Assembly: GCA_900095095.1 (NCBI GenBank)
Contig: FMBT01000380.1
Location: 119,451-183,450 of the forward strand
Length of the DNA: 64,000 bases
Direction: 5' to 3'
Origin: Fragilariopsis cylindrus CCMP1102
Lineage: Eukaryota > Bacillariophyta > Bacillariophyceae > Bacillariales > Bacillariaceae
Shown here in pieces: positions 1 to 64,000 of the stretch. Under the pieces are notes generated by a model. The model was given only the letters and a program-made list of their open reading frames with translations, was not told where the DNA came from and ran no database searches. Position 1 is the stretch's first letter. Each line of letters starts with the position of its first letter. The translations under genes and the position numbers were made by a program.

Positions 1-1144
1 AGAAGGATGGGTCGCGGAGGAGAGGAGAGCAAAAATCTTACATAACTTGAAAAATAAAGTTCAATAACCTTATCTTTTTCCTACCGCGTGCGACGCTCTT
101 TGCGACGCTTATATTTACGCGATGCGCAAAGAAAAATTTAAATAAGTAGAAGTCGCAAGAAGGAATAAAAATAGAAGTAACGGTATCTTTATTTTATCAA
201 GCACCAATCTTATGTATGTCATGTAATCGAACGTTTTTTACTTACACGCAACATGTAAATAATGTTAAGTGCATTTACTGTTATGTTTTCATAATGTTGA
301 CAGTTCGTTTAAACGTAGAATAATTATTGATACAGTAGTACATGTACACCGTAAATATCTTAAATGTACGTTTTCAGTTTATTTAACGCGATCATGGATT
401 CGAAGAAAGCGAACGAACACATTCTCACAGAGTAACCGCTTTTGCCAACGTATTGAATCCATCCAGGATTACATTAATGGGAAGGGAGGAGAACAAAAAG
501 AACATATGTTTTTTTCATTCAATTAATGTACTATTATATGCTGGTGATACAAAAAACAAAGAACCCAAAATGCCTTCTTAGCTTCAAGCAGTATATTTCT
601 TGGAGAACCCCGTAAACCCTAAGATATATTATTGAAATTCGCTATCGCTCTCACACACTTACTTCTAAATTTCTTTTATACCGCACTGCCAAGAAAATAA
701 GAAACAAAGCATCAACGAACCTAACAAATAAATGGAAAGCGCTGTATCGAAATACCGTAAATAATATACAAAAGACCATGCATAGAGCGTTGAAAGCGAT
801 GAAAACGTGTCAAACTATCACACTTCTTTTCATAGAATAAATATAAATGCACAGACAGCAATCATCGATCCACCTTCTTTCTTTCGTAATAGCTATTATT
901 CTACGTTCGCTTAAATGATGCAGAGCAACATCACGATTACGTAGTTTTACCGGTTGAAGTTCTATATCAGCTACTCACGTTGCTTTTTGTACTGTTCCTT
1001 TGACTTGACATAAAAATAAAAGAAGCAACTTCACTTTGAATTACACTATCTTTGTTTCTTATTCATAATATATTGTATATATTCCCATTCGACTCATCAT
1101 CTTCGCATACAAAACACTGTATAATCATCAGGAATACATACATT
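1..1144. other. Upstream spacer, no gene seen
   Basis: AT-rich sequence with only short, low-complexity open frames. The proximal part should hold the promoter and 5' untranslated region of the DUF6824 gene that starts at 1145. I see no RNA gene or repeat worth naming. Confidence 0.5.
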
Positions 1145-3116
1145 ATGTTGCAACTAGCTTCTACGACTACTTCTACTACTAGAATGAATCAAGAAAGAAT
1201 GAATGGTAGCGGCAGCAGCAGCAGCGTCATCGCTGCTAATGCTGAAACGGATCTACGCCAACAACAACAAATATTCTTACACCAGCAACAACAGAAACAG
1301 AAACAGAAAGACTGTGTTGATAATGCTGCATTATTTGCGAGTAATGGACCTGCTACTGTATCCGTTAATAATAGCACTCCCACTACTAATACTGCTACTG
1401 CTACTGCTACTGCTACTACACTTATAACAACAGTACATCCACATGATGTATTATGTGGACGTCGTGGTAGTAATCATTATCGTGGTCATGATGGAAATAA
1501 ATTTTATCGTACAGTTATCTGTGAGAAACAAAAAATATATTTCAAATATCGATCAGCATCCACAGAAGCAGAGGCATCCTCCGGTAGTCCAGGAGGGTCC
1601 AATAATGCGAATAAAGATCGTGAAGAAAAATCAGCTATAATACAATCAGTTGTGGATGCAGTAAAAAATCGTCATCCACCAGGACGGTTTTTAAAAGCAG
1701 CACCATGCAATAGTATTGGTAGTCCTACTACTACAACTCAGAATCCATCAGAACAACCATGGGTATTATTAGATCGTAGAGATTGTTTGGCTAAAGTTGG
1801 ACACGCATTGGTAAGTTGTAGTTTTTAGTGTGATATATAGTGTTGTTCACTTTTGTATGTTGTAACGTATCGTCTCTATAGTTTAATTGTCCTATGGAAA
1901 TTCATTCACGACTTACCGTTTTATTTATCTTTTCTCCTCATTTTTAAAAACTATATAGCTGGATAAAGCAGATCGATTAGGATTGAATCAATACAAACGT
2001 CAAAATAAAATGATGATTACAAATTATACATCCAATGATATTTTATTGGGAAATGGAAAGAAATATAAAATTCATGATGGTAATCATTGGTATAGAGAAT
2101 TAATTTGTTCTCAACAACCAAGTTATGATATATCTGAAAAGTTATCTAAAATGAAAACACAAGGTACGTATTAAAATATAAGCGTTTCATTCGTTCATTC
2201 ACGTTATGTTCGTTCGTTCGATCACATGTTTTATCTCACTAATATTCATTCATCTTCCCTCTCCTAACGTATATTCCACATAACATTTATAGAGAGAATG
2301 ATATTTATTCAATCAATATTAGACAAAGTTGAAGCACGATCACCACCTGGACGTTTCTTACAAATTGATTGTAGTGATAGTAATTTATGGTATCAAATTG
2401 AAGCAAAGGTAGCAAGAAAAAAAATTAGAGATGATATGAAATATCGTTCACGATTTCTTAAAATGAAATTTCTAAAATATGGTGGTACTAGTAGTCAACA
2501 AGCTATGGCATCCTCTATTGTCTATAAAGCAAGAAAGTTTAGTACTAATAACGACGTTACGACGCCGCCTATTAGTACGCAAACAGAAACGGTGAAGGCG
2601 AAGACGACGAAGGAAAACGTAGTAGTAATTCCCAAAGTCGTAGACCCGTTACTATCCAAGGAGATTATTATACCATCACCATCAGGAGGAGTTGCGAATA
2701 ATCTGAGTACAACAACATTAGTAGAGAAGGCTACTGCTGATGTACGAGAAATGATGCGATTACGTACCACAGCAGTAACAGCACAATCAGAAGACTTGCA
2801 TGTAACATCAATGCTCATTCAACAACAACTACAACGTCAAGTGACACCACAAAGTCAATTAGAACGTCAAATGCAATTGAAACGATTGAAACTAGATCGA
2901 CGATTGATTGAACATGCGTTACAACATCGTCAAACTGTTCATTTACGTTTAGTGGCACAACAACAACAAGATCGACATCGACGTCAACATCAACAAAAGC
3001 AGCAGGAAAAGCTACAGCGAAAGAAAGAAGAGCAGATTAATGATATCAAACTTCTTGAGTTGATACAACAAGAACAAGATCGACATCAACTAACGCAACA
3101 GTTGCACCTTCAACGT

Positions 3117-3151
<35 letters not shown>

Positions 3152-4370
3152 AATTGAAGATCAACGATTGATAAGACATCAATATCAGCTTGAAGATCAA
3201 CGACTGCAAAAACTTCAACAGCAGCTCGAACAAGAACAGCGATTGCAAAAATTTCAGCAGCTCGAACAAGATCAACGATTGCAAGAGTTTCAACTTCAGC
3301 AGCAGCTCGAAGCAGAACAACAGCGATTGTGCCAACAAGAGTTTCAACTTAAACAGAAGCTCGAACATCAACAGCGATTGCAAAAACGTCAACAGCAGCT
3401 CGAACAAGAACAGCGATTACAAAAACTTGAGCAGCAGCTCGAAGCAGAACAACAGCGATTGCAACAAGAGTTTCAACTGAAACATCAGCTTGAAGATCAA
3501 CAGCGATTGCAAAAACGTCAACAAATGCAGCAGCTCGAAGAACAGCGACTGCAAAAATGTCAACTCGAAGAACAGCGATTGCAAAGACTTCAACAATTGC
3601 AAACACATCAGCAGCAGCAACAGGAGATGCAGCTGCTCATGCATCTTCGGCAAAAGCAACAACAGCAACAACAGCAACAACATTGTTCGTCGTCGTCTCA
3701 TTCTGTTCTTCCAAATGCTCATCAAAGTACTGCGGCGTCGTTGCGACGCAGCATTAAAAAGAACGATAGCAATATCGAGAAAATTATCGGAATTTCAAGA
3801 TTTAGCAACGAATACCGCTCACCAAATAATCCAGTCCTTTTGAACTATTCTTTAATGAATCATCAAAATAATAAAGCCATGATGCTCGATGAGAAGCAGC
3901 AGTATCGCAATAAGCGCAGTTTGGCGTCACCGCTATTATCTGCTGCTGTTCCTATTATTGTTCCTTTTCCTGGTAACAAGAACAAGAATTACAGCAACCT
4001 CATCCTCGATGCTGCTGCTAACTCTTCTCCAAAACGACGTAGAATTGACAACCACGAAAAACGTGCAAATGCTGCTTCTGCTGCTCTTACTGCTGCGATT
4101 GTGGTTGCTGACGTGAAAGAGAAACAAAGTTTTTCTTTGCCGCCCTCTACTGTCGCTCCTCCGAAGAATCCAACATCATTAACAACAACAACTTTAAATA
4201 CCAATGAAGATAACGATACGATGATCACAGATGCTTTTCCAACAAGTTTGAACAACAACAACAACAACACAACTGATAATAGAATCGTATCATACAATTT
4301 TGTTCGATCTGAAAGCAGTGGTGATGATAGTGATAGTGATAGCGATAGCGAGACTTCGTTAGTAATTTGA
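1145..4370 (+). CDS. Protein with two DUF6824 domains and a Gln-rich tail, three exons
   Basis: Exons 1145-1810, 1959-2163 and 2293-4370 join in frame through GT-AG introns and give 982 residues. The open frame extends upstream to a TTG, but the first ATG is at 1145. DUF6824 is a domain expanded in diatoms, often described as DNA-binding-like; its function is not established. Copy one begins at DVLCGRRGSNHYRGHDGNKF (about residue 100) and continues to RHPPGRFLK. Copy two begins at NDILLGNGKKYKIHDGNHWY in exon 2 and ends with EARSPPGRFL at the start of exon 3, so both introns lie within or just beside the domain region. About residues 470-760 are a long Q/E/R/L-rich stretch with repeated RLQ and LEQ blocks and a pure CAG run near 3120, probably a coiled coil. 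The C-terminus is Asp/Ser-rich. A nuclear regulatory role is inference only. Confidence 0.85.
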
Positions 4371-6716
4371 ACATATATATATATATATATATATATATGT
4401 ACGAGGAACTTCACCAAGGTCCTAAAGTATTAAATGCTTCAATATATTTACTAGATACATAATAACCAAATTAACTCGATAATCAGAGATCTGAAGAAAA
4501 AAACTATTAATCTTATGCACCATATGTATTTGACTAGCTACAGTAGTAGGAAATATAAACTACATTTCAGTTCTGATATTATATTATCTTAACTTGTTTT
4601 TTTGTTTTGCTGGCATGTTAAAGTAGGCGTACGGCACAGTATGCCGTGCGCATGTATATAATACGGGTCTTGTCCTATATATAACATTACAGTTAAGTAA
4701 TATTATTAATATACAGGTCTGAGGCAAGGATCAAGCAATGACTGAAACACCAGTGAATGACCGTTCACTATTAAAGATTATCTCAGTTCACAACAAGTTG
4801 ATGTACTGAAATATCTCTAGTTTAAGTAAAGCTTATAATTATTATATTATCAAACATGAAACGCCTTATCTCTAGAATACTAGTTTAGAGCATGGCATGA
4901 TTTTAAAATCTTGTTATAAGGGCCAGTTATGATAAGGAATGTTCACTCTAATAGAAGCACGTCTCTCTTATCTAGGTTCATGGCAAATATAGATTAAACA
5001 ACGACAAGTCGATTGTATAATCAAAAGAAATAAAATGTAAAAATAAACAGTCATGGTGGAGGATAAAACCTCTAATCAAGACGTTTAGTATAAACAAGAT
5101 TCATGGAGGAGAAAAACTCTCTCTCTTTGAATAGGAATAATATCGTCGATCATAGATCGTAAACGAAAAGAACGTTCGATTAGAACACCATTGTTGATTT
5201 TGAAGTACTGTATCAAAAAGTGAAGTGAAAAGTTATTGTATCATCTAATCGTGGAAAGAATGTGAAAGTTATCTTGGAATGCGAACAGCGAACCAAGATT
5301 AAACGGACATCTTGAAAATTTCATACAGAAATTACTTCTGCTATATAAAATAAAGAAAAGCAAATAAAAAGCTTTAAGTAAAAAATATCCTTGTTAAGTA
5401 AAAAAAAGGTTCATGAGGTATAAGTATGGGTCTTGTCCTATATAAGTGTGACTGAATAAGTCACTAAGGATTTGTATGGTAAAGGCACAGTACAAGTAGG
5501 ACTCAAGATTGATAAAGGCAACGAAACGATATGAAACTGCTCTGAAGTATATTCAGTCATGGGTAGAAGTAATACGTATATCAAAACTAAGACGAGTACG
5601 AAAGAAGCGAAAGGATTCGTTTCGTCCTTGTGTTACGTCCACTAGTCTCTTCTTGGCATGGCACCTCAGTGTCAACTTCCCAGCGATCCTCCACTTTATT
5701 ATCGTTATTGATTATTGTTTTCATGATTGAAAGCTTTACTCATCCATTTCATACGATGGTACTGCTGAATAATGCAAATACCAGAGTAACAAATGTCGAC
5801 GTCGTTCGACGTGTTGGTGAAGCTTAAACGAGAAAAAAGTTAGTGAAGAGAATCACTATCGTCACCCCTTTCATCATATTCAACAGAGAAAACGTCGGGA
5901 ATTGGGAAATTATTAAGAATACCAGATGCAGTAAGCGTTGCCTTAACGGGCAACGAAGATGGTTGCCATCCATCATGGTCACGAGTGTACATTATTGTGT
6001 TTTGGGTTTGGGTTTGTTTCTGTTCTTGTTTCGTTTTAGGTTTTAACTTGTGAGTGAAGTATTCGATTTTTGAAGAAAACGCAGATTACGTTGTTGTATT
6101 TGGTCGCTCCGCAATATTAATTTTCATCTTTTTTCAGAGTAGGTCCGTAGCTTTCGTGAAGAGAGTAACACGAAAGCTGAACTTTCTCGTAACGCGCCCG
6201 CGCACAAATTTCAATGGGTTTGAATTTATTTGCGAAAGTAGTGCTTAAGTAATATTATGCTTAAGTACTGTAAGTACATATTAAGTAACAGTATTAAAAT
6301 ATGGTACTAGTAGTTTGTTAGGTGAAAATTTGAAAAATACACTGAAGGGTTCCTGGATATCCATTTCCTTCTTGTAGCGACACAATGAATTTAAAATAGC
6401 TAGTAGTACTAATATATATAGTAGTAGTAGTAGTACTAGTAATGGTATTACGACTAGTAGTTGTACTAGTAATGATAGTAGTCCTACGACTACTACTAGT
6501 AGTAGTACTAGTAAATGGAATTAAAAGAATTAACTAGACTAGAAGATAATGTAATATAACACATAGGAGTAGTATAAGTAGTAAGTAATACTATATATAT
6601 ATTATTCTATTCTTGATTGGTTAACAATGAAGCTATTGAGCGGAAGGAAGGAGATACTTGAAACCGACGGACGAAAGAAGGAGAGACGACGCAGACAACC
6701 AAGTGAAAGACAGAAA
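4371..6716. other. Gene-poor spacer with simple repeats
   Basis: Starts with an AT dinucleotide run (4372-4398) just after the DUF6824 stop. The string GGTCTTGTCCTATATA occurs near 4666 and again near 5428. At 6415-6510 there are TAG/TAC trinucleotide-rich tracts. The short open frames here look non-coding: poor composition and no recognisable motif. Confidence 0.5.
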
Positions 6717-7160
6717 TCAGTAACGCGTTGTTCTCTCCCCATTCTTCCTCATCGTATCATTACAATAATCACCATCGGACGTTGCTGTATTCAAATAGAT
6801 TCGATCTTCAGTACAACTTGAGTCTTCCGTTGTCAGCGTAAACTTCATTCTATAAGAATAGTTATTCCAGGCTAGTTGCATAGTGGCAATGGAGTTATCC
6901 TCATTGTTGTTTTGCGCTGATCCTGATTGTGTTAGTAATAGTACTATTGATGATAGTATTGAATCACCCGTATCTTCGACCGTTACCGTATCATCTTGAT
7001 TGAGAACTTGTTGCACAAGGGCAATAGTATTATCATCTTCGTGAACGTCTTGATAGAGAACTACAAGTTGCAGATGCGTCATGGCAATATTATTGTATTC
7101 TTTTACTAGAACTTGAACTCGATACTTTGATACTTCGATCGAAATAGCATTTTCTCCCAA
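6717..7160 (-). pseudogene. Coding-like open frame without ATG, possible gene fragment
   Basis: About 147 residues in open frame on the minus strand, entered from a stop without a good ATG (the apparent start is TTG). Composition is protein-like rather than low complexity, with alternating hydrophobic and polar residues in the first half (VSKYRVQVLVKEYNN) that would suit beta strands. No family is recognised. It may be a leftover exon or a decayed gene; chance is also possible. Confidence 0.25.
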
Positions 7161-8026
7161 TTGGCCGTAGTAGTAGATCGATTGTCAACGTAGAGATTAT
7201 TATTATTATTATTTCTAGTAACTACTACTTCATATACAAGTTATATAATCGAATATCGAATCGAATCGAAATCAAATCGAATCGAAACAGATTGAAATTG
7301 GGTTGAATTGCTACCAAATCAGCGTCGAATCAAACCGGATCGAATCCAAATCCAATCCGATCGAATCCACAATATCTATCTGCCGGGCGATTTTCCACTA
7401 TTAGAAGTAAATACTGATATACATAAAGTAGTTTGTTTATTTTGATTGTTCGTTATTATTATTACGTTGTTGGTTCTTGTGACGTATTTATTTCTACCAC
7501 CCTTGGAGATTGTACGGTGGTGGTAATTACTGTTATTAGTTGATACAGGTTGTATCAATTGTTATCTAGTTAGACGCTGTTGCTAATCAGCTTAATTTTT
7601 ATTATTATTACTATGTATTTGTTTTGATATTACTTCGTATTTCATACCACCCTTGGAGATTGATAATCGTCCTGTTGTTATTTCGTATCGATTTTTTGGT
7701 ATGTTCTTGTTTTTCGTTAGTCATTTTATGTATTGCTTTCTTTGTGTTGTGATTGATTATCAGGACATAAAGGTTCGACGTCACATTGTTATCCGTCCCG
7801 TTGTTATTTCTTTTATTCGTTTCTTTATGTTTTGTTTGAGGTATCCGTCTGTTGCTTGTTGTGCTTTGATTGTTTTGCTTATGGAATCGGCAGTACTGTA
7901 TTGTACTAACAATCGTTACGCTTGTTGCTGATAGTCCGGTGCTTGTTGCTAATCAGCTGTTCTTGTATTAAAATTAATTTTCATCTTTACGTAAGTTACT
8001 TTACGTCACTGGAGGTGCTTGTTAGT
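7161..8026. other. Spacer with pentamer-like and duplicated words
   Basis: 7250-7370 is rich in AATCGAATCGAA-type words. The phrase ACCACCCTTGGAGATTG occurs near 7497 and again near 7648, and CCTGTTGTTATTTC-like words recur at about 7670 and 7799, suggesting a small diverged duplication. No gene seen. Confidence 0.4.
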
Positions 8027-9295
8027 CTAATCAATACATCTCTTACGTTTACGATCTTTTTCTTTTCGCGAATTCACCTCATCGGTTGTATCATTAATGC
8101 AATTGGTATTGATATTGATATTGATATCGCAATCTGCTACTGCCATTGACGTTGATGATGGCGAGGACGATAAAAGTTTCTGTAACATATCAGGGTCTCT
8201 CCGTAATAGAAAATACACACCATATAAATGAACATTCTCATCAATAGCTGCAGATAATAATGCATCCGCACTATTAATTGGTGTGCTTGAATATCGTCCA
8301 AGAGTATCCTCTATAATCTTCTTCACTTTTTCGTAACCAAAATGTTTACAAGCATAATGGAATGGTGTCAGCCAAGAGTTCGATGTGTGGAACAGGAGAC
8401 TAATTCCTTTCTTCTTGGGAAAATAACGAATTCCGTATTCGAATACGGATTCGAATCCTTGGATGGAACGAACCATATAGTCGAGTGGTACATGTCCGAA
8501 TCTATCAGTTTGTGTTAATGCATTTGGATCCCATTCGACCAAGAACCTAAGCCTCTTTTCTGCAAAGTAGTCTTCTCCGCACAAGCAGTGCAAAAGGTCA
8601 TACCTTTGAATATCTTCTTTCTTTAGAAGACCCAATTTTCTTAATTGTATCAAAACTTGTAAGAATTTATCATCGACGGCTTCATGCTGTTGTTCTCGGT
8701 TGTCACCTTCGATGGTCTGGTCAGTAAGCATGAGTTGATGTAAAGTATTATCACCGTAACGACCAAATCCAAGTAATAATCCTCCCCTCTCATCTTCTTC
8801 AAATAAGTCGAACTCAATTGCTAGTCTAGCTACGATAGGGATGAACAATACAGTCTTCACATTGCATTGATATTTGCCATTTTGTACATCGTGTGCCAGT
8901 GCGAGTTCTTGAATTGGATAGCGAAAACGTCCTGCGTATACGTCTTTTCTTCTTGATAAGACTTCAGGAAAGAACCGTAGAGCAGTCTCTACTTCCTCTT
9001 CTGTATCACGATCACTATCTAAAGCATCATAAGTATCAGCATCAGTAAGTTCATTTTCAAAAAACATATCATGGATATCATCCTCTAATTTTACAAGGAA
9101 TTCCTCAATCAATACATTAATTTTTTTTCTGTTCCGTAGAGGGAATTTTCCCTTCCTTGCAAGGACTGAATCTATCTTAAGATGTCTTCGCTTAGTTTCG
9201 GCAGCGGCAGCAGCAGCATCAATTTGTTCCTGTTCATCAGCTTGCGCTTCTTGCTGCTCACCGTTTTCGTTCTCAATATTGGGATGATTGTCCAT
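8027..9295 (-). CDS. Ankyrin-like repeat protein, 422 aa
   Basis: Intact single-exon gene with ATG at 9295. An acidic, Gln/Ala-rich N-terminus (residues 1-35) precedes a region with degenerate ankyrin-like units: GRYGDNTLHQLML, then a block ending in FLVEWDPNALTQTDRFGHVP, then WLTPFHYACKHFGYEKVKKI. The central motif ALRFFPEVLSRRK with a following YPI resembles ankyrin-like families expanded in raphid diatoms. The C-terminus is basic (RKEKDRKRKR) and could be a nuclear localisation signal. Function unknown; ankyrin repeats usually mediate protein contacts. A shortened, interrupted relative lies at 19618-20259. Confidence 0.75.
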   Translation of the reverse strand: MDNHPNIENENGEQQEAQADEQEQIDAAAAAAETKRRHLKIDSVLARKGKFPLRNRKKINVLIEEFLVKLEDDIHDMFFENELTDADTYDALDSDRDTEEEVETALRFFPEVLSRRKDVYAGRFRYPIQELALAHDVQNGKYQCNVKTVLFIPIVARLAIEFDLFEEDERGGLLLGFGRYGDNTLHQLMLTDQTIEGDNREQQHEAVDDKFLQVLIQLRKLGLLKKEDIQRYDLLHCLCGEDYFAEKRLRFLVEWDPNALTQTDRFGHVPLDYMVRSIQGFESVFEYGIRYFPKKKGISLLFHTSNSWLTPFHYACKHFGYEKVKKIIEDTLGRYSSTPINSADALLSAAIDENVHLYGVYFLLRRDPDMLQKLLSSSPSSTSMAVADCDINININTNCINDTTDEVNSRKEKDRKRKRCID

Positions 9296-10355
9296 AGCTC
9301 CTATCTTCGTGCGTTGTGAGTTTGCTTCGTGTTTGTGCTATCGATGTAGTCGATGTCGTCGTCGTTTGGATGATATAATATGTTTATGGCTTTGTGTTTG
9401 TTATACTCTACTGTACTTCGGCTATTATTTGTGTGTACTGCATGGATCACGCTTTCGTCTCTCGCTGCTGTCTTTTCGCATGATTGTTCTGTTGATGTTT
9501 GTTTTAAATTTAAAAAAAAAATGCGGTTTGCTGCTTGAAATACATTAGAACTTTGACGACACGTCGACTTTCTTGCATCTCTCAAAGAAACTTGATTTTA
9601 CTACTATTCGACTCTATCGACTAACTTATATACACGTTTGAAACAGTATATGTCAACCAAAGTACCGAAGATCTGCAGTTTGGTAAGTGGATTTCTAATC
9701 AACGAGTGTTGTACAAGAAGAATAAATTATCAGATAAACGCGCTGAGCTTCTTAATTCCATCAATTTTGTTTGGTCAGTGTATTAGGCTGGATCACCCAC
9801 ATACAAAAATGAACAATGACATGAAAATTATGCAAAATCTTTGGTGTCGATGAAATGCTACAAAACACGCAATAATAGTAACAGTAACAGTAACAATAAC
9901 AATAACAGTAATAATTAACACAACGAAAAAGAATAACCACGAATTTCATCAATTCGATAAACTACATTTTTACATTATAACGAATTTTTCCCCGCCATTT
10001 GCGCGAGTATTCGAAGTAGTTATTTTAAATATAGGATCCAGATGATGACAATGAATGATGATGACGACGATAAGGTACAGTTTACTATAGTGATAGAATT
10101 GTACAGTTTATTCTGCTCTACACCATATTAAACAAATTCTGGTATTCTTCACGCACCTACTGGAAGCACTACTGTACAGTAGCTAGGTAGCTAGTTTCAC
10201 ACAACCTTTATAGAAGAACAGAAACAAACAAAGAAACATACAGTAGACCCCCCCCCCCCCCCCCCCCCCCCAAATTAATATAGATCCTAAATATTGCTAT
10301 CACAAGTATTGTAAGTAATATATGATATTATATTATAGATATTATAATTATTGTT
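9296..10355. other. Spacer with a 24-bp poly-C tract
   Basis: Contains the 5' flank of the ankyrin-like gene and the 3' flank of the sulfotransferase-like gene. 10248-10271 is an uninterrupted run of 24 C. TAACAG/TAACAA hexamers lie near 9877-9915. No gene seen. Confidence 0.5.
10248..10271. repeat. Poly-C homopolymer (24 bp)
   Basis: Uninterrupted C run about 85 bp beyond the stop codon of the minus-strand sulfotransferase-like gene. Such a long G/C homopolymer is striking in AT-rich DNA; a second C run occurs at 30438-30454. Confidence 0.9.
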
Positions 10356-12399
10356 TCAAAAACTAAAAATAGCATTGGATGAGAATGATGATGTTGTTGA
10401 TTTCTTATATATACCATTCGTGGGTTGTTTTCCTTTTTTTAACATACATGTTTTTAATTCCTTTTTTTGGAATCGATTGACTTGTACACCCACATTATAG
10501 ATCCGTTCTAATGCCGCAAATGATGGTATGGTATCACGTACATACTGTTGAAATTGTTTATTTTTGGTAAATATTTTTTTACATTCTATATTTTCGGTTG
10601 TGGGTGGCGTGGCATGATCTAATCCTTGTACGGATGGATTATAGGTCATATTTACATATTGGATACGATCTGTGATCATATTATAAAATGATTCTGTTTC
10701 ATTTAATAAACCAACAATTGAAAAGGCATATCTTAAATTATCTTCCACTTGATTTTCTATTTCATTTAATGTCATTAGACCGTTTTCATATCGTATTCGA
10801 CAGTCATTACCACATAATTTAATTAGATGTGCAAAACAGAATTGTTCGACCCACGACAATTGTATACCTGTGATTGGATTCACTGGTAATACCTTACTAT
10901 TGATTTGACGACCAGAAGAATCTGTTTTTTGTTGATCTCTTGCTACTATTTTATAATCCACACGTTGACAGGCATATGGTTGATTATGTGATTTTGGTGG
11001 TATATACAAATGTAATTTATGCCAATAAAATTTCGATACAATCCAGGACCATGGATCACGTAACATTGTTACTCGTTGTACTGGTATACTTGCATATACA
11101 GAGGAATAATTTTTTTCTTTACTCTTACTCATTTTATTGTCATAGTCAATGCCATTGTCAATGCCATTGTCATTGTCATTGTCATTGTCACTTTTATCAT
11201 TGTCACTACTGTCATTCGAATTATAAAATTGATTATTAAACAATGTGTCAACCTCTAAACTTAATAATCTTGAACAACCATTACTTTGATATGCACCCTT
11301 GTAATCTTCATAGGATGATGGACGATCATATTTCAATGGTCTTTCTTTATATGTATCAGGAAACCTACTTCGACGTTTTCCATCCAAACCATAGATTGGT
11401 CTATATCCAGAGGGGCACCATCTTTTATTATGTTTCTCTATATCAGGATCAATTATTTCATCATACTTCTTTATATTTATATTTGTAGTAGTATTTTGAC
11501 TATTTTCTATTCCTTGTATTGTTTCTATCAACTGTGTTTGACGTCGTTCACGATCATCTAATAATGAAAACCAATATCTATCAAATAATGACGATGACGA
11601 CGACGACGACGACTCACTCTCACCGCCATATATACTATTATCCCACCAATATTCTTTTAAGTATCGCGGTGGTAACCAATTCAATTCACTACCAAAATTA
11701 TTATGTGAGGCATAGACAATATCACATGTTGTATGAGCTGGTGCTGTCAATATTGTTTCGTCGGTAAGAGATGTTATCGTTGGTAGTGGTTCCTTGATTC
11801 TATTATTGTCTGATTGTTGATCAATATAATAATCAATATTTAAATAATAATCATCATCACATTTTGGACAATTCAATGATTCGTAGTGTGGTCTCTTTTT
11901 TGGTGTTTTTTTACCTCTCTTATCTCTCTTACGTTCTGTCAACGTCAAACCCATTCCACCGGAACCTCTTTTATAGGGATGTGGACAACCGAATATTATC
12001 CCTAATGGTGTGGTGGCATTACAAGACATACTACCTTCATAACTGGAGGATGTTAATGGTGTTTTTGTCATTTCTGGTATATCAATATAATGTGGATATA
12101 AGGAATTACAAAATTTACCTTTTCTTATAGTCGTAGTGTTACTCTCATTACTCTGTTGTTGTTGTCGTTCGTTTTGTTCATGTTGATGTATTGGATAATA
12201 ATGTTGATCTTTATTCGGTGCATTCCATTCATTCTGACGATGATAATTAGTAGCTGATGCCGCAAATCTGGCACGGACACCACCTCCACCACTTTTTCCA
12301 TTATGGACAAATATTAATGGTGTTTCGGTTCGATCACATCCCCATTCACGAATTGATTTCTTCTTCTTCTGTTCATTTCTATTCTTCTTGCTGCTGGAC

Positions 12400-12433
<34 letters not shown>

Positions 12434-12875
12434 GGTTTTGGCCTACTTTGTCGTAGTCTTCTGCTTCGTCTTTGTCATTTTCGTTTTCAACGACGTCAGC
12501 GTCGTTCAATTTCAATTTCAAATTCAAATTTGACTTTCTTCTTGAAGACGTAGTAGTAGTAGTGGTAGTGGTAGAAGAAGAAAATCCAGACAATGACTGC
12601 CTTAATGGACTGTTGTTATTGCTGCTACTGCTTCTGCTACTGCTGCTATTGGTATGCTTTTCTTCGCCATTATTTAGCTTTGTCATTTTATGAACGTTAC
12701 TGACAACACAAAATAGTATTATTATTAATAATATAGAAAGAAATATATTTCTTTTGATCTTACAACCACCTCTTTTTTTCGACATCATCTGCGATGACAA
12801 TGACAATGACAATGGCAACGAGACAATATTATGCTTCTTTACAAAAGTAATTTTGCTGCTGCTGCCTGTCATCAT
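10356..12875 (-). CDS. Sulfotransferase-like type II membrane protein, 839 aa
   Basis: Single exon. ATG is at 12875; ATGs at 12788 and 12785 would shorten the protein by 29-30 residues and place the start next to the basic patch before the membrane anchor. A single hydrophobic segment (about residues 43-60, FLSILLIIILFCVV) after KKRGGCKIKR fits a Golgi type II anchor. About residues 188-205, PLIFVHNGKSGGGGVRAR, is placed like a 5'-phosphosulfate loop. About residues 597-615, RVTMLRDPWSWIVSKFYWH, matches the 3'-phosphate-binding RDP...S pattern of membrane sulfotransferases. Between them are poly-Ser, poly-Gln and Asp/Asn repeats encoded by microsatellites. A role in sulfating glycans or glycoproteins with PAPS is inferred. 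The long low-complexity inserts make it larger than typical family members. Confidence 0.6.
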
Positions 12876-13474
12876 AATTATTGTATCTATTATATTGCCG
12901 GAAAACTTTCAATATTACCGGCCGTGCCGTCTCCTCTCCTCTCCACTCTTCTACACCAATACAGTGCAATGCAATGCGTCACAATAAATTAACTTGCTTC
13001 GTTTCGTTTGGTGCTGGTTGTTAGAGTTACGCTACGCACGTATATGATCCCCTAACCATAACCATATGGGCGTACTGTATGCGTTAGTATGAGCGTACTG
13101 GACCAACTGTTTTGTTTTGTTTGTGATGGAGAAGAAATAAGATTTTTGTTGTTGGCTGTGTGAAAAAAAAATCGTATTAAGCGCCAGCAAATAAGGCCCA
13201 AGCAACGCGCGCAACTAACTGCGATCGATCCAAGCAAAAAGGGGCGTGGGCAGCTCTGCTCTTGACTGACTCGACTCACTCGACTCAAGTAATAAATGTC
13301 TGGGGTAAAGAGTAAAACGAATTATCGATCCCCCTAAACCTACTGTATAAGTTTTTCGCCAAAAAAAAAAGTAGCCGCGCGCCAACTCTTTTTTTGAGGA
13401 TGCGATGCTGAAAAAAAATGGATGCGATGCACTGATAAAAGCAAGCAACGCATCACGCACAGATCGAAATGCCT

Positions 13475-13930
13475 TTTCACAATAATAATCTGTAGTGTAA
13501 TCGTAGTAGCATCACAAAATTCACTGCAACAACCCTCCGTGTAGTACAGTATCCTGTACTCTCGTCCCAACACGCAAAGCCTAATATAGCTATAACTAGC
13601 AAACAAGTTCTCGCCGTCGATCGAACAGAACAGCATTCAGCAACAACAAAAGGAAAACGATTGCGTTGCGGTGCGGTTATTGTGGGGGTGCGATTGATTC
13701 ATTTTTGAACAAAGGATTCATTCCAATAACACACTACATACAGTACTTTTCACAATAAAATATGTGTAACATCGCATCACAAAACTCACATCACACTACC
13801 CTCGTCTCCAATAGCAACCTTAGTATAACTAGCAAATAAGTTCACACACGCCGTCGAACAGAACAGAACAGCATCCAACAGCATCCAACAACAACAACAA
13901 AAAGAGAACCGTTGCGGTGCGGTTGGATGA
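13475..13930. repeat. Two diverged copies of a ~180-bp block
   Basis: Copy one is about 13475-13675 and copy two about 13745-13930. Both run in the same order: CACAATAA start, a GCATCACAAAA word, CTCGTC, a TATAACTAGCAAA word, CGCCGTCGA, GAACAGAACAGCAT, and a GTTGCGGTGCGGTT end. Small indels separate them. Confidence 0.75.
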
Positions 13931-14749
13931 AGTGCGGCAAAGGAACAGAAGCTAGCTGTAGCTTCGTTTGTTAATATCGGTCATATGAGATGAGGAGTAA
14001 AATGTTTTGGGTGGACAATGAGGTCCTTGCATTCATTAGGATCCATTCTCTATTGATCTCAGGTACGTGTTGTATTATTGGAAGTATAAGTTCGCAGTGT
14101 AGGGGAAAGTGAGTAAGACAGGAACCTTGTGATCTGATGTAATACGCATCTAGGGGGTATCACAGCTTGTTGTCTGAATGAGTGATGGGGTTGACGTGAA
14201 TTGGCATAAAGCATTAAAAGACCCTACCTCTTCATAAAGATCCAACCGACCCGGGATCATGTTACATGCACTCTAGTCGAAAAAATGGCTAAAAAGACGA
14301 ACATCAGCTTACAAACAACGATCGATACAATGATGATGCCTCAAGTACATTATCATCTTATCAATCAAAATTAAAAACTGATATAAATATTCAATATTAA
14401 AAACAATACACAACAATCAACCTTGTAGTAGGAGTAGTAGTAGTAGTAGTAACAGTACTGTAGTATTAGTATTAACAGCAAAGCTGACGGAGACGTTGTG
14501 ACGAGAGAAAACGGGGGAATTGATATAGGAAATGAACGAATCACGGAATGAATCGAATCGTATGAGATAGGGTACGAGGAAATCCAGAAGGAACAAACCA
14601 AAAAGAGAAAGGCGGATCGGACTAGAAGTCTAAAGGTAGAAGCCAGTACGTAGGGCAAAAAATCCAATGTATTTTCTTCTTTCTCTCTCTAAACTGCAAT
14701 CGAAGCGGTCAAGCATGCATGAGGAAGTATGGTACTTATTTGTTGAAGA

Positions 14750-14813
14750 CGATACGATACGATACGATACGATGCGATGCGATGCGATGCGATGCGATGC
14801 GATGCGATGCGAC
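14750..14813. repeat. Pentamer microsatellite, GATAC then GATGC
   Basis: Several GATAC units followed directly by GATGC units; one base differs between the two blocks. Because the unit is 5 bp, open frames extend through it in several phases, which explains the spurious ORFs here. Confidence 0.9.
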
Positions 14814-15170
14814 GACATACGAAATTACGGATTTAAAATTGGAAGAGGGAGGAATCGGCGAGACGAGACAATGGCATGAAACATTCAGTACAATATATTA
14901 TGATTTGTTTTTGTGGTATAGAGTACGTATGTAGGCTTTTATTGTCGTCAATATTTATTTGTTTTATATATCATATTAGGTTGTTCTTTTTTCGTTTTGT
15001 TTCAATTCGTTTTTTTTATTTATGTATTTATGTATATTACTTTCCAAATTTTCAGCCTGGTCGTCTAAAATTCTTTTTTTTTTGGTTATAGTCCTTTTCG
15101 TATTCGAATTCGTATTCTTGATCTTCTTATTTACCAATTACTTATAACTTATTACCATGAACTATTGATT

Positions 15171-17221
15171 TTAAAGTGATGCATCCCAATGAGATGGACC
15201 AGCTGCTGGGATGACACGAATAATATTAGATGCACCAGGTGTGCCAAATGGAAATCCTGCAGTAACAACTAACAAATCATTTGGATCTTCAACTAATCCT
15301 TTTCGATTCGCAATTTCACAGGCCGCACGTAACATATCACGAAAATTATCAGAATCATAATCCCCATGATCTGTTGCATATTCACTATATATACCCCAAC
15401 TTAATGATAATTGTCTTGATGTTTCTATGACAGGTGAAATAGCTAATATTGGTGCACCCGGTCGACTTTGACTTGCTTTTAATGCGGTGGAACCACCCAC
15501 TGTAAATGATACAATTGCTTTTGCATCCACAGTTCTTGCAATTTGACGAGCGGCAACAATAATAGCACTTGCAGAGGAAGAATCTAATAAATGATGTGGT
15601 TCAAAGCTTTGTAAATAACGATCATAATGTGGATCACCTTCCACACGATTAATAATACGTTGTTGCATTAGTACCGATTCTTCGGGAAAATCACCCGCAG
15701 CACTTTCTGCACTTAACATAATAGCATCAGCACCATCATAAATTGCTGTTGCGACATCAGATGCTTCTGCACGTGTTGGTGTTGGTGAATCAATCATTGA
15801 TTCTAACATTTGTGTTGCAACAACAACAGGCTTGCCTTGTTCACGACATTCATCAATGATTTGTTTTTGTAATATTGGTACATCTTCTGGTGCACATTCC
15901 ACACCTAAATCACCACGTGCAACCATAATACCATCACATAATTCAACTATACGTTCAAGTGAATCACCATCAAAGCATGATGGTTTTTCAATTTTTGCCA
16001 TCACATGTGGTCGGTGTGTGCCATGTTTGACATTGTAATCTAGAATGAGACGTGATATTTCAACTATATCTTCTGGACGTTGTACAAATGATAATGCAAT
16101 CCAATCAACACCAATCTCTAACATATATTGTAAATCAATAAGATCTTTTGGTGTTAAACAACTAATTTGTAATATAGAATCTGGTGTATTAACACCCTGT
16201 TATTTGTTATGAATATGAATGGTATATAAAATGAGGAGGAGAAGCAACAACAACAGCAACAGCAACAGCAACAGCAACAAAAAGAATGCGTTAGTCGGTG
16301 GGGATCATTTCTTTTTGAGTCCGGATTTCTAGATTTCGGATTACTAGGTTTCAATATTCGATTCATTCAGGATTTCGATTTGATTCGATTTGATTCGATT
16401 CGATTCATTCATCCATTCGATTTACGTTGTTGTTATGTACATACCTTTTTATCTTTAATTTTACCAGGAACTTCTACAGTACAATCTAAATATCCTGGTC
16501 CTTTTGCTGTAACACGTACTTTAACTTTACCATCATCAATAAGTAATGCATGACCAATTTCGGAGGCTTCAATAATTTCAGGATGTGGTAACATCACTCG
16601 TTGTGCATTACCAAGTGTTGGATCTAAATCAAATCGTATCACATGACCAACGGGTAAATGTTCACCCTCGGGATTAGCAAATTGTCCCACACGTAATTTT
16701 GGTCCCTGCAAGTCACCTAATATAGCAATGGGATGATCATGTTTTTGTTCCACAGCTCGAATAATATCTAATAATTCTTTTTTTTGTGGATGTTCACCAT
16801 GACTAAAATTTAAACGAAAGACATCAGCACCCGCTAAAAATAATTTTTCAATCATTTCAAATGACGAGGATGCTGGACCTAATGTGGCTAATTGTTTGGT
16901 CTTTTTTCTCCATCGTTGTGAGAATTTTTCCGAATGATTTTCAAAGGAATGTCCCTGGACGAATCCAACAGGTGGCGGAACTGGTACTGTTGCTGCAATA
17001 CCATTAGCAGCAGCAGCAGCTGCCTTCATTTGTGCATCATATGCAGCCATACCATTATATAAGGACGTATCCGTCTTCTTCAAAGTATTAGGAGGACTAC
17101 TACTACCACCGGTAGTACGTGTGGTAGCAAATGCATTTGAGGTTGTAAAGGCAAAAACGCTTGTTGTTGCTACCGTCGATGACACAATAGCAAGGGCGAG
17201 AGCAGTAGCAGAGATCTTCAT
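15171..17221 (-). CDS. Pyruvate kinase, probably plastid-targeted, two exons, 600 aa
   Basis: Exon 1 is 17221-16445 and exon 2 is 16196-15171, joined in phase 0 over a 248-bp GT-AG intron. Converts phosphoenolpyruvate and ADP to pyruvate and ATP. Family signatures: KTKQLATLGPASSSF and VFRLNFSHGEH (about residues 107-148), LQGPKLRVGQ, then in exon 2 VMAKIEKPS with the catalytic Lys, IMVARGDLGVE, and VVATQMLESMIDSPTPTRAE. The N-terminus is a signal peptide followed by SVFAFTTSNAF, which matches the ASAFAP-type junction with Phe at +1, and then a Ser/Thr-rich transit-like stretch. This indicates import into the complex plastid. The C-terminal domain is complete. Which pyruvate kinase isoform this is cannot be told from sequence alone. 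Confidence 0.95.
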
Positions 17222-18850
17222 GATGGTTTGTCGGTGAGATGGGAGTATGTATGCGTAGATGATAATAATTTTATTTTATTACTGTATATTGATTGATTGA
17301 TTGATTCTTGTCGAAAAGGAATTTCGTGGTGGTGGCATATCTTTTGTTTTAGACCGTGTCGTCACCACTATCGCTTGGTGGGAGCTGTCGTTGATGTGTG
17401 TCGTTGATGTGTGCTAGTAAGATTTTTTTGTGATTTGTCCGAAGGAGTACGTTTGCTTTTTGCAAATCCATCATTGACGTCGCTTGATGTGTTTTAAAAA
17501 ATCAATAGGGGTATGACGTCATTGAAGATCCAAGCAAAGAAGCGCACAAAATCTTCGCGCCAAGAATGCATAAAATGCAATGATAAGAATTTTGGTCCGT
17601 CCTCCAACTTACACCATACAGTACTAGTCGCTTTGCTTACAGTAAGCACCATTGTTGTCCCATATGACATATGATTCACTCCTTTTGAAGACATATACAG
17701 TAGATATACAACATATTGATGTACCCATACCATATGGTATCAGTCATGAATAAATCTTATTGTCACAACAGGTATGCATGGATCCATGATCAAATCTTTG
17801 TAGTTCGTGCAGCAAGTACATTACAGTTGCACAAGGTTAAGAATAACCTAGTATGATTGATTAGATAGATGTATCACATCCAGTGTAGGTAAGATTGGAC
17901 CGGAAAATGGAGATATGTTAAAACTTTGTACACAAAGGAATTTGCATAGTGGCTTGCTTGAGTTGTAAAAAGAGTTTTTGTGGTGGGTTACTAAACTATG
18001 CGATAAAATTTGGCAGGATGTGTACAGAGGTCTCGAATCATTGATACTTAGGGGTATAGGAAGTCATGTGCCGCATTGAAAATAATAAAAATCTTTGCAG
18101 CAATTTTCAAATCCTCAACAAAGAAGTTACTATGTGGAAGTAACAGGTTCTCTCTTCTTATACATAAAAGCTCAAGCTGGCAGGGTCCATAGCATCATGA
18201 TATTCAGCAGGTCACAGTAGAGGCAAGTGCTATATGTAGGAAGAGTACAACATCATAGCCTACTGCTTGACATAGTCCACCAGACTGATTCTTTATTTGT
18301 TGTTCTCACTCAGTATCCCAGTTGCGGAGAATACAGTAATCACATATCAGAAAACATTGTTATGTGATGTGATAAAGGAATGTAGTATATACAATATTAA
18401 TAAAGATCATCTAAAGGTCAGAAAGAAATATAAGGCTGCTGCTTTAATGGTTCAATTGCCAGTGATTAAAGTGACTTGAGCTTTGCATGTAATCCTCTTT
18501 GACTTGAACCGCTGTGCTGTGGATTTCCCACAGAACCAAGCAAACAGCACTATATAGATAGATGATGTGAAAGTTGGTGGTCATCCAAGGTGGATTATCC
18601 AGAATCATTTAAAATTCCTCAATCTTTGTCTTTAATCATCTTGAAGGCCTGCAAAGATCCCGACAAATTTAGCACCAATGCACATATTATACACTTGCAC
18701 AAAATTTTGCTGTGCCAAGTAGTGATACTCTAAGGCAGTTGTTGTTAAGGGTAGGAGAAAAATGCCTGATGGGAAGGAGCTCATTGACACTCTTTTGCAG
18801 CAGGGTGCACTGTGGGCCAATGCGGGTGCTAATTAATGATGACAACAAAG
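17222..18850. other. Spacer, no gene seen
   Basis: Includes the 5' flank of the pyruvate kinase gene (TGATTGATTGATTGATT near 17290). The short open frames (17494-17733 minus, 18297-18479 plus, 18632-18820 minus) show no motif and poor composition. Confidence 0.45.
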
Positions 18851-18868
18851 GAGACAATTATACCTTCT

Positions 18869-18940
18869 CCTGTCGTAGTTTAGATGGTTAATGGCCTATC
18901 CCGCAGAATGGAGGCCGTGGGTTCGATTCCCACCTACGTG
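18869..18940 (+). ncRNA. tRNA-like element with intact Pol III A and B boxes
   Basis: 18876-18887 reads TAGTTTAGATGG, a full match to the A-box pattern, and 18920-18930 reads GGTTCGATTCC, a perfect B box, 32 bp apart as in tRNA genes. The T arm is perfect (GTGGG, 7-nt loop, CCCAC). The acceptor arms CCTGTCG and CTACGTG pair at only 5 of 7 positions, the D stem is weak and the anticodon stem does not fold well. This is more likely a tRNA pseudogene or the head of a tRNA-derived SINE than a working tRNA. An A-rich stretch at about 19475-19492 could be the tail of such an element. Confidence 0.5.
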
Positions 18941-19617
18941 CGCCCATGATCATTTTATCTGATTTAGATCTAATGTAAATTAAATCTAATTCAGTCCATG
19001 ATTCTGGTTTATTACTTGAAAGCTCTTCTTCGGGCCCTGTAAAAGGGGTGGCTTACGACATCAAGGAAACATCAGGCGCTTAGGGTCCTTGGAGAGGTTC
19101 CCCTAACACCAAAATAATATTCTACCCCGTACCCTCTGTTGGCAAAGGAGGCCTGCGTCATATCAGCCGATGGGGTGAAGACGGTCATGCTGTGTGGTCT
19201 GGGTTCATAGCCCGGTCCGTGCAGCATGGTCGAGTCATACCCAGGCGTCTAGCACCATAGCCTGGCTCTACCTCAGATGCAGACATGTCTCATCGTGAGT
19301 TAGGTAACCAGGAGTGGTGCGGAGACCGACACATAACATATACCTTCTCCTATGGAGACAACAGCAACAGGGATATCTCTTATGAAGATATGGATGCATT
19401 TAGGAAGGGAATAATTGTTGATGCACCACCACTAGAAGCTCAATCTGGAATTAGGGAAGGTTGTTATGAATGCTAAAAAAACAAAAAAAAACTCAATGAT
19501 ACATTGTCCACGAGCAAGCCGCAAGGCTACTTTCGCCAGACCTGTGACACTCATTTTAAAGCTAAAATTATCGCAGAAAAAAATCACAAAAAAAGGAGAA
19601 ATAAGAAGATAGGAGCC

Positions 19618-20259
19618 ATGGACGACGACAATATTGATACTGAAGATGTACAGCAAGCTCAAGCTCAAGCGGCGCAAGATGAGCTACTACAACAACAACA
19701 ACAACAACAACAGTAGCAAGCTGTCGTTGAAACTTTTCCTTTACAAACAAGAAATAAAACTGATGAATTAGTTGAAAAGTTCCTTGTAGAACTTGGAAAT
19801 GATACCCATACTATGCTTTGTTACAATTACATTGAAGCTGAAAACTACAGTGGATTAAATAGTGACCGGGATACAGAAGCAGAAGTTGAAGCTATTGTAC
19901 GGTTTTTCCCTGAAGTTTTGACTAGAAGAAAATATGATGACGAGAATTTTCAGTATCCAATTCAACTACTCGCATTTGCACACAAAGAAGAATGGGATCC
20001 AAATGCATTAACACAAACTGATATAGATGGACTACCACTCTATGACGTAGAAGTAGTGGTAGGCTGCTTCTGCTTGTATTATCATTCGTATTATTATTTG
20101 AATTGGTATAGTTCGAATTCGAAGTGGATGACTCTATGCGCTCGGTCGGTAATAGAGCCATATCCTCATCCTCATCCTCATCCTCGTCATGATGAGAAGC
20201 ATCGGATTGCTGTTGTTCCCTTAATGTTCCTGTTACTTCTGCTTCTGCGCTTGCACTAA
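19618..20259 (+). pseudogene. Shortened, interrupted relative of the ankyrin-like gene at 8.0-9.3 kb
   Basis: ATG at 19618 opens an acidic, Gln-rich N-terminus that is cut by TAG at 19714-19716, one codon after a CAA/CAG run; a single C-to-T change of CAG would explain it. The frame then stays open and matches the 8.0-9.3 kb protein: LVEKFLVELGND, then LNSDRDTEAEVEAIVRFFPE (paralogue: LDSDRDTEEEVETALRFFPE), then YPIQLLAFAHK. It jumps straight to EWDPNALTQTD, a motif that lies over 100 residues further on in the intact protein, so the middle has been deleted. After about 20060 the similarity ends. Confidence 0.8.
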
Positions 20260-20593
20260 TTGATCCTCGTTGGCAGCATATTGGATCTCTCAGAGTCCTC
20301 ACGTTTCATAGAAGAAGCAGAAGATGTTGCAATGTTTGATGGTAGCTCTGTACTAGACTCGTCACTTGTTTGAACAGATCTAAGATCTGAGTCCGATCCA
20401 GCGTTCTTCCGCTCGGTATCGTATTCAAGCCCAAAACATCGGCAGTAAGGAAGGTAGGATCAAACGAATCGTCCATCGTTGTTGTTGATTTCTTCTTCTT
20501 CTTCTTTGATGTGACGACAGAGTTGTTGCTTTGTCTTTTTGCTGCTGCTGCTACGGCCACCGCCGCCGATGATGATGGAAATAAATAAAACAA
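20060..20593 (-). pseudogene. Coding-like minus-strand fragments in shifting frames
   Basis: From ATG at 20593 one frame gives 95 residues with a basic Lys run and MDDSFDPTFLTADVLGL. Further along, protein-like stretches occur in other frames: TERKNAGSDSDLRSVQTSDE with a following SSMKREDSERSN, then SASAEAEVTGTLREQQQSDA with an Asp/Glu run. The frame changes have no obvious GT-AG intron between them, so this may be a decayed gene lying against the ankyrin-like relic. No family recognised. Confidence 0.3.
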
Positions 20594-21236
20594 TAAATGT
20601 ACAGATTTCGTCTTATCTTTTATTACTGTTTGTATATTATATTATAGTTTATTTTATTTATTAGTAGTAGCATCGTATTTTGTTTTTTTTAATAGTAGAT
20701 GTCATTATCGTCATTATCGTCATTATCGTCGTTGTCTACTACTACTACTACTACTACTACTACTCGTATCGCTGTCGTTATCGTATTCATGTCAGTATTC
20801 ATGTATTTGATATATATATGTACGCTACCATCAATCTCCATGATCACACTCTTTGATCGATTAGTCCAAACGTGTAATCGAATGTCAGTATTCATGTATT
20901 TGATATATATATGTACGCTTTTTTTTTTAGTAGTCGGTTTCCCTTCGACAACAAAGCAAACGTCAACATGTTTAGAATCACCATCCAGAATCCCAACGTA
21001 CTTTCCATTGGGATCTATTTCTTATCTGAAGAGTTACTTATTGTTGATAATACTCGTATGTATAATCTTGGGTATAATAACTAAACACGTTCTACTGCAT
21101 TTTTTCTTATATATATTTCAGGCGTACATTTTTCCAGGTATTACACTATATATATTTTCCCTTCAACTCTACATCACGTGACTCCTCAAAGGCCAGGTAA
21201 AAGTCTTCTTTAGTTCAATTTGTGACATTCTTTTTT
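20594..21236. other. Spacer with a CTA microsatellite and a duplicated 38-mer
   Basis: 20733-20764 is a CTA repeat. The 38-bp string at 20789-20826 recurs exactly at 20882-20919. A plus-strand ATG frame at 20699-21181 (160 codons, hydrophobic) is probably a composition artefact. On the minus strand about 20945-21020 reads DPNGKYVGILDGDSKHVDV, a possible gene remnant. Confidence 0.4.
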
Positions 21237-22658
21237 CTATTTACGGGATCTTTTGGCTTGTTTCTTGTTAGTATGTTTTCCGAAACCGTAGCTTTGGAGG
21301 GTTTGTAAGTCGGTTCGATTGTACGTCGCAAAAGGCTCTTGTTGAAGGACGTCAAAGAGATTCTGCAGAAAATCGGAAGGATCTTGAACAAATTTACCAA
21401 GTTGTAGTTTCCGAATACATGCCGGGCACATAATTATATGACTCGACATTTCCATCTCGTCCATAGAGTCACTATTATTCATTACACAATGTTTATTCTC
21501 ACAAAGCGTTACACAATGTTTATTCTCACAAAGCGATCCTAATGTAGATAGTTGGAGCAAGGTAGAATAAAGAACCAAACGAGCAAATCGTACTTGTAAT
21601 TTATTCAAACTTTGCTTGTACCACTGATAGAATTGGAATGTTGAACACACCCACGGAGATGTAAAACACCTTCCAAAGTAGGTCGAATAAAACCAAGCTA
21701 GATCGGGTGAGCTACGACTAAACATGTGTGGGGCAATCAAAAGAATCACAGCTGTATTATTATCCGCCAAAGTGCACGATAAGGACGAAAGTACATCTGA
21801 ATCGACTTGAAGAACTGCATTATTTTCTTCGTCGACTAACTCTTGGAGATCTTCCCGACAATGATAATTCAAATTCACCACTCTGTGCTCTATGAGAGGA
21901 TTCACGACAACATTAGTTGCTCCAAAGTAGCAATCCAAAGTTTTCTTGCATATTCCGGTCTGTATAGATAGATGTTCGTCATCATGGTCGGGTAGTCGGA
22001 TGTTACGGCTTCCATCAGCGTATCGAATGTTCACTGGTTGGATCACCATTCGCCGTGTTGTTTCATTTTCGTAGTGTTTAGGACAAATCGGTTCTGTCTC
22101 GAAATCACGGAATTGATCCTGCGATAATCGCTTCCTTTGTTGAAAGAATAGACTTTTCTCACGGCGACGACTCCGTGTATATTTATTAGCAGCACGATAA
22201 AAGTATGTTCTAGATTCCGGTTTCTTTCTTCGAGAATCTTTTGAAGTAAGCGTTGTTGGACATGGCTTTCCGTAGACCATTCGATGAAGCCAAGGTGTGG
22301 GGTACTCTGAATCTCCTTGAACCCTTTTCCATGGAGCAAGGGAGAAAAACCCGTCTAGTGGAGATTGTCTATCGTCATCGGTGTCGTCGCCTCCGTCCTC
22401 AAAATTCTCGTACCAGTTCAAATAGCGAGTATAATGTAGCCTCAACTCCTTTCCGTGCGTACGGATATCCAATACCTCATCGGCAAGCACTGGTGGTGCA
22501 ATAGTTGGAAGCCATCGTGGATTTACGTCGCATACGTTTCGAACTAAATGAGAAACAGCCACAACATCGTCAAGCAAATGCTCGTCAGGAAGAAACGAAA
22601 AAATATGATGTAAGACTTCCGCTGGTAGGTCTGTCAATATTTCGGTAGTGGTAACCAT
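21237..22658 (-). CDS. F-box protein with an archaemetzincin-like C-terminal domain lacking HExxH, 473 aa
   Basis: Single exon, ATG at 22658. Residues about 5-50 are an F-box (ILTDLPAEVLHHIFSFLPDE), the part that binds Skp1 in SCF ubiquitin ligases. The C-terminal half matches the peptidase M54 (archaemetzincin) layout: ALQ/LSSLS-type and LIAPHMF strands, then cysteines CENKHCVM, 17 residues, CPAC. This equals the family pattern C-x4-C-x-M-x17-C-x2-C exactly. The catalytic HExxH just upstream is missing; the aligned residues read TLLQL. A 9-residue tandem duplication (LCENKHCVT then LCENKHCVM) falls inside the cysteine block. Inference: a non-peptidase fold used as a substrate-recognition domain of an SCF complex. 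The C-terminus is basic (KKQAKRSRK). Confidence 0.7.
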   Translation of the reverse strand: MVTTTEILTDLPAEVLHHIFSFLPDEHLLDDVVAVSHLVRNVCDVNPRWLPTIAPPVLADEVLDIRTHGKELRLHYTRYLNWYENFEDGGDDTDDDRQSPLDGFFSLAPWKRVQGDSEYPTPWLHRMVYGKPCPTTLTSKDSRRKKPESRTYFYRAANKYTRSRRREKSLFFQQRKRLSQDQFRDFETEPICPKHYENETTRRMVIQPVNIRYADGSRNIRLPDHDDEHLSIQTGICKKTLDCYFGATNVVVNPLIEHRVVNLNYHCREDLQELVDEENNAVLQVDSDVLSSLSCTLADNNTAVILLIAPHMFSRSSPDLAWFYSTYFGRCFTSPWVCSTFQFYQWYKQSLNKLQVRFARLVLYSTLLQLSTLGSLCENKHCVTLCENKHCVMNNSDSMDEMEMSSHIIMCPACIRKLQLGKFVQDPSDFLQNLFDVLQQEPFATYNRTDLQTLQSYGFGKHTNKKQAKRSRK

Positions 22659-25246
22659 GATCTACCTCTATTTTTCAATATCTTGTTATATTCTATGGAG
22701 GGATAAGGACGGAAGGGGGTTTGATCGAATATATATCAATAGAATCAATATTAGAGTTGTTAATGTTGTGTCGTAACCCTAATTTTTTTTTACTTGGTGC
22801 TATAAAATAAAATCTACGAATTAATATATTGAGGAAGAAAGATAGAAAAAGAAGAAGACGAAAAGAATGCGTGAGTTTTGTTTTGTATTGTATTTGGATA
22901 TTGTATTGTATCTGGATATTGCATTGTATTGCGAGTTTCTTCATGTATCGCATTTGGGTATTACTGTTGTGTTTATTGTGTATTGTATTGTTGTTGTTTG
23001 TTTCAGACAAATGCCTCGTACTTAAATCGACACGTGAACTTTATATATATAAAAGTCCATTAAGATTCGTCATCTAAAACTCGAAATGCCTCATTAACAT
23101 ATAGAAAATAACAACAACAACGAATCAAATCATTTTTATTCAATTCAATTCAATTCAATTCAATTCAATTCAATTCAATTCAATGCAATGCAATGCAATG
23201 CAATGCAATTCAATTCAATGCAATGCAATGCAATGCAATGCAATGCAATGCAATGCAAATCAATTCAATTCAATTCAATTCAATTCAATTCAATTCAAAT
23301 CAATTCAAATCAATTCAAATCAATTCAAATCAATTCAAATCAATTCAAATCAATTCAAATCAATTCAAATCAATTCAAATCAATTCAAATCAATTCAAAT
23401 CAATTCAAATCAATTCAAATCAATTCAAATCAATTCAAATCAATTCAAATCAATTCAAATCAATTTAGTCAACTGCCTTGTCTCTTTCAATAGTCATTCG
23501 TTTCGTTTCATGTTCTTTCCCTAGTAAGGTAGGATATTTCGTTCATCATACATACATCGTCATCCATCCCCTTTTACTCGCCGTCCAAATTCAAAATCCA
23601 ATAATCCGAAAGACACTATTCCACACCAATTTCTATTCTATTCTGACTGCGATTATTATTCAACTACAACGACTACGACTACAACTCCCATTTCACGTAC
23701 CTACTACTACTACTTTACAATAATATAGTTTAATTCAGTTGAACAACAATACAGTTGAGTGTTAGAAGAGAATAACGAAAGGTGTTCTTGATCTCTGATA
23801 AAGAAAAATTAAAAAGGCGTGAAAAAAGAACTATAAAATTAACGACATACGCGCAAGAAGCGCTTGGAGACGCAGGCGAATGTGTCAAAATAGAACTCTG
23901 TTAGTCCCTCTGTTAGTCCCATTTTTTAGGGAGCAATTAGAAATGGAACATTGAAGTGAGAACTGTTGTTCCTATTATGAAGAACAATAGCAGTGTGGCA
24001 AGGAACAATGTCAGAGACCAATACTAGCAGACAGCAGCAGACAAATATCTGAATGAGGACACATAATGAGAACACTGAACATGAAATGAGAACACTTGAA
24101 ATGAGAAATGTAACATTGAAATGAGAAATGTTGTTCTATGAAGAACAATATGTGCTACAGTATTCCTATTCCACTGTATCATGTGGATAAGCTATTCCTC
24201 ACTATTTCACTGTATCGTGACTTTGCTGATAGAATGACCTATAGCATCATCATATCATATCATATCATAGTATCAATAGAATGCTTTCTGCATATCAATA
24301 ATAGACTATACTGTATCATCTATCCTTCCTTCATGACCAGAGAAGTTATGATGCTGAGTAGCCAGAGTGCCTTTGGTTTTCGAGCTAAGAAAGCACGTTA
24401 CATTGCTGTACACTACACAGTACAGTAGCTAATGTCTCATCGGTCGATCGTACTGTACACTGTAAACAAATATAATAACAAGCAAAAGGTTAAGAATTAT
24501 TCGCTCTACAGTATTGCTTCTTTATTTTACGATGCGACTGACTGGTTCTGTTCTTAATTCGAAAATAAATTCGCTTACAATAACGGTATTGCCCTTTCTC
24601 GTTTGACGATTTATACATATTTTTTTACAAAAGTCAGAAAGGCTTCTTTTTCTTAAACAGTGTTTAATATATATTACTATGCCCTTTTTAAAAGGCGATT
24701 GTACGGCAGGATTGAACCTTTCTAGAAGAAGTCATTAATCATAGCATCGATCAAGCATACTGTACTGTCACTGTCTTATGTCTCGTCGAGAAAGCTTCAC
24801 TCACAGAACTGTTAATTAAATGTAGAGGTGCGTGGAAAAAGTTCGTTAGGATGTGTCACCTTCAAGTCAATGAAAAACACACATATCAATCCAATAAAAC
24901 GACACCAATTAATTAATTCCACAAAATTCAAGGGTATCTACGCGACTCGTACAGTAATTGTTTTATTTTTTAGTTGAATCATTATTATTTATCTACTCGG
25001 ATCAAATAAATTCCTCAGGCGAAGGGTGTATCGGCAGTTGAACCAGAACAAAAAGAAAGACTTTAACTCCACTCATATTATTACTAATACCACACTCTCA
25101 AGAACCGTACCCTCTAGCTTCGGTAGTGAAAGGTTTTATTCTCGGATCTCTACTAGTATCTCTCTTTGCTCCTAATCATTTTCTCTCGCTCAAGACAAGA
25201 CAAAAGACAAGACAAAAGACAAGACATACAATTCCCTCAGTTAAAT
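22659..25246. other. Spacer dominated by a pentamer satellite
   Basis: Holds the satellite at 23140-23465. Outside it are TGTATTGTAT words near 22880-22990 and GAGAACA-type words near 24050-24130. The open frames inside the satellite in all three plus-strand phases are artefacts of a 5-bp unit without stops. No gene seen. Confidence 0.5.
23140..23465. repeat. Satellite: CAATT, CAATG, then CAATTCAAAT decamer
   Basis: Eight CAATT units (23141-23180), a mixed block of CAATG and CAATT units (to about 23255), a short CAATT block, then 17 perfect copies of the decamer CAATTCAAAT (23291-23460). The decamer is two pentamers differing by one base, so a higher-order unit has arisen from the simple pentamer. 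Confidence 0.95.
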
Positions 25247-28200
25247 ATGGCTCCCATGAGTTCCGAACAAGCTCGTCGTGCTGTTGAAACAAGTGATCAT
25301 CTTGATGAGGATGAGGAAATCGATGATGATGATGAGGATGATGATGATGATACTACAAGTTTGCAACCAACACATCTAAAGAGTTTCAAGATTGCGGATA
25401 ATAATAAAAATACTACACATCAGGAGTCTTATGATCGTGAATCTAATTCTTCCGGTAGTCGTAATGGTGGTATGGAAAATAGTTCGAGCCATAGTTCTGG
25501 TCATTTTTCCAACGGATCCGGAGGATCTAATATAACTGGGAATGTTGCCAATGATATGTTAGATATTGCAGCACGTGGTGATAAAGTAATTAGTGCCTCC
25601 CGTGGTATGTTCTTTTCGGTTTTATTTATTGCAGCGGTGGTATTAGCCACTGTCGCATTTTTATTATACCGTCATGAGGAAACGAAAAACTTTGAACGTG
25701 CTGTAAGTAAAGTTCACAGTCTCTCTCTCTCTCTCTCTTCTAGCTTGCTCTCTTCTTTCCTCACAACCAACCCCTTCTCCATGTCCCTGCCGCTTTCAAT
25801 CTCTCTACTCTCTCTCTCTCTCTCTCTACACCGCACCGCACCACACGCCTCCCTATAGTTTACAAATCAAGCAGAAGAAATTGTATTATATACAAATCAT
25901 AATGTCGATACAGTATTTGCCACCATCCGTGCATTATCCACCACTACCACGACACTGGTGAAGAGTACCGCAGAAGAAACTGGTTTACCATCGGGATTTG
26001 TGACATTACCTGATTTAAGTGTCCAATTAGAATTAGCTAGGAATACCACTTCCGCATTAGTCATTGCCTACATGCCCAAAGTATTTAATGACGATTATCA
26101 GACATGGGTCAATTATAGCGAAACAAATAAATATTGGATTTCGGAAGAACAACCCGAACATTATCATGGTGGTGCTTCCAGTTCAATTGAAGATCATTAT
26201 GTGGTACCAATTATATCACCCTTTATATGGGACTATCAAGATGATCCAAATTTTACTTTTACTAAAGAAGATGATCATGGTGATGATCATGGTGATGATC
26301 ATGGCGATGAAAATGAAGATGATCATGGCGATGAAGATGACCATGGCGATGAAGGTGATCATAGCGAAGAAGGTGAAGATGATCATGGCGACGAAGATGT
26401 AGATGATCATAGCGATGAAGGTGAAGATAACCATGGCGATGATGCTGACGAACACACCGGTGATCGTCAACGTCGTACTCTACTTCGTGGTGGTGGTGGT
26501 GGTGGTGCTACTGCTGATATTGGTGGAACAGTTGGAAGTAAAGTTGCTGCTGCTACTGCTGCTGCTGCGGCTAATACTGACGTTCGTCGTTTATTAGGAA
26601 GTTCATTGCAAAGATCAAAGGATTGTTCTGGTAGACATTGGAAACATAGTGATCATTATCATGCAATTGATAAACTAAAAGGTGAACGTCGTGAATTACA
26701 AAATATGGATCCAAGATCAACAGCAATTGATGAAGAAATTGAAATGATTAATGGTTTAATTGTGGATACCACCGATGAAGATATACCACCAGAAATTAAA
26801 ATGCCATCCTCTACCAATGCCACCTATTATGCACCGGTATGGCAAATGGTACCGATACCATATATTAATGAAACATCTCCAACTGTGGATATTATTAATT
26901 ATAATTTAGTCGATCGGCCTGTATTTTCAAAAGCTATTGAATATATGGCATCCACACGATTACCAACATTTTTAGATATATGTGATCAATCTGCATGGTT
27001 TGGAGTTGAGGGGAATAAGGAAATACTTCAGACCGTTGTTGCATTTCCTGGTACGTTTATATTTATTCAATTGAATTGAATTGAACCGAATCAAAACCAA
27101 ACCAAACTAAATTAAACTAACTTCCGTGCTCGCATTCATTCATACATACCTCTTTCGCATGCCTGCATCTTTTCTACTTCTCTTATAGTTTTCGCAGATT
27201 TCTTACCAGATTCGGATGTTGCTGGATACTTTACAGCAATTATACCATGGATACAATTTTTTGATCATCAATCACGTGACTCGTCTGATAATGTAACAGT
27301 CGTTATGGAAAATACATGTGATGAAGTTTTTACTATTAAAATTTCAGGTGGATCAGAAAATAATGCTTTTATAGTAGGTGAAGAAGATTTACACGATCCA
27401 CAATATGATTCAATTAAAATTGTAGCACCATTCGCACATGAATACAATGGTCATGATAATGGTGATTATGAAGGTGAGGTGTGTGTCTACACAATGTCAA
27501 TTTATGCCACTGAATCATTTGCGGATGCATACCATACCAATCGGCCTGCAATTATCAGTATGTTGATTGTATTAATATTTTTATTCACATCATTAGCATT
27601 CATGTTATTTGATTGTTTAGTAACACGACGACAAGCTAGGTTATTAAACACGGCATTACGTCAAAATGCTATCGTATCATCATTATTCCCCAAAAGTGTT
27701 CACAAGAAATTAATGGAAGAAGCAGAAGTTAAAACAGGATCTAATAAAAAGGATAATAAAATTCTTTCCAATCGACTTTCATTAGGTGCTGTTTTAAATA
27801 ATGATGGTAATATTATGGATGGTGCTATTAATTTAGATAGTAAACCAATTGCTGATTTATTTCCAAAAACAACCATTATGTTTGCTGATATATCTGGGTT
27901 CACTGGTACGTTTATCTATTGTGGGGTGTGCTGTATGCTTTCATTGCTTCAAAACGTACAATTTTCTCACACAATTCAACCCTTGTCTTGTCTTGTCTTG
28001 TTTTCTTTCATCTTCGACTCACCTTTACGACCGTGCTTTGAACTATTTTTCTTTTCTAAAGCATGGAGTTCTGCACGTGAACCAGAGGCGGTATTTACAC
28101 TATTAGAAACTATTTATCGTGCATTTGATATGGTCGCAAAGCGTCGACGTGTATTTAAGGTAGAGGTTGTTGGGGATTGTTATGTTGCTGTTTGTGGTTT

Positions 28201-30094
28201 GCCTGATCCACGGAAGAATCATTTTAGTGTTATGTGCCGATTCGCACAGGATTGTTTAAGTGCAATGCAAACAATAACAAAAGAATTAGAAGTTAAACTA
28301 GGACCCGATACTGGGGATTTAACATTACGTGTTGGATTACATAGTGGACCGGTAGTTGCTGGTGTTTTACGTGGAGAAAAATCACGATTCCAGTTATTTG
28401 GTGATACGGTACGTTGTTGTGTTTTGGACTGTTGTTCTTTCATGCTTCGACTTCGCAGACATTCTTATCATTCTCTAATCCATTTTGATGAAACTATTCT
28501 ACAGATGAACACAGCATCCCGTATGGAAAGTACAGGTGTTTCGAACCGTGTCCAAATTTCTCAAGCAACGGCTGATCTTTTAATCGAAGATGGGAAAGAA
28601 CATTGGTTGATTGAAAGAGAAGACAAGGTCAAGGCTAAGGGGAAGGGTGAACTCACAACCTACTTCCTGCTTTCAGTCCACAAGAAGTCGTCCGATTATA
28701 GTGTGAGAAGCAAAAGTGAAGTTTCTCTTGGAACCAAAAGCGAACATAACAATTCTAGAAGTTCTACTGCTAATGGTGTAAAGCGTGTCCAAAAAAAGAA
28801 GGACCGTATTGCTGATTGGGTTGTTGAAATGCTCGGTAAACTCCTGAAGGAGATGAAAGCAAAACGTGAATTGACAGGTATCAAATCCGATAGTCAAGAT
28901 ACGATCGAAAAATTAGAAAGCCAAACTAGTGGCGAGCACGGTGGTAATATGGACTTTACGACCGATACCGTTATCGATGAGGTTGCTGATGTTCTTAAAC
29001 TTCCTGTGTATGCAGCGAACATCGTTGAATCTGCTGATATATCGTCAGATAAGGCTGCTGCACCATTAGATCAAGATGTTATGGACGAATTACAAGATTA
29101 TGTATACAGCATCGCTTCCATGTACAACAAGAATGCATTCCATAGCTTTGAGCATGCCTCGCATGTTTCAATGTCATGTATCAAACTTTTAAACCGGATC
29201 GCATCCCGTGAAGAAAGTACTGAAGACGGGATCGACCATACCTACGATATCTGCAGTGATCCCTTAACGTCATTTGCGATTGTATTTTCTGCATTAATTC
29301 ATGACGTCGATCACACTGGTGTTCCGAACGTCCAACTTGTGAAGGAACACTCACCCGTTGCTTCTATATACAAAAATAAGTCCGTTGCGGAACAAAATTC
29401 GATCGATGTTGGTTGGAGATTGTTGATGAAACCCTCCTATAGGAAATTACGTCGATATATCTACACAACTGTAGCGGAATACAAGTGCTTCCGTCAGTTG
29501 GTCGTAAACGCTGTAATGGCAACGGATATATGCGATAAGGATTTGATCAAAGCACGGAACCAGCGTTGGGATCTTGCATTTAGTACACCGAACAATTCCT
29601 CATCAAACAACAATGACAGTAGTAATGTTACCAAAACTCCAGACTCTCAATTCGAACCTGTTGTTCGTCGGGTCAACAATCATAAGGGAACTGTCGTCAT
29701 CGAACATTTGATCCAGTTAAGTGATGTTGCCCATACGATGCAGCATTGGCACATCTACCGTCGCTGGAACGAACGTCTGTTTGAGGAAAGTTACGTGGCA
29801 TACGCGGACTGTCGTTCGGATACTAATCCAGCCGACAATTGGTACCAAGGTGAACTTGGATTTTATGACTTTTACATTATCCCTCTCGCCAAGAAAATCC
29901 AACAATGTCAGGTATTCGGTGTAAGCAGCGACGAATACTTGTCGTACGCTATACAGAATCGTGCCGAATGGGAAGAACGCGGGAAAGAAATCGTGGAAGA
30001 AATGGCCAAGAAAATGGATGCCATTCATCACGCAAAAATTAGTCGTCAACTTTTGCAATTGGAAATGGCAGTGGGAGAATCCGGTCAAAGTTAG
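25247..30094 (+). CDS. Membrane class III nucleotide cyclase fused to a cyclic-nucleotide phosphodiesterase, five exons, 1433 aa
   Basis: Exons 25247-25702, 25859-27050, 27189-27905, 28062-28408 and 28505-30094 join in frame over GT-AG introns of 96-156 bp. Domain order: acidic cytoplasmic start; TM1 (about 119-140); a large extracytoplasmic region with a His/Asp repeat (about 289-353, units such as EDDHGDE); TM2 (about 673-695); class III cyclase domain from about 776; basic linker; PDEase_I domain (about 1080-1400). The cyclase has both metal-binding Asp residues (MFADISGFT, VVGDCYVAV) and NTASRMES. The purine-contact site reads KVEVVGDCY with Glu, as in guanylyl cyclases, but the second site is FQLFGD with Gln instead of Cys, so substrate is uncertain. 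The PDE has FHSFEHASH, LIHDVDHTG and LSDVAHTMQHW. One protein can thus make and destroy the cyclic nucleotide. Such fusions are known in diatoms. Confidence 0.93.
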
Positions 30095-30616
30095 TTAACT
30101 ACCCAGTTCGAAGTTCAACATAGTCTCAAAGTCAACATTTAAGGTTGCTCAGCGATAAAATGCTGAAAACAAAGAATAAGGATGGAACGATATTCAATAC
30201 AACAAAATAAATCAGAATAACTATCATTATAATATTATTGGATCATATATGCTATATTTTTATTAAGAAGTACTACTGTGTGTGTGTGTGTTTATAGGCA
30301 ATGCATTGATACTGTATTTACTGCACTTGTTCCATGTTATTATGTACAGTATCTTTCGGATCGGATCGGATCCGTTCGTTGATTCACTTATTCTTCCCCA
30401 TATAGATCATGGATCGGATCATCCGCTCGTTGATACACCCCCCCCCCCCCCCCCTCGTAATATAGATTTATACTGTGGATCATAGATCGGAAGATCATAG
30501 ATCAGTTCGTTTGGCCATGGTTCCATCGTATCAATTCCCAGTTTTTTCGAGGACAGCTTCTATCAAATACTATGTATGTATTCGATGATTATACCTATCT
30601 CATGTCATCTCATCTC
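30095..30616. other. Convergent intergenic spacer with a C run
   Basis: Lies between the 3' ends of the cyclase gene (+) and the 203-aa gene (-). Contains GGATCGGATC words near 30358 and a 17-bp C run at 30438-30454. No gene seen. Confidence 0.5.
30438..30454. repeat. Poly-C homopolymer (17 bp)
   Basis: Uninterrupted C run between two convergent genes. Compare the 24-bp C run at 10248-10271. Confidence 0.9.
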
Positions 30617-31228
30617 TCATTTTTTTATTAAGGGCAAAATACCAGTTATATCTTTTTCATCAAATACTAATGCTTTAATTATTAAAGTTTGAGGTATCAG
30701 ATTATTGTTGTCATCTGCAACTCGTTCTAACAAGTCTGTCAGTAACATGTCATGACCTGCAAGTCCCTGTCGCCATCCCAATGGCCACGGGCCCATATAC
30801 CCATGCACATATTCGATTGGACCGTATAAGTGACGACGATTAATATTATGTTGTAACCAGATTTTTTCCATTCGATTTTCCTCATCATAAACACATTCGC
30901 AGAAATGAATAATTAGATCATCTATATTGAATCGTTGTACGACGACTCCACCCAATCGTATTTTAATTTCACCTATTGAACTTAATGGAAAACCATCTCT
31001 ACTACCAAAGCCTAAGAAAATGTGATCACCACGATATCGTTCAGCATTTTTGAATGATTCTTCATAATAAACTGGTGAACCATGTTGTCCCGTTACTTCC
31101 ACTAATAACCTTTCATTGTCACGGTCGGTCAATTTAGATTTCAATTCATTATTTTCTTGTATCAACCCTGCTACCGTACGATCATTGAGAACAGCTGCCA
31201 CGAACGGTGCTAAATCTGATCCGGACAT
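30617..31228 (-). CDS. Unknown protein, 203 aa
   Basis: ATG at 31228 (MSGSDLAPFVAAVL) is preferred. The frame stays open upstream to 31423, but that part is low complexity (Ile/Gln repeat from TTTGTA words). I do not recognise the family. Residues 20-40 look like a short coiled coil (LIQENNELKSKLTDRDNERL); after that comes a globular mixed region with YRGDHIFLGFGSRDGFPLSS and HINRRH-like and GYMGPWPLGWRQG motifs. No signal peptide or membrane segment. Probably cytosolic or nuclear and diatom-specific, but that is a guess. Confidence 0.7.
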   Translation of the reverse strand: MSGSDLAPFVAAVLNDRTVAGLIQENNELKSKLTDRDNERLLVEVTGQHGSPVYYEESFKNAERYRGDHIFLGFGSRDGFPLSSIGEIKIRLGGVVVQRFNIDDLIIHFCECVYDEENRMEKIWLQHNINRRHLYGPIEYVHGYMGPWPLGWRQGLAGHDMLLTDLLERVADDNNNLIPQTLIIKALVFDEKDITGILPLIKK

Positions 31229-31849
31229 GATAAACAATAATTGTATTTGAATTTGTATTTGTATTTGTATTAGAATCTTCCTGATCGAATGGGGAGGGGT
31301 AATCGATGTATGGTGTACTAGCAGGACTGCCTTTTTGATTTGATGCGTAGTAGCAATGCAATATGCCACACACACGTCGATGATGATGATGATGATATGT
31401 AGTATATGATATGTACTATACAAATAAAGAATGATAGTAGTAGTTGTGTTTTGTGTTCTGAAGCTCGACCAATGTCGTTATTTATTGTCGATTTGAAATA
31501 AAAATAATTGATTAGAATATTATGAGCAAGAAAAGCAGGCACTGCACAGTCCTCCAACGCTGAATCAATTATTTTGAAAAAAATTGAATTTTCTCACACT
31601 GCGTACTGCACTGTGGGTGTATTTTTACAAAAACATCAACGCTAAATTCAACCATAGTAAATAACACGTAAAAAGCACCAAGAGAATTTAACCAGTAGAA
31701 AACAATACTAGTAGTAAGAAAACTGGTGTGAATAAAAAATTAAATCGTGAGCACGTTCGTGCGTAGTAAATTTAATAATAATGCGAACTTAGGTCATAAA
31801 ACTGTTGTTGAAGTTGGGAAACGAAGTACCGGAAGGAAAGTATTTAATT

Positions 31850-32155
31850 AAAGGATCATCATTCATTCATTCATCTTTGGTGACCATCAATGATGATAGA
31901 CTTGACCCCCCACACACACAACACTAACACAAACATCACACATTACGCATACACATGAAATAAAAACAACAAATTTCTCTTCCTAGATGAAGCTAACGCA
32001 TACTATTATTTAATTTAAAAGGATCATTCATTCATCTTTGGTTACTATCAATGATGATAGACTTGACCCCACACACACACACACACACATCACCCAAACA
32101 TCACGCACATGAAATAAAAACAACAAATTAATCATCTAGATGAAGCTAATGCACA
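31850..32155. repeat. Tandem duplication of ~150 bp
   Basis: Copies at about 31850-32000 and 32015-32155 share the string TCAATGATGATAGACTTGAC, a CA-rich run and GAAATAAAAACAACAAATT followed by TAGATGAAGCTAA. The CA run differs in length between copies. Confidence 0.85.
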
Positions 32156-32899
32156 CATTGTGTTTCTACTGCTGTGTGCTGTTTTACCTCATCTTATCTT
32201 TTTTTCACCTCACACATCAATTGCACCCATCATATTATATAGGCTGTATGTAATGTGGATGTGATTGTGATAGAAATCCCATGAGTTCCCAATCCCAATC
32301 CCATGAGTTCCCACTCCCAATCCTCCCACAATATGTAGTGAAGAAAATTATTAATGTCATCAGCAGTAGTAGAAGATAAGCTATGATAATAGCAGCAGAA
32401 TGATTTTCCCTTGTTGCTACTCAATTGAGATAGTATAGATGCACAAAATAACAGGAAATATGTAGATTTGTGTTGATGGTGTTGTAGTGGCTCCAAATAA
32501 TGCTAAAGCACAGGCTCTATCATTTATTTGTCTACCAGTGTGTTTACCCTTGCCAGCTTGCTGCATGCCAGCCAACAAGAAAACATCAAAATGTATATTA
32601 CCTTCTAACCTTAGTGTCTCTCTTGTATGAGTGCTACTCTTTGTGTACATCCCACTGTCTAGTCAGTGGTGTGCTTACTTCTACATACCCTCCTCTAAAT
32701 CTTGGCATATCACGTTATTCCTCAGCCTGATTATATAAGTGCTAGTCTGTGATGTGCTTACTTTTACATACCCCCTCTAAATTTTGGCATAATGCATTCA
32801 ATATAGAGTCCCAGTCTCACCTAAATCATAATGAAAGTGGGGCCGGTTGTTGGGGGCGAACCTAATTATGAGGGTGTATAATATGTATCAATGTGGTAT

Positions 32900-32933
<34 letters not shown>

Positions 32934-33171
32934 TACCACCACCACCACTGGGATTTTTTTCTAGCAGCAGCAAAGCAATGATGTTTTCACTGGCAGGTAT
33001 CACTAAGTCATTTTTTGACCTAAAAGTTATCCATAAATAGTATTATACTACTAGGAAGAATGATGATGTAGCCTTTTCACCGTCAGCCGCAGTTTATATC
33101 ACTAAAAAGGTTGTGTCATGTACCCCACAACACCACATCCTCATCTCCTTCCCACAAGCTTGCCTTGGTTT

Positions 33172-33299
33172 GTTGTACCATGCAATTGGTTACCACCTTC
33201 TTCTCAAACTGTGTTCCTTTGAGGGACATGACTTTGTTGTATCATGCAATTGATTACCACCTTCTTCTCAACTGTGTTCCTTTAAGGGATATGACTTTG
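33172..33299. repeat. Tandem 64-bp duplication
   Basis: 33172-33235 and 33236-33299 are adjacent near-copies sharing ACCACCTTCTTCTCAA and CTGTGTTCCTTT, with a few substitutions and one 1-bp indel. Confidence 0.85.
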
Positions 33300-34344
33300 A
33301 TAGAATGAAGTTGTACAGTGAAGTGAGTATTACTCACACAAAAAGATGCGTGTTGTGGAAAACTGACATCCAATTTTAAGTCAACGTGCTCTTTAATTGA
33401 ACTGGTTGAGCCCATGGCGAATAAGGGTTGTTTCATCAGTTGTTTTATCTAAGTCTTGTACTATTTTGTTGTAGTACAACTGTGGAACTGCTACTGCTTT
33501 CTTTTTGTTTCTTTGTTGCTGTATGTTGAGAACTTCCAGCATGTGTTGTTGTTTAGTGTCTTCCTTGTTGCTAGACAAGAATATAACTTTAGACTGTTAA
33601 GCTACTATGTAATGTACTTTGCTAACAAATTAATGTCTAAAGTTATTATGAGTCTATTCTAGCGTCTACTCAACTGGGGCTATTCCCACTACACTTGTCT
33701 ATTCAGTGGGTAGGCAATCTTCTTCATTGTGTGAATGATCTGTGACTGGGTATGGCTTGCCTTGCTGCAACTGTCATACTGAGCTGTAGCCTTTGACAGG
33801 TGTATTGGCTAGTAACTGTGTAACCGTATTATTACTGTTAGTCCTGCTTGCTAGTCATTATTACAGGATCTTATCAACCAGATCACTTTGTTATCATCCA
33901 ACAACAGTTCGAGCTCTTCATCTGTTATCTTAAACAGAAAACTCTTCATCTACATGATGTATATCCTCATTCACACACATATCTCAATCCATTTTCTATC
34001 AAAGATAGTCAAGTAAATATTACTAACACTAATTCAATTATTATTAAGAAATGGCACCCATGAAATCAATCCACTACTGGCACTAAATACAGTTACCCAA
34101 TTGTAAAAAGAAACATTGCAAATTTGCAATGGAGTCAGTCAAGTCAATTTACAGTACAATACATATGGTTCCACAATGAATTAATTGATTCTACATGCAA
34201 CACATACTATAATAGTACTGTGCATACCCACTGTATCAAATTCTAGTCTGGGGGAATGGACTAGATGGTGGGATGGGGTGGCGGGGGGGGGCTAATTAAT
34301 TATGCCTATAAATCTTTAAAAGTTAGTTGGAAGTAGTAAGTCAC

Positions 34345-34617
34345 TAGGAGGCAACTACAATGTTCTAGTATACTATAAGAATGCTAGTGCACCAGACCCA
34401 GAAGGTGTTGTCCTCTGCAACACTTTCAAATGAGATATATTGTTGTTCATTTCTGGTCAAAAATCATTTTGTTTGTGTGCCTTCCACAGCAGCGGATTGT
34501 ACACATGAACAAAAAAGTGGTAGGAGGCAACTACTATGTTCTAGTATACTATAAGAATGCTAGTGCACCCGACCCAGAAGATGCTGTCCTCTGCAACACT
34601 CTTTCAAATGAGATATT
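34345..34617. repeat. Direct duplication of ~96 bp, spaced by ~80 bp
   Basis: 34345-34440 and 34521-34617 share TGTTCTAGTATACTATAAGA and GCTAGTGCACC and end in the same TTTCAAATGAGATAT. Confidence 0.85.
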
Positions 34618-36069
34618 TTTCCTCTCAAATCACTCATTCTTCGTGCTTTTATTGATGAAATTTCTATCTTGCATTTTTCCCTACCAAAAGGTGCGTACTG
34701 TATTTTAGTGTACTTTATTTAGCGCGCGTTCAAATATTATTATCACTGCATGGCATACTTACCCCCGTAGACAATGCGCGCGGCCTGTCCGGAGCGGAGG
34801 AGAGTACAATATGCAACCATCCATCGCTTCTTGACAATACGGTACGGTAGTTACCGGCATTATGTTTGTGATCGTGTTAACAATTGGGATCGCCATCGAC
34901 TGAATCGACTGGCGATTCATTCAAACATGGGAGGCAGCACTTTTCTAATCTTATAATTATGCGTCAGGAGTGACGAGCGATGAAGGTTTGTGTATTCTTC
35001 TTCTAATTAGTGTATGCATCATATTACCATAAATAAGCAGTCGTGCATACTGTATATTATGCTTATCCTACAATATATATTATAATATAAAAATATTATA
35101 TATTTAGAGTAGACATCGCTTCACGATTAATCGATGAAGCGCCACTCACCGGTCAGATCACAACCGAACTTAAATTCGGTTGAATTTTGGTTCCGAAATA
35201 CGGTGTATGCATTAATAATATTTATTGTTGTGACTTTGAGTCGTTACGTACCATAAGAGTTGAAGTTTTCGATGTCTTAGTAATTTGTGTAGCCTGTAAC
35301 AGTAAAAACAATTACGAGCGAAGAATGCCTATATACATGCATTTTTGTTCAGTAGCTAGTCAAAACAATTATGAGACTAAATTTATTTTTAATGTATATA
35401 TAGCTATTCGTAGTCCCAACGTATGACGTGCATTAATGCTCAGTATGACTAAGTAGGTCAAAACAATTAATACAGTGTGTATACAGTATGACTATTTGCA
35501 TTCCCATCTAATCGTAAATGTTGAAGATTCCCCTATATATATTTTCTATTCCCATTGTGGAATACGCTTTTTAGCATGCTTTCATTTATCTATTTCCAAT
35601 CAATTCTACGAATCTATGTTGAAAGAACCACTAAGAAAGCATTTGTCCAAGCATAAATATTTCATACACGATTTTATTTAATCCCCATCGCGTTAAAAAA
35701 AGCAGTTGTCTAAGCATAAATAACTATTTGCATACAATATATAATATCGTCGATTTAATCCCCACCGCGCCTCAGTTAAAAACAACATGCAATAAATCTG
35801 TCCCAATACTGCATGCACTGAAGTCTATTTACTCCTGTAACGCGGTACAGTACGGTGAAATGGTCAAAATATTGTTCAGAGAGTAAAAAAACAACAACAA
35901 CTCAGACCTCACACTACACTAACAGTTACAGTTACACAGCACACAATCAATCGTAAGTTGAAACATCACGATAGTAAAAACTCATAACTTTCACATAAAA
36001 TAATATTTGCACACAACAAAAAGTCAACAAACAAACAAACAAACAAATTATATTATATTATATATCAAG

Positions 36070-37119
36070 ATGAGTGCACCAGTAGACAACACCACCACCA
36101 ACAACAACAGTAGTGGTTCGATTAACTATGGTTATGAAGATCCTGAAAAAGCTATTCGTAGTGGTAGAATCTCCGCGAACAAACGTCCTAATAGTAGTAA
36201 AGGGTTCCGGTTATCCTCCTTACCAGCGAATTTACGTGAATCAGTCGCCAAGATGAATCTTGATCAAAATGGGACTGGTGAACTCGATAATGATGATATT
36301 GGACAAGTCGTCAATACGTTAGATTCCACCCATAAAGTCAATAAGTTCTTAAAGATGATGGTCGGTAGTTTATGTATCTTTGCGATGTTACTCGTGGCGT
36401 GTGTGTTCGGTGCTACTATTACAGCAGCACGCTTGACCAAAGAAACTAGTGTCGATCCGATTACTGGTATTATGTATGCTGCGAAGGGGAGTGGTGATCA
36501 TGAAACTACGATGAAGACCGCAGATATTATGTTTTATTCGGAGACTGACGATACCGCGAATATTATGGAAATGTCCAATTCTCAATTAAAATCGATTAAA
36601 GAAATTATCTTAGGACTGGATGGTGAAGTGAAATTCCTGGTCAAAGGATATGCACGTGCCAAAGATATGACTTACACCACCCTGTTAGTCGAAGGTGGTA
36701 CACTCGTTTATGATTCGACTGGTATAGCCAGTGCGACCGGTACGCCGAAGTTGTTATTAGATTCTGCATTTGGTGAACCAGAAGAAGTGGAAGAAGTTGA
36801 AGGACAAGAAGAAGGTGTACGTCAACGTCGTTACCTGGCTGGTTGCTTTGCCTCGGCTTCTGCCTCAGCTTCCGCCTCGGCTTCTGCCTCCGCTTCCGCA
36901 AGTGCTTCCGCCTCTGCTTCGGCCTCTGCTTCGGCCTCTGCCTCTGGGTGTGGAGTGGGGACCTCCCTCGGTAGTAGTGGAAGAAGTACGTGTACTCGAT
37001 CCAAACCACAGCCGTTCTTTTATCCATCCCCCGATGGTCAAGAATCTATCGAGAAATGTTGTGCTCGTGGACAAGATCTAATCTTTGCAAATAATGTGGC
37101 TACTTGTCATACTCCTTAA
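36070..37119 (+). CDS. Single-pass membrane protein with EF-hand loop and Ser-Ala repeats, 349 aa
   Basis: ATG at 36070 (MSAPVDNTTT); the upstream in-frame extension is the low-complexity 5' leader. Residues 1-98 are polar and carry DQNGTGELDNDD, a canonical 12-residue EF-hand calcium loop (Asp1, Asn3, Thr5, Gly6, Leu8, Asp12). A membrane segment follows at about 99-122 (MMVGSLCIFAMLLVACVFGA). The outer region has a soluble domain (about 125-235), an acidic stretch ending in RQRRYLAG, about 18 Ser-Ala dipeptides (261-297) and a cysteine-containing tail (GCGVGTS, CTRS, CCARG, CHTP). Codons are more GC-rich than in neighbours, suggesting strong expression. Related diatom proteins exist but have no firm function that I know; a surface or cell-wall role is inference. 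Confidence 0.8.
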   Translation: MSAPVDNTTTNNNSSGSINYGYEDPEKAIRSGRISANKRPNSSKGFRLSSLPANLRESVAKMNLDQNGTGELDNDDIGQVVNTLDSTHKVNKFLKMMVGSLCIFAMLLVACVFGATITAARLTKETSVDPITGIMYAAKGSGDHETTMKTADIMFYSETDDTANIMEMSNSQLKSIKEIILGLDGEVKFLVKGYARAKDMTYTTLLVEGGTLVYDSTGIASATGTPKLLLDSAFGEPEEVEEVEGQEEGVRQRRYLAGCFASASASASASASASASASASASASASASASASGCGVGTSLGSSGRSTCTRSKPQPFFYPSPDGQESIEKCCARGQDLIFANNVATCHTP

Positions 37120-37640
37120 AGAAGAATAAAAAGGAACTTCCGTTCCGAACGGAACGGAAACACATACGTACATCACACACACATCACATCACAACATTGT
37201 AGAAAGTAAAAGTAAAAAGTTGAAATGATATATTATACATTCAAACTAATAAAGACGAGAAAAGAAAACCCGAAATGATATCATTACATTCAAACTAAGA
37301 AAAGAAACAAATATAATTTAAATAATTCATGTATAACATCAATCAGTCAGTAGGTCCTATACTATACTTCATATCTATATTAGGTTGTACAAGTAGTAAG
37401 TTAGTAGCTGTTTCTATTTTAAAAAGTCTGTACCTCCTGTATAGTATGAATAGCCTACCACTTATTGTAGTCGTAGTAGTAACTGTACCACTGTATCAGT
37501 ACGGTAGATATATAGATAAGTTACTGGCTGTAACAATGTATGCAGTATTTGCTTTCTTGGTTCTTAGTTTTTGAGTTTGATACGCGATGAGATGAGATGA
37601 AGAAGATGACTACGTAAATTGAGTCGACAAATTAATTTTA
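37120..37640. other. Spacer, no gene seen
   Basis: 3' flank of the Ser-Ala repeat gene. The phrase GTATTTGCTTTCTTGGTTCTTAG-like occurs near 37546 and again near 37688, with GATACGCGATGAGATGA following each time, so a short duplication spans into the neighbouring relic. Confidence 0.45.
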
Positions 37641-39366
37641 ATCTATAATAAGGTAGAGATATAAGTTACTGACTGTACAATGTATACAGTATTTGCTTTC
37701 TTGGTTCTTAGTTTTTGAACTTTGATACGCGATGAGATGAGCAGTACTGTAGCTAGTATATCTGCAAGCTGCTTATGACCAAAGCATACTGTAGTCCAAA
37801 CGGGCATATTCGAACGAAAAGACCATCGAATGACGCGAATAAAAGTGGAAGGGTTTGATCCCGACTTGATCGATTGAAAGGTAACCATTTCATCACCAAA
37901 TTAGATATCATGAAAAAAACAAGTGGGACCATACCAGGCCCTTTTTGAGAACGTGCGGCAAGTCGTTCGTGTGTTTTCCCATAACCGATCAAGAATAGGA
38001 ATCTGATTTTGTCGATTTGTACCACCACCACCACCACTCGAACTCGAACTTGCACTTGTACTTGTACTTGTACTTGTAGCTGTACCGACGGACAAATCAC
38101 AGGATATGAAACACCATAAATTACGTAAAGCTCGTGATTTATCATCTGTTTCTGGTCGAGAGGTAATGCTACAGGTAATAAAGCCAGCCCTACACAAGAG
38201 ATCTTCCTCCTTTTGATTCTAGCATAATATCGCCTTCTTCTTTTTTCAAATAATCATGGAGTGCCTGCGAAATCATCATAAACAATACATCATTCACCGT
38301 AACATTCTTCTTGTTTTTGTGAACAACAACATCAACATCACCTCCGCTACCGCTACTTGGTATCATTGTTCGATGTCGATGTCGATGTCGACGACGTCGA
38401 TGCTGCCGTTTTTAATCGCATCACAAACTCGAGAAGGGATTGACATAATTTATGGAACAGTTGTTTGTTTCGAAGAATAAATCATATCGATAGGCAGGAG
38501 ATGAATAACGAGGATGAGGATGATGTACTGCAGGATTGGGAGAGTTTTGTGAAATATTGTAGAAAGAATCATCAAATCGTGACATATTGAAAGTGTATGA
38601 ACGGTAAGCCAAAGCATTAATGGATTGAGTCACCCATTCCAAAAGAGAACAATGAATCTGAAACTTTTTGCAGCAACACCAAGTTTTTGTCCCGTCTTCG
38701 CGTTGGTGTAAAAATTTCTTGTACGAGTTGAACTAATGATATCCCATCACCACCTAATAAATGATGAGTACAGTACGCCAAATGACGGCAAATTTTCCAT
38801 GTAGAAGTAGAAGTAAAAAGGGATTTATTTGTATTCTCTAACAAAACAAACTTCCCACCACGAGCGGAACACATGCATGATTTTCCATCTCCTTTACTAT
38901 ATCATCCTCCGTCAAATACAGTCCGAAAACCGGTACAACACGAACCAAATCATAAGGATATTCGATGATTCCATTCTTATTCGTATTAGTATTCGTCGTC
39001 GTTCCCTTCTTCTTCCTCTTCTTCCTTCCTTCAACGTTTGTTTGTCGAATATATAGTACGTGTAGGCAAAATTAGTTGTTCGATCGATCAAACACGGTTG
39101 AAAAATCGTTCGTTCGTATTGGGATAAAATAGGTACACAATGTTCTACAATTAATTTCATCCATATCGTCGGACGATCGATCGTTGTCATATATCAAAGA
39201 TCAATACAGCATTTCTAATTGCCTCGTCGAATTTTTTTGTGTTTGTAGGGAACGTTCCGTGTGCCAGTGATTCACTCATACATACATGACCAGCGACGAG
39301 GAACAAACACGAACACGATCCCCCTTTGTCCTTCCCTCTGTTGTGTTTGTCTTTGTCTTTGTTTTC

Positions 39367-39417
<51 letters not shown>

Positions 39418-39460
39418 CGACGATGGTGTAAGCATCGCCCAACAACCAAGGATGGCTATC
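37641..39460 (-). pseudogene. Decayed wax ester synthase/DGAT-type acyltransferase
   Basis: Minus-strand protein-like blocks in changing frames follow the order of plant WSD1-type acyltransferases. They are: FDEAIRNAVLIFDI (near 39200); MKLIVEHCVPILSQYERTIF (near 39140); IIEYPYDLVRVVPVFGLYLT (near 38930); LAYCTHHLLGGDGISLVQLV (near 38770), the HHxxxDG-like acyltransferase motif with an extra Gly; EWVTQSINALAYRS; KNVTVNDVLFMMISQALHDY (near 38290), the typical TVNDV block of the C-terminal domain; and SRALRNLWCFISCDLS (near 38120). Adjacent blocks are separated by frameshifts and stops rather than introns, for example IFDI-stop at 39187. The long GAT run at 39368-39416 lies in the first block. 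Intact homologues esterify acyl-CoA to fatty alcohol or diacylglycerol. Confidence 0.7.
39368..39416. repeat. GAT trinucleotide microsatellite
   Basis: About 16 perfect GAT units; on the minus strand this is a poly-Ser, poly-Ile or poly-His run depending on frame. Confidence 0.9.
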
Positions 39461-39831
39461 GCTGCTGTTGCTGTGGCATACCAGCAGCAAATGCTGATGT
39501 GAAAATTGTGTTATCTTTGATCAAGAATTTATAGGGTTGGTGGAGAAAGGGGGTGATAGTAGAGGAGAGTCCTTGCGTGCTTCTACATATCCCTTTCTCC
39601 AATAATCAACCCCAAATAAACCAACCCAGCCATCCCCCAATGCATCTGTCTGATTTGAAAATATTTGATATTAAGAGATTCCCAAAGCACTGTAAATGGA
39701 TCCTTCTTCGCCTTGCTGATTGTTTTTTAACAAGATATCAAAACGATCCATGCTTTATTAGTACGGTAGGTTTTTGGTTTTGGGGTTTAGACAAGTTTTA
39801 AAAAGTGTAAGTACACATCATACAAAGTATA

Positions 39832-41382
39832 ATGCTTTACTTCGTCTTTTTTGTTGCAGCTTTGATTGTTGGACTACCGGTATCAACCTCGTTTGTTGTC
39901 AAAACAAAAACGTCTACGTCAACAGTAACATCCAGATCAAGTAGTAGTACTGTGATAATAAAAATATGCGGACACACTCCTGATCAATATTTCCATTTTC
40001 ATTCGTACCAGTATCGTAGCGGTAGTAGACCAAGGGCAACAACTTCCTCACGATTATGCATGACATCAGGCGGCGATGGCAATGATTTTGATTTTGATTC
40101 ACTACTCACAAGATCGGAGGCCATTCTACGAGCATTCTCATTTCCGCTGGGATTTGCAGTGGCATTCCGTACCGGTGCCGCAGTTGCCGTCATTGGACAG
40201 CCTCGTATTCCTACCACACTACATCTGTTATCGGAGGATGATGACAACCCCGAAATTACTCCATCAGCGGTAGCAGTAGGAAGTGGTGTCATTCGATTAC
40301 CGACATCGGGTGCAAGAGTTCGTTTGTTCTATCCAGCAGCAGCTGCTGCTGCAGCAGCTGCTGCAGCAGCAGAAATAGAAACTGAAAATTATGCAATAGC
40401 ACCATATTGTACAGATGGACGAAAAACATCCGATGGAATGGCAGGTCTAGTTGGATTTCGGCAGTTGGGTCTCTCATTTTTACTAGCACACCTAGCAAAT
40501 GCCTCCAGTGGTTGTTATGAAAATATACCACCCCTACCGTCGGCGGCTACTGGTACCAGTAGTAATGGTATGCCCCTGTTGGTGTATAGTCATGGTTATG
40601 GTGGAAATATGGATATGGCAACGTATTTTCTACGTGCCATAGCCTCCACGGGGGCAATCGTAGCAGCTGTCGAACACACGGACGGAACGGCATCGTCTAC
40701 GGAACTAAAGGACGATAACGACGGTACTACTACTACGACGACGACGACGACGACTCTACCCTTCAGTCCCAATCTACTATCTGGGAGGGAACAATTAGAC
40801 CGTAGAGCCAACGAGCTTTTAGAAGCAGCGTCCCAATTGAAAAGTATACTGCCGTCAGATTTTGAAATCGATAGATCACGAGTCTTTCTTGGTGGTCATA
40901 GCTATGGAGGACCGTCTGCTATTTTAGCCGCGAAACGTCGTTGTGGTTTAGACATTGCAGGTATTATTCTTCACGATCCAGCACTAAGTATGGCATACGA
41001 TGATATGCTATCACCAGTAGAGGAAGATAATGATGACACTACCAATACAAGTACATCATCATCATCATCTAGGAAGAATAACCATATTCCTGTAATAAGT
41101 TACACCTCCGATGAATACAATCGAGCAGGTGTCAAATATGGTGACTGCACGCTGCATGTTCGTGGTGCCTTTCATGGTAATTTCGTGGATGCCCCTTTAT
41201 GGGCACCGTCATGGGTGATGCGAACTTTGTCTTTCCTGATTCCAGTTGCTGGTCCCGCTGATCCATTACAAGTCCATGAGGAATTAGCGAAAAGTGCTGC
41301 TGTATTCATGAAAGATTCCAAACAGGAGCAAGTATACACTGCAAATATTATGAAAGGTGGACTCTTTGAATATATTTCATGA
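39832..41382 (+). CDS. PAF-acetylhydrolase-like alpha/beta hydrolase, 516 aa
   Basis: Single exon, ATG at 39832. A signal peptide (FFVAALIVGLPVSTS) is followed by FVVKTKTSTSTVTSRSSSS, a Phe-led Ser/Thr-rich stretch that could be a plastid transit peptide, so plastid or secretory location is possible. The core follows the platelet-activating-factor acetylhydrolase family: VRLFYPA, LLVYSHGYGGN (oxyanion region), AAVEHTDGTA, VFLGGHSYGG with the nucleophile Ser in GxSxG, and GAFHGNFVD with the catalytic His. Family members hydrolyse short or oxidised acyl chains of phospholipids. Inserts: a poly-Ala run from GCA/GCT repeats, an Asp-Asn plus poly-Thr run, and a poly-Ser run before the final third. 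Substrate cannot be told. Confidence 0.82.
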   Translation: MLYFVFFVAALIVGLPVSTSFVVKTKTSTSTVTSRSSSSTVIIKICGHTPDQYFHFHSYQYRSGSRPRATTSSRLCMTSGGDGNDFDFDSLLTRSEAILRAFSFPLGFAVAFRTGAAVAVIGQPRIPTTLHLLSEDDDNPEITPSAVAVGSGVIRLPTSGARVRLFYPAAAAAAAAAAAAEIETENYAIAPYCTDGRKTSDGMAGLVGFRQLGLSFLLAHLANASSGCYENIPPLPSAATGTSSNGMPLLVYSHGYGGNMDMATYFLRAIASTGAIVAAVEHTDGTASSTELKDDNDGTTTTTTTTTTLPFSPNLLSGREQLDRRANELLEAASQLKSILPSDFEIDRSRVFLGGHSYGGPSAILAAKRRCGLDIAGIILHDPALSMAYDDMLSPVEEDNDDTTNTSTSSSSSRKNNHIPVISYTSDEYNRAGVKYGDCTLHVRGAFHGNFVDAPLWAPSWVMRTLSFLIPVAGPADPLQVHEELAKSAAVFMKDSKQEQVYTANIMKGGLFEYIS

Positions 41383-42769
41383 ACAAGTAAATAATAAAGT
41401 GTGGGGAAAGAACAACATATTCGTAATAAAACATAGTGCAGTATTTTCTTCTCGGTTGCCTGTTAGTGGTATCTAGTTTTTATATTTTCATCTTGTATTA
41501 TTATCATACCTAGTAGTACACTACATGAGGTACTAACTAACTTTTTCCTGGAGATGAATGATGATATCATCATGAGTCATTTGTCAAAGATTTGCATGGA
41601 AGATGTTGTGTTCTGCAGAGCATGCAAATAACTTTGTCTATCCAGATTAATTATTGATACGTATCATTCCTAATTTGATAGAAAGAAAGATATAGAAATA
41701 GCCTGAATAATGCTACTTTATATGTCATAATGTACTACTAAAGTCTAAGACAAGGTATGCACATTTAGTGCAGACTTTGCAACATCAAAAACTAATACTA
41801 TACAGTACCATATATATTATGACCAAGTGACTAGTAAGAAGTATTAGTAAGGTTTACCATTAGGAAAGGTAAACTTGGTTGATAGATCAGTTGAAGCTAA
41901 TATAGTACTCTGAAAAAAAATTGCTATTAGAATTAGGTAGGGGTACGTCATCATTGATTTTTGTTTGTTTGTGTTGGGAGCAGGCTTTATAATTTTTCCT
42001 TCCTTTGCTGTTGAAGCGGACAACAATGCATCAGATTTTGACTTATTCTTGGTTTTTTACCGTCTGTTGTTGTTGCTGTTGGAGTCTGCGATGCCTTAGA
42101 TTTTCTTTTCTACCTGACAACAGGATCAAAATCAGAGGAGATGGTTCAAAACAAACAGCCAAAGCAGGAGAAGCAGTAGACGGCTGTAAAATATTATGAA
42201 TAAATTTACAATTGCGCAAAGTGAGTAGTCCACAGATGATGATGATATCCTACTGATGGCTCCTGTGTTTTTGCTGAGATCCAACATGGACAGACATAAG
42301 ACCAATCTTGATGATATAGATAGAATTTTCTAGCATAGCAACCAACTTTAGGTAGGGTTGCTGCTTCCTGGTATGCTTCTGAAGAAATAGAATCCAAATT
42401 GTTGCTAACTTAATCATCAACTTCATTATCTTGGAATAGACAGCATAAGTTAAGATGGTCCTTAATATTAGTATGACTATTTTTTATAATCTTGCAGGGA
42501 CATACAATGGCAATAAATTTAGTTGGTAAACATTTAACACCAAACTGATTGGGCCCATTTCCAAGCTTAGAATAGGTTGTCAGTGTCCAACATTAATTTG
42601 CATTTTACAGCAGGAAGTCAGGCAAAGGTTGGATTTGTCATGGCATCTAGTAGGAGGAAAAACATTTGCATAATCAAATGTTCATGTTGAAAAACAGAAA
42701 AAAGATTTAGAATTGTATATAAATATTATGGGTGAATTTTTTTCCTATGGTTCTAATACTTTTTTCTAG
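41383..42769. other. Spacer with faint coding remnants
   Basis: On the minus strand about 42050-42130 reads RKRKSKASQTPTATTTDGKK, which is protein-like but leads nowhere. The rest shows no gene. It may belong to the same decayed element as 42770-43144. Confidence 0.4.
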
Positions 42770-43144
42770 CCAGACGCCAGTGCTATTCCTTCACCATCAC
42801 ACCATGAACCTTCACCTTCTCAAAATTCTCAGGAGCATGCATTTTCTATATTGGATCTAAATAGAACCAACACAAGGCACCTCAACACACCAGCATTAGT
42901 TCTAGGCAGTAACTATAAGCTACAAGCTAATCCAAAATCAGCATCAGAGATAAGGAATCAATGGAATGGAATAGGAATTTACAGTGATATTCCAGTAGAG
43001 GGTGGTATACCAGAAATGTAGAAGCAACATAAAACAAGTTGGAGGAGAGGATATTCAAGTCCAGAAAAGAAGCAATTCTCCCGTTGGAAATTGACTATAG
43101 CAACAATGAGAAAGGCTGCAAAGGCAAAGGAAGCATTTTTATAG
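42770..43144 (+). pseudogene. Coding relic with an internal stop, possibly from a mobile element
   Basis: A frame entered after a TTTTTCTAG acceptor-like string reads SILDLNRTNTRHLNTPALVL, then IYSDIPVEGGIPEM, a TAG stop at 43019-43021, then KQHKTSWRRGYSSPEKKQFS in the same frame, ending at 43144. The composition is clearly protein-like on both sides of the stop. I do not recognise the family with confidence; a DNA-binding protein of an old element (the basic Trp/Lys-rich end is suggestive) is a guess. Confidence 0.45.
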
Positions 43145-43604
43145 AAATAATGGTGAAATGTTTGCAATCAATCCAAAACTAACTCCTTTTTTGAATACAT
43201 TAAGGGGGAAAGAAGGTAGATATAAATAGTTTAGCTCATTGTCTTACCTTAATTTCCATACGTTTTAGATATCAGTTAATTCCATTCTGTAGAGTTTAGT
43301 AGATAGATATTTATTATCCCCCTCTAGATGATCTCTGAATCGAAAATATTTCGCACGAATAATCAATCGTGCGAAAAAAAATGAAAATGCATGATGGATG
43401 GATGTGAAGCAAGGTTGCATGATGTTTGAGTCCGCAAAAGAGATCTTCGCCAACCCGCGAAGGTTGGCGAATACGCACACACGAAAGGCATGCAGCATAT
43501 GTTCCTTCCGTCCCACATTTGGAGAACTTCTTAAAGACACGACGAAAGAACAACTAAACTACTAGCACCTTGTACAGAATCGCGATATCTATCAACCAGC
43601 CACA
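43145..43604. other. 5' flank of the ascorbate peroxidase gene
   Basis: Contains a perfect inverted pair around 43449: CGCCAACC near 43449 and GGTTGGCG near 43463 form a hairpin. Overlapping minus-strand frames at 43265-43553 look spurious. Confidence 0.4.
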
Positions 43605-45011
43605 ATGAAATCTTCTTTAGCCGCCATATCATTCATCTTTGCAGCGACAACAACAACTGTGAACGCTTTCGTTAATCCATCCACAACGCGCTCATATTCT
43701 GTCTTTCAACAAAACATCAGCAACAACAAGAATAACATTAACATCATGACTGCTGCTACTTCTATCAATCAAACGCCAAAGACTGTTGCTCTTGCAGCTG
43801 CTGCTGTATCCGATACTAAAGTTTCAGCCAATGAATATAAAGAAGCATTATTAGCAGCAAGAGATGATATTGATATACTGTTAGCTGAAAATGCATGTGG
43901 TAAGTGTGTTTTTTGGAAGTTTTGATGTTCTTTGTTGTGAAGTGACGCGAATCGAATCGAATCACAAAACCAAAAATCTCTCTCGTGTCCTGTGTGTTCG
44001 TTCACTATTTTACCTACATACCTTATTTGGATGCACATTCGTTCGTTAGTTCATCCATTCATTCATTTCTAACATTTTCTTTTTCGTTGTTATCACTACT
44101 GTTTGTGTCGTGTCGTTTTAAAATAAATGTGCTAATACTACCGTGATTTATTATTAGGACCATTAATGGTACGATTAGCATGGCATGATGCTGGTAATTA
44201 TGATAAAAATTTAGCCTCTGAAAAATGGCCATTGGCGGGTGGTGCCACTGGATCCATTCGTTTTGCACCGGAAATTAATCATGGTGCGAACGCTGGTTTA
44301 ATTAATGGTGTGAAATTAATACAAACACATATTAAAGAAAAACATCCACTGATTAGTTATGCTGACTTATATCAAATGGCCTCCTCACGTGCTATTGAAT
44401 ACACCGGTGGTGGACCCAGTCTGGGTATTCGATACGGTCGTCAAGATGTGGATTCACCAGACGGATGTCAAAAGGAAGGTAATTTACCAGATGGTGAAGC
44501 GGATCCAGACACTGGCAATTATGGTGGTACATCCGGTACCGCATCCACCGAAGATAAAACACCGGGTGGACATTTGCGGAAAGTATTTTATCGAATGGGG
44601 ATGAATGATGAAGAAATTGTAGCATTAAGTGGTGCACATTCCTTAGGACGTGCCTATCATGATCGTTCGGGATTAGGTGCCGAACAAACAAAATTTACGG
44701 ATGGATCCACAACACAAAAATTTGCCAATGGGAAAGTAGCACCATTTCACGCCGGTGGTTCGTCATGGACGGAACAATTTTTTGTGTTTGATAATAGTTA
44801 TTTTATTGTTTTAAATGACGACAAGAGTGATCCAGAATTATTAAAAATGAGTTCTGATAAAGCGGTATTTAAAGATGATGATTTTCGACCATATGCTGAA
44901 AAATTCCGTGATAATAAAGAATCTTTTTTTGAATCGTATGTCAAAGCACATAACAAACTTTCCGAACTTGGTTCGAAATTTGTGTATGATACACCGATTA
45001 CATTAGATTAA
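43605..45011 (+). CDS. Ascorbate peroxidase, probably plastid-targeted, two exons, 382 aa
   Basis: Exons 43605-43899 and 44158-45011 join in phase 1 over a 258-bp GT-AG intron. Reduces hydrogen peroxide with ascorbate as electron donor (class I haem peroxidase). Key sites: VRLAWHDAGNYD with distal Arg, Trp and His; YGRQDV; EEIVALSGAHSLGRA with the proximal haem His; SSWTEQFFVFDNSYF near the C-terminus, as in plant ascorbate peroxidases. The N-terminus is a signal peptide ending TTTTVNA and followed by FVNPSTT, a good ASAFAP-like junction, then a Ser/Asn-rich stretch, so import into the complex plastid is expected. The mature domain starts about residue 75. Length fits the family. Confidence 0.95.
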
Positions 45012-45386
45012 AATTAAACTAAAGAAGTTAGATTAATGAATCGCATTAATAATTTAGAATTCATTAGAGGAATTTTCTACGACAACAAAAAACTATATAA
45101 TAATACTATTTTATAGCTAGTAGCTACGGTAGCTTCTATATGACTGTATCATCTCTTGCTTACGGAAGTAGTTTTACCTTTTGTTTGTTTGTTTGTTTGA
45201 TTTGGTTATCTCCGCTCCTGCAGCCCATTATTTTCCTTCTACATATTGTGTATGACCGAGGGATCTCTCAATGTCATCTTGTTTAACTACCGTACACTGG
45301 GATGGGAAGCGACATCTTGCTCATTGTAGTCGTTCGTGTCGGAATAAGGACAGAGCCTTTCGAAACCGATGAGATGATCGCAAATC
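45012..45386. other. Convergent spacer, no gene seen
   Basis: Between the ascorbate peroxidase stop (+) and the 161-codon minus-strand frame. TTTG tetranucleotide repeats near 45180-45200. Confidence 0.5.
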
Positions 45387-45887
45387 TTACGATGGCGCTC
45401 CTTGAAACTCGCCAGTTGTTTTGTCGTAACCCGAACGAAACATTGGCGCTACGGTGTCCCAATCGGGATGTGTACCCTTGGCAAACTCTTGTTTCGCGTA
45501 AGCCGCTGCATTTTCCACTTGCTGGTTGGAACCTCCCTCATAAATAGGCTCTGGCAGTCTCTTTGTTCCAATCTTTTGCTTCAATGCCGGAACAAATGTC
45601 CGCTCCAGTTCTTTCGCATATTTTTTCGTGTCGGGGAGGGTAGCATTTCGAGCTGCTTGAGTTTCTTTGTGACAGGTCAGCATGGTGGCTTGTGTGACTA
45701 GCAAGAAATTGCATGCTTTAACATCTGGTAGGTACTGCTTGCATGTGGCCTTGGCTTTTTCGTCATCAAACGCACCGAGTAGACACATTTCATAGATGTC
45801 AATTGGTCTACTGCAATAGTGACGGAGTCCACCAGCCTCAAAAGCTGCTCGCTGTACTGCTTGGTATTCCAAAATGGCTAAACATCA
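45387..45887 (-). CDS. Unknown cysteine-containing protein, first exon or 5' end missing
   Basis: The frame opens after a TGA at 45887 and reads LAILEYQAVQRAAFEAGGLR, then GLRHYCSRPIDIYEMCLLGA, ATCKQYLPDVKACNFLL and MLTCHKETQAARN, ending in FRSGYDKTTGEFQGAPS. No ATG lies before the conserved-looking start; the nearest candidate is TTG at 45872. A TTTAG acceptor-like string just upstream (AG at 45879-45878) could begin a last exon at 45877, but no convincing first exon is seen upstream. Five Cys in a helical context suggest disulfides or metal. Family not recognised. Either a partial gene or a 5'-truncated copy. Confidence 0.5.
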
Positions 45888-47382
45888 GCAACAATGGGGG
45901 TTGTTTGGATAGATGTCAACAGTGAGATTTTGCTAATATGAACCTATTGATCATACCTAGTCATACTTTCTACTATATTACTTCCCTAGCTACGCTATTT
46001 ACAGCTATCACATGATAAAAAGGGCGCTGATCGTTTGAGTCTCATAAAGATTGTATTATCTTTTTGGTATACTTTGTCTTTGTATGCTTCTATACTCCCA
46101 CAACATGATATTGCTGATGTACACTTCATATGGTGAAAAATCATACAAACTTTGTTTATAAAATAACACAGACTGGTCAAAGCATGTTTCAGCTTGATTG
46201 AATGCTCTTCTTCTTCTTCTTCTTCTTCATCATCATCTCACCTCCTGCCAATGTCACAAAGATTGGTAGACCAACAGAAGCCTGACTAGTATGATGTGTG
46301 CTACCACCAATATGGCAAATGTTCCAAGTATTGTTAGTACAAGGTCCAATTCCTTTTTTTGATGTTGTGGGAGCCTATTTCTGAATGGTACTTCTGGGCA
46401 TGGAAATATGACAGGTGCTTGTGTTCTGGAGGCAAGAATAAGGTATGTGCATATGAGGGATCATGACCCTTGGTTCATCCTGGTTGTAGAACCTAAGGAG
46501 AAGTTATTCACAACAATATTATTCAAAGTTGTTTAATATTCCAATAGCCAAACTCCACTTGATAATTATTTGTGAGATAAAAATGATACCAATCAGAATT
46601 ACTTTAGTGAAGTGATGATGCACCACCAGGGATGGTCCATATGGATGATGGGAAGGTCCACGCAAGTTAGGTACTTAGGATATGTTTCCTTATTTGTGGG
46701 TTGATATCACTGTATAAAGCAGGTAGGATATGTTGTTCCGTGGCAGTGAGTAGATAGGTTGCAGGTATGCTTAGAGTAGTTGATGGAAGGGCGGTTTGAG
46801 GTATGATATTAGTTGGTAAGATGTGCAATGAGTTGTGGTCTGATGGTTAATGTGAAGGGGTTTGTTGTTGTGGAGTGTATGCATTGGGTGGTAGGTGAGA
46901 GTTGAATGGGTAGGCAGTGATGCGCATGTGCAGTGTACAGTGGTGTAGTACAGTAGTAAGTTAATTATTTGGGGGAGGGGTTTGAACCCCCGAATAATAT
47001 AATGATTGGGGGTTGCGTACTTAGTACTTTCAACGAAAAAATACATATATGATTGGCGAGTGCGCGATAATTCTCACACGTCCATTTTTACTGATAGTAG
47101 TAGGAGAGTTGAACTCGTTTCTAACGCATCAACTGACATGATGGATCAACCAAATTAAATCAATCGTGCTCACATTTTCTTTATCGGTATGTGTTACCGG
47201 TACGCAATACATCTTGCTGTTTTAATGATCGCTTTTCTTGTGAAGAATTAGACGGTTGAGACTTACATTCTTTTGATTCATTCATTCTGTTCATAACACG
47301 ATAAATATCTTCCTTTGTCGTTCCTACATTCAACTGCATTCAAGTCGTATTAATACTATCAACAGCTAAAAATCAAATCAAA
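45888..47382. other. Spacer, no gene seen
   Basis: Has a CTT/TCA trinucleotide run near 46205-46236 and a GGGG-TTTGAAC-CCCC hairpin at about 46977-46991. The minus-strand frame at 46771-47046 is probably spurious. Confidence 0.45.
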
Positions 47383-48198
47383 ATGAAGTTTACTTTAGCA
47401 GCATCAATCCTCTTTACGACCCTCTTTTTGGTGTCATCCTATTCCGTCGAAGCGGAAAGAATTCGTGGAGGAAAAATTGCTTTAACAAGCAATGTGATCA
47501 AATCTGGTAAAACTGCTCTCCGTCGTCGTTTAGAAGATGAGGAACAAGATGAAGCAAACGATGATGCTGATGCTGACGAAGACGCGGACGAAGAGGATGC
47601 CGCTGATGCTGACGAAGACGCTGACGAAGAGGATGCCGCAGAAGAAGACGAAGAAGAAGAAGTAGAAGAAAGTGATGATGATTATACTTTTTATGATGAT
47701 GAGGCGATTGCAAATTGTGATGAAGATGATGAAGATTGTCAAAAGGCTGCTGAATATGCAGCCTACGATGATGAATACCTATCAGCATGTGAAGAAGACG
47801 ACGAAGATTGTCAAGAGGCTGCTGCATACATTACCGCAAAGAAAGCTAAAGAGGAAGCACAAGCAGCTGGTGAATGGTATAATATCGATGATATGTCGAA
47901 GAAATTCGATGATATGTCTCGAACATCTAAAATTTGGACAATTGCTTTAAGTGTATGGTTTGTTTTGTTGGCTGTTGGAACAATCTTTTTCTGTTGTTCC
48001 AAGACCAGCAGTGCGTCATCATCGAGTAAGAGTAGCAACAAAAAATCACTAAAGAAATCATTAATGGGTGGAAGTAAACGCGGTGAAGACGATAGTACTG
48101 TTCCTGAAGAAGGACGTGGACGATCGAAGTTCCGTATCTTTGGTCGTAAGGGAAATAAAAACAAAGCCAAGGATTCAACAGAATCGGTCGTTGAGTAG
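47383..48198 (+). CDS. Acidic type I membrane protein with RRRL processing-like site, 271 aa
   Basis: Intact single-exon gene, ATG at 47383. Signal peptide (residues 1-24, LAASILFTTLFLVSSYSVEA). TALRRRLEDEEQDEA at about 45-59 resembles the RxL cleavage sites of diatom cell-wall proteins. Residues 50-100 are Asp/Glu/Ala repeats with an 11-residue period (DADEDADEEDA). Two related blocks follow: IANCDEDDEDCQKAAEYAAY and LSACEEDDEDCQEAAAYITA, each with a Cys-x6-Cys. One membrane segment (about 185-208, WTIALSVWFVLLAVGTIFFC) and a Ser/Lys-rich cytoplasmic tail finish the protein. A cell-wall or silica-related role is inference. The two membrane protein genes flanking the retroelement share its overall plan. 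Confidence 0.8.
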   Translation: MKFTLAASILFTTLFLVSSYSVEAERIRGGKIALTSNVIKSGKTALRRRLEDEEQDEANDDADADEDADEEDAADADEDADEEDAAEEDEEEEVEESDDDYTFYDDEAIANCDEDDEDCQKAAEYAAYDDEYLSACEEDDEDCQEAAAYITAKKAKEEAQAAGEWYNIDDMSKKFDDMSRTSKIWTIALSVWFVLLAVGTIFFCCSKTSSASSSSKSSNKKSLKKSLMGGSKRGEDDSTVPEEGRGRSKFRIFGRKGNKNKAKDSTESVVE

Positions 48199-49017
48199 AT
48201 AAATAGTTTCTTGTGTGCGAGAAGAAGAGTGAGATAATGAAGGGGGAAACAAAGAAGATATACTACCTTACTTTCAGATGACCATAATGATAATATGTAT
48301 AAATTTAATAAAAATTAAGTAAGATCTAAATTTATGAAAAAATACTGTAGCTATGTCTGTAATTTTTAATATTTTCTTTCTTCTGAGGCTTCATTTAGTA
48401 TTCAGTTCAGTAGACGAGTTGTATGTTACTTGAATCATTTGATTCGGTACAATGCAAGGTGGTGTGATCTGGATGAGCCTAAATTTTAGTCAACACTTGA
48501 CTGATCCATACATCTTTTTGGTTTCGTTTTGAATGGTAAAAATCTTCTTTGGGAATCATTTCCCTAAATGCTACTAATCTATTAGCAAATTCACACCAAT
48601 CGATTGTACAACTTACGTTGATTGTATGAATGGGAACATGCATACTTTTACGCTGGTTTCTATATTATACATCTCGGGATGCGCCTAAATGTGTTGGGGC
48701 GGGACAGTCAAATTCGAGGTCAAGTCATTATCTGACTCGATCTAATATATTTTGAAACGTGATAGAAAGAGCAAGCAAGGGTGTCCGTCACTGCTGTACA
48801 GTAGAGATGATTATACAACCACCTACAATATCAGTATCTGATCTTATGTAAAAGTTTTTAACAAAAGATTTTATTAGGTACATAAAAATCAATACTACTA
48901 CTCTCATTGTGATAACAAGCATAACCGTACGAGCGTATCAATGTCGTATTTGATTAACGTGTATATTTATTAGGTAACGTATGGATTGCAGTACTATTTA
49001 GTAGTACGTCTTTCTTC
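48199..49017. other. Convergent spacer, no gene seen
   Basis: Between the acidic membrane protein (+) and the minus-strand membrane protein whose alternate tail ends at 49018. AT-rich with no repeat of note. Confidence 0.5.
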
Positions 49018-49258
49018 CTAAGACAATTCCGTCATCGCAACTCCAATCGCCTTTTTTAAGACTTTTAATACTTGGTTTTTTAGCTGAAACTTCATCTTCT
49101 GTAGGTGAAATCTTAGCACTTACATCAGAATATACTGATCCATTATCGCTACAAGTACTACCGTCATAATAGGCATTAGTTCTAGCGCTGTTATCAACGC
49201 ATCTGGATTCACTACTTGTACTCCTTCTACTACCAACAGTTTCAACCTCTTCTTCTTT
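49018..49258 (-). other. Alternate-frame C-terminal tail of the 49.1-49.7 kb membrane protein
   Basis: Reading the other frame from the Lys run gives EEVETVGSRRSTSSESRC, then AYYDGSTCSDNGSVYSDVSA, then KKPSIKSLKKAIGVAMTELS and TAG at 49018-49020. The polar, Ser-rich composition ending in a short basic helix is what a cytoplasmic tail should look like. No splice junction restores the frame, so the link is an indel, a sequencing error or recoding. Confidence 0.6.
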
Positions 49259-49686
49259 TTCTTACTATTGATAAGATTTTCGTATTTGTCACTCATTTCT
49301 CTGTTACCGCAATGTAAGATTAAAATAAGAGAATAGAGTAAGATCAAACATATTGTACCACCGAGGAATGCCTCTATCACCGATGAGCTAACTTTGATAT
49401 TATCCCAATTGATGTCGGATAGCGATTTACCAATCGATGCTTCACTATCGGAACCACCATTGTCATCATTGTACGCAGTAGAAGAATTTACCTTCATTAT
49501 AGTCACTAACGTCTTCCTTATTTCGTCGTAGGTGTTATTGGGGCTGCTGTTGCTATTTCTGTAAATATTATTTTCGTCCGAATGGACGATGACCGACGAT
49601 GGACTTCGAAGCGCAACCGGATTATTCGTCGCCGATGAATACGATAGCAGTACGGCCATGACTATTAATGATATTGTCGATTTCAT
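49120..49686 (-). CDS. Type I membrane protein, apparent tail frameshift, 188 aa as read
   Basis: ATG at 49686. Signal peptide (MKSTISLIVMAVLLSYSSA), an Asn/Ser-rich ectodomain with several N-glycosylation sequons, one membrane segment (about 101-126, FLGGTICLILLYSLILILHC) and a short tail DKYENLINSKKKKKR. After the Lys run the annotated frame becomes hydrophobic (ALELMPIMTVVLVAIMD), odd for a cytoplasmic tail, while the other frame gives a far more plausible Ser/Asp-rich tail (49018-49258). So a 1-nt indel in the AAG/AAA run at about 49248-49263 is likely. Function unknown. It sits divergently opposite the similar gene at 60631, with the retroelement between them. Confidence 0.65.
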   Translation of the reverse strand: MKSTISLIVMAVLLSYSSATNNPVALRSPSSVIVHSDENNIYRNSNSSPNNTYDEIRKTLVTIMKVNSSTAYNDDNGGSDSEASIGKSLSDINWDNIKVSSSVIEAFLGGTICLILLYSLILILHCGNREMSDKYENLINSKKKKKRLKLLVVEGVQVVNPDALITALELMPIMTVVLVAIMDQYILM

Positions 49687-49950
49687 AGTAGCCTAGTAGT
49701 GTCGAATTGTTGTACGGTAGTCTAATCTAAATCTCAAAGGTGCGTGAGAGAGGTTATGGATTTGCAAACATAAAGATACAGCAGTACACCATTGTATCTT
49801 ACGTCTCGTAAAAGAAAAAATAACGGGAGTGAAAAGATAAAAGATTGTTAGGGTGGTGCGCCTAAATTGAAGTTTTCAGCCGTTTTCCTAAAGTTGGCGA
49901 CGTAATAAAGTCGAGTTAAGAAACATGCTGCGCATATATCAAATTAGACT
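49687..49950. other. 5' flank of the membrane protein, left flank of the retroelement
   Basis: Unique sequence ending AAATTAGACT immediately before the element. It shares no direct repeat with the right flank (ATATTATAAT after 60284), so no target-site duplication is visible. Confidence 0.5.
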
Positions 49951-50218
49951 CTAAATTTAGTTGCACTAAATTTAGCCGGAGTTGCTATGCGACTAAAGTA
50001 ATTATTGTGAATCATTCTTCTGGCTTACCTCGGTTTTGTTGAACACGTTTTTCTGGATCTATCTAAGTGTATATAGTTTCGTCAAAAGAGGTTGATTGTT
50101 GTCAGTCGTGGCTAACTCGGGACTGAACTGATGTGACCTATTTTTGGTGGATTGTGTATTCCGGACCACTTGTGTTCCGGGGTTCACTAGCCACTAAAGA
50201 TACTAAAAGAGCTTCCTC
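49951..50218 (-). repeat. Split direct repeat B2 (268 bp)
   Basis: Identical by eye to 50419-50686 (offset 468). Its outer end (49951) is the 3' terminus of the element and begins with two copies of the palindrome CTAAATTTAG separated by 5 nt. Confidence 0.93.
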
Positions 50219-50239
50219 TAGGAGTGAGGATGGTTGTGG

Positions 50240-50418
50240 AAGAAGAAGCGCTTTCAGCGGTCACGTCAGCTCCGGAGCTGCCTCACAACAAAACACGATG
50301 TTTCCAAAAGAATGAGTCCAGAATAGATTCCTCTTCTGGACTTTGATTTTTCTACTAGCGCGCGCGTTGTATAAAAATAAATCGCTTGATTCCTTTTTAC
50401 AGCTTTAACACTCCTTGA
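50240..50418 (-). repeat. Split direct repeat A2 (179 bp)
   Basis: Matches 60106-60284 with one substitution (C versus T in the AGATT-CTCTTCTGG string). It abuts B1 exactly at 50418/50419 and carries TATAAAAATAAAT next to a GCGCGCGCG run. Confidence 0.93.
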
Positions 50419-50443
50419 CTAAATTTAGTTGCACTAAATTTAG
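50419..50443. promoter_or_regulatory. Candidate tyrosine-recombinase core site (also at 49951-49975)
   Basis: Two copies of the 10-bp palindrome CTAAATTTAG flank the asymmetric spacer TTGCA. It lies exactly at the B1-A2 junction and at the element's terminal base. Paired arms around a short spacer resemble crossover sites of tyrosine recombinases. The function is inferred from position and symmetry. Confidence 0.5.
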
Positions 50444-50686
50444 CCGGAGTTGCTATGCGACTAAAGTAATTATTGTGAATCATTCTTCTGGCTTACCTCG
50501 GTTTTGTTGAACACGTTTTTCTGGATCTATCTAAGTGTATATAGTTTCGTCAAAAGAGGTTGATTGTTGTCAGTCGTGGCTAACTCGGGACTGAACTGAT
50601 GTGACCTATTTTTGGTGGATTGTGTATTCCGGACCACTTGTGTTCCGGGGTTCACTAGCCACTAAAGATACTAAAAGAGCTTCCTC
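50419..50686 (-). repeat. Split direct repeat B1 (268 bp)
   Basis: Identical by eye to B2. Together with A2 it reproduces the circle junction sequence inside the element. Confidence 0.93.
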
Positions 50687-51111
50687 CATCAAACCAACTT
50701 TAGTTGGGTATAGTCCCATAAATGTGTGGAATGTTGAAATGACTTCCGGTCATAGCGTGGGTGTGTTAGGCCAGGCTATGTGCACGGGAGTGAGACTCTA
50801 GTATTAGTGTAGCTAATGTGAAAGTTGAGAATGAAATATTGTGTGTTGCAACCTAGTTGTAGCTTCGGTGAAAGTTACGATTATTAGTTAACTACTGATT
50901 ATTCTCTTTTCTTTATATATGTATAGTTAAATTGTTGGTTCGTCTGTGGTACAGAACCTTTAACAAGATGTTCGTTGGATACGTCGTGAATGTATAGGCG
51001 TGATCCTGGAGTCTACGATTTGTTCGGTGTAGATGGATGTCGGAATGGTTGAGTCAGGAGTGCTATTGTGGTAGCACGACTCTGGCCATGGTGGCGGTAT
51101 ATCAAACATTT

Positions 51112-52869
51112 CTAATCTTCGTTGACCTCGTCGACAAGGTTGAAGTTGGAATTGATGTTTTGAATCCAGACTGCGCTGTGTAAGCGGAGGTTTTGGGCGT
51201 TGTCATCCTTTGCTGGAAACGCTAACTTGCCCAGGAGCTTGTTGATGCTGCTGCTGTCCTCTTCGGTCAATGCTTTGATCGTGTTCTTGCCGAGGATCCA
51301 GACGTTTTTCTGCTTCTTTAATACGTGGAAGCTGGGTGGTTTGTGGTTGTTGCAAGAGATTACTACGTTCATATGTGGAATGTAGATAAGCCATTGGTAC
51401 ACTTTGCCCTTGATGCTTTGTACTTGATTTCCCTTGATTTCCATTTGGCACAAGAGAGGAGCGGTGGTTGTGAAACAGCCTTCTCCGGCGAAGTTGCCAG
51501 CATTCTGGCCTTTGAAACAATCTGCAATGCCTGGACTGAGACCATGTTCGATTACTGCTGCGTCGTAATCTTTGTAGGCGAATCGTTCCGCTGCATTGTT
51601 TCGTTTGAAGATGACCGAGATGGGCGTGTCATGCTTGGTGTAGTCGGGTAGAAATACCCTGTCGAGCCAATGAGATGGTACGGATGCTCCCACAAGCGCG
51701 AGCGCTGTTTCTAACGATGCTCGCGGGTTGTCCTTTGGTAGGCATGAAAGGATTGGTGGCTCCGGTTTCATGTTGGGGAAGACGGTCCTGAACGTTTTCA
51801 TTGCCTGGGCATTTGAAATGCTGTGATTTAAGTTGTGTGTTGCTAGGCCGTCCCACTCGAACAATTGATACAATCGTCTTCTAGCGGTGGGCTTTTTGAC
51901 AGGTGCCTGATCGATAGGTTTATCGTTCGGAGTGACATTGTTGGCTAGTCGTGCATTTTCTGACCGTACTTCGGCCATTAACCCCAGTGCGAAAGCTTGC
52001 AAGTGCGGATTTACGGTGATTGTTGCTGCACGTTTCTTGTCGGTAACGACGACACCATTGTCGACGTGTTCCGGAAGTGTTGCGACTGTTGCTGCACGTT
52101 TCTTGTCGGGAATGATGACTCCCTTGTCGACTAGATCCGGAAGTGTTTCGATGACACTCTTGCCGGTCTCGTCCGTGAGATCGACAGCCTGGAGTTCACT
52201 GTTAGCAGTTTGTAGTTTGCTGATGTGTTCCTGTGCTCTGTAATGCTGGAGTGTCATGTCCATTGCGACGACCATGACGTTGGTGGTGCTGATAGCCTTG
52301 GCGATCTTGGCATAGAATGTGCCGGGGAGCTGTTCGTTTTTGATGCGTTTCGCATCAGGTTCGATAGTAGCTCTGTTGTCTCGTTCCTCGGCTAACTTGT
52401 AGTCCACGTCCCCGAGGTGTTCCTTGGTGACCTGGGTACAACATTTACGGGTGAGTAACGAAGCAAGTTCGAAGTACGTATCATCGTCGAGGGCGGTGAA
52501 AGTGGGAATGTCAAACTTCATACTAGATTGAGTTGAAAGCGCTATGGTGCAATTTGCCTTTTTGTTTTGTTCGAAATAGAATTTGTGTGCTATTGCTGGT
52601 GAGTTGTACCAAAGTAGATTTGTGTAACTATCGAGTATATTTTGTTGTGTTAAAATCGGTTGCGTATTCGCGACAATGTGTTGCGTTGTTGGTTTAGAAA
52701 CGTCTAGTTTTCTTTTGTGTCCTGGGGTCAAGTTTGAGTTCAGGTTTTTCATTGTTACAAGTTTTTGAGTGGATGGAGAGTCCGTTGTGTTGCTAACCGT
52801 TGTATGTTTATGCAACGGATCTGGCCTTGTGGGCAGAGTTGAAACGGTTGTTTCTATTTGTTCTAGCAT
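51112..52869 (-). CDS. Retroelement ORF4, unknown protein, 585 aa
   Basis: The last ORF of the element, after the tyrosine recombinase and before B1. The frame opens at 52896 with a TTG; the first ATG is at 52869 (MLEQIETTVS). Known relatives carry a methyltransferase or an SGNH esterase as extra ORF, but I see neither an NPPF/DPPY motif nor a GDS motif. Visible features: a basic patch KRKLDVSKP; a middle region with a tandem 22-residue duplication (TLPDLVDKGVIIPDKKRAAT then TLPEHVDNGVVVTDKKRAAT); KKPTARRRLYQLFEWDGL; and a globular C-terminal half with FPNMKPEPPILSCLPKDNPR, GCFTTTAPLLCQMEIKG and VYQWLIYIPHMNVVISCNNH. No membrane segment. The intact 585-codon frame in a recent insertion implies a real protein. 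Function unknown; this is the best candidate for novelty in the window. Confidence 0.8.
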   Translation of the reverse strand: MLEQIETTVSTLPTRPDPLHKHTTVSNTTDSPSTQKLVTMKNLNSNLTPGHKRKLDVSKPTTQHIVANTQPILTQQNILDSYTNLLWYNSPAIAHKFYFEQNKKANCTIALSTQSSMKFDIPTFTALDDDTYFELASLLTRKCCTQVTKEHLGDVDYKLAEERDNRATIEPDAKRIKNEQLPGTFYAKIAKAISTTNVMVVAMDMTLQHYRAQEHISKLQTANSELQAVDLTDETGKSVIETLPDLVDKGVIIPDKKRAATVATLPEHVDNGVVVTDKKRAATITVNPHLQAFALGLMAEVRSENARLANNVTPNDKPIDQAPVKKPTARRRLYQLFEWDGLATHNLNHSISNAQAMKTFRTVFPNMKPEPPILSCLPKDNPRASLETALALVGASVPSHWLDRVFLPDYTKHDTPISVIFKRNNAAERFAYKDYDAAVIEHGLSPGIADCFKGQNAGNFAGEGCFTTTAPLLCQMEIKGNQVQSIKGKVYQWLIYIPHMNVVISCNNHKPPSFHVLKKQKNVWILGKNTIKALTEEDSSSINKLLGKLAFPAKDDNAQNLRLHSAVWIQNINSNFNLVDEVNED

Positions 52870-53019
52870 TAGATTGGTAACGGATTTATAACTCAAACAG
52901 GAGATTATATGCGAAAATAAAATAAGGGCGTCGTGAAAGTTGTATTCGGTAGCTCAGTGGTTTTGAGCGCGACTAGTTGTGAGCAAATTAGTTAGGGTAA
53001 ATGTTTGTTTTTATATTAA

Positions 53020-54198
53020 TTAAGTATCTTCGTTGTCTAAAATAGGGGTCGGGATGGCGCGAAAGCCTATGTTATGGAAGAAAATGTTCTTGCCCATCGC
53101 TGTTGACAGGCCGGCTGAAAAAACAGCGATCTGTTCGTGGATGTAGTCGAGAAAAGTGTCGCTGCTCCAGCGTCCCATTTTTCGAATCGTGTGTGTTGGG
53201 GTGTTGTGTAGGTGCATCGCCATCGCCCCTCCTGCGCGTAAGCTGTGTGAGCTTATTTGCGCTGCTTCAAACCCGTGTTTTTTCATGTCGAGTTGGAGTA
53301 CTGCTGCTTTGAGCGCGGAGTTAATTTCGGTTGCGCGCATAACTTTGCCCTGGTGAGTCGGGTGTTCGAAATACGTGCTAATTATAGCAGTCGGGACTGA
53401 AGTGTGAGCAGTGATGTGCTTGACTCTTCTAATTAGTGCTTTTATTGGGCATGTATCCGTATTTGTTGTAAAATGGTGTATTGCCTGGTTTCGTTTGCCA
53501 TTTTTCTGATTCGATATTCGAAGAGTTGCTGCTGTGCATCTGATTAAAAGGGCGTCGATTGGGAGGTTATGGTCGAGGATGGTATTCTTGTCCCATAATG
53601 TGACGTCTTGGAGTCTGAAAGCTTGTGTTAGCTTTTTGGTTGAGGTCGGAGTGTACGTGTACTCTCCGACTCGGAGGAGATAGTAGAAAGCGATGATGGC
53701 TATGTCTGCCACTGCCTTTTGTTTTTCGGTGCCTGTTAACGCGTAGTGATACATGTATCTTGGGACACTGATTGGTACTGCTAATTTGAATTTGGCAGGG
53801 GGGTCGGTTCGTCGGTAGCCCTCAATAAGTTGGCCGATTTTTTTATAATATTTTCCTTGCGTGTTAACCACCGGACTTTGTTCTCCGTCCATCTCGAAGC
53901 GCGCTGTGATGGCCCGAAGCGATACTTGGACTGTTTGCGCACGAACTTGTTGTTTTTGTCGTGAAACGCCTCCGGATCGCACATGTTGGGCGAAACTGAC
54001 CAGCACTTCGATTTTGTCTTGTTGAGTAAGTGTACTGAGTTTTTCGTCATAGGTAGGAAAGTAAATGGCGAGGTAGTGGGTCCAAGCTTTCCAAAAACGT
54101 ATTCTTTCGTTGGTAGTCGACGCCACGACTCCAAAGTCGATTGCTTCTGTAGCAGCTCCGAAGAGACTTTTGACGTAACTTTGTTGCTGAGGAGGCAC
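53020..54198 (-). CDS. Retroelement tyrosine recombinase, at least 392 aa
   Basis: Phage-integrase family enzyme that would insert the circular element DNA. Catalytic residues: the first Arg in FYYLLRVGEYTYTP, the HxxR box in SSHSLRAGGAMAMHLHN, the His/Trp position in MGRWSSDTF and the nucleophile Tyr in FLDYIHEQIAVF. The N-terminal part (about 1-150) is helical and fits a SAM-like core-binding domain. The apparent start at 54198 is GTG and the frame continues upstream (RILDSVPPQQQ), with the first ATG only near residue 103. It overlaps the RT ORF by 418 nt in the -1 frame, so expression by frameshifting from the RT ORF, or by splicing, is likely. Confidence 0.92.
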   Translation of the reverse strand: MPPQQQSYVKSLFGAATEAIDFGVVASTTNERIRFWKAWTHYLAIYFPTYDEKLSTLTQQDKIEVLVSFAQHVRSGGVSRQKQQVRAQTVQVSLRAITARFEMDGEQSPVVNTQGKYYKKIGQLIEGYRRTDPPAKFKLAVPISVPRYMYHYALTGTEKQKAVADIAIIAFYYLLRVGEYTYTPTSTKKLTQAFRLQDVTLWDKNTILDHNLPIDALLIRCTAATLRISNQKNGKRNQAIHHFTTNTDTCPIKALIRRVKHITAHTSVPTAIISTYFEHPTHQGKVMRATEINSALKAAVLQLDMKKHGFEAAQISSHSLRAGGAMAMHLHNTPTHTIRKMGRWSSDTFLDYIHEQIAVFSAGLSTAMGKNIFFHNIGFRAIPTPILDNEDT

Positions 54199-56246
54199 AG
54201 AGTCCAGGATTCGTCCTGTGGTGGGGGAAAATGAGCGGAAAAGTCGGTGAGGAATGTAGCATTGTCGAGACTATGTTTGCGGGATGCAACGTCTGCCATT
54301 TTGTTGTAAATGCCGGAGATGTGTTCCACTGAGAGTAATGCTGTTCTGTTGGTGTGCAGGCGTACCGCCATGGCTCGGAGGATTCGTGCTGCGACCAATG
54401 ATGTGCTCGTTCTGAATTTGTACATCCACGCTACTGCCGGGAGATTGTCGCACCAGATTGAGACGCTGACGCCCCGGAGTGTAATTGGGTCCACGCTGTG
54501 CTCGAGAACAAGCCAGTGCATGAGTATTCCGGTTAGTTCTAAATCTGATATCGTGAGTTGCCCGCTTTTGTTGGATGACGAGCAAAACTGGTCTCGGATT
54601 TCTTGCGGCCACTCGAAGAACCATACGATCGGGACGACGGTCGTTGTGCCGCTGAACCAGACTCCACCGACTCCCCATTTGGATGCATCTACGAAGCCTT
54701 GATAAGATGGTGGATGTTCGATGAGTTCGGAGACATGTGTTGGTCGTCGTCCGACTAGACGGATGAGTGCTGACCAATCCCGGAGGATGTTTGCGAAGTC
54801 GTTTGTTACTTCGATTTTCCGACCCTGGTTTTTGGCAGCTGCGGCCATGTAACAATTTAGTTGTCCCAGGATTGGTTTGCCACATGGTATGGCAATGGTC
54901 GCGAATTGTAGTCGTCCATGAAGTTTTTGGAAACGTTTTACTTCAATCTTGTCTTTGCGGCGTATCGCCTTGAGTTCGGTAAGGAGTTCTTCGCATTTAC
55001 GTTGTGGCAGTTCGATGGTGCGTGAGATTCCATCGAAGAGCCAACCTAGGATTTCTTTTCTGGTGTCCCAGATTCCGTCCTCGAAAAGCTTCTTTTCCGA
55101 GACCGGATGTGCCATCTTGCTTCCGGACAATTCCGGAGGCGGAAATACCTTGGTGATGCCGTCGAGGATGCGACGTGAAAACTGGAGTAGATCGGCTTCG
55201 TTGGTGCTCTGGATTACGCCGATGAAATCGTCGATGTAGACCTCGATGAGTTGAAGGAACGTCCGTTTATCAGTTTCCGAGTCGATTGGAGTGTGAAGTT
55301 TGTTGATCTTGGTCCAATCGATGTCCATCATGATGTTTTCCATCGGTTGCTCGTCGATGATGACGTCATGTCGCATCTTGTCGTTGATGATGTCGCGTGC
55401 CGTTTCGGTTGCGGCGCAGAAGAAAGGCGGGCTTTCGCTCCAGCCCATCTGGAGGGCGTCCGGGATAACGAGTTGTACCGGGTCGTCCGGGCCTGCTCCT
55501 GGTAGGACGTATGCAAAATTCCATGCATCTTTTTCGCTGACTGCCATTCGCCAGTAGCCATCCTTTAAATCTACTTTTGAGAACATAAAAGGTGTCGTTT
55601 TGTCTTTCGACAGAGCCATTGCCCATATGATTCTGGGGATAACGTTCCCTAGTTCGTACATTGATTCTTGTTTTGCCAATGATTTGTCGGACGCACTGTT
55701 TACTGAGTCCAGCTTCTTTCCGTTGACGAGGAGCTGGAAGGATAAGTCTAGGATCATCCGATAGACGCGGGACTTGTGCGGTACTGCAGCTAGTGGTGAA
55801 ATTTTTAGATTTGGGGGGAAATCATGTTTGATGTCCTCCCAATTGACGAGGCGACAGGAGCCCTCCGTGACGCGTTCGAGGGCTTCCTTTTTGCATGCGG
55901 CTGCTGCTTCGGGTACGTTCGCACTGGAGTGTGCTCCACTCGCGATTGCTAATTCTAGGCGCTCCAGAGTCCAATCATCGCCGCAGTCGACTGGGCAGCC
56001 TTCGAGTGCGTATTCTAGCAGATCCGGACCTGCTGGGTGATTTAAAACTTCATGACGAGGAAACATTAAACCTTTGAATTGTGGTAACTTACTTTGGGTT
56101 GGAGTAAACGCATTGTCGTCGACTGGTTGTCGTCGGGGCGGTGGAGGGATCGGTCGACAATACGGTGTCCTGTACGGAGTGTCTGGACGGCATGGCGAAC
56201 GAGGTGGTGGTGGTATACTCGGTAGTGTGAACCGCGGGTGTGGCAC
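53781..56246 (-). CDS. Retroelement reverse transcriptase/RNase H, ~821 aa
   Basis: The frame is open from about 56291; 56246 is a GTG and the first ATG would be residue 62, so the true start is unclear (non-ATG start, frameshift or splice from the Gag ORF, which stops at 56403). A Pro-rich N-terminus repeats RFTLPSVPHP and RFTLPSIPPP. RT motifs: SRVYRMILDLSF, FSKVDLKDGYWRMAV (about 221, first Asp) and VYIDDFIGVIQS (about 338, YIDD catalytic box). RNase H: GFVDASKWGVGGVWF (about 515), an ELTGI helix, IWCDNLPAVAWM (about 597) and a late NKMADVASR. The last ~140 residues overlap the recombinase ORF. No aspartic protease or integrase of the LTR type is present, as expected for DIRS-like elements. 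Confidence 0.92.
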   Translation of the reverse strand: MPHPRFTLPSIPPPPRSPCRPDTPYRTPYCRPIPPPPRRQPVDDNAFTPTQSKLPQFKGLMFPRHEVLNHPAGPDLLEYALEGCPVDCGDDWTLERLELAIASGAHSSANVPEAAAACKKEALERVTEGSCRLVNWEDIKHDFPPNLKISPLAAVPHKSRVYRMILDLSFQLLVNGKKLDSVNSASDKSLAKQESMYELGNVIPRIIWAMALSKDKTTPFMFSKVDLKDGYWRMAVSEKDAWNFAYVLPGAGPDDPVQLVIPDALQMGWSESPPFFCAATETARDIINDKMRHDVIIDEQPMENIMMDIDWTKINKLHTPIDSETDKRTFLQLIEVYIDDFIGVIQSTNEADLLQFSRRILDGITKVFPPPELSGSKMAHPVSEKKLFEDGIWDTRKEILGWLFDGISRTIELPQRKCEELLTELKAIRRKDKIEVKRFQKLHGRLQFATIAIPCGKPILGQLNCYMAAAAKNQGRKIEVTNDFANILRDWSALIRLVGRRPTHVSELIEHPPSYQGFVDASKWGVGGVWFSGTTTVVPIVWFFEWPQEIRDQFCSSSNKSGQLTISDLELTGILMHWLVLEHSVDPITLRGVSVSIWCDNLPAVAWMYKFRTSTSLVAARILRAMAVRLHTNRTALLSVEHISGIYNKMADVASRKHSLDNATFLTDFSAHFPPPQDESWTLCLLSNKVTSKVSSELLQKQSTLESWRRLPTKEYVFGKLGPTTSPFTFLPMTKNSVHLLNKTKSKCWSVSPNMCDPEAFHDKNNKFVRKQSKYRFGPSQRASRWTENKVRWLTRKENIIKKSANLLRATDEPTPLPNSN

Positions 56247-56402
56247 ACTCGGGAGTGTGAACCTAGGCGGTACGCTGGGGTTGGAGAAACATTATAGCAG
56301 GTGATGGTAATGAGAAAATTATATATGAAAATTAACATAGATTGTTTTATAGTTATTACTTAATTACTGTATACTCGCTACTGGCGGTTATATGGTTGTT
56401 GC

Positions 56403-58985
56403 TTACATGGTGGTGGCCTTTTTTAACATCTCGATGGCCTTGTCCGGTTTATAAGCGCTGAAATCGGACTGGTGGGTGTTCTTGCATTTTCCGTTGCAGT
56501 AGCAAAAAAGCCCATAGTTGAGACAATTACTCGATTTGAGGCCTAGGGCCTCGCACATTTCTTTCGTCGATCCGAACTCGTTGGCAGTCCGGATGTCCGA
56601 GAGGCGGGGGAAGTTGCCGTCATGTGTTGCGCGGTGGTCCGCGATTAGTTTTCTGATGGCGTCGCATCCCGGACCCTTGCGTGTTGTAGGTTTGTCCTTC
56701 TTTGGTGACTTGTCAGCATTTCGCTTTCGGTCTGTATTCCGGTCTGTAGGTGTTGGAGGGCTGGGTCGCGGCGTTGCCGGAGTCTTCGCTGGAAGGAAAA
56801 TTGGACCGTAGCTGTGCGACAAGGACAAGTTGTTGTTTTCGATACCCAGGATGAGAAAATCGATGTTGAACTTCGGGAAACGCTTGGCGGCTACGTCTTC
56901 TGCTGTGCAAAAGACGCCGAAATACCGCTCAAGATGGCGGCACAGTTGGTAAATAATTTCGTTGCTGATTAGAGCCCGGAAGTTGGCTATGGCGGATAGA
57001 CGACTGTAGTTGTCGAACAGGGCATCGAGCAGGCGCTGGAGTTGAATTGACGGTGGCGCTCTGTCGCCAATTACCTGTATTAAACCTAGTTGAGTTAATT
57101 GCAGGTTGGTGATTAGGGCATCGATGGTGTCCGGAATCTGTGGCGTTCCTGGGATGCTGCGCTCTATGTCGGCTGACGTTGGTACGCATTGTGCGTTGAG
57201 AGCGCGAACACTTTCGAGTCTCTCCCTCTCGGCCGTCGACCTGGTGACGTAAGTGAGAGGGCCAAGCCCCCCATGGGGTTTGGTGCCTTCGAAGTTCGTT
57301 GGGGCTAGACGCCAATCCGTGATAGATTTCCGAAATTCGGCCGTGATGATTTGGCGGAAACGGGGATTCTTCTTGATCATTGGTTGAATGAAGTAGGTGT
57401 CAATGACGGAGTCCTTTTCGCCTTTGTCAGGAGCCTTGTTGTATTTCAACCAACCGCTGTTGTTGCACCGGTGCAAAAAATGGAGCTCGTGTGGTTGTAG
57501 ATGTGCCCATCCACATAAATTCCACGATCTGGTGCCCATACTGTCCTTTGCCTTTTTTGGTTGGTCCGGCTTGGTCGAGTTTGGGTGACTCTTGGATTCC
57601 GCTGCAAGAAACTTGAGCACTTGAAATCGGTTCATGTCCTCGGAGGTGAGGGGAAGGCCTGGGCCTCTGTTGAGCATTGCATGTAGGTGATCACCAATAC
57701 TTTGGTGAGGTGATGCACCCGTGTGACCCCCAAAACTGAAAGCCCCATTGCTTGCCGATGCTCCAAAGGTGAAAGCCGGTGCACCATGATACCCTGGGTG
57801 ACCCGGAGTGGGTTCACCAAATGGGTTGGTGGCGCCCGGTGTGCCGTACGGATTGTGGGACCTGGCTGCCGGTTGTTGGAACGTTGACGATGAGTCGTTG
57901 CTAAAACCGTTGCCTTCGAACGGGTTGGCCGCGATGTCAAATGGTAGTCCGGTCCTTTCGGGTCTTTCGGATGAAACTGGGTGCCCGGTTCCATATGGCA
58001 GTCCGTCGCCTTCGAAGGAGACGTTGCCTGTTGCTGTCCTGGTACTTTGATGTTGCCTGGCCAATGCTGCTGCGATGCGTTGCTGTTGCGCTAGTTGCTC
58101 CTCGAGTTGGACATTTCGTTGTAGTACCGCATTGAGATTAGCTTCGTTGGTTGCAGTTTCTCCTGGAGCATTTCCTGTGCGCTGACGATTATTGCGCAGA
58201 AGTGTTTCATCGTCGACGTCAATGACGTCTTCCGGTGCTGGGGTCGGGCGGAACTCCTTGCTGAGGCAGTTCAGGACTCCATTGGCGATGGCGGTGCCAA
58301 GTGTATTGTCGTCTTCGCTGAAACCCGTCTGTAGGTCTTTGTAAATATCCACCGAATGTGCAAGTGTGAACCAACGTGGTTGGTCCGGTTCGAGTTGCAT
58401 TTGACTGGTGCTGTCGGCGTTGTTGGGGAGGGTAGTATCCCTGACCATTGCTGCTGCACGAAGCCAGCTATAAACGAATTTGTCATGTTTGTCTGTTCTG
58501 CTCTTGAACATTGTTATTAAGTCGCGGACGCTTTTGTGAGAATTGTCGGCATTGAAGAAATCCGTGATGGTTTCAGCCCGGATTGGGATTAGTTTCATCA
58601 TGGGTCGTTGCTTGATCAGAGCGCTCGTGACATAGTCCAAGCCCTGATTCGCAGTTGAGTCGGCATCTTTCGCAATCCAGACGTCCGATGCCACTAGGTC
58701 GTTGGCATCGAATATCACTGCCTGTGGGCATGATGTGATTGTGATACCAAAACGTTGTGTTTGGTAAGCTCGTACCCATAAAATGGGGGTGACCTTCTTC
58801 GGTTGAGTGTTTAACACTGCAACTCCCAAGGTTCCGATTCCGCAGAACAACGCTTGGTCCGGTAGGTGAGTGGTCCTGTTGAAAGTGAGTGGGTGGGTGA
58901 TGAGTTGGCTTCTGGAGTTCGACTCTTTGGCCCGGGTTGCCTCATCGAGGATTGCTGTTTGAAATCCTCCCTCTGTGAACGCCAT
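56403..58985 (-). CDS. Retroelement Gag-like protein, 860 aa
   Basis: ATG at 58985 (MAFTEGGFQTAIL). First ORF of normal size downstream of A1. The N-terminal third is globular (LFCGIGTLGVAVLNTQPKKV); the middle has a coiled coil (AVLQRNVQLEEQLAQQQRIA) and a long Gly/Asn/Pro/Phe-rich region with repeated NPFG and GHPG-type words, which would be disordered. About residues 620-720 contain IPDTIDALITNLQLTQLGL, the block duplicated in the leader ORF at 59862-60056. A basic stretch (KRNADKSPKKDKPTTRKGPG) precedes a Cys/His end (SNCLNYGLFCYCNGKCKNTH) that could be a zinc knuckle of an unusual type. A particle-forming, nucleic-acid-binding role is inferred from position. Confidence 0.8.
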   Translation of the reverse strand: MAFTEGGFQTAILDEATRAKESNSRSQLITHPLTFNRTTHLPDQALFCGIGTLGVAVLNTQPKKVTPILWVRAYQTQRFGITITSCPQAVIFDANDLVASDVWIAKDADSTANQGLDYVTSALIKQRPMMKLIPIRAETITDFFNADNSHKSVRDLITMFKSRTDKHDKFVYSWLRAAAMVRDTTLPNNADSTSQMQLEPDQPRWFTLAHSVDIYKDLQTGFSEDDNTLGTAIANGVLNCLSKEFRPTPAPEDVIDVDDETLLRNNRQRTGNAPGETATNEANLNAVLQRNVQLEEQLAQQQRIAAALARQHQSTRTATGNVSFEGDGLPYGTGHPVSSERPERTGLPFDIAANPFEGNGFSNDSSSTFQQPAARSHNPYGTPGATNPFGEPTPGHPGYHGAPAFTFGASASNGAFSFGGHTGASPHQSIGDHLHAMLNRGPGLPLTSEDMNRFQVLKFLAAESKSHPNSTKPDQPKKAKDSMGTRSWNLCGWAHLQPHELHFLHRCNNSGWLKYNKAPDKGEKDSVIDTYFIQPMIKKNPRFRQIITAEFRKSITDWRLAPTNFEGTKPHGGLGPLTYVTRSTAERERLESVRALNAQCVPTSADIERSIPGTPQIPDTIDALITNLQLTQLGLIQVIGDRAPPSIQLQRLLDALFDNYSRLSAIANFRALISNEIIYQLCRHLERYFGVFCTAEDVAAKRFPKFNIDFLILGIENNNLSLSHSYGPIFLPAKTPATPRPSPPTPTDRNTDRKRNADKSPKKDKPTTRKGPGCDAIRKLIADHRATHDGNFPRLSDIRTANEFGSTKEMCEALGLKSSNCLNYGLFCYCNGKCKNTHQSDFSAYKPDKAIEMLKKATTM

Positions 58986-59861
58986 CGTGCTGATGTTTAA
59001 ATCCTGGCTGCGAGCGGTTTTGAGTTGCTCGAAGTTGAGATTGTGAGAGTGTTGTGTGCCGAAACAATGTGTTCCGGAATAGTGCCAAATGTGGAAATTT
59101 ATGTTTTTCGGGCGTTTGACGTCCGGAACTGACGTTTGGTCAGTGATGTGGTGAGCCTGAATGGCATGCGATTGGCATGGAGTCGCCGTTATTGTTCAGA
59201 ATCTATGTTGACAAAGGGTGGAAGTCGTCCTAAACGATGTTGTTTAGTTAGGGTGAGCCCCATTACGTTGGTGAATAATTACGTGAAATATTGTTGAATG
59301 TTATTTTGTTTTTGTCCCAACGAGGGATAAGGCAAATAGGAAGTGTGAATAAATTACTTATGTACCTATGTATTGTGTTCTGGGCTTATGTGTGCCTGAA
59401 ATCGAAAAATTCAATTCCGGAGTTGAAAATTTGACAGCTAGGAGTGACGCATGCGAGGGTGCGTGCAGGGGTGCTAACTAGTTTCGTTGAACGGTTGAGT
59501 CCTGACAAAATTTGAATGTATTATGTGATTTAACGTTATATTATATTCTTATATTTGGACTTGTCTATTATTTAAGATGTTTTTCGTTTTTAATGTGTGG
59601 GCACGTGGCATGGTATGCGTGTCGTGCTCCTGACTTTGACCGTTGTACGTTGAGGTCCGGAATCCCTTTTTGGATCTAAAACCTGTGGTGTTGCATGCAG
59701 TCTGTCTGTGTGGGTGTATTCGTCTGTCGTGCGACATTGCGTGCGCGGCGAACATTTGGTTGTAAATGGTAAAGATTTAGTTTTGACTTGTGAAATGTAG
59801 TTGTCTCTTTACGAGGCGTTTCGTCGTAACCGGGTGTTTCGTCTAGTTGACGCCATTCCTA
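58986..59861 (-). other. Retroelement leader between the small ORF and Gag
   Basis: About 880 nt without a convincing ORF. Probably the transcribed leader with priming and packaging signals; I cannot identify these. Confidence 0.5.
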
Positions 59862-60056
59862 TTACTCCGGAGTTGGGTAATTGTGTTTTTCATACATGGC
59901 CGCAAGCAGGCGCTTGATTTCGGTGGCCTGTGGCGATTCGTTGCCAAAATTCTGTATCAACACGGCTTGTATTCGTTGCATGTTTGTGATGAGGGCAACG
60001 ATGTCGTCCGGAGTGTTTCCGTGGATGCTGCGCTCCATGTCTTTGTTGTTTTCCAT
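59862..60056 (-). CDS. Small leader ORF resembling part of Gag, 64 aa
   Basis: ATG at 60056 (MENNKDMERSIHGNTPDDIV), 50 nt downstream of A1. ERSIHGNTPDDIVALITNMQ followed by VLIQNFGN and IKRLLAAMYEKHNY lines up with Gag residues ERSIPGTPQIPDTIDALITN, LIQVIGD and LQRLLDALFDNY. The order and spacing agree, so a Gag segment has been duplicated into the leader and kept open. It could act as a short Gag-interacting peptide or be a remnant; a spliced first exon is also possible. Confidence 0.55.
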   Translation of the reverse strand: MENNKDMERSIHGNTPDDIVALITNMQRIQAVLIQNFGNESPQATEIKRLLAAMYEKHNYPTPE

Positions 60057-60105
60057 GTGGTGGTCTCTGTTGTTGTCTTGTCTCCATTGAGCGGACGGGT
60101 AGTCC

Positions 60106-60284
60106 AAGAAGAAGCGCTTTCAGCGGTCACGTCAGCTCCGGAGCTGCCTCACAACAAAACACGATGTTTCCAAAAGAATGAGTCCAGAATAGATTTCTCT
60201 TCTGGACTTTGATTTTTCTACTAGCGCGCGCGTTGTATAAAAATAAATCGCTTGATTCCTTTTTACAGCTTTAACACTCCTTGA
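60106..60284 (-). repeat. Split direct repeat A1 (179 bp)
   Basis: 5' terminus of the element in the sense direction, one substitution from A2. Its outer base is 60284; the host sequence ATATTATAAT follows. Confidence 0.93.
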
Positions 60285-60630
60285 ATATTATAATTTCGCT
60301 TGATGCGTTAGATAAATAATATCCTGTCAAGCATGTTCTTTTACCGTTCAACTGTTCAGTGTGATTGATTTTGGAACTTTCAAAGAAATGAATATCTATT
60401 TTAAAGCTCATTTTTTGCGTCATATTGATTTCGAAATTGGGCGATTCTTATATCGATTGGCTGTATGATGTAGTCGTCCACAGTTGCTGATACTGAGTGG
60501 AATGGTTTACTTACAATGAATAATAGAATAGCAATCATAAAGAAATCGAGTAATATCTTGAATCTATTCGTTTCGTTTTTTCGACACGACGTAGCGTGCG
60601 CGTACAGAAGTGAACGATTAAGTAGGCAAT
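60285..60630. other. 5' flank of the right-hand membrane protein gene
   Basis: Unique host sequence between the retroelement and the ATG at 60631. It and 49687-49950 would together have formed a divergent promoter region of about 600 bp before insertion. Confidence 0.5.
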
Positions 60631-60712
60631 ATGAAGTCATCGTTCATCAAAGTGACACTATTGGTGTTGTTGCTGTTATTGGTTGCGGCTACGACTAAGG
60701 CGACAACAACAA

Positions 60713-60750
<38 letters not shown>

Positions 60751-61497
60751 CAAGCAACAGCAACAGCACAAGCAACAGCAGAGTTATCTAATGAAGATCG
60801 GCAAAGACATCAGCAGCACCAGCAGCAGCAGCGTACCATCAATCGACGTTTTTTGACCACTAAAGATCGCAATTATGACAAACCGATAGTTCATAATGTC
60901 CATAATCAATTGGATACAAAACAAGACTACTCCCACAACAACATCAGTATCATAAGCTTTCGACAACGAGAAGGAGAAGAACAACACCAAAACGTACGAC
61001 GACGAAAGATGAGCAACATGAGCAATTATTCTATTTCTTCTCAAGACTTCTCCCAAAGCTCGATATTATTCTTCGCAGTATGTGGTACATTGTTTTGTTT
61101 ACTATCTGTTTATATCCTGTCGTTACATGCTACATGTGGAGGTTGCTACACAAGTGGGAATGAAGTATTAGAAGAAGATAATATCAAAACCGAAACTCTT
61201 GTTGCACCAGCATGTAAATCTGAAAATTTCGTTGCACCAGCATGTACATCTTATACTACCACAAATCGCGATCACGATGATCTTGTTACACCAGCATGTA
61301 ATTCTTGGCTTGATCACGATGATAGCATTACCGCCGCAACAGACAGTGGTATTGCCAGTAAAGGTTCCTTTTCTTTAAGAGAAAACATAAATGTCTTACA
61401 GATTCATATCGGAAATTGCAGGACAATTGTCAACGACCGAACAGGATTTGTTGAACAAATACAGAGCTATTGCCAAACTTCAAAAAGCATTGCTTGA
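60631..61497 (+). CDS. Type I membrane protein with Thr-Ala repeats, apparent tail frameshift, 288 aa as read
   Basis: ATG at 60631. Signal peptide (MKSSFIKVTLLVLLLLLVAA), then Thr-Ala repeats from ACAGCA units (about 26-50), a His/Gln-rich ectodomain ending at VRRRKMSNMSNYS, one membrane segment (about 141-164, FAVCGTLFCLLSVYILSLH) and a tail with three related units: LVAPACKSE, FVAPACTSY, LVTPACNSW. The last ~30 residues as read look non-coding; the +1 frame from 61391 gives a convincing helical end (61391-61519). Start MKSS, the membrane segment and the following CG motif resemble the 49.1-49.7 kb protein, so the two are probably divergent paralogues. Function unknown. Confidence 0.65.
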
Positions 61498-61519
61498 TGC
61501 AAATAAATCACTGGCTTAA
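61391..61519 (+). other. Alternate-frame C-terminal tail of the 60.6 kb membrane protein
   Basis: Reads MSYRFISEIAGQLSTTEQDL, then NKYRAIAKLQKALLDANKSL and A-stop, a clean amphipathic helix. It is +1 to the main frame. A TTACAG acceptor-like string precedes it at 61396-61401, but no donor that I tried restores the frame, so an indel is the simplest explanation. Confidence 0.55.
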
Positions 61520-62427
61520 GCGTTTAGTGTAAACTTATATACATCTGTCCTTATTATAGAAGACGTAGTTTGACACGGAAAGGAAGAAGAAGAGGCTGCA
61601 TGTATGGTGGAAGAAGGAGTAGGTACTGTTACAGTTAACTTATTACAGTAGTAGTATTTATTTATTTGTATAGTACACATGCATTGCATATCCTACTACG
61701 AATATCCCATTTCTATACACTGCACTGATAATACAAATTGTATTTGCTTGCTTCACACCAACAATGCATGCGAATCGAATCATGCAAAACTACAGTAGAA
61801 TTATCTCCATGACAAACGCATGATGTTGTGTATACAGTACACTTGAGCATAAAAGAGGACTACTCCATAGAGAAACATTCATTTGTGCCAACAATTAATT
61901 GTAAAGTACGCTATTTATCCTCGTACTTGTACGCTAGGTTGTATCCCAGTAGAATAGAACGAGTGGTTGAGTGGTTGAGTGAGTTGAGTAGATCATCGGA
62001 TCTCTCGGGTCGCGCATTGCGTACTAGTAGAGTGGGGTAGGGCAATCGAAGCTGTGCTATGCCTTACTTATACTGTATTAAATTATCATGCCTGCCGATC
62101 GAGGAGGGATGATCGGAATGAGTACTATATGAAAGCGGGGAAGGAGAGAAATAACATAGTGCAAGTACAAGTACACTTACACACAAAAAAACTATAAAGC
62201 TAGTACTGTAAAAAGTGTCATCTACAACACAGTATCGTTCATTACATTATATAGACTAAACTACTGTAGCTACGTGTACTAGAATATAAGAAGGATTGAT
62301 TCTATTTTATAAATAAAAGGTTTTACAGTTACAGTTACAGTTACGCGATTTGAGAATGAATATAAGCAATGATGTGTTTATAGTACGTTCGTTGCTGTTT
62401 CTTTTTAGATTATTACTTTTACAATAT
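61520..62427. other. Convergent spacer, no gene seen
   Basis: Short repeats only: GAGTGGTTGAGTGGTTGAGT near 61960 and a TTACAG hexamer triplet near 62323-62341. The plus frame at 61828-62040 shows no motif. Confidence 0.45.
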
Positions 62428-63409
62428 TTAGACCGCTTCTTCATCACTATTATCATTTGAAGATGCAGATTCTGATACTGCTTCTGATGCTTCTGATGAT
62501 GATTCTGCTAATAATCCCTTTTCTTGTTTCGTCTTCATTGCTTCTGGACGTTGTTTACATAAGACATACAAGACCTTCACAATAATACCAAAAGAAACAA
62601 GAAGTAATCCACCGAGTACACCATATTGTACACCCGAAATTTGTTCTACTGTAAATTGATCCGTAATCTTTGTGGATGGTTCTTGTAATTCAGCATATAC
62701 ACCCCCTAATGCCCATACAATCACTAATGGTATCGCAAAATCAACAGGATAACTGGATAGGTATGTAAATGCTGTACCCAATAACACCACTAATGATAAA
62801 CTGGATACAATTAATTGTGTTGTGACATTTGCATTGTAGGAAACAGTAAAGACATTTGTCATCACAACTGCAGCTGCCATAATCCATCCAGTTTGTATCG
62901 AAAATGGACCTTGCCATAACAAGTAACCTTTCCATGTTTTCTTGTAGGACTGCAATGACCTTGTTGCCATTACCAGTGTAATGACAATTCCATACATACA
63001 AGTAATGCTACCCACATAATTTCATAACTAAATGAGATTGTCCACCCAGCTTGGAATACAGTCATAATAGGATAATAATACCATGCCTTCAAAACACCTT
63101 CTGAATTTCTTTGAGATGGTAAAAATTGCCAGACAACCCAAATTGCTTGCCAAATAAATATCACACCCCAAATTGAAAATGAGAAACCAAATGGTGTCAC
63201 AATTGTTTGATATTTAGCAGATAATTCACCATTGTCTGGTTGACCTGTTAATCCAAATATACCAATACCAAATGTCACAAAAAATTCACAATGTATGCTA
63301 ATAGATTCAACCAATTAAATTTGTTTAGTGATGTATTAGTCGACGACGACGACAACGGTTCACTTGTAGTAGTATCAACAACCATGATATCGATGTCGGA
63401 AGTAGTCAT
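62428..63409 (-). pseudogene. TspO/MBR-like multi-pass membrane protein with two apparent frameshifts
   Basis: The real start is ATG at 63409 (MTTSDIDIMVVDTTTSEPLS), reading into NKFNWLNLLAYIVNF. One base appears missing in the run of six A at 63279-63284 (T run on the coding strand); the next frame then continues VTFGIGIFGLTGQPDNGELS, TIVTPFGFSFSIWGVIFIWQ and SYEIMWVALLVC. A second 1-nt loss near 62990-63001 leads to the third frame: GIVITLVMATRSLQSYKKTW through several more membrane segments and an acidic Ser-rich tail ending at 62428. The TPFGFSFSIWGVIF block resembles tryptophan-rich sensory protein (TspO-related) families that bind tetrapyrroles or sterols. Corrected length would be about 325 aa. 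Homopolymer position of the first shift makes sequencing error possible. Confidence 0.65.
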
Positions 63410-64000
63410 GGTGCCGTAGAAGTGGTTCGTTATCGTTTCGTTTCGTTTGATTTGATCTTGAGAGATGGGAGGATAATAATTCGATTGATATATGCTTCTG
63501 ATTCTTGTGTTTGTGTTTGTGTTTGCTTGTGTTTGTGTTTGCTATTTATTTTATTTTTATGAGAGAAATAAAAAACGAATGAATGCGAATGACAATGAAA
63601 CACTTGGTCACTTGGGTGTAAGTCGCCGGATGTATAATATCTCTCGCGTTTTATCTTCTTTACTTTTTCTACTTTCTTTGTTGTCGTCGGTGAAAAAGAG
63701 GTGCGAATCGCAATCGTATCAATAGTCAAAAATGACAAGAATCAACGTACGTGTTCACTAACTTGTGTTTTTTTGAAACATACTTCGCTCTACTATTGTG
63801 CACTAACGGCTAATACTTAGTCGTGCTTTACCGCTTGAGCGTTTAGTGAGTGACTGAATTTGAATTAGTCAGAATTACGGTACTGGCGTCATGACGTCAT
63901 ATATTATTATTTAACGTGATAACGGCATCAAATGTTGATAAGAACAAAAGAATTATTTTCCACAATTAAACAAAAAATGCTATGTCATCGATCGTGTGTA
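63410..64000. other. 5' flank of the TspO-like gene, no other gene seen
   Basis: Contains TGTTTG repeats near 63510-63540. Open frames at 63430-63738 (-) and 63492-63725 (+) are opposite-strand products of this low-complexity DNA. Confidence 0.45.

Follow-up and report, generated by a model that had tools for sequence, protein, structure and literature searches.

A probably recently active tyrosine-recombinase retroelement with split direct repeats, a Gag-RT intron and an exchangeable fourth gene in the diatom Fragilariopsis cylindrus

The 64,000-nt stretch of the Fragilariopsis cylindrus CCMP1102 genome analysed here (the window) carries on its minus strand a tyrosine-recombinase (YR) retroelement of 10,334 bp at positions 49951-60284. 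Its structure, its copies and their insertion sites make it highly probable that this is a recently active retrotransposon of the split-direct-repeat type with a spliced Gag-RT, insertion by its YR and an exchangeable fourth gene, ORF4. On the minus strand the order is A1 - ORF0 - Gag - intron - RT/RNase H - YR - ORF4 - B1 - A2 - linker - B2 (Table 1). The initial annotation had given the order A1-ORFs-B1-A2-B2 and this holds, with 178 of 179 nt identical between the A copies (one mismatch, 99.44%) and 268 of 268 nt between the B copies (100%).

Table 1. Features of the element in the window and empty insertion sites of other copies
Feature	Position in the window, or contig	Strand	Remarks
A1 repeat	60106..60284	-	element 5' end; outer end CTTGA
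ORF0	59862..60056	-	64 aa; resembles Gag residues 606-661 (BLASTP E 8e-13, 45% over 56 aa)
ORF1, putative Gag by position	56403..58985	-	860 aa; stop TAA inside the splice donor of the intron
Intron	56275..56406	-	132 bp, GTAAGC...CCCCAG, in the Gag-RT gap; exactly absent in C81
ORF2, reverse transcriptase + RNase H	53781..56246	-	821 aa as listed; YIDD 337-340
ORF3, tyrosine recombinase	53020..54198	-	392 aa; R176, HSLR 318-321, Y352
Exchangeable cassette (ORF4 + flanks)	50934..52940	-	type I in the window, type II in 7 other copies
ORF4	51112..52896	-	594 aa; listed with a TTG start, the first ATG being codon 10; type I allele
B1 repeat	50419..50686	-	internal
A2 repeat	50240..50418	-	internal; abuts B1 directly
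Linker	50219..50239	-	about 21 nt, between A2 and B2, outside both repeats
B2 repeat	49951..50218	-	element 3' end; outer end carries CTAAATTTAG-TTGCA-CTAAATTTAG
Empty site for the C90 solo unit	C174		
Empty site for C349	C182		1-nt gap a few bases left of the joint; right side weaker, 81%
Empty site for C471-left + C209-right	C356		
Empty site for C282-left + C66-right	C150		
Fifth site, for C398	C405		empty site longer by about 27-31 nt

The outer B end carries two 10-nt palindromes with five bases between them. The internal junction of A2 with B1 reads CTTGA followed directly by CTAAATTTAG in 13 of 16 rows, the window among them, and is the same as the right end of the element joined to its left end, the mirror relation that had been noticed at the outset; the remaining three rows are two solo units, with host flank next, and the remnant C354. 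This identity suggests a circular intermediate. In the 67.9-Mb assembly searched (818 contigs), the terminal 25-mer has 30 matches when two mismatches are allowed, against none for the reversed-pattern control, which excludes a chance origin of the termini; it occurs as a tandem pair on 12 contigs. The host is a diatom, as had been proposed, since the assembly gives 27 match rows (exon pieces) to the silicon transporter PF03842, all over the cut-off; of 14 control genomes one responds to this profile, and none past the cut-off.

The RT and the YR score weakly in general profile libraries, so their identity is taken from motifs and architecture. The YIDD motif and the R, HxxR and Tyr of the recombinase reported in the initial annotation are present, and candidate acidic residues of the RNase H are found in ORF2; these motifs presumably have their usual catalytic roles. 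The ORF2 frame is open as far as the intron acceptor at 56274, and ORF3 overlaps ORF2 in a different frame. ORF3 matches the Pfam family Phage_integrase with an E-value of 0.006, below the cut-off, and the best hit of the RT among PDB profiles is a reverse transcriptase/ribonuclease H chain (4ol8; E 0.24, not significant). The putative Gag has no Pfam match above the cut-off. Short peptide patterns of the RT, of the RT alignment and of ORF4 revealed no relative in a viral contig collection, nor did those of the RT in prokaryote genome contigs, and Rfam gave nothing at the gathering threshold. Single-sequence AlphaFold2 models of the YR (mean pLDDT 31.5) and of ORF4 (30.7) are unusable.

The match to ORF0 adjoins A1 in the window and at 14 of the 16 right-end loci of the family (L028-L043, tblastn); the same search gives no row for C156 (L033) or C505 (L039) and none in the divergent loci L044-L046. 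In some other elements a truncated Gag interferes with particle assembly, and ORF0, as a self-encoded Gag fragment, could do likewise.

The Gag stop TAA sits within GTAAGC, and the RT frame opens after CCCCAG. GTAAGC and the CAG end are kept in 12 of the 13 copies covering the intron, C156 included. Copy C81 lacks precisely the 132-bp stretch, so that Gag and RT form one open frame of 1,760 aa from stop to stop; the joined junction is found once in the genome by exact match. Because the loss is exact, we infer an RNA intermediate, of which C81 would be a natural, spliced trace. That the gap is present in a single copy could speak for a chance deletion involving no spliced intermediate, a reading which we consider most implausible given that the edges of the gap are exactly GTAAGC and CCCCAG, that the frames are fused and that, bar the old copy C156 and a contig-end artefact in C282, it is the only gap of at least 12 nt outside the cassette in the aligned stretches. 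The apparent 2,345-nt deletion in C282 was rejected as the end of the contig.

The search for further copies with the same termini, a check named beforehand, yielded two solo units and 13 copies that were aligned beside the window (C298, C209, C398, C349, C299, C156, C282, C562, C166, C340, C81, C324 and C471). These dispersed copies are near-identical and have constant ends, and the ORFs of the window copy are open, in agreement with the recent movement proposed initially. CTTGA is present at all 11 right ends read among them, and the left end begins with CTAAATTTAG in 12 of 13, the left B of C298 being 8 nt short. C282 and C562 are cut by contig ends; the left flank of C562 is 100% identical to that of C166 over 298 nt and the two may be the same insertion. 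The solo units, C90 and C103, have the structure B-linker-A. Their complement is the older copy C156, whose left end has just one B and in which no A2 was found, as would be expected from B-B recombination or from resolution by the YR.

Absence of a target-site duplication is typical of YR retrotransposons (DIRS order). The genome was searched for empty sites with the joined flanks of nine copies and with ten further single flanks. Four homologous empty sites (alleles or paralogues) join left to right flank exactly, and no target duplication is seen at any of the five sites recovered (Table 1). The left flanks with an empty counterpart belong to C349, which has ORF4 of type I, and to C282 and C471, of type II (see below). 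The genome search gave no empty site for C166, C340, C81, C324, C103, C299 and C156, nor one matching the assembled partners of the C209 left flank and the C471 right flank. The left flank of C298 recurs in C679 and then runs into other sequence; the right flank of C340 recurs in C589 without any left flank from the copies examined. A 13-nt repeat at the flanks of C324 was rejected as target duplication as it sits in a simple repeat.

The empty-site comparison thus bore out the absence of a target duplication at four exact sites of other copies, whereas the expected join of 49950 to 60285 in the window was not found, its flanks being searched apart. The left flank of the window copy is found once in the genome and the right flank on five contigs, all occupied by the element. 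Right-flank sequence from 60285 to 64000, with an ORF at 60631-61497, is 98-100% identical in C298, C505, C553 and C156, A1 being attached each time. A unique left and a recurrent right flank could come from segmental duplication, ectopic recombination or assembly chimerism. The empty site shared by the left flank of C471 and the right flank of C209 implies that flanks were mis-paired in the assembly or that copies recombined, and C299/C398 show a similar mis-pairing. Since flanks of other copies are mis-paired in this way, the pairing of 49950 with 60285 is suspect and the two may not be true partners.

For the 594-aa product of ORF4, an ORF that the initial annotation did not name, Pfam gives no match at E up to 1, whether for type I or for type II; its best hits in NCBIfam (E 0.042) and among PDB profiles (E 0.085) are both below significance. 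Within the type I ORF, a 66-bp tandem duplication at 52018-52149 of the window, its two copies 85% identical, adds a 22-aa repeat. Seven of the 13 aligned copies (C282, C562, C166, C340, C81, C324 and C471) carry type II: compared with the window their identity falls to 52-61% in two core bins and to 70-74% in the bins at the edges, the other bins read giving 98-100%. The cassette of C298, C209, C398 and C349 is 98-100% identical to that of the window and that of C156 89-100%, and C299 has a third version, type III, with 67-91% over most of the cassette. The transition is abrupt. C349, of type I, and C340, of type II, differ by 8 substitutions and 5 indel columns from 52,941 to about 59.5 kb (about 6.5 kb) and by 762 substitutions from 50,934 to 52,940; no substitution separates them below 50,934. 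Differences of up to about 11% between type II copies (11.26 for C340/C471) look like an artefact of projection onto the window, the joint alignment giving 91-100% identity to C324.

An open type I frame is present in C260, C209, C298 and C398, an open type II frame in C81, C324, C282 and C166; the matched frame has stops in C156 and C349, and the matches are in pieces in C340, C562, C471 and C299. The mis-paired flanks might raise the suspicion that the cassette pattern itself is an artefact of assembly. This is hardly credible: both types are open in four copies each, with different left flanks; among the best candidates ORF4 matches are found only in the copies of this family (family 1) and the remnant C354, no other backbone carrying type II; and the RT of the next family (family 2) is just 55-58% identical.

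ORF4 proteins of types I and II share 42.5-43.3% of their amino acids, with dS 1.45-1.53 and dN/dS 0.34-0.35. For RT (three pairs), YR (two pairs) and Gag (two pairs), comparison of type I with type II copies gives pS 0.012-0.045 and a printed dS of 0.01-0.05. RT dS between families 1 and 2 is 1.58, so that types I and II of ORF4 are separated by roughly the distance between the families. The dN/dS ratio is not uniformly low, reaching 0.43-0.59 for types I and III (dS 0.21-0.46), 1.40 between C324 and C166, a near-identical pair of type II, and 0.74-0.92 for the ORF that follows the YR in family 2, which is compatible with weak constraint. The high family-2 ratio could be read as fast evolution of ORF4 in place on a conserved backbone, no exchange having occurred. 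This reading is very improbable and is contradicted by the synonymous divergence, which also jumps, to about 1.5, at sharp edges; moreover, the type I copy C349 has a backbone nearer to that of C340, of type II (0.14%), than to that of the window, of type I (0.28%). Targeted hypermutation of ORF4 was dismissed because synonymous exceeds non-synonymous change between types I and II.

Grouping of the backbones cuts across the ORF4 types. In a tree of YR-RT-Gag, the type I copies C209 and C349 share a 98% node with C299, C156 and the type II copies, and in a tree of the Gag 5' part they join the type II copies at a 97% node; many of the inner nodes have weak support. C156 has a YR-RT-Gag backbone diverged by 11-12% and an ORF4 just 3.2-3.4% from type I, pointing in the same direction from the opposite side. 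Linkage of single backbone SNPs to the cassette is uncertain as the assembly mis-pairs flanks.

Family 2 (RT 57% identical) carries split-type direct repeats of its own and an ORF after the YR, and the long frame upstream of its RT, taken as Gag, likewise ends at a TAA inside GTAAG. C635 and C341 are 99.5% identical in RT-YR over 1.5 kb and 99-100% in the repeats. Their post-YR ORF begins with 95-100% identity, then falls to 76-91% over about 1 kb, beyond which identity is 96-100% through the remaining sequence and the repeats. Synonymous divergence in this ORF is 0.18-0.21, against 0.029 with zero amino-acid changes in 249 codons of the RT. C306 and C605 are about 99% identical throughout, and the family-2 copy of C81 about 99% up to an internal duplication of ~700 bp in the post-YR ORF region (L058, 1702-2401). 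Family 2 shows a cassette-like pattern similar to that of family 1, a weaker case because it is seen in a single divergent copy that is frameshifted. A candidate homologue of the ORF4 carboxyl terminus in this family (E 0.0007-0.04) is only suggestive. C306, which by its RT identity of 46% looked like another family, proved to belong to family 2: it carries a frameshift and matches C341 at 98.9%. C88 contains a more distant YR element (L048, 2173-4667; RT 32-33% identical, YR frame broken by about 1.1 kb) with two direct repeats of 179 nt and nothing significantly similar to ORF4.

How alleles move between backbones is a question of route. We privilege, with moderate confidence, template switching by the RT between co-packaged RNAs. 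A rather unlikely alternative is that integrated copies or circles exchanged the sequence as DNA, through gene conversion or ectopic crossover, in line with which two solo units exist and the mis-paired flanks of C471/C209 and C299/C398 could be real ectopic recombination; assembly through 10-kb repeats explains this mis-pairing just as well. Both family-1 breakpoints lie just outside one ORF and the family-2 divergence is again in the post-YR ORF, an arrangement that strongly favours neither route.

With template switching as the preferred route, the following life cycle can be proposed. RNA would be transcribed from A1 to B2 and, as read from the one intron-less genomic copy, part of it spliced at the 132-bp intron. 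Unspliced RNA would lead to the Gag stop and spliced RNA to a Gag-RT/RNase H fusion, presumably setting the protein ratio. The RT could then rebuild the ends via the internal B1-A2 block and a circle would close with B1-A2 as its joint. Integration of a circle by the YR is the established model for split-repeat elements, and the precise joins at four empty sites suggest that it occurs here without target duplication. ORF4 would be an accessory protein carried as an exchangeable cassette, its divergent alleles swapped into one backbone by recombination, an exchange that the copies display. In the weakest step of this scheme, ORF4 might meet a varying partner, host factor or rival element; that it is an accessory protein facing a variable partner is held with low confidence.

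YR retroelements are rare and little tested. This family is a natural record of three steps that are usually inferred: the RNA intermediate (intron loss), precise insertion by the YR (empty sites) and modular recombination. The presence of ancient ORF4 alleles in backbones that are nearly the same, echoed in a second family, would indicate a conflict acting on ORF4. Tentatively, ORF4 could be a type locus, with several ancient alleles under pressure to differ that template switching has shuffled between near-identical backbones, in two or more families of one diatom; the pressure might be escape from a host factor or compatibility with rival copies, a part of the proposal that is equally tentative. 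What YR elements must evade or compete with would be directly testable in a diatom.

The assignment to the Ngaro/PAT type of DIRS elements made in the initial annotation is supported by the split direct repeats, by RT/RNase H and YR in the expected order and by the absence of a target duplication at the four exact empty sites of other copies. RT/RNase H and YR without an integrase define the DIRS order, and both are recognised here by their motifs, library scores being weak; profile scans of the element give no integrase match except the YR-type PF00589. The arrangement A1-[ORFs]-B1-A2-B2 is that of Ngaro, PAT and VIPER, and passage through RNA is suggested by the intron loss of C81. The Pfam scan (E up to 1) finds no methyltransferase domain in the RT ORF and also misses RVT_1, its sensitivity being low. 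The SGNH hydrolase that follows the YR in Ngaro elements with a fourth ORF, in some hosts only, is not recognised in ORF4 by the same scan.

The flagellate Cafeteria burkhardae is a stramenopile. Ngaro elements of this heterotroph, in the available part of their description (Hackl et al. 2021, PMC8547959), share with the diatom element the layout A1-[ORFs]-B1A2B2, the order Gag, RT/RH, YR and the existence of solo AB units. They differ by a size of about 6 kb against 10,334 bp, and that part of the description makes no mention of an ORF4-type cassette; in the main text of PMC8547959 the word 'intron' appears in just two passages, both on other elements. Ngaro-like elements of Xenopus, as far as the sections available of PMC9210276 describe them, have split direct repeats with A and B pairs 100% identical and four ORFs, the fourth located after the YR as in the diatom. 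By description that ORF is set apart from ORF4, being an SGNH hydrolase. PAT elements of the DIRS group likewise have split direct repeats, an RT and a YR and, in the accessible portion of PMC4157794, are placed in a group that encodes a putative methyltransferase, whereas none was detected in the diatom element by the low-sensitivity scan. Partial texts also mention DIRS/Ngaro-like elements in marine stramenopiles (PMC3145265) and Gypsy/DIRS1 content in a diatom (PMC8613185).

Among the matches listed from a partial literature excluding Repbase, seen as titles and beginnings of abstracts, neither a cassette nor an intron loss was recognised in YR elements. Introns may have been reported in DIRS or Ngaro elements of fish. 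Neither 'intron' nor 'splic' occurs in the main text of PMC3783388 or of PMC3266345. In the Ty1/copia element EVD of Arabidopsis, according to the portion available of PMC8892269, intron use divides Gag from Gag-Pol as it seems to in the diatom element, the outcome being reversed: spliced RNA yields Gag alone in EVD, whereas in the diatom it would yield the fusion. The element has a known Ngaro/PAT architecture in which the ORF4 cassette, the Gag-RT intron and ORF0 are new relative to the literature searched.
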